A DNA stretch of 64,000 nt from assembly GCF_004346195.1 (NCBI RefSeq), contig NZ_SMAK01000004.1, positions 62,001 to 126,000 on the forward strand, in the 5' to 3' direction. The stretch comes from Tepidamorphus gemmatus (GTDB lineage Bacteria > Pseudomonadota > Alphaproteobacteria > Rhizobiales > Tepidamorphaceae). The notes beneath the pieces were generated by a model. The model had not been told where the DNA came from and did no database searches. It worked only from the letters and a program-made list of their open reading frames with translations. Positions 1 through 64,000 of the stretch are shown piece by piece (position 1 is the stretch's first letter; each line of letters opens with the position of its first letter). Position numbers and translations under genes: made by a program.

Positions 1-495
1 CGCCATCTGCAGGATCTCGCTGCGCTTCTTCTCGCCGCCCGAGAAGCCGACATTGACGGGGCGCTTCAGCATGTCCTGGGAGATGTTCAGCGCAGCCGAT
101 TTCTCGCGAACCAGCCGCATGAACTCCGGGGTCGACAGTTCGCCCTCGCCGCGCGCCTTGCGCTGGGCGTTGAGCGCCGTCTTGAGGAAGGTCATGAAGG
201 CGACGCCGGGAATTTCGACCGGATACTGAAAGGCGAGAAACACGCCCTCCGCTGCCCGCTCGTCGGGCTCCATGTCGAGAAGGTCCTCGCCACGGTAGAG
301 GATCTCGCCGTCCGTGACCTCGTAGTCCTCCTTGCCGGCCAGCACATAGGACAGCGTCGACTTCCCGGAGCCATTCGGCCCCATGATCGCGTGCACCTCG
401 CCGGCGTTCACCGTCAGGTCGAGCCCCTTGAGGATCTCGGTCCCGTCCTCTGCGATCCTGACGTGAAGGTTCCTGATTTCGAGCAGAGCGGTCAT
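1..495 (-). CDS. sufC: SufC, Fe-S cluster assembly ATPase (3' part outside the window)
   Basis: ABC-type ATPase that binds SufB and SufD in the cytoplasmic SufBCD scaffold and powers Fe-S cluster assembly. The 165 visible residues carry a Walker A motif GPNGSGKST at about residues 39-47 and the ABC signature FSGGEKKRSE at about 151-160, the form typical of SufC. The Walker B region and the rest of the protein lie beyond position 1, so the gene is cut by the window edge rather than broken. The ATG start follows the stop of the small upstream gene by 14 bases, which suggests translation from the same suf transcript. SufD and SufS would be expected next, outside the window. Confidence 0.96.
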   Translation of the reverse strand, partial: MTALLEIRNLHVRIAEDGTEILKGLDLTVNAGEVHAIMGPNGSGKSTLSYVLAGKEDYEVTDGEILYRGEDLLDMEPDERAAEGVFLAFQYPVEIPGVAFMTFLKTALNAQRKARGEGELSTPEFMRLVREKSAALNISQDMLKRPVNVGFSGGEKKRSEILQMA

Positions 496-509
496 GTCTT
501 GATCTTTCT

Positions 510-827
510 TCAATAGCTGCGGCTCTCGCGCATCTCGTAGTGCTGAGAGCGTGCGTCGAAACGCTTCAGGAGCTTGCGCGCTGCATCGGGGACATACGCC
601 AATTCATAGTCCTCGCCGACGAAAGCCTTGACGTCGTCGCGCGTCTCGAAGCGCATGATGGTGATGAACTCCTCCTCACCGTCGAGCGAACGGCGCAGCA
701 GGTCGATCCCCCTGAAGCCGGGGATGTGCATCTGCTCGATGCCATGGAAGATCTCCCGCTTCAGCAGGGTCTCGTAGGCATCGCCATTCTCCGGTGCGGT
801 GTAGCCGTGCCAGATGCGAAGGATCAT
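510..827 (-). CDS. Small ABM-fold (antibiotic biosynthesis monooxygenase-like) protein inside the suf operon
   Basis: A 105-residue protein that reads as a single ferredoxin-like ABM (antibiotic biosynthesis monooxygenase / dimeric alpha-beta barrel) domain. It begins MILRIWHGYTAPENGDAY and carries a central FITIMRFET strand and an EDYELAYVP segment, which I recognise from stand-alone ABM-family proteins. It lies 17 bases after the sufB stop and 14 bases before the sufC start, so it is very probably co-translated with them. ABM-fold families include oxygenases and haem-degrading enzymes, but nothing here fixes a substrate. A link to iron or Fe-S metabolism is inferred only from position. The ATG at 827 is chosen because the protein matches the family from its first strand and upstream codons in this frame are antisense to sufB. 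Confidence 0.8.
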   Translation of the reverse strand: MILRIWHGYTAPENGDAYETLLKREIFHGIEQMHIPGFRGIDLLRRSLDGEEEFITIMRFETRDDVKAFVGEDYELAYVPDAARKLLKRFDARSQHYEMRESRSY

Positions 828-844
828 CGTTGCATCGCCTCCGG

Positions 845-2314
845 TCAGCCCACCGATCCCTCTAGGCTGATGCCGATCAGCTTCTGGGTCTCGACCATGA
901 ACTCCATCGGCAGCTGTTGCAGGACGTCGCGGACGAATCCGTTGACGATCAACGCCACCGCCTCCTCTTCCGACAGACCGCGCTGCATGCAGTAGAACAT
1001 CTGGTCGTCGGAGATCTTCGAGGTGGTCGCCTCGTGCTCGAACACCGCCGTGGCGTTCTTCGATTCGATATAGGGCACGGTGTGGGCGCCGCAGCGGTTG
1101 CCGATCAGCAGCGAGTCGCACTGGGTAAAGTTGCGCGCCCCGGTCGCCCTGGCGTGCGCCGAGACCAGGCCGCGATAGGTGTTGTTGGACTGCCCTGCAG
1201 CGATGCCCTTCGAGATGATCCGGCTCGAGGTATTGCGGCCGAGATGGATCATCTTGGTGCCGGAATCGACCTGCTGGTGACCGTTGGAAATGGCGATCGA
1301 ATAGAATTCCCCACGCGAATTGTCGCCCCTCAGGATGCAGCTCGGGTACTTCCAGGTGATCGCCGACCCGGTCTCGACCTGCGTCCAGGAGATCTTCGAG
1401 TTGCGGCCGCGGCAATCGCCACGCTTGGTGACGAAGTTGTAGATTCCGCCCTTCCCGTCCTTGTCGCCCGGATACCAGTTTTGCACGGTCGAATACTTTA
1501 TCTCGGCGTCATCCAGCGCGACCAGTTCGACGACAGCAGCATGCAGCTGATTCTCGTCGCGCATCGGCGCCGTGCAGCCTTCGAGATAGCTCACATAGGC
1601 GCCCTTGTCGGCGATGATCAGCGTACGCTCGAACTGGCCGGTCTGCCTCTCGTTGATGCGGAAATAGGTGGACAGTTCCATCGGGCAGCGCACGCCCGGC
1701 GGCACGTAGACGAACGATCCGTCGGAGAACACCGCGGAATTGAGCGTGGCATAGAAGTTGTCGCTCGTCGGCACAACCGATCCAAGATATTTGCGCACCA
1801 GATCCGGATGCTCGCGCAGCGCTTCGGAGATCGAGCAGAATATGACGCCGTGCCGGGCGAGTTCCTCGCGGAAGGTCGTCACCACCGAGACGGAGTCGAA
1901 CACTGCGTCGACGGCGACCCGCGCGCCCTCGACGCCGGCCAGCACCGCCTGTTCCTTGAGCGGAATGCCGAGCTTGGCGTAGGTCTCGAGAAGCTGCGGA
2001 TCGACCTCGTCGAGGCTCTTCGGCGCCTTAGCGGTCTTCGGCGCGGCGTAATAGTAGAGGTCATCGAAGTCGATCTTAGGATAGCTGACCCGCGCCCAGG
2101 TCGGCTCGGTCATCGTGCGCCAGCGCCGATAGGCATCGAGGCGCCAGTCGAGCATCCAGTCGGGCTCGCCCTTCTTGGCGGAGATGAACCGGACGATGTC
2201 CTCGTTCAGTCCCTTCGGCGCCTTCTCCGACTCGATCTCGGTAAAGAAGCCGTACTTGTACCTATCGACGTCGATCTCGCGAACCTGCTCGATCGTCTCG
2301 CGAACTGCTGGCAT
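845..2314 (-). CDS. sufB: SufB, Fe-S cluster scaffold subunit
   Basis: A 489-residue core subunit of the SufBC2D complex, on which Fe-S clusters are assembled. The family length and sequence are full: an N-terminal region with the YKYGF and EPDWM signatures, then the long beta-helix with [18 protein letters not shown], the GCTAP segment, and a C-terminal region with [11 protein letters not shown] and [13 protein letters not shown]. Several conserved cysteines and a late histidine that the family uses for cluster assembly are visible. It follows the cysteine desulfurase gene by 43 bases and precedes the ABM-like gene and sufC, so it belongs to the same minus-strand operon. Its ATG is preceded by a GGAG-like ribosome binding site. 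Confidence 0.97.
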
Positions 2315-2357
2315 TCATTGCTCCTTCGCTCACGGCTTCAAGGGCCGTGGGTTTCGC

Positions 2358-3506
2358 TCATGCCGCGACGACACTGGCCTGCCGGCGTCCGGCAAATCTC
2401 TCCTCGAGTCTCCGCCACGCCTTCAGGAGGCGTTCGACGTCCTCGCGCGTGCTGGACCAGCCGAGGCTCATGCGGATCGCGCCGGAGGCAAGGTCCGGCG
2501 ACACCCCCATGGCGGCAAGCACGTGCGAGCGCCCGACCTTCCCGGACGAGCAGGCCGATCCAGAACTGACGCACACACCGTCCAGATCTAGCGCGATCAT
2601 CGCACTCTCGGCGGCAATACCGGGAACCGCAAAGCAACTGGTATTCGCCAGTCTCGCCCGCCCGGAAGCGAAGATGACCGCAGAGGGCGAGATAGTGCGC
2701 AACGACCGCTCGAACCAGTCCCTCAGCTCGCAGATCTTGTCCTCACCAGACACGTCTGCGGCCGCAAGTCGGGCCGCCGCGCCGAAACCCGCAATCGCCG
2801 GAACCGGCTCGGTGCCCGTTCTGAGCGAGCGCTCCTGCCCGCCGCCACCCCAGAGCGGCACGACCGGAACCGACCGCGTGCGACGCACGAGCGCGCCGAC
2901 ACCCTGCGGCCCGCCCAGCTTGTGGGCCGACAGGCTGAGGAGGTCGACCCCGAGCGACTCGAGGTCCGTTCCTGTCCGACCGGCCGCCTGCACGGCATCG
3001 CAATGTACCAAGGCGCCGGCGGCATGGGCGAGTCGCGCTGCCTCGGCGACCGGCTGAAGAACGCCCGTCTCGTTGTTGGCGGCCATGACCGACACCATCG
3101 CCGGCACCGGCGTCGTCGCGAGGCGCCGCTCGAGCCACTCCAGATCGATGACGCCATCGCCATCTACCGGGATCGTCTCGACATGGTCCGGGGCGAAGCG
3201 GCCACCGGCCAGGACGCAGGGATGCTCGACGGCGGAGACGAGCAGCCGGTCGCCCGGAGCACGTGGCGCAAGCGCCAGGGCCGCGGCCTCGGTACCGCCG
3301 CTGGTGAAGACGACATTGGCCGGGTCGGCGCCGACCAACCCGGCCACGGCCGCACGCGCCTCCTCGATCAGCCGACGCGCCTCGCGCCCGGCGGCATGCA
3401 CCGAGGACGCATTACCCGAAATGCGCATCGCTGCGGCCATGGCCTCGGCCACCGCGGGCCGGACCGGCGCAGTCGCGTTGAAATCCAGGTAGGCCGTCGT
3501 CCCCAC
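2358..3506 (-). CDS. iscS: Cysteine desulfurase, NifS/IscS type
   Basis: A 382-residue PLP enzyme that takes sulfur from cysteine for Fe-S cluster assembly. The PLP lysine is in SLSAHKLGG (K196), the cofactor aspartate is in VHCDAVQ (D170), and the catalytic cysteine is in SSGSACSSGK (C319), the class I (NifS/IscS) loop pattern. The best start is a GTG with a GAGGAG ribosome binding site about 10 bases upstream. It is the first gene of the suf operon, as in many Hyphomicrobiales, which also have a second, SufS-type desulfurase further down. An Irr-type palindrome lies about 135 bases upstream. The symbol iscS follows common usage in this order; nifS-like would be equally fair. Confidence 0.93.
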   Translation of the reverse strand: MGTTAYLDFNATAPVRPAVAEAMAAAMRISGNASSVHAAGREARRLIEEARAAVAGLVGADPANVVFTSGGTEAAALALAPRAPGDRLLVSAVEHPCVLAGGRFAPDHVETIPVDGDGVIDLEWLERRLATTPVPAMVSVMAANNETGVLQPVAEAARLAHAAGALVHCDAVQAAGRTGTDLESLGVDLLSLSAHKLGGPQGVGALVRRTRSVPVVPLWGGGGQERSLRTGTEPVPAIAGFGAAARLAAADVSGEDKICELRDWFERSLRTISPSAVIFASGRARLANTSCFAVPGIAAESAMIALDLDGVCVSSGSACSSGKVGRSHVLAAMGVSPDLASGAIRMSLGWSSTREDVERLLKAWRRLEERFAGRRQASVVAA

Positions 3507-3640
3507 CTGTCGCTGGCTCCTCTTGCCGACAGGAACCTCGTGTCTTGAACTCTTGCGTCCGACACAAGATATGTGATGTCTGTCCGGGAAACGCGCAGTG
3601 TTTGCGCCGCTGCGGCGAAAGCCCGGGCCGCGTCACCCAC

Positions 3641-3657
3641 TTTCGAAGTGTTCTAAA
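3641..3657. promoter_or_regulatory. Candidate Irr-binding (ICE-like) palindrome upstream of the suf operon
   Basis: The plus strand reads TTTCGAAGTGTTCTAAA, an inverted repeat of two 7-base arms around 3 bases. It matches the rhizobial ICE pattern TTTAGAA-N3-TTCTAAA at 13 of 14 arm positions. It sits between the divergent cysteine desulfurase and alpha/beta hydrolase genes, 135 bases before the first and 126 before the second. Irr is the haem-responsive iron regulator of Hyphomicrobiales and is known to act on suf genes there. Binding here is inferred from sequence alone. Confidence 0.6.
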
Positions 3658-3782
3658 CTGTTGTAGGAGGGCGTCGCGCGGGTGTCAAGAATGCGTCCGC
3701 GCGCTCAGGTCCGCGGCGGCGCAGAGTCTTCGTCCTCGGCGATGGCCTTCCTGCGCAACGACAACAGAGGACGGTCCGTCTC

Positions 3783-4448
3783 ATGCCGGAAGTAATCTTC
3801 ACGGGACCAGCCGGTCGCATCGAAGGCAGATATCAGCCGCCGAAGACCCGGCACTCGCGGATTGCGCTCATCCTGCATCCGCACCCGCAGTTCGGCGGGA
3901 CGATGAATAATCAGATCGCCTACCAGCTCTATTACATGTTCGCCGAACGCGGCTTTGCCGTGCTGCGCTTCAACTTCCGCGGGGTTGGGCGCAGCCAGGG
4001 AACCTTCGACCACGGCCAGGGTGAGCTATCGGACGCCGCCGCCGCGCTGGACTGGGTTCAGGGCCTCAATCCCGACGCGCGGGCCTGCTGGATCGCCGGC
4101 TTCTCGTTCGGTTCCTGGATCGGCATGCAGCTGCTGATGCGACGTCCCGAGGTCGAAGGCTTCATCTCGATCGCACCGCAACCCAATCTCTACGACTTCT
4201 CGTTCCTCGCGCCCTGCCCCTCATCGGGGCTGATCGTTCACGGCTCCGCCGATCGCGTCGTGCCGCCGTCCGACATCCAGACGCTGGTGGAGAAGCTCAA
4301 GACGCAAAAGGGAATCGTCATCGACCAGCAGATCGTCGAGGGCGCCAACCACTTCTTCGAGAACAAGGTCGACGAACTGATGGCGATCTGCGGCAGTTAC
4401 CTCGACAGGCGGCTGGCCGCTGCCGCGAAGGAAGACGACGCCGCCTGA
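3783..4448 (+). CDS. Alpha/beta hydrolase
   Basis: A 221-residue cytoplasmic alpha/beta hydrolase of a family often found next to suf genes in Hyphomicrobiales. The nucleophile elbow is GFSFGS with Ser108, the acid is likely Asp157 (HGSADRVV) and the base His190 (EGANHFF). The N-terminal HPHPQFGGTMNN motif supplies the oxyanion region and is characteristic of this family. There is no signal peptide. It is transcribed away from the cysteine desulfurase gene and shares its intergenic region, including the ICE-like box, so iron control of both is possible. The substrate is unknown. Confidence 0.88.
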   Translation: MPEVIFTGPAGRIEGRYQPPKTRHSRIALILHPHPQFGGTMNNQIAYQLYYMFAERGFAVLRFNFRGVGRSQGTFDHGQGELSDAAAALDWVQGLNPDARACWIAGFSFGSWIGMQLLMRRPEVEGFISIAPQPNLYDFSFLAPCPSSGLIVHGSADRVVPPSDIQTLVEKLKTQKGIVIDQQIVEGANHFFENKVDELMAICGSYLDRRLAAAAKEDDAA

Positions 4449-4492
4449 GCGGCGGGCCGCACCCGCTGTCGCAGCCCCCCAAACCCAGCGAG

Positions 4493-4515
4493 ATGCCCGG
4501 GTCAAGCCCGGGCAT
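4493..4515. repeat. Perfect 9-bp stem palindrome between convergent genes
   Basis: ATGCCCGGG and CCCGGGCAT form a perfect 9-bp stem around TCAAG. It lies in the 229-base space between the convergent hydrolase and anmK genes. There is no T-run, so it is not a textbook terminator. Similar palindromes are common between genes in Hyphomicrobiales and may be dispersed repeats or bidirectional transcript ends. The rest of this space shows nothing recognisable. Confidence 0.5.
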
Positions 4516-4677
4516 GTGTGGGATCGGCGTCGAGAGGGCGGAATCAGACGGGCTGCGGGCTCGGACACACCTTTCAGCTGTGCGCAGATGGCACCACGCC
4601 GCGCGCCTGCTGTCTGCCCCGAAGCCCCTGCCGGACCCGAGCCAGCACCCCTGGGCATCCGGACCCTTCCCGATCGA

Positions 4678-5802
4678 TCAGCGCCCCGATGCGACTGCCC
4701 TCGCCACGACCCCGCCCGTCATCGCCTTCGGCACGCCCGTCGTCGTCGGGTAGCTGAGCGGCAGGCCCTTCAGCGAGCGCACGGCGAGATAGGCGAAGGC
4801 TTGGGCCTCGATATGGGACGCCGACAAGCCGGCAGCGTCGGCGGTCGTGACGGGCGCCGACAGCCGTGCGCTCAGCATCGCGAGCAGCGTCTGATTGCGG
4901 GCACCGCCACCGGCGACGATCCAGCGGCGGACCGGCGCCGGAAACCAGCGTTCGGCTGCGGCCACGGATGCCGCCGTGAAGGCAGCCAGCGTCGCCGCAC
5001 CGTCCTCAAGCGACAGCGCGGAGACCGCCCCGAGCGGAAAGTCGTTGCGATCGAGTGACTTCGGCGGCGGCCGGTCGAAATAGGCGTCGTCCATCAACGT
5101 CGCCAACGCCACCGTGTCGACCTGGCCAGCGGCCGCGATGCGGCCGTCCTCGTCGAAGGCGATGCCGGCCCGCTGCATCACCCAGTCGTCGATCAGCGCA
5201 TTGCCCGGCCCGGTGTCGAAAGCGACAGGATCGCCCTCTCCAACGAAGGTGACATTGCCGACGCCACCCAGGTTGAGGATCGCCACCGGCAGCCTCCAGC
5301 CGTGACGACGGGCGATCGCGCGGTGATAGGCGGGCACGAGTGGCGCGCCCTGACCGCCCGCGGCAACGTCGGCCGCCCTGAAATCGTAGACGACGGGAAT
5401 GCGGAGCCGATCGGCGAGCGCCGCCGCGTCGCCGATCTGCACGGTCAGGCGCTGCTCGGGCCGGTGCAGCACCGTCTGGCCATGGAACCCAACGACATCC
5501 ACATCCGCGGCCGACAGTCCCGCAGCGACGAAGAGCGCCTCGACAGCCTCCGCATGGGCGGCCGTGACCATGCGCTCCGCTTCCGCGAGCACGCCCGCCC
5601 GATCGGAGCGGTCGGCGATGGCGCGCGCTGCGACGAGCGCCTCGCGCAGGACGGCGCGCTCGGCCGGCACGTATGGTCGTTCCGCCAGCGCGCCATAGGC
5701 TGCTATCGTCTCTCCATCCGTGACGAGGACGGCTGCATCGACACCGTCCATCGACGTGCCACTCATCAGACCGATCGCCGTCAGCGCTTTCGTCACGCCC
5801 AT
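4678..5802 (-). CDS. anmK: Anhydro-N-acetylmuramic acid kinase
   Basis: A sugar kinase that phosphorylates and opens 1,6-anhydro-N-acetylmuramic acid during cell-wall recycling, giving MurNAc-6-phosphate. The N-terminal phosphate-binding motif IGLMSGTSMDGVDA is diagnostic. Further on are the GFHGQTVLHRP, LNLGGVGNVTF and FDTGPGNALIDDW motifs of the AnmK family. I place the start at the ATG giving MGVTKALTAIG (374 residues), because the next upstream ATG would add eight unconserved residues. It is divergent from tyrS; the two starts are about 83 bases apart, so their promoters must share a short region. This pairing with tyrS is common in Hyphomicrobiales. Confidence 0.95.
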   Translation of the reverse strand: MGVTKALTAIGLMSGTSMDGVDAAVLVTDGETIAAYGALAERPYVPAERAVLREALVAARAIADRSDRAGVLAEAERMVTAAHAEAVEALFVAAGLSAADVDVVGFHGQTVLHRPEQRLTVQIGDAAALADRLRIPVVYDFRAADVAAGGQGAPLVPAYHRAIARRHGWRLPVAILNLGGVGNVTFVGEGDPVAFDTGPGNALIDDWVMQRAGIAFDEDGRIAAAGQVDTVALATLMDDAYFDRPPPKSLDRNDFPLGAVSALSLEDGAATLAAFTAASVAAAERWFPAPVRRWIVAGGGARNQTLLAMLSARLSAPVTTADAAGLSASHIEAQAFAYLAVRSLKGLPLSYPTTTGVPKAMTGGVVARAVASGR

Positions 5803-5885
5803 GCCTCTGCTAGAGGGTGCCGCCATTCCAATCGAGGTCGCCGGCTGGCGATGGCTGGCCGCGACCGCAGTCTGGATACCACGCG

Positions 5886-7136
5886 ATGAGCGGTTTCAAG
5901 TCCGATTTCCTGCACGTTCTGTCCGAGCGCGGTTACATCCATCAATGTTCTGATGCGGACGGGCTCGATGCCAAGGCGCACGAGGGCTCCCTCGTCGCCT
6001 ATGTCGGCTACGACTGCACCGGGCCGTCGCTGCATGTCGGGCACCTGCTGTCGATCATGATGCTGCGCTGGTTCCAGAAGACGGGGCATACACCGATCAC
6101 GCTGATGGGTGGCGGCACGACCCGCGTCGGCGACCCGTCCGGCAAGGACGAGATGCGCAAGCTGCTCACCTACGAGCAGATCGAGGCCAACAAGCAGAGC
6201 CTGAAGGAGGTGTTCTCGCGCTTCGTCGCGTACGAGGGCGCGAACGCCGCGATCATGTCGGACAATGCCGAATGGCTCGCGCCGCTCAACTACATCGACT
6301 TCCTGCGCGAGGTCGGCCGGCACTTCTCCGTCAACCGGATGCTCAGCTTCGATTCCGTGAAGCTGAGGCTGGATCGCGAGTCGGAACTGTCTTTCCTCGA
6401 GTTCAACTACATGATCCTACAGGCTTACGACTTCGTGGAGCTGAACCGGCGCTACGGCTGCGTGCTGCAGATGGGCGGATCCGATCAGTGGGGCAACATC
6501 ATCAACGGCATCGATCTCGGCCGACGCATGGGCACGCCGCAGCTCTATGCGCTGACCTGTCCGCTCATCACCACCGCGTCGGGTGCCAAGATGGGCAAGA
6601 CCGCCGCCGGCGCCGTCTGGCTCAAGGCCGACATGCTCAGCCCCTGGGACTACTGGCAGTTCTGGCGCAACACGGAGGATGGCGACGTCGGCCGCTTCCT
6701 GAGGCTGTTCACCGACCTGCCGCTGGACGAGATCGCCCGGCTCGAGGCGCTGCGGGGCGCAGAGATCAATGAGGCGAAGAAGGTGCTGGCGAACGAGGCG
6801 ACGGCGTTGCTGCACGGCCGCGCCGCCGCCGAGGCAGCCGCCGAGACGGCGCGCAAGACGTTCGAGGAAGGCACGCTCGCCGAGACGCTGCCTACGGTCG
6901 AGATTTCCGGCGGCGAGCTAGACGAGGGCATCGGCGTGCTGACTGCCTTCGTCCGCGCCGGCCTTGTCACCTCCAACGGCGAGGCCCGCAGGGCCGTCGC
7001 CAACGGCGCGCTGCGCGTCAACGACAATCCCGTAACCGACCCTGCCGCATTGCTGCGCGCCGCAGACGTGACGGCGCAGGGCGTGATCAAGCTTTCGTTC
7101 GGGCGCAAGAGACACGTGCTGCTCAGACCACGCTGA
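5886..7136 (+). CDS. tyrS: Tyrosyl-tRNA synthetase
   Basis: A 416-residue class I aminoacyl-tRNA synthetase that charges tRNA-Tyr. The HIGH-like signature is HVGH at residues 50-53 and the KMSKS-like signature is KMGKT at 235-239. The tyrosine-binding segment has [13 protein letters not shown]-terminal S4-type RNA-binding domain, from about residue 350, contains [18 protein letters not shown]. The start at [10 protein letters not shown] fits family N-termini; the longer open frame upstream overlaps the divergent anmK start and adds unconserved residues. It ends only four bases from the end of the convergent YhdP-like gene. Confidence 0.97.
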
Positions 7137-7140
7137 GCCC

Positions 7141-10100
7141 TCAGCGCTGCAGCGGCTCGATCGCATCGGTCGCCGTGCGCGGTACGGCGGCGCGCGGATT
7201 GTCCATGCCGAAGATGTAGCGGAACACGCCTGGCGCCACGACCGAGATCGGATTGATGGTCAGAACCGGCGCGTCCATCGTGCCCGATATCGAATAGGTG
7301 ATGCCGAGCAGGCCTTCGTTGGGCTTGCCGCCGAGCAGTGGCCCGAGGAAGAGCGGCAACTGGCCGAACAGGTTGTTCAATGCGTAGAGTGGCACATAGG
7401 TGCCATGGATCGCCAGGCGCTTGGCCGCGAGGTCGAGCGAGCCTTCGACGGTGGCGCCGACAGCAACTCCGCGCAGCACGCCGTCGCTGACCAAGATCGT
7501 CGGGCCAATGCGCTGGAACGAGGCGGAGAACCGGTCAAACCCGACATCCGAAACGTTAAGACCCTGCTGCGGTGAGGTGGTCACCGTCGCGGAATCGGGA
7601 CGTCCCCGCGACTGCTGCTCGCCGCCTTCGATCAGGTGGGCAAGCGAGGGATCGTTGGCGATCCGGAAGCGGTCGACGTCGATGGTCCCCGCCATGGACG
7701 CGTTGGCGCCGCGACGCGCTGCCGCGAGCCGCAACCGGCCACCCCGCATGTTCGCATAGATACCACTCCAGGCCAGCGTGGTCCCCGCATCGGCACTTTC
7801 CACGCTGAGATCGGCATTTGTTCCGTCGTCGGAATGGCGCAGACTGATCGGCGCACCCCCCTCGCCGGAAGCCGAGAGTTCGAGGCGCGCGATACGTCCG
7901 CCGGTGCGCGAGATCGTCCCCGACAGGTTGGTGAGGGTGACGCCACCCGCTCCGATCGCCCGCTCCACGTCGATGTCGATCCGCATCCCGCTGCCGCCGA
8001 CCTCGGCGCCGCCAGCGCCACTTCGCTGGTTCACGAGCGCCCCGCGAAGATCGATCGACTTGCCGGTCAGGGACACGTTCCGGACCCCGTTCACGGTCCG
8101 ACCATCAACCGAGATGTCGGTGCCTCGCGCCGACCGGAGCACCGGCAGGTTGATGCGCGAGAGTCCGCCGCCCTTCTCGAACTCGGCCGATCCCTCAACC
8201 TGCAGCGAGCTCGAGACGAGCTTCAGATTGGTCAGACGGACCGCGTTGCTGGTCTGCGCCAACACGAACTCGGCCGTGGCCTGCTCGCCGGCAGGCTTCT
8301 CCACCCCAAGGGCCGCGAACCCGATACGGGCCCGCGTGAGGTCGGCATGAATGTGCTGGGAGGTGCCGTCGGCGGTCGCCCGGACATCGGAGACCGTCGC
8401 GACGATCGGACCGGACAGGATCTCGTCGAGCGGAAGACCGAGCCGGCGCCGGGCAGCCTCGTCGAGCGTCATCGTCACGGATCGGGCGCCGGGCTCCCCA
8501 CCGGGCAGCAGCGGGTCGTCGACGGCAACGGCGGCACGCACGCCGTCGAGTTCGGCAGTGCCGGCGATGGAGATCCGGCCATCCTCAATTCGCAGATCGA
8601 CGTCACCGTCGGTGACGCGACGGGCACCGGCGAAGTTGTTCGCGGCGAAGTCCTCGATCCGACCCTCAACCTGCAGCTCGATGTCCGGGAAGCGCAGATC
8701 GTCGATGAATGGTATCGTCATGTGGATGTCGAACCGGCCGTTGCCCTCGAAGTCATCGACATTCATGCCGCGCGAGGCGGCGAAATCGATCGGCGGCTGA
8801 TCGAGCAGCACGAGTGCATCGCTCAGCTTGCCTTCGAGCTTCAAATCGACGATCCCGGTCGAGGGATGGGAGGGAATGTCGGGGACCTCGAAGCGGCCGG
8901 CGGCCACGCGAAGGACGCCGCTTTGAGGAAGCTCGATCCGCGCCTCGGAGGTGAGGCGAATGTCGAACCGCTGGCCATCGACGCGGCCCGTGGCCGCAAC
9001 CCCGACCATCGGAGGAAGATCACCCAGATACCGAAACGACACGTCACGCGCTCGGAACGACAGGTCGAAGGCGCCTTGCGGCAGCGGCACACCGCGCAGC
9101 GCCGAGGCGATCTCCTCCGGCTTTATGTCGACATTGATCCGGGCATCGAGGATGTCGCCCGACAGGAGATTGCGCACGGCCCAGCGCCGCGCCTTGGGTG
9201 CCAGGACCGCGGGCCAGGCCGATTTGAGCGTGTCGACGGTCATGTCCGTTACCGAGCCGGCCAGCTTAACGCCGGGGCTCTCGCCGCGGCCGCCGACAAA
9301 GCCCACGAATGAACCGGCCGTCTGTCCGCTGATCAGATCCAGACGGGACACATGCAGGACACGCTGGTCGGGGACGAGAAACCCCTCGAGCGTGATGGAA
9401 TTGTAGCTGCTCGGCAGATCGCCATTCGGATCGGCGATCGAGATATCCGAGAAATCGAGCTTGAGGGGGATGGTGCCATAGCTGAAATCGCCTCGCTCCG
9501 GCACGGCGATCTGCCCGGTTAGGCGAAATCCGGTCTCCCCCGCCAGCAGCCGCGACGGCCGGATGATGATGGTGCCCGTCGAATACCGCCAGTCGACGGC
9601 GATATCGGCCTCGTCGATCAGAAAACGATGCTCGCCGATCCCGACATGACCAGCTCCGATCAGCACCTCGCTCGACAGCCAGTCGAGGGCGCCGTCGACA
9701 CCGATGGTCAGCGAGAAGTCGGCAGAGATCGGACTGGTCATCACGAAGGGCAGCTGCTTCGGCAGCAGCGGCTCGAGATCGGCGATCGCGAGGTTGCGTA
9801 TTCCCCCGGACAGGATCACGCCCCCGCCGAGCGAGCGCCGCGCCGACCCCTCGAAGCTCGGCATGCCGGCTCCGTCACCGATTCCGACCGCGAATGCGAT
9901 CTCTCCCTCCCGGTCACTGCGCGAGACCACGAGCTCGACATTGTCGATGTCATGCCGACTGCCCGCCTCATCGAATACGCTCACTCGGGCATTGCGGACA
10001 CCGAACCTGGACAGGCCCTGGCGGTTCTCGGCGCCGAGCAGCGCGAACAGGACGGCGAATGCCTCTACCGGAGCAACCAGGGGCGCGGAGCGCGGCGGCT

Positions 10101-10638
10101 GTGAAAGACCCGCGGCTGTCTCGGCGTCGGGCGAGGCCGTCTGGAAGCGCAGACTGCCATCGACCTGCCGGAGATTCATCCGCGGCCGGATCAACCAGAC
10201 GCTGCTCGGCGCGATCCGCCCGGTGACCAGCGCGAGGCCTGAAAGCCCGATTGCAGCCCGCGGCGCGGCAAACACGGCATTGCCGTCCGGCCCGGTCACC
10301 GCGACATCTCGCAACCTCAGGACAAGATCGAGCGTATCGCGGTCGCGCTCGATGACCGTATCCTCGATCGTCACGCGATAGCCGACTGGCAGTTGCTGCT
10401 GCACGGCATCGGCGATTCGCGGCGTCAGGAAGGCAACCGACAGCGGACTGTCGGAAAGTCTGACCATGAGCAGAACGAGCGCCACGACGGCCAGCAGCGC
10501 CACCGCCGCGAATCCCTGCCCGACGCGCAGCCAGAGTCGGCGGCGTGCCGCAATCAGTCGGATTCGTGCCAGTCCCGCGACCGCCGCGCGCTGGAGGTAC
10601 TGCTTGCCATCCGCAGTGGATCGGGTGCTGGATTCCAT
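7141..10638 (-). CDS. YhdP/AsmA-like large envelope protein (DUF3971 family)
   Basis: A 1165-residue protein with one N-terminal membrane segment at about residues 34-58, after a basic cytoplasmic start, then a long periplasmic region of repeated beta-strand sequence. The VTIEDTVIERDRDTLDLVLR and IRPRMNLRQVDGSLRF segments and the AsmA-like C-terminus (PLFLGPLLGGKPNEGLLG, a late FRYIFGMDNP) match the YhdP/DUF3971 family. In E. coli, YhdP, TamB and YdbH are bridge-like proteins that move phospholipids to the outer membrane. The same role is inferred here. It is convergent with tyrS with almost no gap and divergent from the bcp gene. Confidence 0.85.
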   Translation of the reverse strand: MESSTRSTADGKQYLQRAAVAGLARIRLIAARRRLWLRVGQGFAAVALLAVVALVLLMVRLSDSPLSVAFLTPRIADAVQQQLPVGYRVTIEDTVIERDRDTLDLVLRLRDVAVTGPDGNAVFAAPRAAIGLSGLALVTGRIAPSSVWLIRPRMNLRQVDGSLRFQTASPDAETAAGLSQPPRSAPLVAPVEAFAVLFALLGAENRQGLSRFGVRNARVSVFDEAGSRHDIDNVELVVSRSDREGEIAFAVGIGDGAGMPSFEGSARRSLGGGVILSGGIRNLAIADLEPLLPKQLPFVMTSPISADFSLTIGVDGALDWLSSEVLIGAGHVGIGEHRFLIDEADIAVDWRYSTGTIIIRPSRLLAGETGFRLTGQIAVPERGDFSYGTIPLKLDFSDISIADPNGDLPSSYNSITLEGFLVPDQRVLHVSRLDLISGQTAGSFVGFVGGRGESPGVKLAGSVTDMTVDTLKSAWPAVLAPKARRWAVRNLLSGDILDARINVDIKPEEIASALRGVPLPQGAFDLSFRARDVSFRYLGDLPPMVGVAATGRVDGQRFDIRLTSEARIELPQSGVLRVAAGRFEVPDIPSHPSTGIVDLKLEGKLSDALVLLDQPPIDFAASRGMNVDDFEGNGRFDIHMTIPFIDDLRFPDIELQVEGRIEDFAANNFAGARRVTDGDVDLRIEDGRISIAGTAELDGVRAAVAVDDPLLPGGEPGARSVTMTLDEAARRRLGLPLDEILSGPIVATVSDVRATADGTSQHIHADLTRARIGFAALGVEKPAGEQATAEFVLAQTSNAVRLTNLKLVSSSLQVEGSAEFEKGGGLSRINLPVLRSARGTDISVDGRTVNGVRNVSLTGKSIDLRGALVNQRSGAGGAEVGGSGMRIDIDVERAIGAGGVTLTNLSGTISRTGGRIARLELSASGEGGAPISLRHSDDGTNADLSVESADAGTTLAWSGIYANMRGGRLRLAAARRGANASMAGTIDVDRFRIANDPSLAHLIEGGEQQSRGRPDSATVTTSPQQGLNVSDVGFDRFSASFQRIGPTILVSDGVLRGVAVGATVEGSLDLAAKRLAIHGTYVPLYALNNLFGQLPLFLGPLLGGKPNEGLLGITYSISGTMDAPVLTINPISVVAPGVFRYIFGMDNPRAAVPRTATDAIEPLQR

Positions 10639-10825
10639 CAGATCCCAGGATTCACATTCGACGCGTCGCGCGACCCCGAATGCTAGGCAGGCTAGCGGCG
10701 GCGCGTTCGATCGGCCGGCACAACAATCCGCAAAACCGTACTATTCGTACACGGGACATTAGCGGCACCACCGATTCCCCGGTGGCGTTGTGATCCAACA
10801 ATACGGACGAAAGGAAGGCAGACCA

Positions 10826-11323
10826 ATGGTCAAGCAGGCAGACGCGGCTTCATCCGGCCCCGAGATCGGCGAGCGCGCCCCGGACTTCGACCTGCCGGCC
10901 GCCGGCGGTGGCCGGTTGCGGCTCGCGGATTTCAAGGGCCGTGTACTGGTGCTCTACTTCTATCCCAAGGACGACACCAGCGGCTGCACCCGGGAAGCGC
11001 TTGATTTCCAGGAGTTGCGCGAGCAGTTCGAGGCAGCCGGTGCGACGATCATCGGCATGTCTCCCGATCCGGCGACGTCGCATGACAAGTTCCGCACGAA
11101 GCATGGCCTCGACATTGCACTTGCCTCGGATCCGGAAACGACGACGCTTCAGGCCTACGGGGTGTGGAAGGAAAAATCCATGTACGGGCGAAAGTACATG
11201 GGCGTCGAACGCTCGACCTTCCTGATCGACGGCGAGGGTGTGATCCGGCGGGTCTGGAGAAACGTCAAGGTGCCTGGCCATGCGGCCGAGGTCCTCGAGG
11301 CAGTCAGGCACTTTGCGCCTTGA
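10826..11323 (+). CDS. bcp: BCP/PrxQ-type peroxiredoxin with a single cysteine
   Basis: A 165-residue thiol peroxidase of the bacterioferritin comigratory protein (PrxQ) family, which reduces hydrogen and organic peroxides. The active site is YPKDDTSGCTREALDF, with the peroxidatic cysteine at residue 54. In E. coli BCP a resolving cysteine follows five residues later; here that position is leucine. The whole protein contains no other cysteine, so it must act as a one-cysteine enzyme, recycled by an external thiol. The start at MVKQAD has an AAGGA ribosome binding site about 10 bases upstream; the longer frame lacks support. Confidence 0.93.
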   Translation: MVKQADAASSGPEIGERAPDFDLPAAGGGRLRLADFKGRVLVLYFYPKDDTSGCTREALDFQELREQFEAAGATIIGMSPDPATSHDKFRTKHGLDIALASDPETTTLQAYGVWKEKSMYGRKYMGVERSTFLIDGEGVIRRVWRNVKVPGHAAEVLEAVRHFAP

Positions 11324-11491
11324 CCACCCCTCCGGCCCAGGCAATTTCGGACGGATTGGCGTTCCGGCGGCCCATGAGGCACGTCTGGCCGACGCTCGCA
11401 CCAGCAGGGTCCGGGCGTCCAATTGGCAGTTCGTTAACCCTAATCCTTCGAGAATGGCGGCCGACGATCGTGATCAACCGCCGCTCGGACG

Positions 11492-12784
11492 ATGCAGACG
11501 CCACCCTCCGCTTTCGGCCGCCGCGCCCAGCCGCACAGGATCATCCTCGCGCGAGGCGAACGGGTGCGTGCGCTCACCCTGCCCCACTGGGCCGGCTGGG
11601 CGTGCCTCGCCGGCCTTTGCGCCGTATTGGTGTGGCTTGTCGGCGCAACCGCCTACATCGCCTTCCATGACGAGATCCTCGCGACGGCGCTTGAGCACCG
11701 GGTAGCGGTGGAGCGGTCCTACGAGGACCGGATCGCCCATCTCCGACGCCAGATCGACGAGATCAACACCCGCCAGTATCTCGACCAGCAGGCATTCGAA
11801 TCGCGCCTCGCGGCGGTGCTGCGGCGCCAGCAGGAACTCGAGGAGCGCCAGCACCGGATCGCCGCGCTGATCGAGGCCGCCCGCCAGCGCAAGGTGACTC
11901 TGGCCGTTCCGTCTGCCCCGCAGACAACGGCCAACTTTGCCGACGCCGGCGTCGCCAGCCCGTTGATGACGTCGTACCGCCAGGATCGCCCGGCACCGCT
12001 CGATGGCACCATCCCCTCACGGAATACCGCGGCCGCGCCGGACGCACCCAGCCGTCCCCTGGTGGTGACAAAGGCGCTTGGGGACGGTCCGATGGCAGCG
12101 ATCGAGGCTTCGATGAACCATGTTGACGCGGTACAGGGCGAGATCGTCGCGACGCTCGCTGCGTCGGTCGAGGCTCTCAACAGCCGTCTCGAGCAGGTGA
12201 TGAATTCGGTGGGCTCGCGCGGAAGTTCCCCCGCTGCTCCCGGCATGGGCGGACCGCTGATCGAATTGCGCGATTCGGTGGTGGTGCGGGGGGCGCCGGA
12301 CATGGAGCTGAGGCGCCTTGAAGCCGGTCTCGACCGCCTCGACAAACTCCGCTTCCAGGTCTCCAGATTGCCCGTGCGCCTTCCGCTTCCGGGAGAAGCC
12401 GAGATTACCAGCGGCTTCGGCACCCGCATCGACCCGTTCCTGGGCCGCCCGGCACTCCATACCGGCGTCGACTTTCGCAGCGAACCGGGCGATCCGGTCC
12501 TGGCCGCCGCCGGCGGAACGGTGGAGATCGCAGAATACAGCGGCGGTTATGGCAACATGGTCGAGATCGACCATGGTAACGGCTATTCCACGCGCTACAG
12601 CCACCTCAGCAGCATTCTGGTGAAAGCGGGCGACAATGTCGCGCCTGGCGACATCGTCGGCAGGGTCGGTAGCACCGGCAGAAGCACCGGGCCACACCTC
12701 CATTTCGAGACCCGGCTGCTCGGCACCGTGCGCGACCCGATGGACTATCTAGCCGCCGCCGAGCTGCTGCCGCCAGGCTTCTGA
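11492..12784 (+). CDS. M23 (LytM-domain) peptidase with membrane anchor and coiled coil
   Basis: A 430-residue envelope protein. A membrane segment lies at about residues 33-57, a charged coiled coil at about 65-130, a low-complexity linker follows, and the last 110 residues are an M23 peptidase domain. Zinc ligands are visible: HTGVD (His323, Asp327) and the HLH motif (His402, His404), so the enzyme should be active rather than an EnvC-like activator. It probably cleaves peptidoglycan cross-links in the periplasm. It is the first of three wall genes here, with PBP1A and AmiC just downstream on the other strand, and it is convergent with prfB with a 14-base gap. Confidence 0.92.
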   Translation: MQTPPSAFGRRAQPHRIILARGERVRALTLPHWAGWACLAGLCAVLVWLVGATAYIAFHDEILATALEHRVAVERSYEDRIAHLRRQIDEINTRQYLDQQAFESRLAAVLRRQQELEERQHRIAALIEAARQRKVTLAVPSAPQTTANFADAGVASPLMTSYRQDRPAPLDGTIPSRNTAAAPDAPSRPLVVTKALGDGPMAAIEASMNHVDAVQGEIVATLAASVEALNSRLEQVMNSVGSRGSSPAAPGMGGPLIELRDSVVVRGAPDMELRRLEAGLDRLDKLRFQVSRLPVRLPLPGEAEITSGFGTRIDPFLGRPALHTGVDFRSEPGDPVLAAAGGTVEIAEYSGGYGNMVEIDHGNGYSTRYSHLSSILVKAGDNVAPGDIVGRVGSTGRSTGPHLHFETRLLGTVRDPMDYLAAAELLPPGF

Positions 12785-12798
12785 GCCAGCGGCCGCGC

Positions 12799-13918
12799 TC
12801 AGGCGGTGGCGGCTTCCCGGGCATTGACCCGCTGGGCGAGCGAAGCTTCCATGAACATGTCGAGATCGCCGTCCAAGACCGCCTGGGGATTGGTGCTCTC
12901 GACGCCCGTGCGCAGATCCTTGACCAGCTGATAGGGTTGCAGCACGTAGGATCGGATCTGGTGCCCCCATCCGATGTCGGTCTTCGAGGCAGCTTCCGCC
13001 TGCGCCTTCTCCTCGCGCTTCTGCAGTTCGAGCTCATACAGTCGCGATCGCAGCATCGCCCAGGCGGTGGCGCGATTCTTGTGCTGCGAGCGCTCATTCT
13101 GGCAGGCGACGACAATACCGCTGGGAATGTGCGTCAGGCGCACGGCCGAGTCGGTGGTGTTGACGTGCTGGCCGCCGGCGCCTGAGGAGCGGTAGGTATC
13201 GACCCGGACGTCCGACTCCTTGATGTCGATCTCGATCGAATCGTCGATGACCGGATAGACCCAGACCGATGCGAAGCTGGTGTGGCGGCGGGCGCTCGAA
13301 TCGAACGGCGAAATCCGTACCAGCCGGTGGACGCCGGATTCAGTCTTCAGCCATCCGTAGGCGTTCGGCCCCTTGATGAGCAGGGTCGCCGAGCGGATAC
13401 CGGCCTCTTCCCCCTCATTGTAGCCGATTTCCTCCACCTTGTAGCCGTGCGCTGCTGCCCAGCGGCTGTACATCCTGAGCAGCATCGCTGCCCAGTCCTG
13501 ACTTTCGGTACCACCGGCGCCGGCATGCACTTCGAGATAGGTGTCGTTGCGATCGGCCTCGCCGGAGAGGAGCGATTCAATCTGGCGCTTCTGCGCCTCG
13601 CGATGCAGCTCGCGCAGTGCGGATTCCGCATCAGCGAGGACGGACGCCTCGTCCTCCGCCTCGGCAAGCTCGATCAGGCCGATCGTGTCGGCGAGCTCGC
13701 CCTCAATCCGCGCCACGACGTCGGTCGCGTCCTGGAGCTGCTGACGCTCGCGCATCAGCGCCTGCGCCATCTCGGCGTTCTCCCACAGCGACGGATCCTC
13801 GGCGCGGTGGTTCAGCTCCTCCAGCCGTGCGAGCGCGTTGTCCCAGTCAAAGATGCCTCCTTAGCAGGCTGATCGACTGACGAATCTCGTCGACCAGCTG
13901 CTGATGTTCTGCACGCAT
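12799..13918 (-). CDS. prfB: Peptide chain release factor 2, made by programmed +1 frameshift
   Basis: RF2 reads UGA and UAA stop codons and releases the finished protein. The peptidyl-hydrolysis motif GGQ is in [10 protein letters not shown], and the stop-codon reading motif SPF is in [12 protein letters not shown]. The real gene starts at the ATG at 13918. It encodes 23 residues ([11 protein letters not shown]...SLLRRHL), meets an in-frame TGA as codon 24, and continues one base forward as [12 protein letters not shown]. The total product is 372 residues, normal for RF2. Taking the long open frame alone would give a truncated 323-residue protein. The frameshift is the known RF2 autoregulation device, not a mutation. 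Confidence 0.96.
13846..13861 (-). promoter_or_regulatory. Programmed +1 ribosomal frameshift site of prfB
   Basis: Read on the minus strand the site is AGGAGG CAT CTT TGA C. It has an internal Shine-Dalgarno sequence exactly three bases before the slippery CTT codon, then the in-frame TGA and a C. This is the same arrangement and spacing as the E. coli prfB site. When RF2 is scarce the ribosome pauses at TGA and slips forward, restoring RF2 synthesis. Confidence 0.95.
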
Positions 13919-13951
13919 GTGTCAGGTTTCCGTTTACGGGTCGATGCGGCG

Positions 13952-16411
13952 TCAGTACAGGCCGCCGGTTCCGGTGCGAACCGCACGATCGGCTTCCGGG
14001 GTCACGGCGGTCGGCTGCCCGAACTGATCCTGATATCCGATCACGGAATAGCTGTCAGGCGGAACCTGGCCGGGCTTGAACGCCTCCAGAATTACGTTGG
14101 TCTCGTTCGGACCGGCCCGCAACCCTGTGGCCGGATTGATGCGCACCAGCTGGATGCCGGGCGGCACGCGGAAGGGAATCGCCGGCTTGTCTGCAAGCGC
14201 CTCCTTCATGAAATCCCTGAAGATCGGCGCCGCCAGCTGGCCACCCGTCATGCCGCGGCCGAGCGGCTGCGGCTGATCGTAGCCGACATAGACGCCTACG
14301 GCCAGATCGGGCGAGAACCCGACGAACCAGGCATCCTTCTCGTCATTGGTGGTACCGGTCTTGCCGGCGAGCGGCTTCTCGACCTCGCGGACGACGGTCG
14401 CGGTACCCCGTTGCACGACTCCCTCGAGCATCGAGATCATCTGATAGTCCGTATACGGGTCCAGCACCTGTTCGCGGTTGTCGATCAGCTGCGGCTCGTC
14501 CTGGCCGGTCCAGGCCTGGGCCGTGCAGCCCTCGCAGATGCGCTGGTCATGCTTGTAGATGGTCCGGCCGTAACGGTCCTGGATGCGGTCAATCAATGTC
14601 GGGGTGATCTTGCGGCCGCCATTGGCGATGGTGGCATAGGCCGCCGTCATGCGCAGCACGGTGGTCTCGCCGGCGCCGAGCGCCATCGGCAGATAGGGCA
14701 GCATGTCGTCATAGATGCCGAACCGCCTCGCATATTCCCTGATCAGCGGCATGCCCATGTCCTGGGCGAGACGCACCGTCATGACGTTGCGCGACAGCTC
14801 GATGCCGCGACGGAGGGTCGAGGGACCGTAGAACTTGCGACCGTAGTTCTGCGGACGCCAGATCTTTCCGCCGGAGACGATCTCGATGGGCGCGTCGAGC
14901 ACGACGCTGGACGGAGAATAGCCGTTGTCGAGCGCGGCCGCGTAGACGAAGGGCTTGAAGGCGGATCCGGGTTGCCGCATCGCCTGTGTTGCGCGGTTGA
15001 ACTCGCTTTCGGCGAAGCTGAAGCCGCCGACAAGCGCGAGGACACGGCCGGTATGGGTGTCCATCGCCACGATCGCGCCGCTGATCTTGGGAACCTGCTG
15101 GAGGTCGAACTCGCTCGCGCTGTCGCCGACCGGCGAGACGTATACAACATCGCCAGGTTTCAGCACCTGCGCGGCCGACTTGATCGGCTTGCCCTTCTCG
15201 GGACCGACGGCCCACCGCGCCCATGTCAGCTTGTCGGTCGGAATACGGCCGACCTTGCGATCCTCGCTGAACCGACCGGAGGGCAGCTTGTCGGGGCGCA
15301 GACCGATGACTGCCCCCTCATCGTCGGTCTTCAGGACCACCGCCAGACGCCACGGCGCGACATCATAGAGCGGCTCGATCTTGCCGACGGCAAGCCCCCA
15401 GTCCCCGCTGAGCTCGACTGTCTCGATCGGGCCGCGCCAGCCGCGCTTGCGATCGTAGTCGACCAGCCCCTTGACCAGTACCCGGCGGGCCAGCACCTGC
15501 AGCTTGGGATCGAGGGTCGAGCGGACCGACAGGCCGCCCTCGTAGAGCCCGGACTCACCGTAAAGCTGATACAGCGTGCGCCGGACATCCTCGACGAAGT
15601 AATCCGCCGCCTGCAGGCGCGGCCCGGTCGGGCGCAGCTTCACCTCGATGGGGGTGTTACGCGCCTCGATCGCCTGGTCCGCAGTGATGAAGCCGTTCTC
15701 CTCCATCCGGTCGATGACCCAGTTGCGGCGCTCCAGGGCCCGCTCGGGCTCGCGGAACGGATGATAGTTGTTCGGCGCCTTCGGCAGCGCCGCCAGATAG
15801 GCCGCTTCCGGGATCGTCAGTGCGTCTACCGACTTGTCGAAATAGATGAGCGCTGCCGCGGCAATTCCATAGGCGCCCACGCCCAGATAGATCTCGTTGA
15901 GATAGAGCTCGAGGATCTGGTCCTTGGTGAAGGCGTTCTCGATCTTCAGGGCCAGCAGCGCTTCCTTGATCTTGCGCTCGTAGGACTTCTCGTTGGTCAG
16001 CAGGAAGTTCTTGGCGACCTGCTGGGTGATCGACGACCCACCGACCAGGCTGCGGTTCGAGTTCGACAGCAGTGCCTCGATGTTCTCCAGCGCGGCGCGG
16101 CCGATGCCCACAAGGTCAAGGCCGAAGTGGCTGTAGAAATTCTTGTCCTCGGCCGACAGGAAGGCATTGATGACGGTGCTGGGAACCGCCTGGATCGGAA
16201 TGAAAAGCCGACGCTCCTTGGCGTACTCGGCGACGAGCTGGCCGTCGGCGGCGTGCACGCGGGTCATCACCGGCGGCTCGTACTCGCGAAGGCTCGCATA
16301 GTCGGGCAGATCCTCGGACACTTGCCAGAGAACATAGGCAACCGCCGCCGAGACAACGACGAACAGAATGACGCCCAGCGTGAACAGGAAACCCAGAAAT
16401 CTCAGCAGCAT
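13952..16411 (-). CDS. mrcA: Penicillin-binding protein 1A (bifunctional transglycosylase/transpeptidase)
   Basis: An 819-residue class A PBP that polymerises and cross-links peptidoglycan. It has a short N-terminal cytoplasmic start and a membrane segment at about residues 5-28. The GT51 transglycosylase domain has the catalytic glutamate in SAEDKNFYSHFG (Glu88). An OB-like insert is followed by the transpeptidase domain with SAFK (Ser483, Lys486), SRN and KTGTT motifs. I start the protein at the ATG giving MLLRFLGFLF, just before the membrane helix; the longer frame adds 94 unconserved residues. It lies downstream of the amidase gene on the same strand, an order often seen in Hyphomicrobiales, though about 200 bases separate them. 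Confidence 0.95.
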   Translation of the reverse strand: MLLRFLGFLFTLGVILFVVVSAAVAYVLWQVSEDLPDYASLREYEPPVMTRVHAADGQLVAEYAKERRLFIPIQAVPSTVINAFLSAEDKNFYSHFGLDLVGIGRAALENIEALLSNSNRSLVGGSSITQQVAKNFLLTNEKSYERKIKEALLALKIENAFTKDQILELYLNEIYLGVGAYGIAAAALIYFDKSVDALTIPEAAYLAALPKAPNNYHPFREPERALERRNWVIDRMEENGFITADQAIEARNTPIEVKLRPTGPRLQAADYFVEDVRRTLYQLYGESGLYEGGLSVRSTLDPKLQVLARRVLVKGLVDYDRKRGWRGPIETVELSGDWGLAVGKIEPLYDVAPWRLAVVLKTDDEGAVIGLRPDKLPSGRFSEDRKVGRIPTDKLTWARWAVGPEKGKPIKSAAQVLKPGDVVYVSPVGDSASEFDLQQVPKISGAIVAMDTHTGRVLALVGGFSFAESEFNRATQAMRQPGSAFKPFVYAAALDNGYSPSSVVLDAPIEIVSGGKIWRPQNYGRKFYGPSTLRRGIELSRNVMTVRLAQDMGMPLIREYARRFGIYDDMLPYLPMALGAGETTVLRMTAAYATIANGGRKITPTLIDRIQDRYGRTIYKHDQRICEGCTAQAWTGQDEPQLIDNREQVLDPYTDYQMISMLEGVVQRGTATVVREVEKPLAGKTGTTNDEKDAWFVGFSPDLAVGVYVGYDQPQPLGRGMTGGQLAAPIFRDFMKEALADKPAIPFRVPPGIQLVRINPATGLRAGPNETNVILEAFKPGQVPPDSYSVIGYQDQFGQPTAVTPEADRAVRTGTGGLY

Positions 16412-16611
16412 GACTTCGCCAGCGCCATTCGTCGCCCGATGGTGTCCGACCTGGCCCCACCTGCATGCGGCGGAACGGGCGCCCGGCCCGCCAGCCGACA
16501 AGATCCTGGCGTGCTCATAGCGCGGAACCCCCGGCTGATCAAATCGTCCCTGGTACCGATGAACGGCAGGGCCTTGGCCAAATTGTGACCGACCCTGCCC
16601 CTGCCGCGTGT

Positions 16612-17865
16612 TCAGAACGGCGCGCGGGCGTGATTCTCGCCGAAATAGCTCGAAACCGCCTCGGCGACGGAGCGCGCGATGCGCTGCTGCCACTCGCTGT
16701 CGGTGAGGTGCTTCTCGTCGTCGGAATTGGTCAGGTAGCCGAGCTCCAGCAGCACCGAGGGGACGTCGTGCGCCCGCAGCACCTTGAAGCCGGCCGAACG
16801 GTGCGGATTCTTCACCACACCTGTATGCGCCTTGAGCTTGTCGACGAGCGTGCGCGCGAAGAACACCGCATAGTTCTTCGTCTCGCGCTGGACCAAGTCG
16901 ATCAGAATGTCGGCAACGTCGTCGGTCTCGCCTGAAAGATCGACGCCGGCGATCACGTCGGAGCGGTTCTCCTGCTCGGCCAGCGCGGCTGCGACCGCAT
17001 CGGAGGCGCGCTCCGACAACGTGTAGACCGTCGCGCCGCTCACGCCACCGGCGGCGACCGAATCCGCGTGGACGGAAATGAACAGCGAGGCTTCCCTGGA
17101 CCGTGCGAACGCCACGCGCTCGGCGAGCGGAACGAAGACATCGTCCGTTCGCGTCATTTCCACCCGGAATCGCCCCCCGGCACTCAGCGCCGACCGCAGT
17201 TGCTTGGAGAACGCCAGGACGACGTCCTTCTCAAGCGTGCCGTTCTTGCTGCGCGCACCCGAATCGATGCCTCCATGCCCCGGATCAATGACGACGACGA
17301 TCTCGCGTGCCTGCGGTCCCGCACCGGGACGGACGGCCTCGAGGATGCCGTTCGAGGGAGCGGTGCGGCCAACGCGCGGACGCGCCGGCTCGAGCGCGAG
17401 CGCGGCGAGGAATTCCTCCCGGGAGGTGGCGACCAGATCGACGACGATGCGGGCGGGTTGATCGTCGACCGCGGCAACGACGAAGGCCTTGTCCACCTTG
17501 ACCGGGCCGTTCGTGTCGAGCACGATTCGCGACTTGCCCGGCCCGATGAGGCCGAACCGGTAGGCAGCGACCAGCCCCCTGCCTTCGCGCCCTTCCTCGG
17601 GCGCGAGACGGAATACCGTCTCCGGTAGATCAAGGATGACACGGTACGGATCGGCGAGCGTGAAGACCCCGAATACCACCTCGCTGTCGACGTCGACGAC
17701 GAATCGGGTCCGCTTGTCGTCACCGGCAATGCGCGACTGCAATGCGGTGACCGGTGCGGAGCGCGCCGACGCACCGTCGCCGGAGGCGCTCACGGCACCG
17801 GGCGAAACGGCGACCAGCAGTGCCGCGACGAGGACGACGACGAGATTGCGGACTGGAAGATTCAC
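16612..17865 (-). CDS. amiC: N-acetylmuramoyl-L-alanine amidase with AMIN domain (AmiC type)
   Basis: A 417-residue periplasmic zinc amidase that cuts the peptide from the glycan chain, mainly during daughter-cell separation. A signal peptide ends near residue 28 (VSA-SG). An AMIN peptidoglycan-targeting domain spans about 40-145, and the Amidase_3 domain about 190-410. Zinc-site motifs are visible: VIDPGHGGIDSG (His), GTLEKDVVL (Glu) and ISVHADS (His); a catalytic glutamate lies in VLLELGYLTN. The best start is a GTG, since the signal peptide begins there. The gene is divergent from rne across a long non-coding region and may be read through into mrcA. Confidence 0.95.
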   Translation of the reverse strand: MNLPVRNLVVVLVAALLVAVSPGAVSASGDGASARSAPVTALQSRIAGDDKRTRFVVDVDSEVVFGVFTLADPYRVILDLPETVFRLAPEEGREGRGLVAAYRFGLIGPGKSRIVLDTNGPVKVDKAFVVAAVDDQPARIVVDLVATSREEFLAALALEPARPRVGRTAPSNGILEAVRPGAGPQAREIVVVIDPGHGGIDSGARSKNGTLEKDVVLAFSKQLRSALSAGGRFRVEMTRTDDVFVPLAERVAFARSREASLFISVHADSVAAGGVSGATVYTLSERASDAVAAALAEQENRSDVIAGVDLSGETDDVADILIDLVQRETKNYAVFFARTLVDKLKAHTGVVKNPHRSAGFKVLRAHDVPSVLLELGYLTNSDDEKHLTDSEWQQRIARSVAEAVSSYFGENHARAPF

Positions 17866-18542
17866 CGGCCAGCGGCCCCCGCTCCTACCCCGGTTCTCGG
17901 CGCAACTATGGCGGACTCCCCCCGTCGATTAAAGCCTTTGGGTTAACCAGACCTTGATGAATTTCCGGCAATCTTGGGAGCTGTTGCCGCCGGAACACAA
18001 TGCTTGCCAAAGGCGAGCGTGACGCATTAAAAGCGCGAAAGTTTCGTATTCGCGTCCTCGGCCTCGAGCACGAACATGGGTCGGACGGGTGACCGCCCGC
18101 ATGGACCGTTACCCTTCCATGACCGCCACGGCGCCGAGCGTCCGGTCGCCCTTGCGCTTGGACCTTGCCGCCAAATCCTCCGCCGAGGGACGAATGCCGC
18201 CGCAGCGCGACCGGTTTGCGCGGGCCGCCCAGCTGACGACACGTCCGTGTCGCCGCCGGCGCCGCGGGTCGATGGTGGGGCGAGCAGATTGAACCGACCG
18301 CCGCTCCCGGCGGTCCATTGAGAGTTGCGGATGCTGGGTGTGGACGAGCTGCCGGCCAAAGTCGCAAGAACGTGCGGACCGGCTCGCACGCCATGCTCTG
18401 ACCAGCCCTCCCCGCCATTCCGCATCGCCGTTTCCGGCCCGATCGAGGTTGCCGGAAGCCCATCCCTGGGACGCGCGGACCTGGTTGCCGTTCAGGCAGC
18501 CGGACGGCTGCGCGTCGTCCGACCGACATCAGAGTCCACAAC
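17866..18542. other. Long non-coding region between amiC and rne; probable rne leader
   Basis: About 677 bases with no convincing gene: the open frames in it overlap on both strands, are arginine- or proline-rich and lack family features. Its right part is probably the long RNase E mRNA leader, since in other Proteobacteria such leaders mediate RNase E autoregulation. A weak sigma70-like promoter facing rne is possible, with TTGCCA at 18004-18009 and ATTAAA at 18026-18031, 16 bases apart. That would give a leader of about 500 bases. I found no ncRNA or riboswitch I can name. Confidence 0.5.
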
Positions 18543-21221
18543 ATGCCAGCAAAAATGCTCATCGATGCCACCCACCCGGAAGAGACCCGGGTCGTGGTGG
18601 TACGCGACGGTAAGGTCGAGGAGTTCGATTTCGAGGCGGCTGCCCGCAAGCAGCTTCGCGGCAACATCTATCTGGCCAAGGTCACCCGCGTAGAGCCCTC
18701 GCTGCAGGCCGCCTTCGTCGACTACGGCGGCAACCGCCACGGATTCCTCGCCTTCAGCGAAATCCATCCCGATTACTATCAGATCCCCTACGCTGATCGG
18801 CGCGCGCTGATCGAGGAGGACGAGGCGGAAGATGCCGAAGAGGCGGCCGCCGAGGCCGCCGAGGATCAGTCGTCCGCCGAGACGGATAGCTCGGCGGTTG
18901 AAATCGCCGAGGATGGATCCGCCGATGATGGCAGCGGCGCCGTCGAGGGCGGTGGCAGCGTCGTCGAGGTCGCCGCAGCTGGCGACGAGACGGTCGAGTC
19001 GATCGGCGGTGACGACGCGCTCGAGGAACTGCCGGTGCGCAAGGCCCGGCCGCGCCGCAGCTACAAGATCCAGGAAGTCATCAAGAAGCGGCAGATCCTG
19101 CTGGTGCAGGTCGTGAAGGAGGAGCGCGGCAACAAGGGCGCTGCCCTGACCACCTACCTGTCGCTCGCCGGCCGCTATTCGGTGCTGATGCCCAACACTG
19201 CCCGCGGCGGCGGCATCTCCCGCAAGATCACCAACGCCGCAGACCGGAAGCGCCTGAAGGAGGTGGCCGGCGATCTGGACGTGCCCGAGGGGATGGGCGT
19301 GATCCTGCGCACCGCCGGCGCCTCGCGGACCAAGGCCGAGATCAAGCGCGACTTCGAGTACCTCCTGCGGCTCTGGGAGAATGTCCGCGAGCTGACACTG
19401 AAGTCGATCGCGCCGACGCTCGTCTACGAGGAGGGCAGCCTGGTCAAGCGGGCGATCCGCGACCTCTACACGAAGGACATCGACCAGGTTCTCGTCGCCG
19501 GCGACAATGCCTATCGCGAGGCCAAGGATTTCATGCGCATGCTGATGCCCAGCCATGCCAAGAATGTGCAGCCGTATCGCGAGACCGAACCGATCTTCGC
19601 GCGCCACGGCATCGAGAACCAGCTCGACGCGATGTTCTCGCCGGTGGTGACGCTCAAGTCTGGCGGCTACATCGTCCTCAACCAAACCGAAGCGCTCGTC
19701 TCCATCGACGTCAACTCGGGCCGTTCGACGCGCGAACACAATATCGAGGACACCGCGCTCAAGACCAATCTCGAGGCAGCCGACGAGGTGGCGCGACAGC
19801 TCCGGCTTCGGGATCTGGCCGGGCTGATCGTCATCGACTTCATCGACATGGAGGAGAAGCGCAACAACCGCGCGGTGGAGCGCCGCCTCAAGGAGGCGCT
19901 GCGACACGACCGGGCGCGCATCCAGGTCGGCCGGATCAGCCATTTCGGCCTGCTCGAGATGTCGCGCCAGCGCATCCGTGCCGGAATCCTCGAAGGTTCG
20001 ATGCAACCCTGCCCCCACTGCGCAGGCACCGGTCGGATCCGCTCGGTCGAGTCGGTCGCGCTGCACCTGTTGCGCTCGATTGAACACGAACTGCTGAAGG
20101 GTCGGCCGACCGACATCACCGTCCGGACCCGCAGCGACGTGGCGCTCTATGTTCTCAATCAGAAGCGCGGGCATCTTGCGGATCTCGAGGCCCGGTTCTC
20201 GGTCGTCATTACCATCAATGCCGACGACAGCCTCGGGGGCGTCGTGTTCAAGCTGGAGAAGGGCGAGCCTGCCCGGCCCCGACCACATCCGGATGCCGTG
20301 GTGCGCCCCGTCTCGGTCGAGCCTGACGACGCGGAAGCGGATGTCGAGGCCGAGGAGGATGCGGAGGAGAACCGGGCCGAGCGCCAGGCCGCGCGGGAGC
20401 GCGAAGAGGTTCGCGAAGACGGTGCCGGCCGTCGGCGCAGGCGACGCCGGCGCCGGCGCGGCGGGACCGGCGAAGGCGCAGAGGCCGATGCGCGCAAGTC
20501 GGTCGCCGAAGGATCGACCGAGACCGCAGACACCGACTCGCCGCCCGGCGAGGAATCCGACGGTGGTGACGGCGAGGAGCGCGCCAGCGGCGAGGAGGGC
20601 GGCCAACGCCGCCGGCGGCGCGGCCGTCGCGGCGGGCGCCGCCATCGCCGCGACTCCGAAGCCCCGGCGCCGGCCGGGCAGGATGTCGGCACCGCCGAGG
20701 CGTTCGTCGTGCAGGACAGCGCGATCGTTGAGGCGAGCGGACCGACAGATGCGTTCGGGGCGATGGCAACGACCGAACCGATGGAACCGGTCTCGGACGA
20801 TGCGATGATGACGGGTGCGGCTGATGCCGCACCGGCTGCTGCTGCCGACCCGGCAGTGGAGGAGACCGAGGCAGCCGACGACGCGCCAAAGAAGCCGCGC
20901 CGCCGGCGCAAGAAGGTCGTCGAGGAGCCGGCCGAGGCCGGACCGGATAGCGTTACCGAAACTCCGGCCGCCGAGCCGCTCGGTGAATCGGCAGAGGTCC
21001 CCGCGTCGGTCGGCGAGGCGACAGAGGCCGCCGAGCCTGCGGCCTCTGAGGAAGGCCAGCCGGCACCTGCTGCGGCGGATGCAGAGAAGCAGGAGCCTGC
21101 TGTGCCTGCGGGCACAGTCGCCGTTGAATCGACCGCGGACGCCGCGACACGGCAGGCGGGCGAAGCCGCCGAGCGCCGAAAGGGCTGGTGGCAGCGCCGA
21201 CGGTTGTTCGGCCAGTCGTAG
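18543..21221 (+). CDS. rne: Ribonuclease E
   Basis: An 892-residue endoribonuclease that starts mRNA decay and processes rRNA and tRNA. The S1 domain begins at about residue 35 and is split by an acidic insertion at about 85-165 rich in Glu, Ala and Asp, a usual feature of alphaproteobacterial RNase E. The catalytic core contains the DNase I-like motif LVSIDVNSGRSTREHN and VIDFIDMEEKRN, and the zinc link is in CPHCAGTGRIRS. From about residue 560 the tail is disordered, with arginine-rich blocks (RRRRRRRRR near 635) alternating with acidic runs, the degradosome scaffold and RNA-binding part. It is a single gene with its own long leader, ending at a strong hairpin. Confidence 0.96.
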   Translation: MPAKMLIDATHPEETRVVVVRDGKVEEFDFEAAARKQLRGNIYLAKVTRVEPSLQAAFVDYGGNRHGFLAFSEIHPDYYQIPYADRRALIEEDEAEDAEEAAAEAAEDQSSAETDSSAVEIAEDGSADDGSGAVEGGGSVVEVAAAGDETVESIGGDDALEELPVRKARPRRSYKIQEVIKKRQILLVQVVKEERGNKGAALTTYLSLAGRYSVLMPNTARGGGISRKITNAADRKRLKEVAGDLDVPEGMGVILRTAGASRTKAEIKRDFEYLLRLWENVRELTLKSIAPTLVYEEGSLVKRAIRDLYTKDIDQVLVAGDNAYREAKDFMRMLMPSHAKNVQPYRETEPIFARHGIENQLDAMFSPVVTLKSGGYIVLNQTEALVSIDVNSGRSTREHNIEDTALKTNLEAADEVARQLRLRDLAGLIVIDFIDMEEKRNNRAVERRLKEALRHDRARIQVGRISHFGLLEMSRQRIRAGILEGSMQPCPHCAGTGRIRSVESVALHLLRSIEHELLKGRPTDITVRTRSDVALYVLNQKRGHLADLEARFSVVITINADDSLGGVVFKLEKGEPARPRPHPDAVVRPVSVEPDDAEADVEAEEDAEENRAERQAAREREEVREDGAGRRRRRRRRRRGGTGEGAEADARKSVAEGSTETADTDSPPGEESDGGDGEERASGEEGGQRRRRRGRRGGRRHRRDSEAPAPAGQDVGTAEAFVVQDSAIVEASGPTDAFGAMATTEPMEPVSDDAMMTGAADAAPAAAADPAVEETEAADDAPKKPRRRRKKVVEEPAEAGPDSVTETPAAEPLGESAEVPASVGEATEAAEPAASEEGQPAPAAADAEKQEPAVPAGTVAVESTADAATRQAGEAAERRKGWWQRRRLFGQS

Positions 21222-21229
21222 ACGGATTG

Positions 21230-21251
21230 CGGCGGGACTGAGGTCCCGCCG
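21230..21251. terminator. Bidirectional hairpin between convergent rne and aminotransferase genes
   Basis: CGGCGGGAC and GTCCCGCCG form a perfect 9-bp stem around a TGAG tetraloop, directly after the rne stop and touching the stop codon of the convergent aminotransferase gene. There is no long T-run on either side. The position between two convergent genes supports a role in ending both transcripts. Confidence 0.6.
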
Positions 21252-22445
21252 TTACCGCTTCAGCCAGCGGTCCAACCGTGCGACCGCCTCCTCGATGTCC
21301 GCCGTCGCACCGGCGAAGGAGAAGCGCAGGTAGCGCCGCCCGTGCTCGGCATCGAAATCCAGGCCAGGGGTCGCGGCGATGCCTGCCTCGTGCAGCATCC
21401 GCGCCGCGAACTCGCTTGAATCGTTGGTGAAATCGGCGACATCGACATAGGCGTAGAAGGCGCCGTCCATGGGCAGCACCCGCTCAAGACCGAGCCGGGG
21501 CAAGGCCGATGTCAGGAGGTCGCGGTTACGCGCATAGACGGCCTTGTTGGCCTCAAGCTCCTCGGTGCAATCGAACGCGGCCAGGGCGGCGGCCTGGGAC
21601 AGCGCCGGCGCGGAGATGTAGAGGTTCTGAGCAAGTCGCTCGATGGGCCGGACCAGCCGTTCCGGAACCACCATCCAGCCGATCCGCCAGCCTGTCATGC
21701 AGTAGTACTTGGAGAAGCTGTTGATCACGATGGCGTCGCCATCGTGGCGCAGCGCGGTATCCGCCGGCTCGCCATAGGTCAGGCCGTGATAGATTTCGTC
21801 GGAGATGAACCACAGGCCCAGAGCGGCCGCAGCCGCGACGAGATCACTGAGCCCGGCGGCCGGGACCACCGTCCCGGTTGGATTGGCGGGGCTGGCAACG
21901 AGCAGTCCATCCAGCTTCCGGTCGGCAGCAGCCTGCTCGATCAGGGCCGGCGTCGGGACCCAGCGCGTGGTCGCGTCGGTCTCCAGCCAGACGGTTGCGA
22001 GGTCGAGCGCCTGCAGGATGTTGCGATATGCCGGATAGCCCGGTCGCGCCAGCGCGACCCGGCCGCCCGGATCGAAGCAGGCGAGGAAGGCGAGGACGAA
22101 GCCGGCCGACGAACCTGTCGTCACGACGACCCGCGCCGGAGCAACGTCAAGGCCATAGGCCTCGCCGTAGTGGCGCGCGATCCGGTGCCGCAAGGCGGCG
22201 GTGCCGAGCGCCTCCGTATAGCCGATCGCACCGTCAGCCAGTGCCCGTTCGGCTGCCTGCCGAACACCGGCCGGTGTCGGCGCGCCCGGCTGGCCGACCT
22301 CAAGATGCAGGATGCGTCGTCCCGCCGCCTCCAGCGTCCGGGCGTCCCGCAGCACGTCCATGGCCAGAAAGGGCGCCACGTCGGAGCGGCGGGACGCCGC
22401 TGGCCGGACGGCGTGCAAATGCGTGTCGTCGGACTTCGTGCTCAC
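21252..22445 (-). CDS. Class I/II PLP-dependent aminotransferase
   Basis: A 397-residue fold-type I aminotransferase. The PLP lysine is in NSFSKYYCMTGWRIGW (Lys246). The cofactor aspartate is in FISDEIYHG (Asp216), the asparagine in SPANPTGTV (Asn188), and the carboxylate-binding arginine is probably in YLRFSFAG near the C-terminus. The sequence fits the broad aspartate/aromatic-like subgroup, but the amino donor cannot be set from it. It appears to start at a GTG with a GGTGAGGG ribosome binding site. It is convergent with rne and divergent from the M48 protease gene, so it is probably a single transcription unit. Confidence 0.88.
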   Translation of the reverse strand: MSTKSDDTHLHAVRPAASRRSDVAPFLAMDVLRDARTLEAAGRRILHLEVGQPGAPTPAGVRQAAERALADGAIGYTEALGTAALRHRIARHYGEAYGLDVAPARVVVTTGSSAGFVLAFLACFDPGGRVALARPGYPAYRNILQALDLATVWLETDATTRWVPTPALIEQAAADRKLDGLLVASPANPTGTVVPAAGLSDLVAAAAALGLWFISDEIYHGLTYGEPADTALRHDGDAIVINSFSKYYCMTGWRIGWMVVPERLVRPIERLAQNLYISAPALSQAAALAAFDCTEELEANKAVYARNRDLLTSALPRLGLERVLPMDGAFYAYVDVADFTNDSSEFAARMLHEAGIAATPGLDFDAEHGRRYLRFSFAGATADIEEAVARLDRWLKR

Positions 22446-22578
22446 GCGACCCTCACCATTTCGTTAGGAGCCTCCTGCCGGCCAAGGCGCCAATCTGTCG
22501 CCGCATTTGGTGCGTTGTCGTAGCGCAGGGGTTGAAGCGGGTCCACCGCCGGCGGACCGATGGTCGCGGCGGCAATGT

Positions 22579-22607
22579 TTGACCGGATGCGGCTGCGCCC
22601 TTACCTT
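22579..22607 (+). promoter_or_regulatory. Candidate sigma70-type promoter of the M48 protease gene
   Basis: TTGACC and TACCTT are separated by 17 bases and lie just before the M48 gene. The predicted start point would give a leader of about 20 bases containing a GAGGAG ribosome binding site about 11 bases before the ATG. The -10 element matches TATAAT at only four of six positions, so this is tentative. Confidence 0.4.
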
Positions 22608-22633
22608 CCCCCTAACGAGGAGACTCACACCCG

Positions 22634-24043
22634 ATGGCTGCGACGGCACCCGACCGACGGGGCGATAGCGTGGGATACGGCGTGCGGCGCTTCCGGCGGC
22701 TGATATTGGCGTCGGTTATGGCGATTGCCACGGCCGCGGCATCATCGACCACGGCGAATGCCCAGCGGGTCAGCTTCATCCGCGACGCGGAGATCGAGGG
22801 CCTGCTCAGAGATTATGCGGTGCCGATCATCCGCGCCGCGGGCGTGGGAGAGTCCGCCGTCCGCATCTACATAATCGGATCCCCTCAGTTCAACGCCTTC
22901 GTCGCCTCAGGCCGGCGCATCTTCATCAATGCCGGCGTGCTGATGCAGGCGAAGACGCCGAACGAAGTCATCGGCGTCATTGCGCACGAGACCGGCCACA
23001 TCGCCGGCGGCCACCTGGCTCGGCAGCGTCTCGAGCTGCAGAATGCGCAGGCCATGGCGATTCTGGCGACCCTGCTTGGCGCGGGGGCAGTCGCAGCGGG
23101 CGCCGTGGCGGGCAGCGCCGGCGACGGCGCCGCAGCCGGTCAGGCGATCATGATGGGCGGCCAGAGCATGGTCGAGCGCAGCCTCCTCGCTTATCAGCGC
23201 ACGGAGGAACAAGCAGCCGACCGGGCCGCCGTCACCTACCTCAATGCCACCGGACAGTCTGCCCGTGGCATGCTGGCCACCTTCGCCGCTCTGGCCGACC
23301 AGGCGTTCCTGACAACCAAGTATGCCGATCCCTATGCCCAGAGCCATCCGATGCCGCGTGAACGCATCGCGGCGCTCGAGAATCTGGCGCGGCAGAGCAA
23401 GTATTTCGACAAGACCGACCCGCCGGAACTGCAGTTCCGCCACGATCTGGCGCGGGCGAAGCTTTACGGCCATCTCGACCACCCCAGTTCGGTCATGCGG
23501 CGTTATCCGCCCTCCGACTCCTCGCTGCCGGCGCGCTATGCCCGAACCATCGCCCAGATGCGGTCGGGCGACTATCGCAATGCGCTGGCCGGTGCGGAGG
23601 CGCTGATCGCGGCGCTGCCGAACCACGCCTATTTCTGGGAGCTGAAGGGGGATCTGCTGCTCAAGTCCGGCCGCGCGCGCGAGGCGGTGGCGCCGCTGCA
23701 GAAGGCGGTCAGCCTCGATCCGAAATCCGGCCTGCTGAAGGTGCTGCTCGGCGAGGCACTGATGGCCACCGACGATCCGAAGCTGCTCGACCAGGCGATC
23801 AATCTGATGTCGCAGGGGCTTCAGTCGGAAACGGAGTTCGGCGGCGGCTATCGTCGGCTGGCGATCGCCTACGGCAAGGCCGGCCGCGTCGCCGAAGCGG
23901 AGCTCGCGACGGCGCAGGGATATTTCAACGACGGCGACTACGAGATGGCGAAGCGCTTCGCTCAACGCGCCCAGCAGGGTCTGAAGACCGGCTCGCCCGG
24001 CTGGCTTCGCGCCGACGACATCATCAGGTTCCGGCCGCAGTGA
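22634..24043 (+). CDS. M48 family metalloprotease with TPR-like C-terminus (BepA-like)
   Basis: A 469-residue exported zinc protease. After a basic N-terminus a hydrophobic segment at about residues 22-42 ends in ANA-QR, a signal peptide. The M48 active site is HETGH (His118, Glu119, His122); the third ligand is likely the glutamate in YQRTEEQAADRAA. The C-terminal 180 residues consist of helical repeats resembling tetratricopeptide units. This architecture matches BepA (YfgC), a periplasmic protease and chaperone that acts on the BAM and LPS-export machines. A similar role is inferred, and BamB is also encoded in this window. It ends 52 bases before the DsbA-like gene and probably shares its transcript. 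Confidence 0.9.
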   Translation: MAATAPDRRGDSVGYGVRRFRRLILASVMAIATAAASSTTANAQRVSFIRDAEIEGLLRDYAVPIIRAAGVGESAVRIYIIGSPQFNAFVASGRRIFINAGVLMQAKTPNEVIGVIAHETGHIAGGHLARQRLELQNAQAMAILATLLGAGAVAAGAVAGSAGDGAAAGQAIMMGGQSMVERSLLAYQRTEEQAADRAAVTYLNATGQSARGMLATFAALADQAFLTTKYADPYAQSHPMPRERIAALENLARQSKYFDKTDPPELQFRHDLARAKLYGHLDHPSSVMRRYPPSDSSLPARYARTIAQMRSGDYRNALAGAEALIAALPNHAYFWELKGDLLLKSGRAREAVAPLQKAVSLDPKSGLLKVLLGEALMATDDPKLLDQAINLMSQGLQSETEFGGGYRRLAIAYGKAGRVAEAELATAQGYFNDGDYEMAKRFAQRAQQGLKTGSPGWLRADDIIRFRPQ

Positions 24044-24095
24044 ATCTGCGACCGTGCTTGCGACATCCACGACTGGCAGGAAGGATCCGTCGACA

Positions 24096-24905
24096 ATGAA
24101 GACATTGCCCCGCCTGTGGACGACTATCGCCCTGGCCGCGGCACTCGCAGCCTCGCTGCCGGCCTTCGATCGGGGCATCCTGCCAGGCAGCATTTCTCAG
24201 GCCCAGGCCCAGGACCAGTCGGGTCTCAGCGTCGAGACGATTGGCCCCCTCGTCCGCGAATACCTCCTGAAGAACCCCGAGGTGCTCGAGGAGGCGCTGA
24301 CCGCGCTGGAGGAGAAGCGCCAGCGCGACGAGCTCGCCGCCCGCGCCGAGGCGCTCGGCCAGAATGCCGACCTGATCTTCCGCTCGCCGACCTCGCCCGT
24401 CGCCGGAAACGCCGACGGCGACGTGACGCTGGTCGAGTTCTTCGACTACAATTGCGGCTACTGCAAACGCATGCTGCCGGCGATGCTCGATCTCCTGAAG
24501 ACTGATCCGAATCTCAAGGTCGTGTTCAAGGAATGGCCGGTGCTGAGCGACGGCTCGGCCGAGGCGGCGCGGATCGGACTGGCGGTCAGCAAGGTCGCGC
24601 CGGAGCGATATCTCGATTTCCATGTCGCGCTGATGTCGGCGCAGAGCGGCAGCGGCGCCGACAAGACACTGGCGATGAAGGTGGTCGAGGATCTCGGCAT
24701 CGATGCCGAGGCGGTCACCACGACTGCCCAGTCCAAGGAAGTGAATGACGCCATCGCGGAGAACTACCTAATCGCCGAAGCGCTCGGCCTGCGCGGCACG
24801 CCGTCCTACGTGCTGGGCGATGAGGTCATTCCAGGAGCGGTCAGCTTCGAGATGCTGCAGGAGAAGATCGCCCGGGTGCGTGACGACGGCTGCCGCACCT
24901 GCTGA
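24096..24905 (+). CDS. DsbA-family thiol oxidoreductase with ScsC-like N-terminal region
   Basis: A 269-residue periplasmic thioredoxin-fold protein. The start is the ATG giving MKTLPRLWTT, because a signal peptide follows at once and is cleaved near AQAQ-DQ (about residue 38). A helical region at about 45-85 (PLVREYLLKNPEVLEEALTA) resembles the ScsC/DsbG-type N-terminal oligomerisation segment. The active site is CGYC (Cys120, Cys123) and the cis-proline loop is in RGTPSYV. It probably forms or shuffles disulfide bonds in exported proteins. In many relatives aroQ lies between this gene and accB; here the 123-base space contains no gene. Confidence 0.9.
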   Translation: MKTLPRLWTTIALAAALAASLPAFDRGILPGSISQAQAQDQSGLSVETIGPLVREYLLKNPEVLEEALTALEEKRQRDELAARAEALGQNADLIFRSPTSPVAGNADGDVTLVEFFDYNCGYCKRMLPAMLDLLKTDPNLKVVFKEWPVLSDGSAEAARIGLAVSKVAPERYLDFHVALMSAQSGSGADKTLAMKVVEDLGIDAEAVTTTAQSKEVNDAIAENYLIAEALGLRGTPSYVLGDEVIPGAVSFEMLQEKIARVRDDGCRTC

Positions 24906-25028
24906 CAACATCCGATCTGCCATGAGTGGCTGGCAGCGCGTGATTTGCGGATCGCGTGCAACCGGATATATGTGCGGCGCGAGCCGAACCAAAACGGCGC
25001 CGCGGCGCCCCATGTTGGATTGAAGCTG

Positions 25029-25496
25029 ATGGAACGACCCGCACGGGACATCGACCAGGGACTGATCCGCGAATTGGCGGCATTGCTGACCGAGACCGAT
25101 CTCAGCGAGATCGAGATCGAGCAGAACGGCCTGCGCGTCAGGGTCGCCCGCACCGTCACGGTGGCTGCCGTCGCAGTCCCCTCGCCACCGCCCGCTCTGG
25201 CGGCCCCGACCCAGCCGGCTGCTGCCTCCCGCCCGGGCCAGAGCGCCGAAGGTGGCCTGCCGCCGGGGACGGTCACCTCGCCGATGGTCGGCACCGCCTA
25301 TCGGGCACCCGAGCCTGGCGCTGCGCCCTTCGTCGAGGTCGGCAGCACGGTGCACCAGGGACAGACGCTGCTGATCGTCGAGGCGATGAAGACGATGAAC
25401 CCGATCGTGGCGCCGCGCGCCGGCACGGTGACGGCCATCCTCGTCCAGGATGCCCAGCCGGTCGAGTTCGGCGAGCCGCTGATCGTCATCGAATAG
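25029..25496 (+). CDS. accB: Biotin carboxyl carrier protein of acetyl-CoA carboxylase
   Basis: A 155-residue carrier that moves carboxyl groups between biotin carboxylase and carboxyltransferase in the first step of fatty-acid synthesis. The N-terminal helical part is followed by a Pro/Ala-rich linker at about residues 45-75 and the biotinyl domain. The biotinylated lysine is in VEAMKTMN (Lys121), and the protruding-thumb segment is [11 protein letters not shown]. The start is taken as the ATG giving [10 protein letters not shown]; a TTG three codons upstream is an alternative. It lies 16 bases before accC, the usual operon. Confidence 0.96.
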
Positions 25497-25512
25497 CCCC
25501 GGCAGGTCGCTC

Positions 25513-26865
25513 ATGTTCGACAAGATCCTGATCGCCAACCGCGGCGAGATTGCGCTCAGGGTCCTGCGCGCCTGCAAGGAGCTTGGCATATCGACGGTGG
25601 CGGTGCATTCGACGGCGGACGCCGACGCCATGCATGTCCGCCTCGCCGACGAGAGCGTCTGCATCGGACCGCCACCGGCCCGCGACAGCTACCTCAACAT
25701 TCCCTCGTTGCTGGCCGCCTGCGAGATCACCGGCGCCGATGCGGTGCATCCGGGCTACGGATTCCTGTCAGAGAATGCGCGCTTCGCGGAGATCCTGCGG
25801 GCGCACGGTATCGCCTTCATCGGCCCCTCGCCCGAACACATCCGCATCATGGGCGACAAGATCGAGGCCAAGCGCACCGCCGCCCGCCTCGGCATCCCTG
25901 TGGTCCCCGGTTCCGAGGGTGCCGTCACCGACGACGCGGCGGCGCAGAAGATCGCCGCCGCAATCGGCTATCCGGTGCTGGTGAAGGCGGCCGCCGGCGG
26001 CGGAGGGCGCGGCATGAAGGTGGCGCGGTCGGCCGGCGATCTCGACACCGCGCTCAGGACCGCGCGGGCGGAGGCGAAGGCGGCCTTCGGCGACGATGCG
26101 CTCTACATCGAGAAGTATCTCGAGAAACCGCGCCACATCGAGATCCAGGTATTCGGCGACGGCCAGGGCAACGCCGTCCACCTGGGCGAGCGCGACTGCT
26201 CGCTGCAGCGACGGCACCAGAAGGTCTGGGAAGAGGCGCCTTCCCCAGGCATCAACGGCACCGAACGCGAGGCGATCGGAACCCGGGTCGCCAGGGCAAT
26301 GGCCGACCTCGGCTATTGCGGCGCCGGAACGGTCGAGTTCCTGTACGAGGATGGCGAGTTCTACTTTATCGAGATGAACACGCGACTCCAGGTCGAGCAC
26401 CCGGTGACGGAGATGATCACCGGCATCGACCTGGTCAACGAGCAGATCCGGGTCGCCTCCGGAGCGCCCCTGTCGGTGCGGCAGGAGGATATCGTCTTCT
26501 CGGGACACGCCATCGAATGCCGGATCAACGCCGAGGATCCGCAGACATTCCGGCCGTCACCGGGCGTCATCCGCTACTATCACCCGCCCGGGGGTCTCGG
26601 CGTGCGCGTCGATTCCGGAGTCTATCAGGGCTACTCGATCCCGCCCCATTACGACAGCCTGATCGGCAAGCTGATCGTTTCCGGCAAGACCCGCAACGAG
26701 TGCCTGATGCGGCTGCGGCGGGCGCTGGGCGAGTATGTCGTCGACGGCATCGCAACGACGATCCCGCTGTTCCAGCGGCTGCTCGGCGAAACCGATATCG
26801 TCAACGGCAACTACGACATCCATTGGCTGGAACGCTATCTGGCGCAGAGCGGCCCGGACAGCTGA
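25513..26865 (+). CDS. accC: Biotin carboxylase subunit of acetyl-CoA carboxylase
   Basis: A 450-residue ATP-grasp enzyme that carboxylates biotin on AccB using ATP and bicarbonate. It has the N-terminal [17 protein letters not shown] motif, the glycine-rich ATP loop [11 protein letters not shown] at about residues 158-168, and the catalytic region [16 protein letters not shown]. The C-terminal domain holds [14 protein letters not shown]. Length and sequence are normal. The AccA and AccD carboxyltransferase genes are not in this window. Confidence 0.97.
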
Positions 26866-26952
26866 CCTGATGTCGGTCGGGTGCGTGGCCGGTCGCGACC
26901 GGGCGGGCCTTTCCCCTTCCGTCCAATGGGCCGCCGCTCTATGGTGCGGCGC

Positions 26953-27624
26953 ATGGCATCCCGCAGCGACGCAGAGATCGAGATCACGCCGGAGGTCTTG
27001 CTGAAGGCCTATTCCTGCGGGATCTTTCCGATGGCCGAGAGCGCGACCGACCCAGGCCTGTACTGGATCGAGCCGCGCGAGCGCGGAATCCTACCGCTCG
27101 ATGCCTTCCACGTGCCGACACGGCTGGCCCGCACCATCCGGCAGGGCAACTTCGAGGTTCATGTCGATCGCGATTTCGATTCGACGATCGATGGCTGCGC
27201 CGAGCCGGGTCCCGGCCGCCGCAAGACCTGGATCAACCGCGAAATCCGCCGTCTCTATCGCGCCCTGTTCGACGCCGGACACGCCCATTCGGTCGAGGTG
27301 TGGCGGGACGGCCGGATGATCGGCGGGCTCTATGGCGTCAGTCTCGGCGCGGCGTTCTTCGGCGAGAGCATGTTCCACCGGGAGCGTGACGCCAGCAAGA
27401 TCGCGCTGGTCCATCTGGTGGCGATCCTCCGGCGCGGCGGCTACACGCTGCTGGACACGCAGTTCGTCACCGACCACCTGAGGCGGTTCGGCGCGATCGA
27501 GATCTCGCGGCACCAGTACCACCGGCTGCTGGAAACGGCTCTTGCCGGCGAGGCCCGGTTCGATCAGTTGCCGATGCCGAGCTCTTCCGACGTCATCTTG
27601 CAGTTGGTCAGCCAGACGTCATAG
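26953..27624 (+). CDS. aat: Leucyl/phenylalanyl-tRNA-protein transferase
   Basis: This enzyme adds leucine or phenylalanine from tRNA to proteins with N-terminal Arg or Lys, marking them for ClpAP through the N-end rule. The family signature GIFPMAE is near the N-terminus, followed by [31 protein letters not shown] and [16 protein letters not shown] choose the ATG giving [11 protein letters not shown]; ATGs 12 and 27 bases upstream, and a longer frame starting at 26881, are alternatives without clear ribosome binding sites. The 3' end overlaps the convergent DUF2155 gene by about 60 bases. Confidence 0.93.
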
Positions 27625-28013
27625 ATGGGATGGTCGACGGCGTTGAGACCGGGGCTGTCGGCGAACATCCAGCCGGTGAAGATGCGCTGGATCCTGCGGT
27701 CGAGCGTCACCTCGTCAACCTCGACGAAGGCGTCGGTCTGCGGCGGTTCCGTCGGCGGACGTGAATAGCAGACCCGCGGGGTGAGCTGCAGGGCGCCGAA
27801 CTGGACGGTCTCGTCAATTAACACGTCGAAGGTCCGGATCTGCCCGGTGATCTTGTCGAGGCCGGTGAATTCGGCGATCGGGTTCGCGATCTTCTCCGCT
27901 GCCGCAGGCCCACCAGCGGCCAGTCCGACGATCAGACCGAGCACGGCCGGCCGCAGGCGGGTACGCCGCGCTGGCCTGCAACAGTCTCGGATCATGCCGT
28001 TCATGACAGGCAT
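27564..28013 (-). CDS. DUF2155 domain protein
   Basis: A 149-residue exported protein of unknown function. A hydrophobic segment at about residues 21-38 ends in AAA-EK and looks like a signal peptide. The mature part has the DUF2155 core: [20 protein letters not shown], then [23 protein letters not shown] and [24 protein letters not shown]. It contains two cysteines that could form a disulfide. Its position after aat and before the NDUFA12 gene is conserved in Hyphomicrobiales. Three in-frame ATGs within the first seven codons leave the exact start open. Confidence 0.9.
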
Positions 28014-28078
28014 CTATCGAAGGGAATTGTGCCGAAATCTGGTCGCCGGGCGCCGGTCTGCAGCTGCCGGTCTGCAGC

Positions 28079-28489
28079 TCAGGCGTCCGGCGACCAGGCC
28101 TGGTAGTCCCCGGTCACGCGCGGCCGGCGCTCCGGAGTCAATGCACTCCCCGGTGGCCGGTAGGCGGCCGCGGTGCCGGTAAGGTTGGGCAGATGCGGCT
28201 TCTCCCAGGGATGCGGCGTGTAGGCTTCCTCGGTCGGCGGCACATCGTAGCGATGGTGCATCCAGCCATACCAGCCGGGCGGAATAGCACTCGCCTCGAC
28301 CTCGCCGGCATAGATCACCCACCGCCGTTCGAAGCCGAGCGCAGGGTCCTTGGCGCCGCCGCGGGTCCGGTAGTAGCGGTTGCCCTGCTCGTCGCTGCCC
28401 ACATATTCACCCTTGCGCCACGTCAGAAAGCGGGTGCCGAGGGTCGCCTTGTGCCACCAGGCGAAGATCTGGATGATGAAGTCGCGCAT
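28079..28489 (-). CDS. NDUFA12-like accessory subunit of NADH:ubiquinone oxidoreductase
   Basis: A 136-residue homologue of the mitochondrial complex I subunit NDUFA12 (B17.2), an accessory subunit that alphaproteobacterial complex I shares with mitochondria. Family features are TRFLTWRKGEYVGSDEQGNRYY, RRWVIYAGEVEASAIPPGWYGWMHHRYD and PPTEEAYTPHPWEKPHLPNLTGT. The ATG start gives the usual MRDFIIQIFAWWHKAT. It lies 65 bases upstream of the DUF2155 gene on the same strand and is probably co-transcribed with it. The main nuo genes are not here. Confidence 0.95.
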   Translation of the reverse strand: MRDFIIQIFAWWHKATLGTRFLTWRKGEYVGSDEQGNRYYRTRGGAKDPALGFERRWVIYAGEVEASAIPPGWYGWMHHRYDVPPTEEAYTPHPWEKPHLPNLTGTAAAYRPPGSALTPERRPRVTGDYQAWSPDA

Positions 28490-28736
28490 CGTCCGCCCTT
28501 GAAATCCGGGCGGACTATGGCCGGAAAGCATCCGGGTGTCCAGCTTTGCAGAGGTCCTGACCGATGCCCCTGATGCGCATGTCGGATGTCCCGACATTGC
28601 AGCTTGTGGTCGGCGCGACGGCAGGGGCATGCGACAAGGCCCGTATCCCGACTCGCCATTTCGTGAGACGCTGCCCGTGGCAGCTGCCGTGCACGGCAGA
28701 GCGGCGGCTGCGATCCATCGGCGGGAGGCCTTGGAA

Positions 28737-29177
28737 ATGCGGAAGAGGTTTGCGGCGCTCGCGAGCGCGGTCATGATGCTTGCGGGCCTCATGGTCGGTC
28801 AGATGTCCGCCCATGCCGGCACCGGGCAGATCAGCATGGAGCTGGTCAAGGCGGCGTTCATCGTCGGCGGGACGGGCGGCAAGGGTACGCTCGTCCTTGA
28901 CGGCCGGTCCTATCCGCTGTCGATCGGCGGTCTCAGCGCCGGCTATCAACTCACACTGTCGGTCGTCAACCTGCAGAGCACCGTCAAGAACATCAACCGC
29001 CCGGAGGACATCGAGGGCATCTACTCGGCGGCCGGAGCGGGCCTGGCTGTGGCGGCCGGCGGCAAGGCGGCAGTGATGGTCAACGCCAAGGGCGTCACGC
29101 TCGAGCTGATCGGAACCCAGCTGGGCGTCGACCTCTCGGTCAACCTCGAGGGACTGAGCATCGCGCTGCGGCGTTGA
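28737..29177 (+). CDS. Small secreted protein of unknown function
   Basis: A 146-residue protein I do not recognise. A clear signal peptide (MRKRFAALASAVMMLAGLMV) is probably cleaved after SAHA at residue 27. The mature part is rich in Gly, Val and Leu in alternating patterns, suggesting a small beta-barrel or beta-sandwich: GGTGGKGTLVLDGRSYPLSI, LQSTVKNINRPEDIEGIYS and a C-terminal VDLSVNLEGLSIALRR. There is no cysteine in the mature chain. A GGGAGG ribosome binding site lies 8 bases before the ATG, supporting this start over longer frames. It has a remote likeness to alphaproteobacterial periplasmic proteins such as the DUF1134/EipA family, but I would not assign it. Confidence 0.8.
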   Translation: MRKRFAALASAVMMLAGLMVGQMSAHAGTGQISMELVKAAFIVGGTGGKGTLVLDGRSYPLSIGGLSAGYQLTLSVVNLQSTVKNINRPEDIEGIYSAAGAGLAVAAGGKAAVMVNAKGVTLELIGTQLGVDLSVNLEGLSIALRR

Positions 29178-29214
29178 GCGGCAATGTTTCGTTCAACCGA
29201 CGCGTCCGCGGGCC

Positions 29215-29907
29215 TCAGCGCACGGTCCAGCCGCTCCAGGTGCTGCGCGGCTTGCGCGGCGTCTTGGCCGGTACCGGTGGCGGCGGCGACGTGCCTTCCA
29301 GGTCGTCCAGATCGACCTCCCCATTGACGATGCGGTCGACGAGATCCTGCGCGGTCTGGGCGCGCCGGGCCAGGGCTTCCTGCATCGCCTTCTGACGCTT
29401 GAGCATGTCGGCGATGTTCGTGCGCCGCACGCGCTCCTCCAGCACCTCCTCGATGCCATCAATGACGTAGTTGTCACCCTGCAGGACGAACTCCCGGTCG
29501 TCATGGGCAAGAAGCTCGATGCGCCGGCGCAGGACGACCGGTGAGACGGGCATCACGATGATGTTGGTCACACCGACCGAGAAGGCCCGGTCGACAAGGC
29601 TGAGCGTCGGCATCGGCGTGACTGCCAGGATGGGCACGAAGGACAGCGGCTCCATCGTCCGGTTTCGTATCAGCCGGGTCAGCCGGTAGCCGCTCATCGG
29701 CTTCATGTCCCACTCGGCGATCAGCGCGCTGGGCGGATCGATCAACATGTCGTTGAGTGCCTTCTCGGCGTGCTCGTAGACGCGCAGCCGGCCGATCCGC
29801 ATCGAGGAGATCATCGAGCGGAGGATTCCCTGGGCGCCCCGGTTGTCGTGCACGAGCACGACGTCCAGCGAGTCCAGCGGCAGTCCGTAGGCGAGGCTTT
29901 TCGGCAT
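29215..29907 (-). CDS. Degenerate response-regulator receiver protein
   Basis: A 230-residue cytoplasmic protein. A CheY-like receiver domain covers about residues 14-135, with the phospho-acceptor aspartate in LIAEWDMKPMSGY (Asp67), an acidic residue in VLVHDN (Asp21) and the threonine in LAVTPMP (Thr97). The normally invariant lysine (KP motif) is replaced: the strand reads IIVMPVSP, with Met119 in place of lysine. The C-terminal part is helical and charged with no DNA-binding or enzymatic domain I recognise, and ends in a proline-rich tail. The ATG giving MPKSLAYG is preceded by an AGGGGAG ribosome binding site. It is divergent from nrdJ. Confidence 0.85.
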   Translation of the reverse strand: MPKSLAYGLPLDSLDVVLVHDNRGAQGILRSMISSMRIGRLRVYEHAEKALNDMLIDPPSALIAEWDMKPMSGYRLTRLIRNRTMEPLSFVPILAVTPMPTLSLVDRAFSVGVTNIIVMPVSPVVLRRRIELLAHDDREFVLQGDNYVIDGIEEVLEERVRRTNIADMLKRQKAMQEALARRAQTAQDLVDRIVNGEVDLDDLEGTSPPPPVPAKTPRKPRSTWSGWTVR

Positions 29908-30011
29908 GTGCAGGATGCTCCCCTCATCGCGTCGGAACCCTACCCGGCCGGCTTTAAGTCCGCCTGAAACGGCCTTCGACAATTCGCTTCGAATCTGAAT
30001 CAATCTCCCAT

Positions 30012-30036
30012 GTGCCGGGCGCGGCGAGCCCGGCAC
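30012..30036. repeat. Perfect 9-bp inverted repeat upstream of the receiver gene
   Basis: GTGCCGGGC and GCCCGGCAC surround a 7-base loop, about 105 bases upstream of the receiver-protein start and 72 bases left of the first NrdR box. It could be an operator or an RNA hairpin in the receiver-gene leader. No T-run follows on either strand. Confidence 0.4.
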
Positions 30037-30107
30037 GGACGGATTGGCGGGACCTGGCCCGGTTGTCCCCGCTGTTCAGCGGCGGTTAGGACATTCTTAA
30101 CGCCGCG

Positions 30108-30123
30108 TCACTATATATTGCCG
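30108..30123 (+). promoter_or_regulatory. NrdR box 1 upstream of nrdJ
   Basis: The sequence TCACTATATATTGCCG contains CTATATATTG, which matches the central ten positions of the NrdR consensus (acaCwAtATaTwgtgt) completely. NrdR is the universal bacterial ribonucleotide-reductase repressor and binds pairs of such boxes. Confidence 0.8.
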
Positions 30124-30138
30124 TTGAAATTGGGCGGG

Positions 30139-30154
30139 ATACTAGAGCTTGTGA
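30139..30154 (+). promoter_or_regulatory. NrdR box 2 upstream of nrdJ
   Basis: The sequence ATACTAGAGCTTGTGA matches the NrdR consensus at 11 of 16 positions. Its centre lies 31 bases from that of box 1, three helical turns, which is the usual spacing of paired NrdR sites. It overlaps the proposed -10 element, as expected for a repressor site. Confidence 0.65.
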
Positions 30155-30473
30155 AAATCTGATGTCAGCGCCGGGGAATGGCCTTGACGCCCGTTGGTCG
30201 AGTCTCATACCGTTAATTCTGCCTCGGCGGCGGGTCGGGCCGACCCGGTTTCCGGGGAAATCAACAGTAGACTCAATGCGTTATCTCCGGCGCATGGCCG
30301 GAGGGCGAGATGTTGTTTGCGGCTGGGGCGCGGGGGACGGCATCCGACTGCTCCGACGGCGTCGGTGAGGCCCCCAGTCGGGTCGAGTCAACGTGTCGGG
30401 ACGGGGCTTTGATGGCCGGGCCGACTGGACCCGGGGCGGCAGGAATGCGCCGAGGCGCGAGCGGGGAGCCGAG

Positions 30474-33400
30474 ATGCGGATCGAACGAATCTACACGGTC
30501 GAGGGTAAGTCGCCCTATGAGGGCATCGAGTTCCGCAAGACCACCAGCGAGATCCGCAATCCCGACGGCTCGGTCGTCTTCCGCCTCGAGGACATCGAGG
30601 TGCCGGCGACCTGGTCACAGGTCGCCGCGGACATTCTTGCACAGAAGTATTTTCGCAAGGCAGGTGTCGCGGCGCGGTTGAAGCCGGTCGAGGAGAGCTC
30701 CGTTCCGCCCTGGCTGTGGCGCTCTGTGCCCGACACCGAGGCGCTGGCAGAACTGCCGGAATCCCAACGCTTCGGCCCGGAACGCGATTCGCGTCAGGTG
30801 TTCGACCGTCTCGCCGGCACGTGGACCTACTGGGGCTGGAAGGGCGGATATTTTGACAGCGAGGCGGATGCGCGCGCCTTCTTCGACGAGCTCGCCTACA
30901 TGCTGGCGACGCAGAAATGCGCGCCGAATTCGCCGCAATGGTTCAACACCGGCCTGCACTGGGCCTACGGCATCGACGGCCCCGGCCAAGGCCACCACTA
31001 TGTCGACTTCGAGACCGGCGAAGTCGTCGCCTCCACCTCCGCCTACGAGCATCCGCAGCCGCATGCCTGCTTCATCCAGTCCATCGAGGACGACCTCGTC
31101 AACGAGGGTGGCATCATGGACCTTTGGGTGCGCGAGGCACGGCTGTTCAAGTATGGCTCGGGTACCGGCTCGAACTTCTCGAAGCTGCGCGGTGACGGGG
31201 AGGCGCTGTCGGGCGGCGGCAAGTCGTCGGGACTGATGAGCTTCCTGAAGATCGGCGACCGGGCGGCCGGCGCCATCAAGTCGGGCGGCACGACACGGCG
31301 CGCCGCCAAGATGGTGGTGGTTGACGTCGATCATCCCGACATCGAAGCCTACATCGACTGGAAGGTGGTCGAGGAACAGAAGGTCGCCGCGCTGGTGACC
31401 GGTTCCAAGATCTGCCAGAAGCACCTGTCGGCGATCATGAAGGCCTGCGTGAACTGCGCGGGCTCCGGTGACGACTGCTTCGATCCGCAGAAGAACCCGG
31501 CACTGAAGCGCGAGATCCGTGCCGCAAAGAAGGCGCATGTGCCGGAGAACTACATCCGCTGGGTGATCCAGTTCGCCCGCCAAGGTTATACGTCGGTCGA
31601 GTTCCCGCTGTTCGACACGGACTGGGACTCGGAAGCTTATCTCACCGTCGCCGGCCAGAATTCCAACAACTCGGTGCGCGTCACCGATGAGTTCCTGCGC
31701 GCGGTCGAGAACGATGGCGAGTGGAAGCTGACCCGCCGGCTGGACGGCACGGTCGCCGCGACGCGCAAGGCCCGCGACCTGTGGGAGAAGATCGGGCACG
31801 CGGCATGGGCCTGCGCGGATCCGGGCATCCAGTTCCACACCACCATCAATGACTGGCACACCTGCCCGGCGGCCGGCGAGATCCGCGCCTCGAATCCGTG
31901 CTCGGAGTACATGTTCCTCGACGATACGGCCTGCAATCTCGCGTCGCTCAATCTCTTGCAGTTCCGCAAGGCGGATGGCTCGTTCGACGTCGCCTCGTTC
32001 GAGCACGCCACGCGTCTGTGGACGATCGTGCTCGAGATCTCGGTGCTGATGGCGCAGTTCCCGTCCCGCCGCATCGCGGAACTGTCCTATGCCTACCGCA
32101 CTCTCGGGCTCGGCTACGCCAATATCGGCGGACTGCTGATGACATCCGGCATCCCCTACGATTCGGACGAAGGCCGCGCGCTTGCCGGCGCGATCACCGC
32201 CCTGATGACGGGCGTGTGCTATGCGACCTCGGCCGAGATGGCCGGCGAACTCGGCGCGTTCCCCGGCTACGAGCCGAACCGCGAGCACATGCTGCAGGTC
32301 ATCCGCAACCATCGCCGGGCCGCGCACGGCGAGAAGGACGGCTACGAGGGGCTGAACACCCTGCCCGTGCCTCTCGATCATGCCTCCTGCCCCGACGCGT
32401 CGATCGTTGCGGCGGCCTGTCATGCCTGGGACCGGGCGCTGGCGCTGGGCGAGGAACATGGCTATCGCAACGCCCAGGTCACCGTGATTGCGCCAACTGG
32501 CACGATTGGCCTGGTGATGGACTGCGATACGACCGGTATCGAGCCCGACTTCGCGCTGGTGAAATTCAAGAAGCTTGCCGGCGGCGGCTACTTCAAGATC
32601 ATCAACCGGGCCGTGCCGGAAGCACTCGCCAAGCTCGGCTATCAGCCGGCCCAGATCGACGAGATCGTCGCCTATGCGGTCGGACACGGCACTCTCGCCG
32701 GAGCGCCGGCGATCAATCACGACACCCTCGCCGCGAAGGGGTTCACCCGCGAGAAGCTCGAACTGGTGGAAGGCGCGCTGAAATCCGCTTTCGACATCAA
32801 GTTCGTCTTCAACAAGTGGACTCTCGGCGAGGATTTCCTCCAGGGGGCCCTGGGCGTAGCGGCGGACCGACTGGCGGACCCGAGCTTCGACCTGTTGTCG
32901 GAGCTCGGGTTCAGCCGCCGTGACATCGACAGGGCCAACACCTTCGTGTGCGGCGCGATGACGCTGGAAGGCGCGCCGCACCTGAAGGAGGAGCACCTGC
33001 CGGTCTTCGACTGTGCCAATCCGTGCGGGCGCACCGGCAAGCGCTATCTGTCCGTCGAGAGCCACATCCGCATGATGGCGGCCGCCCAGCCGTTCATCTC
33101 GGGTGCCATCTCCAAGACGATCAACATGCCCAACGAGGCCACCGTCGAGGATTGCAAGTCCGCCTACATGCTGTCGTGGAAACTGGGGCTCAAGGCCAAC
33201 GCCCTCTATCGCGACGGCTCCAAGCTGTCGCAGCCGCTGTCGGCGCAGCTTCTGGCCGACGACGAGGAGGACGAGGAGGACGCGGTCGAGGCGCTCGCCG
33301 CCACCGGCCCGGTTCAGCCCAAGGCGGTCGCGGTCGCCGAACGGATCGTCGAGCGCATCGTCGAGAAGACGATCCGCGAGCGCGAGAAGCTGCCGCACCG

Positions 33401-34202
33401 ACGCAAGGGCTATACCCAGAAGGCCATCGTCGGCGGACACAAGGTCTATCTCAGGACCGGCGAGTACGAGGACGGCCGGCTCGGCGAGATCTTCATCGAC
33501 ATGCACAAGGAGGGCGCCGCCTTCCGCAGCCTGATGAACAACTTCGCTATCGCCGTCTCGCTCGGCCTGCAGTACGGCGTGCCGCTCGACGAATATGTGG
33601 AGGCCTTCACCTTCACGCGCTTCGAGCCTGCCGGATTCGTCCAGGGCAATGACTCGATCAAGAACGCCACCTCGATCCTCGACTACATCTTCCGCGAGCT
33701 GGCGATCTCGTATCTTGGCCGCCACGACCTCGGCCATGTCGATCCCTCCGACATCGGTTCGACTGCGATGGGGGCCGGCGTCGATGAGGGCAAGCCGATC
33801 CCGGCCGTGCCGGCGACTCGGTTCGTGTCGACGGGTCTGGTGCGCGGCAAGGTCAGCGAGAAGCTGGTGGTCGTGCACGGCGATGGTCGGAGCGAGGGGC
33901 GGGGACACGATCACCGTGCCGAGACGCCACGCGGCGGTACCGTCGGCCAGATCCAAGCCCGCGCGCAGAGTTTCACCGGTCAGGCCGGCAGCCAGGCGAC
34001 GGCACTGAAGCGCGAGGTCGCCGTGGCGATCGAACCGCAGACCGCCGTCGTCCCCCAGCCGACCGTGGCCGAACGCCGCGCGCAGGCGATGCTGAAGGGC
34101 TATGTCGGGGAGTCCTGCACCGAATGCGGCAACTTCACCATGGTGCGCAACGGCACCTGCCTGAAGTGCGACACCTGCGGATCGACGAGCGGGTGTAGCT
34201 GA
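30474..34202 (+). CDS. nrdJ: Vitamin B12-dependent (class II) ribonucleotide reductase
   Basis: A 1242-residue enzyme that reduces ribonucleotides to deoxyribonucleotides using adenosylcobalamin, with or without oxygen. It has the RNR barrel with the active-site cysteines in HACFIQSI and in [11 protein letters not shown] (Cys476), the glycine-rich [20 protein letters not shown] loop, and [22 protein letters not shown] long C-terminal region contains the TSAD-like segment and ends in a cysteine cluster, CTECG...[13 protein letters not shown], which can re-reduce the active site. The start chosen, [11 protein letters not shown], matches relatives; a longer frame from 30393 is less likely. Paired NrdR boxes lie upstream and a strong terminator downstream. 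Confidence 0.97.
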
Positions 34203-35940
<1,738 letters not shown>

Positions 35941-35943
35941 TCC

Positions 35944-36957
35944 ATGGCCAGAATGACCATGATCGAGGCGATCCGCTCGGCCCTCGACATCTCGATGGGG
36001 CGTGATCCGAAGGTCGTCGTGTTCGGCGAGGATGTCGGCTATTTCGGCGGCGTCTTCCGCTGCACGGCCGGGCTTCAGCAGAAATACGGCGTCACCCGCT
36101 GCTTCGATACGCCGATCAGCGAGCTCGGCATCGTGGGCACCGCGATCGGCATGGCCGCGTACGGCCTCAGACCCTGCGTCGAGATCCAGTTCGCCGATTA
36201 CGTCTACCCGGCCTATGATCAGATTGTCTCGGAGGCGGCGCGGATCCGCTACCGGTCGAACGGCCAGTTCACCTGCCCGATCGTCGTGCGCATGCCGACC
36301 GGTGGCGGCATCTTCGGCGGCCAGACCCACAGCCAGAGCCCGGAGGCGCTGTTCACCCATGTCTGCGGGCTCAAGGTGGTCGTGCCGTCCAATCCGCGCG
36401 ATGCCAAAGGTCTGCTGATCGCTTCGATAGAGGATCCGGACCCGGTGATCTTCCTGGAACCGAAGCGGCTCTACAACGGCCCCTTCGACGGCCATCACGA
36501 GCAGCCGGTGACGCCATGGTCGAAGCATCCGCTCGGCGACGTCGATGACGGTCACTTCACCGTGCCGCTCGGCAAGGCCGAGATACGCCGGCAAGGCAGC
36601 GCCGTGACGGTGCTGACCTACGGAACCATGGTTCATGTCGCCGAAGCGGCAGCACGGGAAACGGGCATCGACGCCGAAATCATAGATCTGCGGACGCTGC
36701 TGCCGCTCGACCTCGACTGCATCGTCGAGTCGGTTTCCAAGACCGGCCGGTGCGTCGTGGTGCACGAGGCGACGCTCACCTCAGGCTTCGGTGCGGAACT
36801 GGCGGCCCTCGTCCAGGAGCACTGCTTCTACCATCTCGAGGCGCCGATCGCCCGGGTGACCGGCTGGGACACACCCTATCCGCACGCTCAGGAATGGGAC
36901 TACTTCCCGGGTCCCGCGCGTGTCGGCGAGGCGCTCGTGCGCACGATGGAGGCCTGA
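35944..36957 (+). CDS. bkdA2: Branched-chain 2-oxoacid dehydrogenase E1 beta subunit
   Basis: A 337-residue partner of E1 alpha; the alpha2-beta2 tetramer forms the ThDP active site. Family motifs include VVVFGEDVGYFGGVFRCTAG, FDTPISELGIVGTAIGMAAYG, EIQFADYVYPAYDQI and the C-terminal DLRTLLPLD and VVVHEATLTSGFGAE. It starts 3 bases after the E1 alpha stop and its stop codon abuts the E2 ATG, so the subunits are made from one mRNA in matched amounts. Confidence 0.96.
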   Translation: MARMTMIEAIRSALDISMGRDPKVVVFGEDVGYFGGVFRCTAGLQQKYGVTRCFDTPISELGIVGTAIGMAAYGLRPCVEIQFADYVYPAYDQIVSEAARIRYRSNGQFTCPIVVRMPTGGGIFGGQTHSQSPEALFTHVCGLKVVVPSNPRDAKGLLIASIEDPDPVIFLEPKRLYNGPFDGHHEQPVTPWSKHPLGDVDDGHFTVPLGKAEIRRQGSAVTVLTYGTMVHVAEAAARETGIDAEIIDLRTLLPLDLDCIVESVSKTGRCVVVHEATLTSGFGAELAALVQEHCFYHLEAPIARVTGWDTPYPHAQEWDYFPGPARVGEALVRTMEA

Positions 36958-38301
36958 ATGGGCGAGCACGTGGTCAAGCTGCCCGACGTCGGCGAAGGCA
37001 TCGCCGAGGCCGAGCTCGTCGAATGGCACGTCAAGGTGGGCGATCCGGTGCTCGAGGACACGGTGCTTGCCGCGGTAATGACGGACAAGGCGACGGTCGA
37101 GATTCCCTCCCCGGTCGCCGGCACGGTTGCCTGGCTCGCTGCGGAGATCGGCGAGAAGGTTGCCGTCGGCGCGCCGCTGGTGAGGCTGCGCGTCCCCGGT
37201 TCCGACGGTTCCGCAAGCCAGCCGCCGCAGATGGGAGGAACGGCGCCGATGGAACAGCCGCAGACGGGTCCCGAGCCGCAACCGCAGCCGGAACGGCAGC
37301 GCATGGCCGCGGCGCCCCAGGCAGGCGCTGAGCCGTCGGCGGCCGCAAAGCCGGCGCGGCGTCCAGCACTGGCGGCGATGCCCGCCGCACGGGCACCGGC
37401 TGGATACGGGGCGCCGCGGCCGGCGGGCGAAAAGCCGCTCGCCTCGCCGGCCGTGCGCCGGCGCGCGCGCGAGGCCGGCATCGACCTGCGTCAGGTGCCC
37501 GGTACCGGCCCGGCCGGCCGCATCACGCACGAGGACCTCGACGCCTTCCTGAACCGCACCCCGGGCACCCCGGCGCGGTCGGGTCCGGCGCCGGACACTT
37601 CGGTCGAGGAGATCAAGGTCATCGGTCTGCGGCGGCGCATCGCCGAGCGGATGGAACTCGCCCATGCCCGCATCGTGCCGATCACCTATGTGGAGGAGAT
37701 CGACGTCACGGCCCTCGAGGAGCTCCGCGCGAAGCTCAACGCCGACGCCGGCTCCACAGGCAGGCCGCGACTGACCCTTCTGCCCTTCCTGATGCGCGCG
37801 ATGGTGGCCGCGATCCGCGAGCAGCCGATCGTCAATGCCCACTATGACGACGAGGCAGGACTCATCCGGCGGTTCGGCGGCGTGCATGTCGGCATCGCGA
37901 CCCAGACGGACGCCGGCCTTACGGTCCCGGTCGTTCGGCATGTCGAGGCGCGCGACATCTGGGACTGCGCCGCCGAGCTTGCGCGTCTGGCGGAGGCCGC
38001 GCGCAGGGGAACGGCGACACGCGAGGAGCTGTCGGGCTCGACGATCACCATCACCTCGCTGGGCGCGCTCGGCGGCATCGCCACGACCCCGGTGATCAAC
38101 CATCCCGAGGTCGCCATCGTCGGTGTCAACCGCATGGCGGTGCGGCCGATGTGGAACGGCTCCGAGTTCGTGCCGCGCAAGGTGATGAACCTGTCATCCT
38201 CGTTCGACCACCGTGTCGTCGACGGATGGAACGCCGCCGTGTTTGTCCAGCGCATCAGGACGCTGCTGGAGACCCCGGCCCTGATCTTCATGGAAGGCTG
38301 A
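36958..38301 (+). CDS. bkdB: Branched-chain 2-oxoacid dehydrogenase E2 (dihydrolipoyl acyltransferase)
   Basis: A 447-residue core subunit that takes the acyl group from E1 and passes it to CoA. There is one lipoyl domain at about residues 1-80 with the modified lysine in [11 protein letters not shown]. An Ala/Pro/Gln-rich linker follows, then the peripheral-subunit-binding domain at about 160-200 ([20 protein letters not shown]). The catalytic domain has the HxxxDG motif in [11 protein letters not shown]. The start ATG directly follows the E1 beta stop. Confidence 0.96.
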
Positions 38302-38306
38302 ACGGG

Positions 38307-39701
38307 ATGAACGAGATCGTCTGTTCGCTGCTGGTGATCGGTGCCGGTCCCGGCGGCTATGTCTGCGCGATCCGCGCCGGCCAGCTCGGCATCGATACCG
38401 TGATCGTCGAGAAGGATCGGCCGGGCGGCACCTGTCTGAATGTCGGCTGCATCCCGTCCAAGGCTCTCATCCACGTCGCCGAGGAGTTCGAGAAGGCGGT
38501 GCGCTGGGCACAGGACTCCGCCCCGCTCGGCATCTCGGTCTCCGCACCGGCGTTCGATCTTGCGCAGGCGATCGCCTGGAAGGACCACATCGTCGGCCGC
38601 CTCAGCATCGGTGTCGCGGGTCTGCTGAAGAGGGCGGGCGTCAAGACGCTGCACGGGCATGCACGCTTCCGCGACGGCAAAACCGTGACCGTCGAGACCG
38701 AGACCGGCATCCAGGTCGTCAAGGCGAAGACGATCGTGATCGCCACCGGCTCCGAGCCGGTGACGCTGCCGGACCTGCCGTTCGGCGGACCGGTAATCTC
38801 CTCATCCGATGCATTGACGCTGACCGAGCTGCCAAACCGCCTCGCCGTGATCGGAGGCGGCTATATCGGGCTGGAACTCGGCATGGCCTTCGCCAGACTC
38901 GGCAGCAGGGTCTCCATCATCGAGTCTGAGCCTCGCATCCTGCCGCTCTATGATCCGGAGCTGACGCGGCCGGTGGCGAAACGGTTGAAGGAGCTCGGCG
39001 TCGATGTCCTGGCCGGCGCGCGGGCGCGCGGACTGTCGCCAGCAGGCGACGCGCTGATCGTGGAGACAGCCGAAGGTGCCCGTAGCATCGCTGCGGACAA
39101 GGTGCTGGTCACCGTCGGCCGGCGGCCGGTGACCGGCGGTGTCGGGCTCGAAGAGATCGATCTCGACATGGCCGGGCGATTCCTCCGCATCGACGACCAG
39201 TGCCGCACGTCGATGCGCGGCGTCTATGCGATCGGCGACGTCACCGGCGAGCCGATGCTGGCGCATCGCGCGATGGCGCAAGGCGAGATGGTCGCCGAGA
39301 TCGTCGCCGGCAAACGCCGCTCGTGGGACGTGAGGGCGATCCCGGCAATCTGCTTCACCGATCCCGAGATCGTGTCGGTCGGCTTGTCGCCAGAGGAAGC
39401 ACGGGCCGGCGGGCGCGAGATCAAGATCGGGCAATTCCCGTTCAGCGCCAACGGGCGTTCGATGACGAAGCTGGCCGAGGACGGATTCGTGCGGGTCGTC
39501 GCGCGCGCCGACAACCATCTGGTGCTCGGCATCCAGGCGGTCGGGCAAGGCATCTCGGAGCTGTCGACCGCATTCGGCCTGGCGATCGAGATGGGGGCGC
39601 GGCTCGAGGATATCGCCGGCACCATCCATGCCCATCCGACCCAGGGCGAGGCGTTTCAGGAAGCGGCCCTCAAGGCACTCGGCCACGCGCTGCACATCTA
39701 G
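38307..39701 (+). CDS. lpdA: Dihydrolipoyl dehydrogenase (E3)
   Basis: A 464-residue FAD flavoprotein that re-oxidises the E2 lipoyl group and reduces NAD+. The N-terminal FAD fold has [19 protein letters not shown], and the redox disulfide is [15 protein letters not shown] (CxxxxC). The NAD fold has [20 protein letters not shown], and the C-terminal dimer interface [13 protein letters not shown] carries the catalytic His-Glu region. The start at MNEIVCSLL lies 5 bases after the E2 stop; the longer frame is antisense-like and unconserved. It completes the bkd operon, so a dedicated E3 for branched-chain acids is likely. Confidence 0.96.
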
Positions 39702-39927
39702 CTCCGGGAAAGCGTCGCGCGCGACCGACTCCGGCACCCCCCACGTCGGGCCCGACGGTTGACGCCATGGCGCCGCGAACGACGCGCGGCATCGCCCCGC
39801 GGCGCGCTGACCGCAGGATCGCAGCGCCGCTCACGAACAGAATGCGCCCACCTGATCGGAAAATGCCCTAATGTGGATCAGTCGGGCCGCCCGGACCGCG
39901 CATCATCCTTCCACTGCGAGAGCGCGC

Positions 39928-40905
39928 ATGAGCTTCGTCGATGATCAGACCCGCCGCAGCGTGCTGAAAGGTCTTGCCCAGCTTGCGACGGCCGGCGGCG
40001 CGGCGACAGGACCCGCCGACACCCGGGCCGGGTCCGCATCGGACCGACCGACCTTCGCCAGCACCACGGTCATCCATGTCGGCGAGATCGGCCTCCGGGT
40101 CCGCAATCTGGAGCGGACGATGGCCTACTACCGCGACGTGATCGGGCTTGCGGTTCTGGCGCAGACCGACACGACCGCGATCCTCGGCGTTCCGGGCGTT
40201 CCGTTGCTGGCGCTCGAATCGCGGCCGGACGACCGGCCGGACAGCGCGCGGCTGGCCGGGCTGTTCCACACGGCGTTCCTGATGCCGACGCGGGCCGATC
40301 TCGGGCGCTGGCTGATGCATGTCGCAGGCAACCGGATACCGGTGACCGGCGTTGCCGACCATCTGGTCAGCGAGGCGATCTATCTCGACGATCCGGAGGG
40401 CAACGGCATCGAAGTCTATGCCGACCGGCCCGTCGATGGCTGGGCCTGGGACAGCGGCGGCGTGGTGATGGCGACGGCGCCACTCGACATCGAGAGCATC
40501 ATGGCCGAAGGCGCCGCAGACGGGCGAGGCTGGTCGGGCGCGGCTCCGGCCGGCCTGCGGATCGGTCATGTGCATCTGAGGGTCGGCGACGTCGATGAGG
40601 CGGAGCGATTCTACGGCAACGCGATCGGCTTCGCCGTGACCCGCAGGCTGTCCGGCGCGACCTTCCTGTCGAGCGGACGCTACCATCATCACCTGGGCGC
40701 CAATGTCTGGCACAGCGCGGGTGCGGGTCGACGTCCCGAAGCGACCAGCGGACTCGCCTTCGTCGGGTTCAAGGTGACCGACGCAGCGAGTCTCGAGGAA
40801 ATCGGCGGACGCCTGGTCGGGCTCGGCCACGAAGTGCGGGCGGATGACGGCGTGCTCGAGGTCCTCGATCCGTGGGGCATGGCCCTGCGATTGACGGTTG
40901 AATAG
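39928..40905 (+). CDS. CatE-like VOC protein with a Tat-like leader
   Basis: A 325-residue protein with two VOC (glyoxalase/extradiol dioxygenase) modules. The first, at about residues 45-185, ends in SEAIYLDDPEGNGIEVYADRP. The second, at about 205-325, has IGHVHLRVGDVDEAERFYG and YHHHLGANVWHSAGAG. These match the CatE-type catechol 2,3-dioxygenase-like family. Metal ligands are partly visible, though the first module has GEIGL where a histidine is usual. The N-terminus reads DDQTRRSVLKGLAQLATAGG, like a twin-arginine signal, unusual for this family. The downstream 166 bases to der hold a hairpin and nothing else recognisable. Confidence 0.8.
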   Translation: MSFVDDQTRRSVLKGLAQLATAGGAATGPADTRAGSASDRPTFASTTVIHVGEIGLRVRNLERTMAYYRDVIGLAVLAQTDTTAILGVPGVPLLALESRPDDRPDSARLAGLFHTAFLMPTRADLGRWLMHVAGNRIPVTGVADHLVSEAIYLDDPEGNGIEVYADRPVDGWAWDSGGVVMATAPLDIESIMAEGAADGRGWSGAAPAGLRIGHVHLRVGDVDEAERFYGNAIGFAVTRRLSGATFLSSGRYHHHLGANVWHSAGAGRRPEATSGLAFVGFKVTDAASLEEIGGRLVGLGHEVRADDGVLEVLDPWGMALRLTVE

Positions 40906-40958
40906 ACCCGAAGCCGGGTTCGCTCGGGCGGGGCAACGTCATTCATCGAAACCTGACG

Positions 40959-40986
40959 GGGATCGGGCGTGTGCCCTCCCGATCCC
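40959..40986. terminator. Hairpin between the VOC gene and der
   Basis: GGGATCGGG and CCCGATCCC form a 9-bp perfect stem around 10 bases in the space between the convergent VOC and der genes. There is no T-run. Ending both transcripts is the likely role, by position only. Confidence 0.4.
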
Positions 40987-41071
40987 GCGTCGGTTTGGCG
41001 GCCCGGGATGACGGTGTGGCGAATGGAGTGGGGGGCGCGGGCCGGCCGGCACGTTCAGCCACCAGCCACCG

Positions 41072-42439
41072 TCAATCCTTGGCGTAGGGGTTGTCGGCGC
41101 TGCGCAGATGCAGGCGGACGGGGACGCCGACGAGCCCGAACGTGTCGCGCAAACCGTTCAGGAGGTAGCGCTTGTATGAATCGGGAATGGCGTCCGTGCG
41201 CGAGCCGAAGGCGACAAACGTCGGCGGCCGCACTGCGGTCTGGGTGACGTAACGAAGCTTGATCCTGCGCCCGGCAACGGCCGGCGGCGGATGATGATCG
41301 ATCAGCGCCGCAAACCAGCGGTTGAGCTCGCCGGTCGGCACCCGGGTGTTCCAGCGCGCATGGATATCGAACACGTCCTTCATCAGGCGGTCGAGCCCGA
41401 AGCCGGTCAGGGCCGACACCGGCACCAGCGGCATGCCGCGCACCTGCGGAAGCAGTCGGTCGGCTGCCTCGCGCAGGTCCCTCAGCCGCACATCGGGATC
41501 AGTGATGGTGTCCCACTTGTTCACGGCGATGACCAGCGCCCTGCCCTCCCGCGTCACCAGGTCGGCGATCTGCAGGTCCTGCTTCTCGAACGGGCTCTGC
41601 ACATCCAGGACGACGACGACAACCTCGGCGAACCTGATCGCCCTGAGGGCGTCACCGACCGACAGCCTCTCGAGTTTCTCCTGAACGCGCGCCTTGCGCC
41701 GCAACCCGGCGGTATCGACGAGCCGCACCGGCCGGCCCTTCCATTCCCAGTCGACCGCGATCGCGTCGCGGGTGATGCCCGCTTCCGGACCGGTCAGCAT
41801 GCGCTCTTCACCGATCAGACGGTTGAGCAGGGTGGACTTTCCGGCATTCGGCCGGCCGACGATAGCGATCCTGACCGGATCACCCTCCCCCGCTTCGTGC
41901 GCCTCGGCTTCAGTCGGATGCTGCTCACGCGCGGCATCGATCCGCACCAGCGCCTCGGTAAGGTCGGCGAGACCGAGGCCATGCTCGGCCGAGACGGCGA
42001 TCGGCTCGCCAAGACCCAGTTCGAACGCTTCATAGAAGCCCGGCTCGCCAGAGGACCTCTCGCACTTGTTGGCAACCACCACCACCGGCTTGCCGGTCCG
42101 GTGCAGCAGCGCGGCGAAATGCCTGTCGGCCGGTGTCACGCCGGCGCGCGCGTCGATCAGGAACAGGGCGGCGTCGGACTCGGCGATGGCGGTCTCGGTC
42201 TGCGCTCGCATGCGCCCCTCGAGGCTGTTCGGATCGGCTTCCTCGAGACCGGCCGTATCGACGACGACAAGTGCCAGGTCGCCCAGTCTGGCCTCGCCCT
42301 CGCGGCGATCACGCGTCACGCCCGGCCGGTCGTCAACGAGCGCCAGACGCCGTCCGATCAGGCGGTTGAAGAGCGTCGACTTGCCGACATTCGGGCGCCC
42401 GACGATCGCCACCCGGAGCGGCCGCTGGGCCTCGCGCAT
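41072..42439 (-). CDS. der: GTPase Der (EngA), 50S ribosome assembly
   Basis: A 455-residue essential GTPase with two tandem G domains that matures the large ribosomal subunit. The first has [16 protein letters not shown] and a DTAGLEE switch at the N-terminus. The second has [16 protein letters not shown] and [11 protein letters not shown] from about residue 195, with NKWD specifying guanine. A KH-like domain forms the C-terminus ([18 protein letters not shown]). It lies 17 bases after bamB on the same strand, an order shared with E. coli (yfgM-bamB-der). Confidence 0.97.
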
Positions 42440-42456
42440 GTCCAGGCCTCTCCGTC

Positions 42457-43824
42457 CTAGTTGAAGGCCGTGAGCTTGCCAGTGTTGTCGAGCACGAGAA
42501 TGCGCCCGCCGGCGGCGATCGGGCTGATGTAGACCGGGCTGCCGATCGTCTGCGTGGACAGCACGGCCCCCGTTTCCGGGTTGAGGGTGATCATCCGCCC
42601 GTCGGAGGTGGCAACCCAGAGCCGCCCGCCGGCCAGGAGCGGTCCGGCAAGATTCACCGGCAGCTTGTCCTTGGGATTGGCCTTCTCGGACAGATCCGTC
42701 ATCCAGCGAACCTGGCCCGTCTTGCGGTCGAGCGCCACCACCTGGGCGCCGATCGTGGCAACGAAGATGGTGTTGCCGGCGACCGCCGGCGTATGGGCGC
42801 TGGACACATTCTGCGCCCAGATGCGGTCGCCGTTGCGCGCGCTGACGCCGATCATGCGGCCAGACACCGACACCGCATAGACGTCGCCCTCATAGATGAC
42901 CGGCGAGGCGGCGACGTCGCTGATGCCGGAGACGGCGGTGAAGCGGTTGGCGCCGGTCAGCGCATCGATCCAGCGCGGCTCGCCGGATTTGGCGTCGAAT
43001 GCGAGGATCTCGCCGGACGAATAGGGCACCACGACAATGCCGCCCGACACCGCAGGGCTCGCATTGCCGATCACGCCGGCAGCCTGGCCGATGCCGATCT
43101 GGGTCCACAGCACCGAACCATCGGCGATGTTGACCGCGTGGACGACATTGTCGGCACTGACCACATAGGCGATGCCGTCCGCGATCGTCGGCGCACTGCG
43201 GGCCGGGGCACCAAGCTCGGTCGTCCACAACACGCCACCGTCACTGGCGCCGATCCCCACCATCGTACCGTAGCCGGTGGCGGCGACGACGATACCGCCC
43301 TCCGCGGCGATGCCGCCGTTGAAGACGACGCTCTTCTCCTTCTCAGGCTTGAGCGACACCGACCAGCCGCGGCCACCGCCTTCGAGCGAATAGGCCGACA
43401 CGCGGGCGTGCTGATCCATCACGACGACCAGACCGCGATAGACGATCGGCTTGGCGGTGAGCCGGCCGCGACGATCGACGCTGGCAACCGAAACCGACCA
43501 GGTCGCACCGCCGGAACCAAGTGCGACGTTGCCCGGCGCGTTGGCAGCATTGCCCCCGGGTTGCGACCAGTCGCCGAGATCACGTGGTGCCGGCAGGCTG
43601 ACAGGGGTCGTCGCGGTGTTCTCGGCGACGCGCAGTCCATCCGTCGTTTCGATCGCCGGCCGGCGATCTCCGGGAACACGCTTCTCCTTCTCGGCGAAGG
43701 GGTTGAAGCTGACCAGGTTGATGTCTTCGAGCGACGACACGTCGCTGCAGCCGGTGAGGGCAACGGCCAGCGCCAGCAGCGTCGCCGGCGCCAGCCGACT
43801 GCGCGGGGGAATGGTGGTGCTCAT
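42457..43824 (-). CDS. bamB: BamB-like outer membrane assembly lipoprotein
   Basis: A 455-residue PQQ-type beta-propeller protein. The N-terminus is a lipoprotein signal, [10 protein letters not shown], with the lipid-modified cysteine at residue 26. Repeated propeller motifs follow ([50 protein letters not shown]). BamB helps BamA insert outer-membrane proteins. The start is the ATG overlapping the end of the TPR gene by four bases (ATGA), giving a complete lipoprotein signal. The longer frame running to 44076 is out-of-frame reading of the TPR gene. Confidence 0.93.
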
Positions 43825-44558
43825 TGCGTATCGCCCTCCCCGGATGCAGCCGGCTGTTCTGCCTCGGGCGTCGCAGTGGCAGGCGCGGCCGCTGCGGCCG
43901 GCACAGCCGGCGGCGCCTCCGACGCAATCAGCGCGACCATCAGCTGGGCACGCTGACGCATGTCCTGCGGGGTCGCGGTGTCGGCGAGCAGTTCCTCGAA
44001 ACGCGCGTTGGCGGTTGACAGGTCGCCAGCCTGAAAGGCGGCGAGGCCGAGGATTTCCCGCGCCGAATGGCGCCACGGATTGCCCTCTGCGGCGAGCCGC
44101 CCGACGCGCTCGTCGATGCCGGACAGATCGCCAGCGTCGAGCAGCAGATAGGCCGCCCGAACCCGGGCCACGTCCCTCAGGCGATCTTCGATCGCGGCAT
44201 CGTTGGCGACGGCGTCGAAGGCGGCGACTGCCTCGCTGACCTTGCCGGCATCGGCGAGCGTGGCCGCGGCGCGCAGCCGCGCCAGCGCCGCGAATCCGGT
44301 GCTGCTGCGGGCGATCTCGGCGAAGGCCGCGTCCGCCTCGGCATGCTTTCCGTCGCGGGCAAGTTGCAAGGCCTCGTAATACTGCTGGCCGGTCTCAGCC
44401 GCCTGGCGCGCCACATACCACTGCCAGCCTCGCCAGCCCGCCGTGACGGCGACGACCAGCACGGCGACCGCCACGACATAGATGCCGTAGCGATCCCACA
44501 GCACCTTCGCCTGTTCGCGGCGAATTTCCTCTTCGACTTCGCGAAAGATATCCGACAT
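43821..44558 (-). CDS. Membrane-anchored TPR protein (YfgM-like)
   Basis: A 245-residue protein with a short cytoplasmic N-terminus (MSDIFREVEEEIRREQ), one membrane segment at about residues 25-47, and periplasmic helical repeats of TPR type at about 55-205, then an Ala/Pro-rich tail. This is the architecture of YfgM, an ancillary SecYEG subunit that works with periplasmic chaperones. The neighbours bamB and der are the same as in E. coli, supporting the assignment. Its stop overlaps the bamB start. The 169-base space upstream, to gatA, shows no gene. Confidence 0.88.
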   Translation of the reverse strand: MSDIFREVEEEIRREQAKVLWDRYGIYVVAVAVLVVAVTAGWRGWQWYVARQAAETGQQYYEALQLARDGKHAEADAAFAEIARSSTGFAALARLRAAATLADAGKVSEAVAAFDAVANDAAIEDRLRDVARVRAAYLLLDAGDLSGIDERVGRLAAEGNPWRHSAREILGLAAFQAGDLSTANARFEELLADTATPQDMRQRAQLMVALIASEAPPAVPAAAAAPATATPEAEQPAASGEGDTQ

Positions 44559-44727
44559 GCGGCCAAGCCCGCGCCTTCACCCGTTACGCCATGATCGGCG
44601 GGCCCATCCGGGCCGACGATAACAAGCCCCGCGCCGCACGCCAACGCGCGGTGCCAGGCCGACCGATCGCGCCGTGTTAAGCGTTCATTTGGCCGATATC
44701 AAGGCTCGCCGACCGAGCCCTGCCGCT

Positions 44728-46206
44728 TCAGGCCCACCAGACCTCGGGCGAGAAGCGGCCTGCGGCGTCCTCGATGACCTGACCGGCGCGAAACAGCGTC
44801 GCCTCGTCGAACGGGCGGCCGATGAGCTGGAGCGCAAGCGGCAGTCCATCCGCCGACAGCCCAGCCGGAACGGCAATGCCTGGCAGGCCGGCCATGTTCA
44901 CCGTGACCGTGAACACGTCGTTCAGATACATCTCGATCGGCGAGGCGGTTGCCATCGACGCCACCTCGAACGCGGCCGAGGGTGTCGCCGGCGTCAGGAT
45001 CGCATCAACGCCACTGGCGAAGACCGTCTCGAAGTCGCGCTTGATCAGGGTGCGGACCTTCTGTGCCCTCAGATAGTACGCGTCATAGTAGCCGGCCGAC
45101 AGCACATAGGTGCCGATCATGATGCGCCGCTTCACCTCGGCGCCGAAGCCGGCCGCGCGCGACTTCTCATACATGTCGACGATGTCGGTGCCCTCGACGC
45201 GGAGGCCGTAGCGCACGCCGTCATATCGAGCGAGATTCGAGGACGCTTCGGCAGGGGCGACGATGTAGTAGGCTGGCAGGGCGTACCTGGTATGCGGCAG
45301 CGAGATGTCGACCAGCTCGGCGCCGGCCGCCCGCAGCCAGTCGGCGCCCCTCGCCCACATCGTCTCGATCTCGGCCGGCATGCCGTCGATGCGGTACTCG
45401 CGGGGGATGCCGATGCGCATGCCTCTTATCGAGCCACCAACCGCTGCCTCGTAGTCCGGAACCTCGATATCGACCGACGTGGTATCCTTCGGATCGACCG
45501 AGGCCATCGACTTCAGCAGGATCGCCGCATCACGCACGGTGCGGGCGATCGGGCCAGCCTGGTCGAGCGAGGAGGCGAACGCCACGATCCCCCAGCGCGA
45601 GCAGCGCCCGTAGGTCGGCTTGATGCCCACGGTGCCGGTAAACGCGGCCGGCTGACGGATCGAGCCGCCGGTGTCGGTCGCGGTGGCCCCCGCGCAGAGC
45701 CAGGCCGCCACTGCCGCCGCCGAGCCGCCGGACGAACCGCCCGGCACCAGATCGGCGTTCGAGTTCGCCGCGCGCCAAGGGTTGATCACGGGACCGTAGC
45801 ACGACGTCTCGTTCGACGAGCCCATGGCGAATTCGTCCATGTTGAGCTTGCCGAGCATGACCGCCCCGTCGGCCCACAGATTGGCCGTGACGGTCGATTC
45901 GTAGGGTGGCCGGAAGCCGGACAGCACCCTGCTTGCAGCCTGGCTGTGCACCCCCTCGGTGCAGAACAGATCCTTGATGCCGAGCGGGATGCCCTCCAGC
46001 GGACGCGCCTCGCCCCTGGCAAGCCGCGCGTCCGAGGCCTTGGCCATCTCGCGAGCCTTGTCGGGCGTCTCGACAATGTAGGCGTTCAGCCGCCGCGCTG
46101 CCTCGATCGCGGAGATATAGGCCTCGGTCAGTTCGAGAGCCGAGATTTCCCTGCGGGCAAGGCAGTCGCGGGCCTCGGCGATCGTCAGTCGGGTGAGATC
46201 GGTCAT
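44728..46206 (-). CDS. gatA: Aspartyl/glutamyl-tRNA amidotransferase subunit A
   Basis: A 492-residue amidase subunit that releases ammonia from glutamine so GatB can convert Glu-tRNA-Gln and Asp-tRNA-Asn to their amide forms. The amidase Ser-cis-Ser-Lys triad is visible: lysine in [11 protein letters not shown], the cis-serine in [11 protein letters not shown] and the nucleophile in [14 protein letters not shown]. Length is normal. It follows gatC on the same strand after a 202-base spacer; gatB is not in this window. Confidence 0.97.
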
Positions 46207-46267
46207 GCCTCGGTCTGCGTCACGCGTTGAGGGATTTCTTCAGGAACATCGACATGCCATCGTCCTC

Positions 46268-46405
46268 TCAGCCGAGATTGGAACCGCCGCCTTTGACCGC
46301 TGCGAGGGGACAGAGCGACATGGGACGGTCGCCGGGCGTTCCGGTCGGCGCGCCGACATCCGGCGCGCGCTGCCGCTCGACCTCCACCGGCAGGCCCGTC
46401 GACAT
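46268..46405 (-). CDS. Possible 45-codon ORF between gatC and gatA
   Basis: A short frame starting three bases after the gatC stop codon and in the same frame as gatC. It would encode MSTGLPVEVERQRAPDVG... ending GGGSNLG, rich in Pro, Gly and Val, with no recognised domain. It could be a small translationally coupled peptide, a decayed extension of gatC or chance. The remaining 60 bases before gatA hold only an 11-codon frame ([11 protein letters not shown]). Low confidence that either is a gene. Confidence 0.2.
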   Translation of the reverse strand: MSTGLPVEVERQRAPDVGAPTGTPGDRPMSLCPLAAVKGGGSNLG

Positions 46406-46408
46406 CGC

Positions 46409-46696
46409 CTACTCTACCACCTTCGGCACGACGAAATAGTGATCCTCTGTCTCCGGCGCATTGGCGACGATCTTGTCGGCGATGCCGCCGTCGGTGACCA
46501 CGTCGTCGCGCATCTTCATGGCGACATGGACGACGCTGGTCATCGGCTCGACGCCTGTCACATCCACTTCCTCGAGCTGCTCGACGAAGCCGAGAATGGC
46601 GTTCAGCTCGCCCTTCAGCGACTCGGCCTCCTGCTCGGTGACCGCAATACGCGCAAGCCTGGCAATGCGCCTGACGGTGTCGATATCGACCGACAT
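46409..46696 (-). CDS. gatC: Aspartyl/glutamyl-tRNA amidotransferase subunit C
   Basis: A 95-residue subunit that wraps around GatA and GatB and stabilises the GatCAB complex. It shows the full family pattern: [19 protein letters not shown], a helical [20 protein letters not shown], then GVEPMTSV and [12 protein letters not shown], ending VVPKVVE. It is the first gene of the gatC-gatA unit. The 167 bases upstream, to the UPF0173 gene, contain no gene I can support. Confidence 0.96.
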
Positions 46697-46863
46697 GGGA
46701 TTTGATGTCCGGATCCGTGGCGGATGAGGAATGTGGCGGGGCTATAGCATCGGCCGGGCAAGGGGGGCAACGCCTCCCCGCCTGCCGCGGCGCACGATCG
46801 CCCCGAGTCCCGGCCGAACCGACTGGCCTGATCCACCCGGCATCCCGACCTGTACGATGCGGC

Positions 46864-47562
46864 TCATACCTCGACGGCCGTCCCCCGCTCCGGCACGACG
46901 ACGCCCGAGCCGCCCATCGCCGCGACGAACTTGTCCGCCGTCTGGTCGATGATCGGGAAGGTGCCGTAGTGGCAGGGGATGACGGTCTTGAAGGAGAAGT
47001 AGCGGCGGCAGGCCATCGCGGCGAGCTCGGCGCCCATGGTGAAGCGATCGCCGATCGGCACGATCCCGATCGTGGGCGCGTAGATCTCGTTGATCAACGC
47101 CATGTCCGAGAATATGTCGGTGTCGCCCATGTGGTAGACGATCTTGCCCGGCTCCGCCTTCGATATCAGCACGATGCCGGCCGGATTGCCGAGATAGAGC
47201 GGCTTGCCGTCGACGATCTCGGCGGAGGAGTGCCAAGCCTGGACGAAGGCCAGCGAGAAATCGTCGAAATCCTGACGGCCGCCGTGGTTGCCGGGGCTGA
47301 CGTTCTCGACGCCCTTGCCGGCCAGATACATGCAAATCTCGAAATTGGCGACCAGCGTCGCACCGGTCGACCTGCAGATGTCCACGGTGTCGCCAATGTG
47401 ATCGGAATGACCATGCGTGAGCGCGACATGGGTCGCCCCGGCCGCGGCCGCCTGGACGCCGCCCTTCCAGGTCGGGTTGCCGCTCAGGAACGGATCGATC
47501 AACACCACCGCACCGCCCGTCTCGACGCGGAAGGCGGAATGTCCGAACCAGGTGATCTTCAT
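46864..47562 (-). CDS. Metal-dependent hydrolase, UPF0173 (metallo-beta-lactamase fold)
   Basis: A 232-residue cytoplasmic protein of the UPF0173 family. It starts [17 protein letters not shown] and has the zinc-binding HxHxDH motif in [10 protein letters not shown]. Further ligand regions are [17 protein letters not shown] and [10 protein letters not shown]. The in vivo substrate is not known for the family. The ATG chosen begins the family's conserved first strand; 80 residues of upstream frame are unconserved. It is divergent from ruvX across 280 bases that show no gene. Confidence 0.93.
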
Positions 47563-47842
47563 GGCGTCATTCTCCCTCGCTCCTGCCAGCCTCGGTCCTG
47601 CCAGACTGCCGCCATCGGGCAGTTGCGGCGGAACGTAGCGCGAGGACCGTCGGCCAACAACCGCCGTCGGCGCACGACCCGCGACATCCCGGGCGGCTTC
47701 CCGGCCGATCAGAGACCAATAGTGCAGGACCGGAACGCGGCAGCCTCCCGATCCCCTCTTCGCACCTTCGGCACTCCTGCCGCGATCCCGTGGGTGCGGC
47801 ATCCGACTACGTGAATCACATCGCAGCTGCTACGAGAACGTC

Positions 47843-48331
47843 ATGTCCGAGCCAACAGCCGAACCGGCAAACGATCCGGCCGCCTTCGCCGCGCGATTGC
47901 CGGAGCGCGGGGCGCTGATCGGGCTCGATCACGGCGAGCGAACCGTCGGCGTGGCGCTGAGCGATCCGGGCCGGCGCATTGCCTCCCCGCTCACGGCGAT
48001 CCGCAAGGGCAAGTTCAGCCGGACCGGCGCCGAGATCGCCGACCTGTGCGCGCGGCATGCCGTTGCGGGCCTCGTGGTCGGCCTGCCGCTGAACATGGAC
48101 GGCAGTTCCGGTCCGAGTGCCCAGTCGGCGCGTGCCTTCGCGCGCAATCTTGCCGCCCTCACCGGCCTTCCGGTGCTGATGTGGGACGAACGGCTGTCGA
48201 CGGCGGCGGTGACCCGAACACTGATCGAAGCGGATGCGAGCCGGAAGCGGCGTGCCGAGGTGATCGACAAGATGGCGGCGGCCTTCATCCTGCAGGGACT
48301 GCTCGACCGACTGTCGCAACGCCCAGGCTGA
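47843..48331 (+). CDS. ruvX: RuvX (YqgF), Holliday-junction-resolvase-like nuclease
   Basis: A 162-residue RNase H-fold protein. Family motifs are ALIGLDHGERTVGVALSD (first catalytic aspartate), LVVGLPLNMDGSSGPSA, LMWDERLSTAAV (catalytic Asp-Glu) and VIDKMAAAFILQGLLD. YqgF proteins process the 5' end of pre-16S rRNA in E. coli, and the name RuvX reflects fold similarity to junction resolvases. The first motif has His where many members have Tyr or Pro. It precedes the diguanylate cyclase gene by 153 bases. Confidence 0.93.
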   Translation: MSEPTAEPANDPAAFAARLPERGALIGLDHGERTVGVALSDPGRRIASPLTAIRKGKFSRTGAEIADLCARHAVAGLVVGLPLNMDGSSGPSAQSARAFARNLAALTGLPVLMWDERLSTAAVTRTLIEADASRKRRAEVIDKMAAAFILQGLLDRLSQRPG

Positions 48332-48484
48332 TCTGCAACGGATCGCCGCATCCCGCAGATGGCCAGAAATTGTGCAGATGTGGCCCTCCCAATGCCGATC
48401 GGGCTGACGTAAAGATAGGCGGAGAATCGACCTTCCGGGGCAGGTTCGCGCCTGCGGCCGCGGAGGCCCTTCCGGGCTCGGACC

Positions 48485-49786
48485 ATGCCTTATCCGGACG
48501 TCGCGCTGCTCGCACTCCAGCTCGTCTTCTATGTCTGCGTGATGACCCTGCTGTTCGGGCTCCGGCACCGATACGGCATCGGCATCTTCTTCTGCGCGCT
48601 CGGCGCGATGCATTTCCTCGAGACCTACCTCGCAGCGACCTTCTATGTCGCGGTGCCCGGGGGATTTCTCGTCTCGCCAGGCTCGACCATCCTGTTCGCC
48701 GGCAAGATCGTGCTGCTGCTCCTGGTCTACATCCGCGAGGATGCCACCGCCGTGCGGCAGCCGATCTACGGGCTGTTTGCCGGCAACCTGCTGATGATCG
48801 GGCTTGTCGCGATCTTGCGGCACACCGGCCATGTCGCCGGCATCGGACCCAACCCCGACTTCCTTTTCATGGACCAGATGGGGCTGCTGATGCTGTGGGG
48901 CACCGTCCTGCTGCTCGCCGACGGCATCCTGATTATCCTCATCTACGAGAGGATCGGCCGCTGGTTCGGCCGCCACGTGACGCTGCGGATCGCGGTCAGC
49001 GGTGTCGCCGTGCTGACGTTCGATCAGTTCCTGTTCTGGCCGGTGCTGCACATGGTGACCGGTGTGCCTCTGGTCACGCTGTTGAGCGGCTGGGTGGCGA
49101 AATCGACGACGGCAGTCGCCTGCGCATTGCTGGTCGGCGCCTATCTGCGATTCGTCGAGAAGCGGATGTTCGACGGACTGAACCATCCGCGCCTCGGCGA
49201 TGTATTCGACGCCCTGACCTACCGGCAGCGATACGAATGCCTGCTCGAGGCGAGTGGCCGCGACGGGCTGACCGGGGTCGGCGATCGCGGACGAATGGAA
49301 CGCGAGTGCGAGCGCGAGATCGCCCGGACGCTGGCGCGCAGCCTGCCGGTCAGCGTGCTGCTGATCGACATCGACAACTTCAAGATGGTCAATGACCAAT
49401 ATGGCCACATCGCCGGCGATGCCCTGCTGCGGTCGCTGGCGGCGATGCTGCAGGCGAACCTGCGCGAGAGTGACCAGGTCTATCGCTTCGGTGGCGACGA
49501 ATTCGTGGTCGTGGGACTGGGCATCGGGGTCAGCGGCGCGATGCGCCTGGCAGAGCGGCTGCTCCGGGAGGCCTCCGAACTCCGGTTCGCGGGGGGACAC
49601 GGCCCCGCCACGATCAGCATCGGTGTTGCCACCGCACCCGACGACGGCAGGACCTTTGTCGCGTTGCTGTCGCGCGCCGACAGCCAGCTCTACGCGGCAA
49701 AGCAAGACGGTCGCAACCGCATCGCGACTGCAGCGGGCACCTGGAGCCCGACCGGCCCCGACTCGCGCCAGCCGCGTCCGACCTGA
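48485..49786 (+). CDS. Membrane diguanylate cyclase (GGDEF)
   Basis: A 433-residue inner-membrane enzyme that makes cyclic di-GMP from two GTP. The first 230 residues contain six or seven hydrophobic helices and resemble a VUT/YhhQ-like membrane module more than a known MASE type. The GGDEF domain spans about 265-425: it starts [10 protein letters not shown], has metal and GTP residues in [17 protein letters not shown], the intact GGDEF active site (336-340) and the inhibitory RxxD site (Arg327-Asp330). The enzyme should be active and product-inhibited. It separates ruvX from pyrB, which lie next to each other in several relatives. Confidence 0.88.
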
Positions 49787-49938
49787 CCTGGCCCCATGAA
49801 CGGCGGGATCTGAGCACGCACCGCCAAGACGCTGCCCCCGCCATGGGCAGACCGGTCTGGGGACAAGTCCGATTTCGACTGCCCGCAACGTCATGCGGCT
49901 TGTCGCTGCGCCACGATGCCCCTATACGGACGGCTTTG

Positions 49939-50895
49939 ATGAGCCTCGCCGAGACACCCGCGCCGATCATATTCCGCTCCCGACATCTGCTCGGCATCGA
50001 GGATCTGTCTCCCGCCGAGATCACTGCACTGCTCGACCTCGCCGACGCGTTCGTCGAGCTGAACCGGCGGCCGGACAAGAAGCTGTCCACCCTGCGCGGC
50101 CGCACCCAGATCAACCTGTTCTTCGAAGCATCGACCCGCACACAGAGCTCGTTCGAGCTGGCCGGCAAGCGGCTGGGCGCCGACGTCATGAACATGTCGG
50201 TGGCCTCTTCCTCGGTGAAGAAGGGCGAGACGCTGATCGACACGGCGGTGACGCTGCACGCCATGCATCCGGACATCATCGTCGTGCGTCACCATGCGGC
50301 CGGCGCCGTGGAGCTCCTGTCGCGCAAGGTCGGCTGCTCGGTGATCAATGCCGGGGACGGAGCCCATGAACACCCCACGCAGGCGCTGCTCGACGCGCTC
50401 ACCATCCGCCGGCATACCGGGCGGCTGGAGGGCCTGACGGTTGCGATCTGCGGCGACATCCTGCACAGCCGCGTCGCGCGCTCCAACATCCTGCTGCTCA
50501 ACGCGATGGGCGCGCGGGTACGGGTTGTCGCGCCGTCCACCCTTCTGCCGGCCGCCATCGACAGGTTCGGCGTCGAGGTGCATCGCGACATGCGCTCGGG
50601 TCTGCGCGATGCCGACGTGGTGATGATGCTGCGCCTGCAGCGCGAGCGGATGGACGGCTCCTTCGTGCCGTCCGTGCGGGAGTACTTCCACTTCTTCGGG
50701 CTCGACGCGGCGAAGCTCGCCCTGGCGAAGCCGAATGCGCTGGTGATGCATCCAGGCCCGATGAACCGGGGCGTCGAGATCGATTCCGACATCGCCGACG
50801 GGCCGCAGAGCCTGATCCGCGAACAGGTCGAGATGGGCGTGGCGGTACGCATGGCGGTGCTCGACGCGCTCGCCCGCAACCTGCCCAACCGGTGA
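49939..50895 (+). CDS. pyrB: Aspartate carbamoyltransferase catalytic subunit
   Basis: A 318-residue enzyme that joins carbamoyl phosphate and aspartate, the committed step of pyrimidine synthesis. The carbamoyl-phosphate loop [13 protein letters not shown] (STRTQ at 65-69), [12 protein letters not shown] and the aspartate-binding [12 protein letters not shown] are all present. There is no pyrI. It is followed 10 bases later by an inactive dihydroorotase homologue, the arrangement of the dodecameric ATCase-pseudoDHOase complexes. The ATG giving [11 protein letters not shown] fits relatives; the longer frame does not. Confidence 0.96.
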
Positions 50896-50905
50896 GGTGC
50901 ACAGA

Positions 50906-52243
50906 ATGCCGGTCTGGGGATCGCCCGAACCGTTCGAGCGGCAGTCGGCCGCGCCGCTCGGATTCCGCAATGTCCGGCTGATCGATCCCTCGACCGGGCG
51001 CGACGAGATCGGCGGCCTGCTCGCCACCGGCGGCGTCATCGCCGATGTCGGTCCGCATCTGACATGGGGTCCCTTTCCCGACGGTACGGAGGTGATCGAC
51101 GGCGGCGGTTGCGTGCTGGCACCGGGTCTCGTCGACATGCGTGTGTTCACCGGCGAGCCGGGATATGAGCACCGGGAGACGATCGCCACAGCCAGCCGGG
51201 CGGCGGCGGCCGGTGGCGTCACGACGATGGTCTGCATGCCGGACACCGAGCCGGCGATCGACGATGTCGCGCTGGTCGATTACGTGCAGCGGCTGGCCCG
51301 CGATACGGCGATCGTACGGGTGCGGCCGATGGCGGCGCTCACCAAGGGGCTCGCCGGCGTCGAGATGACGGAGATCGGGCTGCTGTCGCAGGCCGGCGCC
51401 GTCGCCTTCACCAATGGGCGCAAGGCACTGACCAGTGCGCGGCTGATGCGGCGGGCACTGACCTACGCGCGGGATTTCGGGGCGCTCATCGTACATCATG
51501 TCGAGGACCCGGATCTCGCCGGCGACGGCGTGATGAACGAGGGCGAGACCGCCGCCCGGCTCGGCCTGCGCGGTATTCCGGCAGAGGCCGAGACGATCAT
51601 GCTCAGCCGCGATCTGCAGCTGGTCGGGCTGTCCGGCGGCCGCTATCACGCCGCGCAACTGTCGGCGGCCGCCTCGCTCGACCATCTGCGGCGCGCGCGT
51701 GCCCAGGGGCTGCCGGTCACGGCGGGCGTCTCCATCAACAACCTTACGCTCAACGAGATCGACGTCGGCGCCTACCGCACCTTCTTCAAGCTGTCGCCGC
51801 CGCTGCGAAGCGAGGACGACCGCCGGGCGCTCGTCGCCGCCGTCGCCGAGGGATTGATCGACGTCATCGTCTCGAGCCACGATCCGCAGGACGTCGAGAC
51901 CAAGCGCCATCCCTTCGCGGAATGCGAGGACGGCGCGATCGGACTGGAGACCCTGCTTGCAGCGGCGTTGAGGCTGTACCATTCAGGGGACGTGACACTG
52001 CTGCGGCTGATCGATGCGCTGTCGAGCCGTCCGGCGGCGATCCTGGGGCTCGATGCCGGGTCGCTCGAGCCAGGCCACCCTGCCGATCTCGTCTTCTTCG
52101 ATCCGAACCTGCCCTGGGTGGTCGATGCCACGCTGCTGTCGTCACGCTCAAAGAATACCGCCTTCGAGAATGCCCGCCTGCAGGGCCGGGTGCTGCGCAC
52201 CGTCGTTGCCGGGCGCACCGTATACGACTACGCTGGCGGTTGA
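50906..52243 (+). CDS. pyrC': Dihydroorotase homologue lacking metal ligands (pseudo-DHOase)
   Basis: A 445-residue amidohydrolase-fold protein of the dihydroorotase family. The normal DxHxH zinc motif reads GLVDMRVFTGEPG, so both histidines are replaced (by Arg79 and Phe81). The expected ligand in the SxDG segment reads FTNG, the HVS histidine is glutamine (YHAAQLS), and the TDHAP aspartate is serine (SSHDPQ). It should therefore be non-catalytic. Such proteins next to pyrB in Pseudomonas and other bacteria form a stabilising complex with ATCase. An active pyrC must lie elsewhere. Start: ATG with a GAGGTG ribosome binding site 6 bases upstream; GTG three codons earlier is possible. Confidence 0.9.
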   Translation: MPVWGSPEPFERQSAAPLGFRNVRLIDPSTGRDEIGGLLATGGVIADVGPHLTWGPFPDGTEVIDGGGCVLAPGLVDMRVFTGEPGYEHRETIATASRAAAAGGVTTMVCMPDTEPAIDDVALVDYVQRLARDTAIVRVRPMAALTKGLAGVEMTEIGLLSQAGAVAFTNGRKALTSARLMRRALTYARDFGALIVHHVEDPDLAGDGVMNEGETAARLGLRGIPAEAETIMLSRDLQLVGLSGGRYHAAQLSAAASLDHLRRARAQGLPVTAGVSINNLTLNEIDVGAYRTFFKLSPPLRSEDDRRALVAAVAEGLIDVIVSSHDPQDVETKRHPFAECEDGAIGLETLLAAALRLYHSGDVTLLRLIDALSSRPAAILGLDAGSLEPGHPADLVFFDPNLPWVVDATLLSSRSKNTAFENARLQGRVLRTVVAGRTVYDYAGG

Positions 52244-52264
52244 CGCTGAAGGACGGGTGGCCCG

Positions 52265-52891
52265 ATGCCGGATCAGATGAGCTTCAGCCTCGCGCTGCCC
52301 TATCTGCTGGCCGCGCTCGCCGGCGGTTATCTCCTCGGCTCGATTCCGTTCGGCGTGATCCTGACCCGCATGGCCGGGCTCGGCGATGTCAGGACGATCG
52401 GCTCCGGCAACATTGGCGCGACCAACGTGCTGCGCACCGGACGCAAGGGGCTTGCGGCGGCGACCCTTGTCGGCGACGCTCTGAAGGGCACGACCGCCGT
52501 AGTGCTGTTCGGTCATCTTTGGGGCCCCGATACGGCGCTTGTTGCCGGATTCGGCGCCTTTCTCGGTCATCTGTTTCCCGTCTGGCTGAAGTTCCGGGGC
52601 GGCAAGGGTGTCGCGACCTATATCGGCATCCTGCTGGGGTTGTTCTGGCCGGCGGCACTGATTTTCGCCGGCATGTGGATCGCCATGGCCTGGTTGACCC
52701 GCTACTCCTCGCTGTCGGCCCTGGTGGCCAGCGCGGCCACTCCGGTCGCTCTGGTACTGTTCGACAGGCTCCAGACGGCCGAACTGTTCGCCGTGCTGAC
52801 TGTACTGCTGTTCATCGCTCATCGCGCCAATATCGGCCGGCTGATGCGCGGCGAGGAGACGCGCATCGGCGGCGGTCCGGCCGCGTCGTGA
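52265..52891 (+). CDS. plsY: Acyl-phosphate glycerol-3-phosphate acyltransferase PlsY
   Basis: A 208-residue inner-membrane enzyme with about five helices that transfers an acyl group from acyl-phosphate to glycerol-3-phosphate, the first step of phospholipid synthesis. The signatures are [49 protein letters not shown] and the loop before [13 protein letters not shown]. Its stop overlaps the GTG start of dprA by four bases (GTGA). A second ATG, four codons in, is an alternative start. Confidence 0.95.
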
Positions 52892-54018
52892 GCCTCGAGC
52901 CGTCGCCGGCGCAGCCTGTGCTCGCGGCGGCCCAGAAACTGGACTGGTTGCGCCTGCTGCGCAGCGAGAATGTCGGGCCGATTACCTTCCGCGCCCTCAT
53001 CAACCGGTATGGCGGCGCCGCCGAAGCGCTTGCCGCCCTGCCCGGCCTGTCGGCGAGAGGCGGCCTGTCCCGCCCGATCCGGATCTGCTCGCGCGAGGAG
53101 GCTGAACGGGAGATTGCCGCGGCAGAGCGTCTGGGGGGCGCGCTGGTCGCCTGGGGCGAGCCTGGCTATCCGCCGCTGTTGGCCCGCGTCGAGGATGCGC
53201 CGCCGCTGCTCTACGTATCTGGTTCGCTTGCCGCGAGCGCCCTGCCCGCCGTCGCGATCGTCGGCTCGCGCAACTGCTCCGCCGTCGGCCGCAGAATGGC
53301 CGCGACCATGGCGGCCGAGCTTGCTCGCGAAGGCTTTGCCGTCGCATCGGGGCTGGCTCGCGGCATCGACGCGGCAGCGCACGAGGCGAGTCTGGCGACG
53401 GCCACGATCGCCGTCCTGGCCGGTGGTCTCGGCCGGCTATATCCACCTGAACATGCCGAACTTGCCGCCGCGATCCGCCATAACGGCCTGCTGATCACCG
53501 AGATGCCACCCGACCGCATCGCCAAGGCGCAGGATTTTCCCCGGCGCAACCGCATCATCTCTGGCATTTCCTATGGCGTGGTGGTGGTCGAGGCTGCTGC
53601 GCGGTCCGGAACACTGATCACGGCGCGATTCGCACTGGAACAGGGACGCGAGGTATTCGCCGTACCCGGATCGCCGCTCGACCCGAGAGCGGAGGGTACA
53701 AACCGGCTGATCCGCAACGGCGCGACACTGGTTCGCGATGCCGCGGACGTTCTCGAGGTGCTGCGCCCGATGCTGGGCCAGCGGCCCCCGCCGGCGCCGC
53801 TGACGGAGCCGGAGGCCGACGGGAAGGCGGAACCGATCGACGTCGGCGACAGCGACCGCGGCCGCGTCATCGACGCCCTCAGCCCGACGCCCACCGAACT
53901 GGACGACGTCGTCCGCCAGACCGGCCTCAGGCCTGCCCAGGTCATGCTCGTACTGATCGAACTCGAACTGGCTGGCCGCATCGAGCGGCACGCGGGAAAC
54001 CGAGTCTCGCTGACTTGA
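52888..54018 (+). CDS. dprA: DprA, DNA-processing protein
   Basis: A 376-residue single-stranded-DNA binding protein that loads RecA during natural transformation. An N-terminal SAM-like region ([17 protein letters not shown]) is followed by the Rossmann-type domain with [44 protein letters not shown] and [12 protein letters not shown]-terminal winged-helix domain ([18 protein letters not shown]) is also present. The start is a GTG inside the plsY stop, since the longer frame runs antisense-like through pyrC' and plsY. Many non-competent bacteria keep dprA, so competence is not implied. Confidence 0.94.
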
Positions 54019-54033
54019 CTGCAGCCCCGGCCT

Positions 54034-54237
54034 TCAGCGTCGTGCCGGCAGCGTGCCCGCCTCCGCCGCAGCCTCGACCCTCGCCATTTCCAGAAGATAG
54101 GCGACCAGATCCATCCCCGCCGCATCGGCGAGACGAACCAGTTCCGGCAGGAATGTGGCCAGATACTGTGCGGTCGCCAGACGTTGTTGCGGATCGACGG
54201 TCGCAGGGCGGGAGCGCTTGCCGGTCAACCCCTTCAT
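54034..54237 (-). CDS. Small conserved-looking protein of unknown function
   Basis: A 67-residue, probably cytoplasmic protein, on the opposite strand between dprA and topA. It starts MKGLTGKRSRPATVDPQQ, then has a helical segment LATAQYLATFLPELVRLADAAG and MDLVAYLLEMARVEA. The pattern of short amphipathic helices ending in YLLEMARVEA is familiar to me from small unnamed proteins of Hyphomicrobiales. No function is known. An ATG 30 bases upstream is an alternative start. It is convergent with dprA, 15 bases from its end. Confidence 0.65.
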   Translation of the reverse strand: MKGLTGKRSRPATVDPQQRLATAQYLATFLPELVRLADAAGMDLVAYLLEMARVEAAAEAGTLPARR

Positions 54238-54319
54238 GTGAGTGCGTGCCCCTCGCTGTGGCGCCACAGGAAGCCGCGGGGCGCCTGCAACAACACTAAT
54301 AGATCGCGGAAATAATGAA

Positions 54320-54338
54320 ATACACTTTTAGCGTGTAT
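54320..54338. promoter_or_regulatory. Inverted repeat between the small gene and topA
   Basis: ATACAC and GTGTAT surround seven bases (TTTTAGC) in an AT-rich patch 115 bases before topA and 83 bases before the small minus-strand gene. A regulator-binding palindrome is possible. A second, shorter palindrome, GTGT-TTG-ACAC, lies at 54365-54375. I cannot name the regulator. Confidence 0.4.
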
Positions 54339-54453
54339 GTACGAACTGATCCGATGTGCAACTCGTGTTTGACACATCTCGGCGCTTTGACCATGTTCCG
54401 CGCCACCTGCGGGCCGCCGGCGCCTGCATCATCTGGAGGCAACCGTCCCGCCC

Positions 54454-57135
54454 ATGGATGTCGTCATCGTCGAATCCCCGGCGAAAGCGAAGACCATCAA
54501 CAAGTACCTCGGCAGCCGGTATCGGGTGATCGCCTCGTTGGGCCACATCCGCGACCTGCCGTCCAAGGACGGGTCTGTGCAGCCGGACCGCGACTTCGAG
54601 ATGGTCTGGGAGGTTGATCAGAAGAAATCCAAGCAGGTCTCGGAGATCGCCAGCGCAGTAAAAGGCGCCGACCGCGTCATCCTCGCCACCGACCCCGACC
54701 GCGAAGGCGAGGCGATCTCGTGGCATGTCCTGGAGGTGCTGCGGAAGAAGGGCGTGCTGAAGGACAAGCCGGTCGAACGAGTGGTGTTCAATGCAGTCAC
54801 CAAGCAGGCCGTGCTCGAGGCACTCGCCCATCCGCGCGACATCGACCGCCCGCTGGTCGAGGCCTATCTGGCACGCCGGGCGCTCGACTACCTCGTCGGA
54901 TTCACGCTGTCACCGGTGCTGTGGCGCAAGGTCCCCGGCGCGCGGTCGGCCGGACGGGTGCAGTCGGTGGCGCTCAGGATCGTCTGCGACCGCGAAGCCG
55001 AGATCGAGACCTTCGTGCCGCGGGAGTACTGGCAGATCGTGGCTGATCTGCTGGCCGGTCCGGAAGGATTCGAGGCGCGCCTGGTGGGGGCGGACGGCGA
55101 GAGGATCGACCGCCTGACGATTGGCGACGGTGCGCGGGCGAACGCGCTGAAAGCGGTGCTCGAATCTGCGACATACCGCGTGCAGTCCGTGGAGAAGAAG
55201 CCGGTCCGCCGCAATCCGCCGCCGCCCTTCACCACGTCGACACTGCAGCAGGAGGCCTCGCGCAAGCTCGGCTTCTCCGCCGACCGCACGATGCGCACGG
55301 CCCAGCGGCTCTACGAGGGCGTCTCTCTCGGCGGCGAGACGGTCGGTCTGATCACCTACATGCGCACCGACGGACTGGAAATCGTCCCGGAAGCGATCCA
55401 GGCAGCGCGGCGGACGATCGAAGCCGACTTCGGCGACCGCTACCTGCCCGGCGCCCCGCGCATCTATCGCACCAAGGCGAAGAACGCGCAGGAGGCGCAC
55501 GAGGCGATCAGGCCGACCGACATCGCCCGCCGTCCGGACGAGACGGCGCGCTACCTGGAGGGCGATCAGCAGCGTCTCTACGAGCTGATCTGGAAGCGCA
55601 CGCTGGCTAGCCAGATGGAGGCGGCCGAGCTGGAGCGCACGACCGTGGAGATCGAGGCACAGGCTGCCGACGGCAAGCGCTACCAGCTTCGCGCCACCGG
55701 CACAGTGCAGCGTTTTGACGGATTCCTGGCGCTCTATCAGGAAGGAGCCGACGACGATGCCGACAGCGAGGAGAGCCGGCGCCTGCCACCAATGAAGGAG
55801 GGCGAGGCGCTCGGGCTGAAGGAGGTCCGGGCAAGCCAGCACTTCACCGAACCGCCGCCGCGGTTCAGCGAGGCGACGCTGATCAAGCGGCTTGAGGAAC
55901 TTGGCATCGGCCGCCCCTCGACCTATGCCGCGACATTGCAGGTGCTGCAGGATCGCGAATACGTGCGGCTCGACAAGCGTCGTCTCGTGCCCGAAGCGAA
56001 AGGGCGGCTGGTCACGGCCTTCCTGGAGGGCTTCTTCAAGCGCTACGTCGAGTACGACTTTACCGCCGATCTGGAGGAAAAGCTGGATCGCGTCTCGGCC
56101 GGCGAGATCGGTTGGCGCGAGGTGTTGCGCGACTTCTGGCGCGATTTCGTTGCCGAGGTGGAGAAGACGGCGAATCTCACGACATCGGAGGTCTTCGAGG
56201 TACTCAACGACATCCTCGCGCCGTACGTCTTCCCGCCGCGCACAGACGGCGCAGACCCGAGGCTCTGTCCGACCTGCGGAACCGGCCGGCTGGCTATCAA
56301 GCGCGGCAAGAACGGACCGTTCATCGGCTGCTCCAACTATCCCGACTGCAACCACACCCGCGATCTCGCTGCGCCGAACGGCGAGACCGGCGACGTGGCG
56401 ACGACCGGCAACCGCATCATCGGCGTTGATCCGGAGAGCGGCCTCGAGGTGAGCCTGCGCACCGGCCGCTTCGGTCCCTATCTGCAGCTTGGCGAAGGCG
56501 GTGACGGCGAGAAGCCGAAGCGCGCGTCGCTTCCGAAGGGTATGGATCCGCAGTCCCTCACCCTCAAGCGGGCGCTGGAGCTTCTCTCCCTGCCGCGCAC
56601 GGTCGGCATTCACCCGGAGACCGGCAAGCCAATCCTTGCAGGTCTCGGTCGGTATGGTCCGTTCGTGCAGCACGAGAAGACCTACGCCAATCTCGAGTCC
56701 TTCGAGGATATCTTCACCGTCGGCGTCAACCGGGCGGTCACGCTGATCGCCGAGAAGGAGCTGAAGTCCGGACGGCGCGGCGCCGCTGCAATCTTGAAGA
56801 CGCTCGGCGAGCACGCCGACTTCGGCGGCCCGATCGAGGTCAAGGCTGGCCGTTACGGCCCCTACGTCACCGACGGCAGCATCAACGCGACGCTGCCAAG
56901 GGGATCGGACCCGGAGACGCTGACCCTCGAGCAGGCGGTGGAGCTGCTCACGGCGAAGGCCGCGAGGGACGGCGGCAAATCCGCGCGAGGCAGGAAGTCG
57001 GCCACGGCCGGCAAGACAACCGGGCGGTCCACCGGCAGGGCCAGCAAGACTGCAAGGACCGGCAAGGCCGGCAGCCCGAAGACGAGTGTCGCAAGGAAGG
57101 GCCGGATCGCCCCGAAGGGCGCGCCGGAGAGCTGA
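54454..57135 (+). CDS. topA: DNA topoisomerase I
   Basis: An 893-residue type IA topoisomerase that relaxes negative supercoils. The Toprim domain begins MDVVIVESPAKAKTINKYLG and has TDPDREGEAISWH. The catalytic tyrosine is in GLITYMRTDGL (Tyr302). One four-cysteine zinc ribbon, LCPTCGTG...GCSNYPDCNH, lies at about residues 608-635, followed by two repeats of the TopA C-terminal type (LRTGRFGPYLQLGEG, KAGRYGPYVTDGS). The tail after about 830 is a Lys/Arg/Gly/Thr-rich DNA-binding extension. The stop overlaps the rnr start (TGATG). Confidence 0.97.
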   Translation: MDVVIVESPAKAKTINKYLGSRYRVIASLGHIRDLPSKDGSVQPDRDFEMVWEVDQKKSKQVSEIASAVKGADRVILATDPDREGEAISWHVLEVLRKKGVLKDKPVERVVFNAVTKQAVLEALAHPRDIDRPLVEAYLARRALDYLVGFTLSPVLWRKVPGARSAGRVQSVALRIVCDREAEIETFVPREYWQIVADLLAGPEGFEARLVGADGERIDRLTIGDGARANALKAVLESATYRVQSVEKKPVRRNPPPPFTTSTLQQEASRKLGFSADRTMRTAQRLYEGVSLGGETVGLITYMRTDGLEIVPEAIQAARRTIEADFGDRYLPGAPRIYRTKAKNAQEAHEAIRPTDIARRPDETARYLEGDQQRLYELIWKRTLASQMEAAELERTTVEIEAQAADGKRYQLRATGTVQRFDGFLALYQEGADDDADSEESRRLPPMKEGEALGLKEVRASQHFTEPPPRFSEATLIKRLEELGIGRPSTYAATLQVLQDREYVRLDKRRLVPEAKGRLVTAFLEGFFKRYVEYDFTADLEEKLDRVSAGEIGWREVLRDFWRDFVAEVEKTANLTTSEVFEVLNDILAPYVFPPRTDGADPRLCPTCGTGRLAIKRGKNGPFIGCSNYPDCNHTRDLAAPNGETGDVATTGNRIIGVDPESGLEVSLRTGRFGPYLQLGEGGDGEKPKRASLPKGMDPQSLTLKRALELLSLPRTVGIHPETGKPILAGLGRYGPFVQHEKTYANLESFEDIFTVGVNRAVTLIAEKELKSGRRGAAAILKTLGEHADFGGPIEVKAGRYGPYVTDGSINATLPRGSDPETLTLEQAVELLTAKAARDGGKSARGRKSATAGKTTGRSTGRASKTARTGKAGSPKTSVARKGRIAPKGAPES

Positions 57136-59411
57136 TGGTGAAGGGCCGGCGCAGCGAGGGAAAGGTTGCGCTTCCGACCCGCGAGGCGATCCTCGAGTTC
57201 ATCCGTGACCATCCTGGCAAGGCCGGAAAGCGCGAGATCGCGCGAGCGTTCGGCATCACGTCATCCGACAGGATCGGCCTCAAGGCACTGCTCAAGCAGA
57301 TGGCCGAAGAGGGGCTTGTCGAGCGGCGCCGCAAGGCGCTGAAGCGGCCTGGCCACATCGCGGCCGTCGAGGAACTCGAGGTGGTGTCGCGCACGCCGGA
57401 GGGCGATGTCGTCGCCATCCCGACCGACTGGGACGAGGCCGAGCACGGAATGCCGCCGCGCGTGCTCATCATGCCCGAGCGCGGCCGCAAGGCGCGGCTA
57501 CAGGCGCCGGGCGTCGGCGACCGTATACTCGCCCGCATCCGCGATCGCGCGGATCGGGACGGCGGGATCGCGCACGAAGGCAGGGTGATCCGCATCCTCG
57601 ACCGACGCCCAACAACCATCGTCGGCGTGTTCGAGGAACGGCCGGGCGGAGCAGGCGTCGTGCGGTCGGTTGACAGGAAGGACCGCCGCGACCTGATCGT
57701 TGCGCCGGGCGACAGCGGTAATGCCGAGGACGGCAACCTGGTGCGCGTCGAGATCCGCAAGTCGGTTCGGCTCGGTCCGCCACGCGCTGTCGTGCGCGAG
57801 GTGGTTGGCGATCTGAAGAGCGAGAAGGCGGTCAGTCTGATCGCCATCCTGACCCACGGCATCCCGTACGAATTCCCGGCCGAGGCGATCGCCGAGGCAC
57901 AAGCCGCGCAGCCGGTCGGGCTGCAAGGGCGGCTGGACCTGCGCCGCCTGCCGCTGGTCACCATCGACCCATCGGACGCCAAGGATCATGACGATGCCGT
58001 CCATGCGGCGCCCGATACCGATCCCGCCAACCCTGGCGGCCACATCATCACGGTCGCGATCGCTGACGTCGCCCACTACGTCCGTCAGGGCAGCGCACTC
58101 GACAGATCGGCGCGCGAACGCGGCAATTCGGTCTACTTCCCCGATCGCGTGGTGCCGATGCTACCGGAGGAGCTGTCGTCGGACCTGTGCTCGCTAAGGG
58201 CCGGCGAGGACCGCGCGGCAATCGTCGCCGAGATTGTCGTCGATGCGAATGGCCGGATGCGCCGGCACCGGTTCTCTCGGGCGGTGGTTCGGGTGGCGGC
58301 GGGCATCGACTATGTCCGCGCTCAGGATGCGATCGACGGCCGGACGGACGGCGACACCGCCGCCATCCTCGACACGGTGCTGAGGCCATTGTGGGCGGCC
58401 TTCGCGGCCGTGGCGAAGGCGCGCGACGCGCGTGAGCCGCTGGAACTCGAGATTCCGGAGCGCAAGCTCGTCCTCGATGGCGCCGGCCATGTAAAGAAGG
58501 TGACGGTGCCGCCGCGCCTCGACAGCCACCGGCTGATCGAGGCGTTCATGATCCTCGCCAATGTCGCCGCGGCGGAGACGCTGGAGAAGCGGCGCATGCC
58601 CCTGCTCTACCGTGTCCACGACGCACCGTCGCCGGAAAAGCTCGCCGCACTGTCGGACTTCCTGGCGACCATCGGCCTCAAGCTGCCCAAGGCCGGCGTG
58701 CTGCTGCCGCGCCACTTCAACGGCATCCTCCGACGCGTCCAGGGCAGCGAGCACGAACGGCTGGTCAACGAGGTGATACTGCGCAGCCAGGCGCAGGCGG
58801 AATACGCCGCCGGCAATTTCGGACATTTCGGCCTCAATCTCCGCCGCTACGCCCATTTCACCTCGCCGATCCGGCGCTATGCCGACCTGATCGTCCACCG
58901 GGCGCTGATCCGGGCGCTTGATCTCGGCAATGACGGGCTCGACGATCGCACCATCGACAAGCTCGACGAGATCGCCGCCCATATCTCGGCGACCGAGCGC
59001 CGCGCGATGCTGGCCGAGCGCGAGACCGTTGACAGGCTCATCGCCGACTACCTTGCCGACAGGATCGGGGCGACCTTCCACGGGCGGATCACCGGAGTGA
59101 CCCGATCCGGCCTGTTCGTTCGGCTTGACGATACTGGGGCCGACGGGTTCATTCCCCTGTCGAGCCTCGGCGCCGACTACTATCTCCACGACGAGGCGAG
59201 TCAGCGGGTCGTTGGCGAACGGACCGGCGAGACCCACAGGCTCGGAGACGAGGTCGAGGTGCGACTCGTTGAAGCGGTGCCGCTGGCCGGCGCCTTGCGG
59301 TTTGAGCTTCTCAGCGAAGGCGCCTATCTAGGTTCGCGTTCGAGACCAAGACCACGCCGCGGCAGCCCCGAGCGCAAGGCCGGGCGACGCGGCAGACCGG
59401 AAAGCCGATGA
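57135..59411 (+). CDS. rnr: Ribonuclease R
   Basis: A 758-residue 3'-5' exoribonuclease that degrades structured RNA and helps rRNA quality control. An N-terminal winged-helix region (HPGKAGKREIARAFGITSSDR) is followed by cold-shock domains at about 85-225, the RNB catalytic domain with TIDPSDAKDHDDAVHA, and a C-terminal S1 domain (GATFHGRITGVTRSGLFVRL). A basic tail ends the protein. It is joined to topA by a one-base TGATG overlap and to the DUF983 gene by a four-base ATGA overlap. Confidence 0.96.
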   Translation: MVKGRRSEGKVALPTREAILEFIRDHPGKAGKREIARAFGITSSDRIGLKALLKQMAEEGLVERRRKALKRPGHIAAVEELEVVSRTPEGDVVAIPTDWDEAEHGMPPRVLIMPERGRKARLQAPGVGDRILARIRDRADRDGGIAHEGRVIRILDRRPTTIVGVFEERPGGAGVVRSVDRKDRRDLIVAPGDSGNAEDGNLVRVEIRKSVRLGPPRAVVREVVGDLKSEKAVSLIAILTHGIPYEFPAEAIAEAQAAQPVGLQGRLDLRRLPLVTIDPSDAKDHDDAVHAAPDTDPANPGGHIITVAIADVAHYVRQGSALDRSARERGNSVYFPDRVVPMLPEELSSDLCSLRAGEDRAAIVAEIVVDANGRMRRHRFSRAVVRVAAGIDYVRAQDAIDGRTDGDTAAILDTVLRPLWAAFAAVAKARDAREPLELEIPERKLVLDGAGHVKKVTVPPRLDSHRLIEAFMILANVAAAETLEKRRMPLLYRVHDAPSPEKLAALSDFLATIGLKLPKAGVLLPRHFNGILRRVQGSEHERLVNEVILRSQAQAEYAAGNFGHFGLNLRRYAHFTSPIRRYADLIVHRALIRALDLGNDGLDDRTIDKLDEIAAHISATERRAMLAERETVDRLIADYLADRIGATFHGRITGVTRSGLFVRLDDTGADGFIPLSSLGADYYLHDEASQRVVGERTGETHRLGDEVEVRLVEAVPLAGALRFELLSEGAYLGSRSRPRPRRGSPERKAGRRGRPESR

Positions 59412-59872
59412 CACAGCCCGAGACCACCTGGCGACGCAGCACGGCAGAGCGGCCGGGGCGTCCGCTCGTACTGGCGATGCGGCGCGGCGCCACGCTGAAA
59501 TGCCCCGCCTGCGGAACCGGCGGACTCTATCGCGCCTACCTGAAGGTGAGCGAAGCCTGCCCGGCCTGCGGCGAGGCGCTGCACCATCACCGTGCCGATG
59601 ACGCGCCGCCCTACTTCACCATCGTGCTTGTCGGCCACATCGTCGTGCCGCTGGTGCTGACGGTCGAAAAGCTCTACGCCCCGCCGATCTGGCTTCAGGC
59701 CACCGCCTGGTCGCTGGTGACGCTGCTGATGGCGCTGGCGGCCCTGCCGATGATCAAGGGGGCGCTCGTCGGCCTGCAATGGGCCCTCTACATGCACGGC
59801 TTCGACCCGCATGCCTCCGGCCGGGAGGACTGGGACGGAACCGGAGTTCAGCCAACCGGATCCAAGACGTGA
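59408..59872 (+). CDS. DUF983 membrane protein
   Basis: A 154-residue protein with two CxxC pairs (Cys32/35, CPACGTGGL, and Cys51/54, CPACGEAL) forming a likely zinc ribbon, then two membrane segments at about residues 68-88 and 95-115. This is the usual DUF983 layout. Function is unknown. It is translationally coupled to rnr upstream and to the NUDIX gene downstream, the order found in many Hyphomicrobiales. Confidence 0.92.
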   Translation: MTQPETTWRRSTAERPGRPLVLAMRRGATLKCPACGTGGLYRAYLKVSEACPACGEALHHHRADDAPPYFTIVLVGHIVVPLVLTVEKLYAPPIWLQATAWSLVTLLMALAALPMIKGALVGLQWALYMHGFDPHASGREDWDGTGVQPTGSKT

Positions 59873-60606
59873 CTGCCAACGAGAAGCTTATCAACGAAGC
59901 CACCCGAACCTTCGAGCATCCCAACGTTCGGCCGAGCGATTCCGCCTCGCTCATTATCGTCGACCGACGCGCAGGCGTTCCCTATGTCCTGATGGGCAAG
60001 CGCAGCGAGCGGCACGTCTTCTACCCGGGCGCCTTCGTGTTTCCCGGGGGCCGGGTCGATCCGCGCGACGGGCACGCGCCGCTTGCCGGCGACCTCGATC
60101 CGGCGACGCGCACGCGGCTGCTGACCCGGATGCGGGGCCGCACCAGCGAACACCGCGCCCGCGCCATCGCGCTCGCCGGGATCCGCGAGGCCTTCGAGGA
60201 GGCGGGCATCCTGATCGGACGTCCAGGAAAACCGCACAAGTCCGCGCCGGCGGACTGGCAGCTGTTCCTGAGCCACGGGCTGCTGCCCGACCTGTCGCGG
60301 CTCGCCTTCATCATGCGCGCCATCACGCCGCCGCGCCGGCCGCGGCGCTTCGACAACCGCTTCTTTGCTGTCGAGGCGGATGCCATCGCGCTCGAGCTTC
60401 CGGCCAGCCGGCGGCCGAGCGATGAACTCGGCGAACTGATCTGGCTACCCATCGAGGAAGCCAGGTCGCTGAAGATTCCCGCGGTGACCCAGGTCGCGCT
60501 CAACGAGCTCGAGGACCGGCTCGCCGCGCCGGGGGGCCTCGCCGCCGACCTGCCCGTGCCCTACTATCACGCCATCCGGCAGAAATTCCTCCGCGAGCTT
60601 CTGTAG
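59869..60606 (+). CDS. NUDIX hydrolase
   Basis: A 245-residue NUDIX pyrophosphatase. The box is split: FVFPGGRVD at about residues 57-63 is followed by an insertion, then AGIREAFEEAGIL at 103-115 with the metal-binding glutamates. This interrupted form occurs in the NUDT19/CoA-diphosphatase-like group, and the substrate could be CoA or acyl-CoA, but that is inference. It starts at a GTG that overlaps the DUF983 stop by four bases; the alternative ATG frame starts inside DUF983 and adds unconserved residues. Confidence 0.9.
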   Translation: MTANEKLINEATRTFEHPNVRPSDSASLIIVDRRAGVPYVLMGKRSERHVFYPGAFVFPGGRVDPRDGHAPLAGDLDPATRTRLLTRMRGRTSEHRARAIALAGIREAFEEAGILIGRPGKPHKSAPADWQLFLSHGLLPDLSRLAFIMRAITPPRRPRRFDNRFFAVEADAIALELPASRRPSDELGELIWLPIEEARSLKIPAVTQVALNELEDRLAAPGGLAADLPVPYYHAIRQKFLRELL

Positions 60607-60664
60607 CCGGATCGGCGCGGGCGAGCGCCGGCACCCCTGGCAGCGGCAGTCGCGGAGCGCGACC

Positions 60665-61843
60665 TTGGACAGCGTACGACCTTGCGAGTCTCCGGCGGCG
60701 GCCGTTGACCCGGCTGCCCGATGGCGCAGCATCGCGGCGGCGATCGGCTGCATCTCGATCGTCGGCTTCGCGCTGGCGCTGACCATCCCGCTCTTGTCGC
60801 TGATGCTGGAGGCGCGCGGCATCTCCGACACTTGGATCGGGCTCAACACTGCCGTTGCCGGGCTGGGGGCACTGGTGACGGCTGCCGTGGTGCCACGGCT
60901 AGTCGGCAGGTTCGGGACCGTTCGACTGCTCTACGCGGCGGTGACCGCCGGGGCCGTGGCGCTGCTGCTGTTGCCGCCCTCCCCGTTCTGGGCGTGGTTC
61001 CCGATCCGGTTCGTCCTGACGGGGGCGATCACGGTGCTGTTCGTCGTCAGCGAATTCTGGATCAACGCAACCGCACCCGACGGCAAACGTGGCCTGGTGA
61101 TGGGCATCTATGCCTCGGTGCTGTCGGCGGGCTTCGCCGCCGGACCGGCGGTGCTGGCGATCTTCGGCAGCGCCAGCCCGATCCCGCTTGCGGTCGCGAC
61201 GATCAGCTTCGTCCTGGCTGCCATCCCGGTGGCACTCGCCGGCAACGTCGTGCCGAAGGTGGAGGGCCGCTCGAAGCTGCCGATGATCTCGCTCGTTTTC
61301 GTTGCCCCGGCTGCGATCCTTGCGGCGCTGGTGTTCGGCGCAGGCGAGTCCACGACCCTTGCCTTCATAGCTCTGTGGGGCCAGCGCAGCGGCTTCGCCG
61401 AGGCCGAGGCGGCGCTGCTCCTGACCATGGCGGGGCTCGGCAACCTTCTCTTCCAGGTGCCGATCGGCATGCTTGCGGACCGCGCCAACCGCTCGATGGT
61501 GCTGACGCTGTGCGGCGCCATCGCAAGCGTCGGCGCAGGACTGCTGCCGATGGCCAGCGACAGCGTCACCCTCGCCTTCGCAATCATCTTCGTCTGGGGC
61601 GGAGTCGCCGCCGGGCTCTACACCGTGGGACTGACCCAGCTCGGTGCCCGCTTCACCGGTGCCGAGCTCGCCAGCGCCAACGCGCTGTTCGTCATGCTCT
61701 ACTCGGTCGGCATGCTGATCGGACCGGCGATGGGCGGGGCGGCAATGGACGCCTGGCCGCCCGATGGCCTGCCTCTCGCTCTGGCGCTGCTGTTCGGCGC
61801 CTATACGCTGATCGCTGGTGGCCGCTGGATCACGAGCCGCTGA
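60665..61843 (+). CDS. MFS transporter
   Basis: A 392-residue major facilitator superfamily protein with about twelve membrane helices. A motif-A-like loop reads PRLVGRFGTVRLL, and IGMLADRANRSMVL is the equivalent after helix 8. The family resembles small YcaD/YfcJ-type MFS proteins whose substrates are mostly unknown. The only reasonable start is a TTG, giving a short hydrophilic N-terminus; I see no ATG or GTG in frame before the first helix. It probably continues the transcript from the NUDIX gene, 58 bases upstream. Confidence 0.88.
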   Translation: MDSVRPCESPAAAVDPAARWRSIAAAIGCISIVGFALALTIPLLSLMLEARGISDTWIGLNTAVAGLGALVTAAVVPRLVGRFGTVRLLYAAVTAGAVALLLLPPSPFWAWFPIRFVLTGAITVLFVVSEFWINATAPDGKRGLVMGIYASVLSAGFAAGPAVLAIFGSASPIPLAVATISFVLAAIPVALAGNVVPKVEGRSKLPMISLVFVAPAAILAALVFGAGESTTLAFIALWGQRSGFAEAEAALLLTMAGLGNLLFQVPIGMLADRANRSMVLTLCGAIASVGAGLLPMASDSVTLAFAIIFVWGGVAAGLYTVGLTQLGARFTGAELASANALFVMLYSVGMLIGPAMGGAAMDAWPPDGLPLALALLFGAYTLIAGGRWITSR

Positions 61844-61880
61844 CAGGACAATTGTCAGGGGATAGGCGGGGCCGCGCCCC
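61840..61880 (+). terminator. Paired inverted repeats after the MFS gene
   Basis: CTGACA and TGTCAG, 7 bases apart, overlap the MFS stop codon. Then GGGGC and GCCCC with a 3-base loop end just before TTGCCTTT. The second hairpin is a weak terminator candidate; the first could be an operator for purM, which starts 74 bases after it. Neither is strong. Confidence 0.3.
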
Positions 61881-61931
61881 TTGCCTTTGCCGGACAGACT
61901 GGTTGAATGGCCGCCTGCGAGGGAGGCCCAT

Positions 61932-63010
<1,079 letters not shown>

Positions 63011-63014
<4 letters not shown>

Positions 63015-63709
63015 GCGGGCGGGTTCCGGTCGCGGTGATGATCTCGGGGCGTGGCAGCAACATGGCTGCCCTGATCGAGGCCAGCCGCGATCCGGCCTAT
63101 CCGGCGGAGATCGTGCTGGTCATATCCAACAAGGAAACCGCCCCCGGGCTGGAGACGGCCGCAGCGGCCGGCATCGCCACCGCCTTCATCGACTATCGCG
63201 GATCCGGCAGTCGGGCTGCCTTCGAGGAGGCCGCAAGCGCGGCAATCGAACAGGCGGGCGCCCACTATGTGTGCCTTGCCGGTTTCATGCGGTTGCTGAC
63301 GCCGGCCTTCGTCGATCGCTGGCGCGACAGGCTGATTAACATCCACCCGTCGCTGCTGCCCGCCTTCCCTGGCCTGCATACCCATGAACGGGCCCTCGAA
63401 GCCGGCGTCAGGATCGCCGGTTGCACCGTCCATTTCGTGCGCGCAGAGATGGACCATGGCCCGATCATCGCCCAGGCCGCCGTCCCAGTTCTCAGCCGCG
63501 ACACGCCGCAGACGTTGGGCGCCAGGGTGTTGGCAGCCGAACACAAGCTTTACCCGCTGGCACTCGCCCTTGTCGCCTCCGGGCGCGCACGTGTTCTGGC
63601 GGAACGAGTGCTGATCGACGATGAGCCGTGCGCGCAGGTGGTGCTTTCGGTGCCCCCCTTCCCCGCGACACTCGCCCCTGTCGGAGATGAACTCGGCAAG
63701 ACCGTTTAG
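63011..63709 (+). CDS. purN: Phosphoribosylglycinamide formyltransferase
   Basis: A 232-residue enzyme that formylates GAR from 10-formyl-tetrahydrofolate. The phosphate loop [16 protein letters not shown] is near the N-terminus. The catalytic residues lie in [21 protein letters not shown] (Asn, His) and [12 protein letters not shown] (Asp). Length is slightly above the usual 190-220. It is translationally coupled to purM, the standard purMN pair. I see no terminator before the convergent gene at the right edge. Confidence 0.96.
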
Positions 63710-63749
63710 AGCTGTTCCGGCAGAAGTCGAAGCGTCCGGCGAGCCCCGG

Positions 63750-64000
63750 TCATGCGCGCCACCGTTCGTAGAAATCGAACAGATAGGCGTATTTGCGATA
63801 GATCGCGGCCTCGATCGCGGGTGTCAGGTAACCCTCGAGTGGCACCTCCCGGCGGCTGCGATTGACATGCGGGAGCTGGTAACGGGCAAGGCTGTAGGGC
63901 GCAACCGCGTCGTGCAGTTCCGGTCCCAGGTTCTCGAACCTTATCCTGCGCAGGTTGTCTGGCGCCACGCCATCACGCGTCCAGAAGCGCTCGAACTCGT
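63750..64000 (-). CDS. C-terminal part of a possible sulfotransferase-like protein (5' end outside the window)
   Basis: An open frame that runs off the right edge; 82 codons plus the stop are visible, reading EFERFWTRDGVAPDNLRRIR near the edge, then YQLPHVNRSRREVPLEGYL and ending AAIYRKYAYLFDFYERWRA. The pattern of NRSRR and a terminal YxKYxYxFDFYERW resembles the C-terminus of family 2 sulfotransferases, but the PAPS-binding part is not visible. A GTG inside the frame is not the start, because the frame is open upstream. Confidence 0.55.
   Translation of the reverse strand, partial: EFERFWTRDGVAPDNLRRIRFENLGPELHDAVAPYSLARYQLPHVNRSRREVPLEGYLTPAIEAAIYRKYAYLFDFYERWRA

Follow-up and report, generated by a model that had tools for sequence, protein, structure and literature searches.

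The window, the whole 64,000-nucleotide stretch of DNA analysed, carries a class II ribonucleotide reductase gene and, upstream of it, a pair of NrdR boxes followed by a putative core promoter (P1). The features referred to below are these:

29215-29901, minus strand: response-regulator-like gene (PF00072), divergent to nrdJ
30086-30100, unstranded: CtrA-like TTAG-N7-TTAA (one mismatch from TTAA-N7-TTAA), shortly before box 1, of uncertain relevance
30108-30123, unstranded: NrdR box 1, letters TCACTATATATTGCCG, core CTATATATTG at 30111-30120; matrix rank 1
30139-30154, unstranded: NrdR box 2, letters ATACTAGAGCTTGTGA, core CTAGAGCTTG at 30142-30151; matrix rank 2
30184-30189, plus strand: putative P1 -35, TTGACG, conserved in relatives
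30200-30204, unstranded: GAGTC, a GANTC (CcrM-type) site between the -35 and the -10
30208-30213, plus strand: putative P1 -10, TACCGT, 18-bp spacer, assigned from TANNNT conservation
30220-30473, plus strand: putative 5' leader of nrdJ, start approximate
30474-34202, plus strand: nrdJ, class II (AdoCbl-dependent) ribonucleotide reductase, 1242 aa (NF005736, 2293 bits, cut-off 1737)

The profile match agrees with the sequence-only reading, which had named the downstream gene nrdJ from the letters, and the start at 30474 was set from the homologous start in relatives. The named relatives, whose best identity to this protein is 83% over the N-terminal third of NrdJ, are presumably Hyphomicrobiales, and the name of the order is taken from them.

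An nrdR gene was sought in the genome and is present at C4:262474-262911 (TIGR00244, 168.6 bits, cut-off 124.65), after a glyA-like frame named by eye, and its product has a Zn-ribbon (PF22811) and an ATP-cone (PF03477). No standout box pair lies near nrdR in this genome, matching the comparative prediction for Proteobacteria (186 NrdR regulons among 196 genomes), in which autoregulation of nrdR was never found (PMC5343134, whose excerpt contains no discussion of promoter position or GANTC). Searches of the genome gave no match for a class I small subunit or for NrdD. There is a second class II reductase of 795 aa on C3 (L053 358-2745, minus strand), and the 1000 bp upstream of its gene hold no NrdR pair, the best score being 13.6 versus 22.8 for nrdJ on one scale. 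Weaker reductase matches akin to the 795-aa enzyme occur in the other seven family genomes. A class I small subunit scored over the cut-off in 7 of 61 genomes in one set and in 50 of 114 in another (two of the 114 in the order); nrdJ is likely the main ribonucleotide reductase in Hyphomicrobiales, most of the genomes examined having no class I small subunit.

NrdR boxes have the core consensus CWATATATWG, with a full palindromic form of acaCWAtATaTWGtgt. Box 1 matches all ten core positions, as had been claimed, and box 2 matches seven of ten. Scored with an NrdR matrix, however, box 2 is not the weaker site that the sequence-only reading had made of it, as the two boxes reach 15.9 and 15.6 bits and rank first and second among 63,985 window positions. 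For the matrix, nrdJ upstreams of genomes outside the order were searched with a weighted version of this consensus, and the 59 box pairs that outscored 60 shuffles of the sequence they came from were used; the resulting matrix is independent of the window but not of the consensus used to pick the pairs. The pattern ACANNATNTTGT, tried as a box scan, gave 63 matches against 33.4 expected and was reached by both boxes only with two mismatches, and it was therefore replaced by the weighted consensus and then by the matrix. The boxes stand where they had first been placed, with a 15-bp spacer and 31 bp between centres, and box 2 ends 319 bp before the nrdJ ATG. When partners for box 1 were scanned at 17-60 bp, the best distance was 31, in agreement with the three-turn spacing seen in the letters. 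Centres about three helical turns apart are the preferred NrdR geometry (PMC12051234). The pair scores 31.5, whereas no pair in 40 Markov-1 nulls of 64 kb exceeded 16.0.

Within the order, none of 200 dinucleotide shuffles reached the best 15/16-bp pair in 47 of 59 nrdJ upstreams (61 genomes), and five of the remaining 12 belong to second nrdJ copies (L057-L061). Among the 66 nrdJ upstreams from outside the order, 57 beat 60 shuffles, and a repeat run gave 59; this set comprised 69 of 73 listed long matches, less L213 and L233 (not at a start codon) and L227 (short). The order set of 137 upstreams was obtained from 139 by removing the duplicate L070 and the short L060, and includes second nrdJ copies and two sequences with no start codon at the start (L054, L132). 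A lenient pattern, CWANATNTWG-N21..22-CWANNNNNWG, which had been loosened to admit the window's box 2, fits two places in the 3.775-Mb genome (32 contigs), with no match for its reversed control. The second place (L149 1498-1544; core stretch G000:C3:212595-212635) is a well-formed NrdR-like pair inside an rsmG-like frame with parA/parB-like genes adjoining (genes named by eye), and is probably a chance match. That the pattern also fits within a coding frame would be a reason to take the window's pair for chance as well, a view contradicted by the shuffle nulls of the nrdJ upstreams and the Markov-1 nulls of the window, and one we find scarcely credible.

We put the probability that 30108-30154 is the NrdR operator of nrdJ, acting most likely on P1 downstream, at a little over 0.8. 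As an NrdR operator it is of an ordinary, known kind: two NrdR boxes also precede the class II reductase gene in S. coelicolor (nrdRJ) and P. aeruginosa (nrdJ), where nrdR likewise encodes a Zn-ribbon and an ATP-cone (PMC9110341, PMC4409342). In S. coelicolor, however, nrdRJ is an operon (PMC9110341), whereas here nrdR does not adjoin nrdJ.

The pair could instead mainly serve the divergent response-regulator gene. The sole sigma-70-like consensus promoter in 29900-30480 lies on the minus strand, directed toward this gene, and its hexamers (30168-30139) overlap box 2; moreover, a relative of the gene was found by tblastn upstream of nrdJ in 27 of 111 loci, the window included. Against such a target, the -10 of this promoter is not kept in the relatives L003 and L004 (by eye), and box pairs accompany nrdJ itself in 57 of the 66 genomes outside the order, leaving it quite improbable that the divergent gene is what the boxes chiefly control. 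The CtrA-like site on the same side of the boxes has a counterpart, differing from TTAA-N7-TTAA at no more than one position, at almost the same location in each of the relatives that share the window's upstream operator (L003, L004 and L006); that of L006 is perfect. As a general promoter feature across the order, CtrA sites were rejected, being present in 8 of 66 promoters at a density of 0.00076 versus a background of 0.00067 per base.

Relatives share a conserved promoter of the form TTGACG-N17/18-TANNNT, whose best counterpart in the window is 30184-30213, with a -35 that begins 29 bp past the end of box 2. Among 66 P1 motifs, TANNNT stands at offset 22-25 from TTGAC in 45, versus 0 to 6 at 16 control shifts. 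The window's TACCGT agrees with TATAAT at 3 of 6 positions, and a sigma-70 consensus scan of 29900-30480 returned no plus-strand promoter, P1 itself going undetected. The sequence-only reading had the two boxes overlapping a plausible -35 and -10. From the conserved block, the core promoter is probably at 30184-30213, beyond box 2, so that this overlap is probably wrong for the window; it appears right for most comparable promoters of the order, in which the final letters of box 2 are TTGACG and box 2 thus overlaps the -35.

For 63 of the 66 P1 motifs, a significant pair lies in the interval from 110 bp upstream to 25 bp downstream of TTGAC. The start of box 1 precedes TTGAC by 41 bp in 39 of the 63 order promoters with a significant pair, and in the non-redundant set of order promoters TTGAC begins at offset 10 of box 2 in 48 of 70. 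The upstream layout of the window is common to four of seven family genomes (the window, L003, L004 and L006), which have box 1 76-77 bp before TTGAC and whose -35/GANTC/-10 blocks align; L008, L025 and L062, also of this family, have box 1 41-42 bp before TTGAC. In a protein tree the four form a group of moderate support (89/74) whose sister is L008, and L025 lies elsewhere (L062 was too short and was left out). This branching makes the upstream operator position look derived. A MAFFT alignment of the seven family leaders sets the -35 of L025 and L062 opposite TTGCCG in the window's box 1 and not opposite P1; the alignment is ambiguous about the homology of the promoters and the order of events, and slightly lowers our confidence in the operator and P1 reading. 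A shift of the operator by roughly one box may have occurred.

The same alignment, in placing those -35 elements opposite the end of box 1, lends something to the idea that the boxes overlay a promoter at about 30118-30145 (e.g. TTGCCG, 16 bp, TACTAG), where NrdR would block RNA polymerase directly. The frequent coincidence of TTGAC with box 2 in the order (the 48 of 70 above) and the promoter overlap often seen for NrdR operators (PMC9110341) point the same way. However, the scan gave no plus-strand promoter, the TTGACG/GANTC/-10 block lies downstream of box 2 in L003, L004 and L006 as it does in the window, and conservation of the proposed hexamers cannot be ascribed to a promoter, since their letters are also box letters. 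We consider an overlaid promoter unlikely, and prefer P1 downstream of the operator. Known systems offer both arrangements. In P. aeruginosa, box 1 overlaps the -10 (PMC4409342), whereas in the window the pair seems to precede the core promoter. In S. pneumoniae, the -35 and -10 of nrdHEF are both downstream of box 2, like those proposed for the window, and in nrdDG the -35 falls within box 2, which is also the usual arrangement among the comparable promoters of the order; the spacers there are 24-26 bp compared to 15 bp here, and the reductases are of class Ib and class III (PMC12051234).

By analogy with S. coelicolor NrdR, high dATP would lead dATP/ATP-loaded NrdR to bind both boxes as a tetramer, kink the DNA and repress nrdJ. 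With P1 downstream of the operator, NrdR would repress by bending the DNA or by obstructing the region that precedes the promoter, not by covering the -35 and -10. P. aeruginosa nrdJa lacking nrdR is up aerobically and down anaerobically (PMC4409342), indicating that NrdR is not always a plain repressor.

Further downstream, a weak second box-like pair (30271-30286 and 30302-30317, 15-bp spacer) scores 18.4, which 0 of 100 mononucleotide shuffles reached. A P1 pair and a downstream pair are both present in 27 of 66 P1-bearing promoters, counting the window with its weak one, and these, together with the three of 66 P1 motifs that have no significant pair nearby, suggest that another promoter may exist. 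A regulatory RNA in the leader was also considered and found no support: no Rfam family matched at gathering score, a lax setting returned one chance-level match on the minus strand (E 2.8), and the leader folded no better than its shuffles (z -0.67; 43 of 200 folded at least equally well).

The GANTC site inside the putative promoter was absent from the sequence-only reading. Of the 137 upstreams of the order, 66 have TTGAC-N8..12-GANTC in the 620 bp before nrdJ, versus 1.2-1.4 in shuffles and 2 on the antisense strand, and four sense-strand controls (one of spacing, three of words) gave 5, 6, 7 and 17 of 137. By subset, the motif is present in 24 of 58 upstreams taken mostly from one genome per family and in 42 of 79 of the named set. 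Outside the order the strict motif was found in 2 of 66 upstreams, and GANTC accompanied pair plus TTGAC in 1 of 13. The whole genome contains TTGAC-N8..12-GANTC 35 times, versus 16 for a reversed control, so the motif alone means little in one genome and the case rests on conservation.

An initial control found GANTC close behind 42 of 117 TTGAC words outside the box region. Most of these 42 belonged to the nrdJ promoter, which there precedes a second and stronger box pair, and the test was therefore redone without GANTC in the ascertainment, choosing promoters by box pair and TTGAC alone (107 of 137). GANTC then occurred in the gap between -35 and -10 in 70 of the 107, first of 256 abNcd words with the next at 31, and was missing from 37. 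After thinning at 70% identity, which leaves some relatedness, GANTC was present in 42 of 70 and the next word in 18, and in this non-redundant set the middle base varied (GAGTC 19, GAATC 10, GACTC 8, GATTC 5). A link between the GANTC promoter and nrdJ as sole reductase was rejected, as genomes of the class without class I lack the promoter as a group (strict motif in 2 of 66 overall).

Both candidate readers of such a site have genes in this genome: gcrA (PF07750, 187.5 bits) and a ccrM-like gene for a 381-aa N6 methylase (PF01555 and a RAMA domain). The latter lies between rnhB-like and mutY-like frames (by eye), which we take to be the usual ccrM setting. In Caulobacter, cell-cycle start sites with GANTC between the -10 and -35 form one timed group that fires at 40-60 min (PMC4287350), an arrangement like that of P1, and GANTC methylation enhances GcrA binding (PMC3667746). 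Caulobacter nrdA, a class I gene, has a conserved promoter GANTC and is expressed at a lower level when CcrM is absent (log-ratio -0.47 by array, -0.77 by qRT-PCR); it has already been proposed as directly CcrM-activated, and is not marked in the GcrA regulon (PMC3973325). This proposal slightly raises the odds of a CcrM role at nrdJ, with the difference that the gene here is class II and has an adjoining NrdR pair.

The presence of GANTC between -35 and -10 in the majority of comparable order promoters suggests that P1 may be read by CcrM and GcrA too. Methylated GANTC, perhaps with GcrA, would then help polymerase to initiate nrdJ transcription at a fixed point of the cell cycle. Our tentative proposal, to which we give just short of an even chance, is that the nrdJ core promoter of Hyphomicrobiales is now CcrM-dependent and probably read by GcrA, with methylation tied to replication setting the timing of nrdJ transcription in the cell cycle, and NrdR, on the -35 or immediately upstream of it, providing shut-off at high dATP; in the window's sub-lineage the operator sits about 35 bp further upstream, placing the two controls apart on the DNA. 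It is also plausible, at somewhat poorer odds than a coin toss, that the GANTC of P1 is a tolerated or ancestral spacer or the site of another factor, with no CcrM or GcrA role at nrdJ. The 37 of 107 order promoters that do without it and the 35 genome-wide words suit that explanation, as does the common ancestry of these orthologues, whose counts are not independent events. The window site, CGAGTCT, also agrees at 6 of 7 positions with YGAKTCG, the extended motif reported for Caulobacter activation (PMC7987155), so the extension is not fully present, although the excerpt of a Brevundimonas study reports that no extended motif was detected there. A tolerated spacer accounts less well for GA and TC arms that are kept while the middle base varies, as expected for a CcrM site, for the first rank of GANTC among 256 patterns (42 of 70, next 18), and for the conserved GANTC and lower expression without CcrM at Caulobacter nrdA (PMC3973325).

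Among the matches listed from open-licence PMC literature, in the excerpts concerned, we found no link between nrdJ and CcrM or GcrA. PMC6538847 contains both terms, but nrdJ comes up there in the legend of a figure on B12 pathways; in PMC9437464 the phrase 'ribonucleotide reductase' is confined to a reference; PMC8725594 contains no nrd word; and PMC2500167 mentions that E. coli nrdAB may be under NrdR-linked cell-cycle control and, separately, Caulobacter regulators.

To our knowledge, how Alphaproteobacteria match dNTP supply to once-per-cycle replication has not been worked out. If the GANTC of P1 works via CcrM and GcrA, dATP feedback and an epigenetic cell-cycle signal would converge on one short stretch, as a class II counterpart of the class I nrdA proposal in Caulobacter, and CcrM control would have become attached to different reductases by lineage (nrdA in Caulobacter, nrdJ here). 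Such a link would be testable in standard laboratory strains of the order, and the features worth testing are the GANTC conserved in the core promoter of nrdJ and the operator's position in this sub-lineage. Two further GANTC words stand in the putative leader, at 30270-30274 and 30385-30389.
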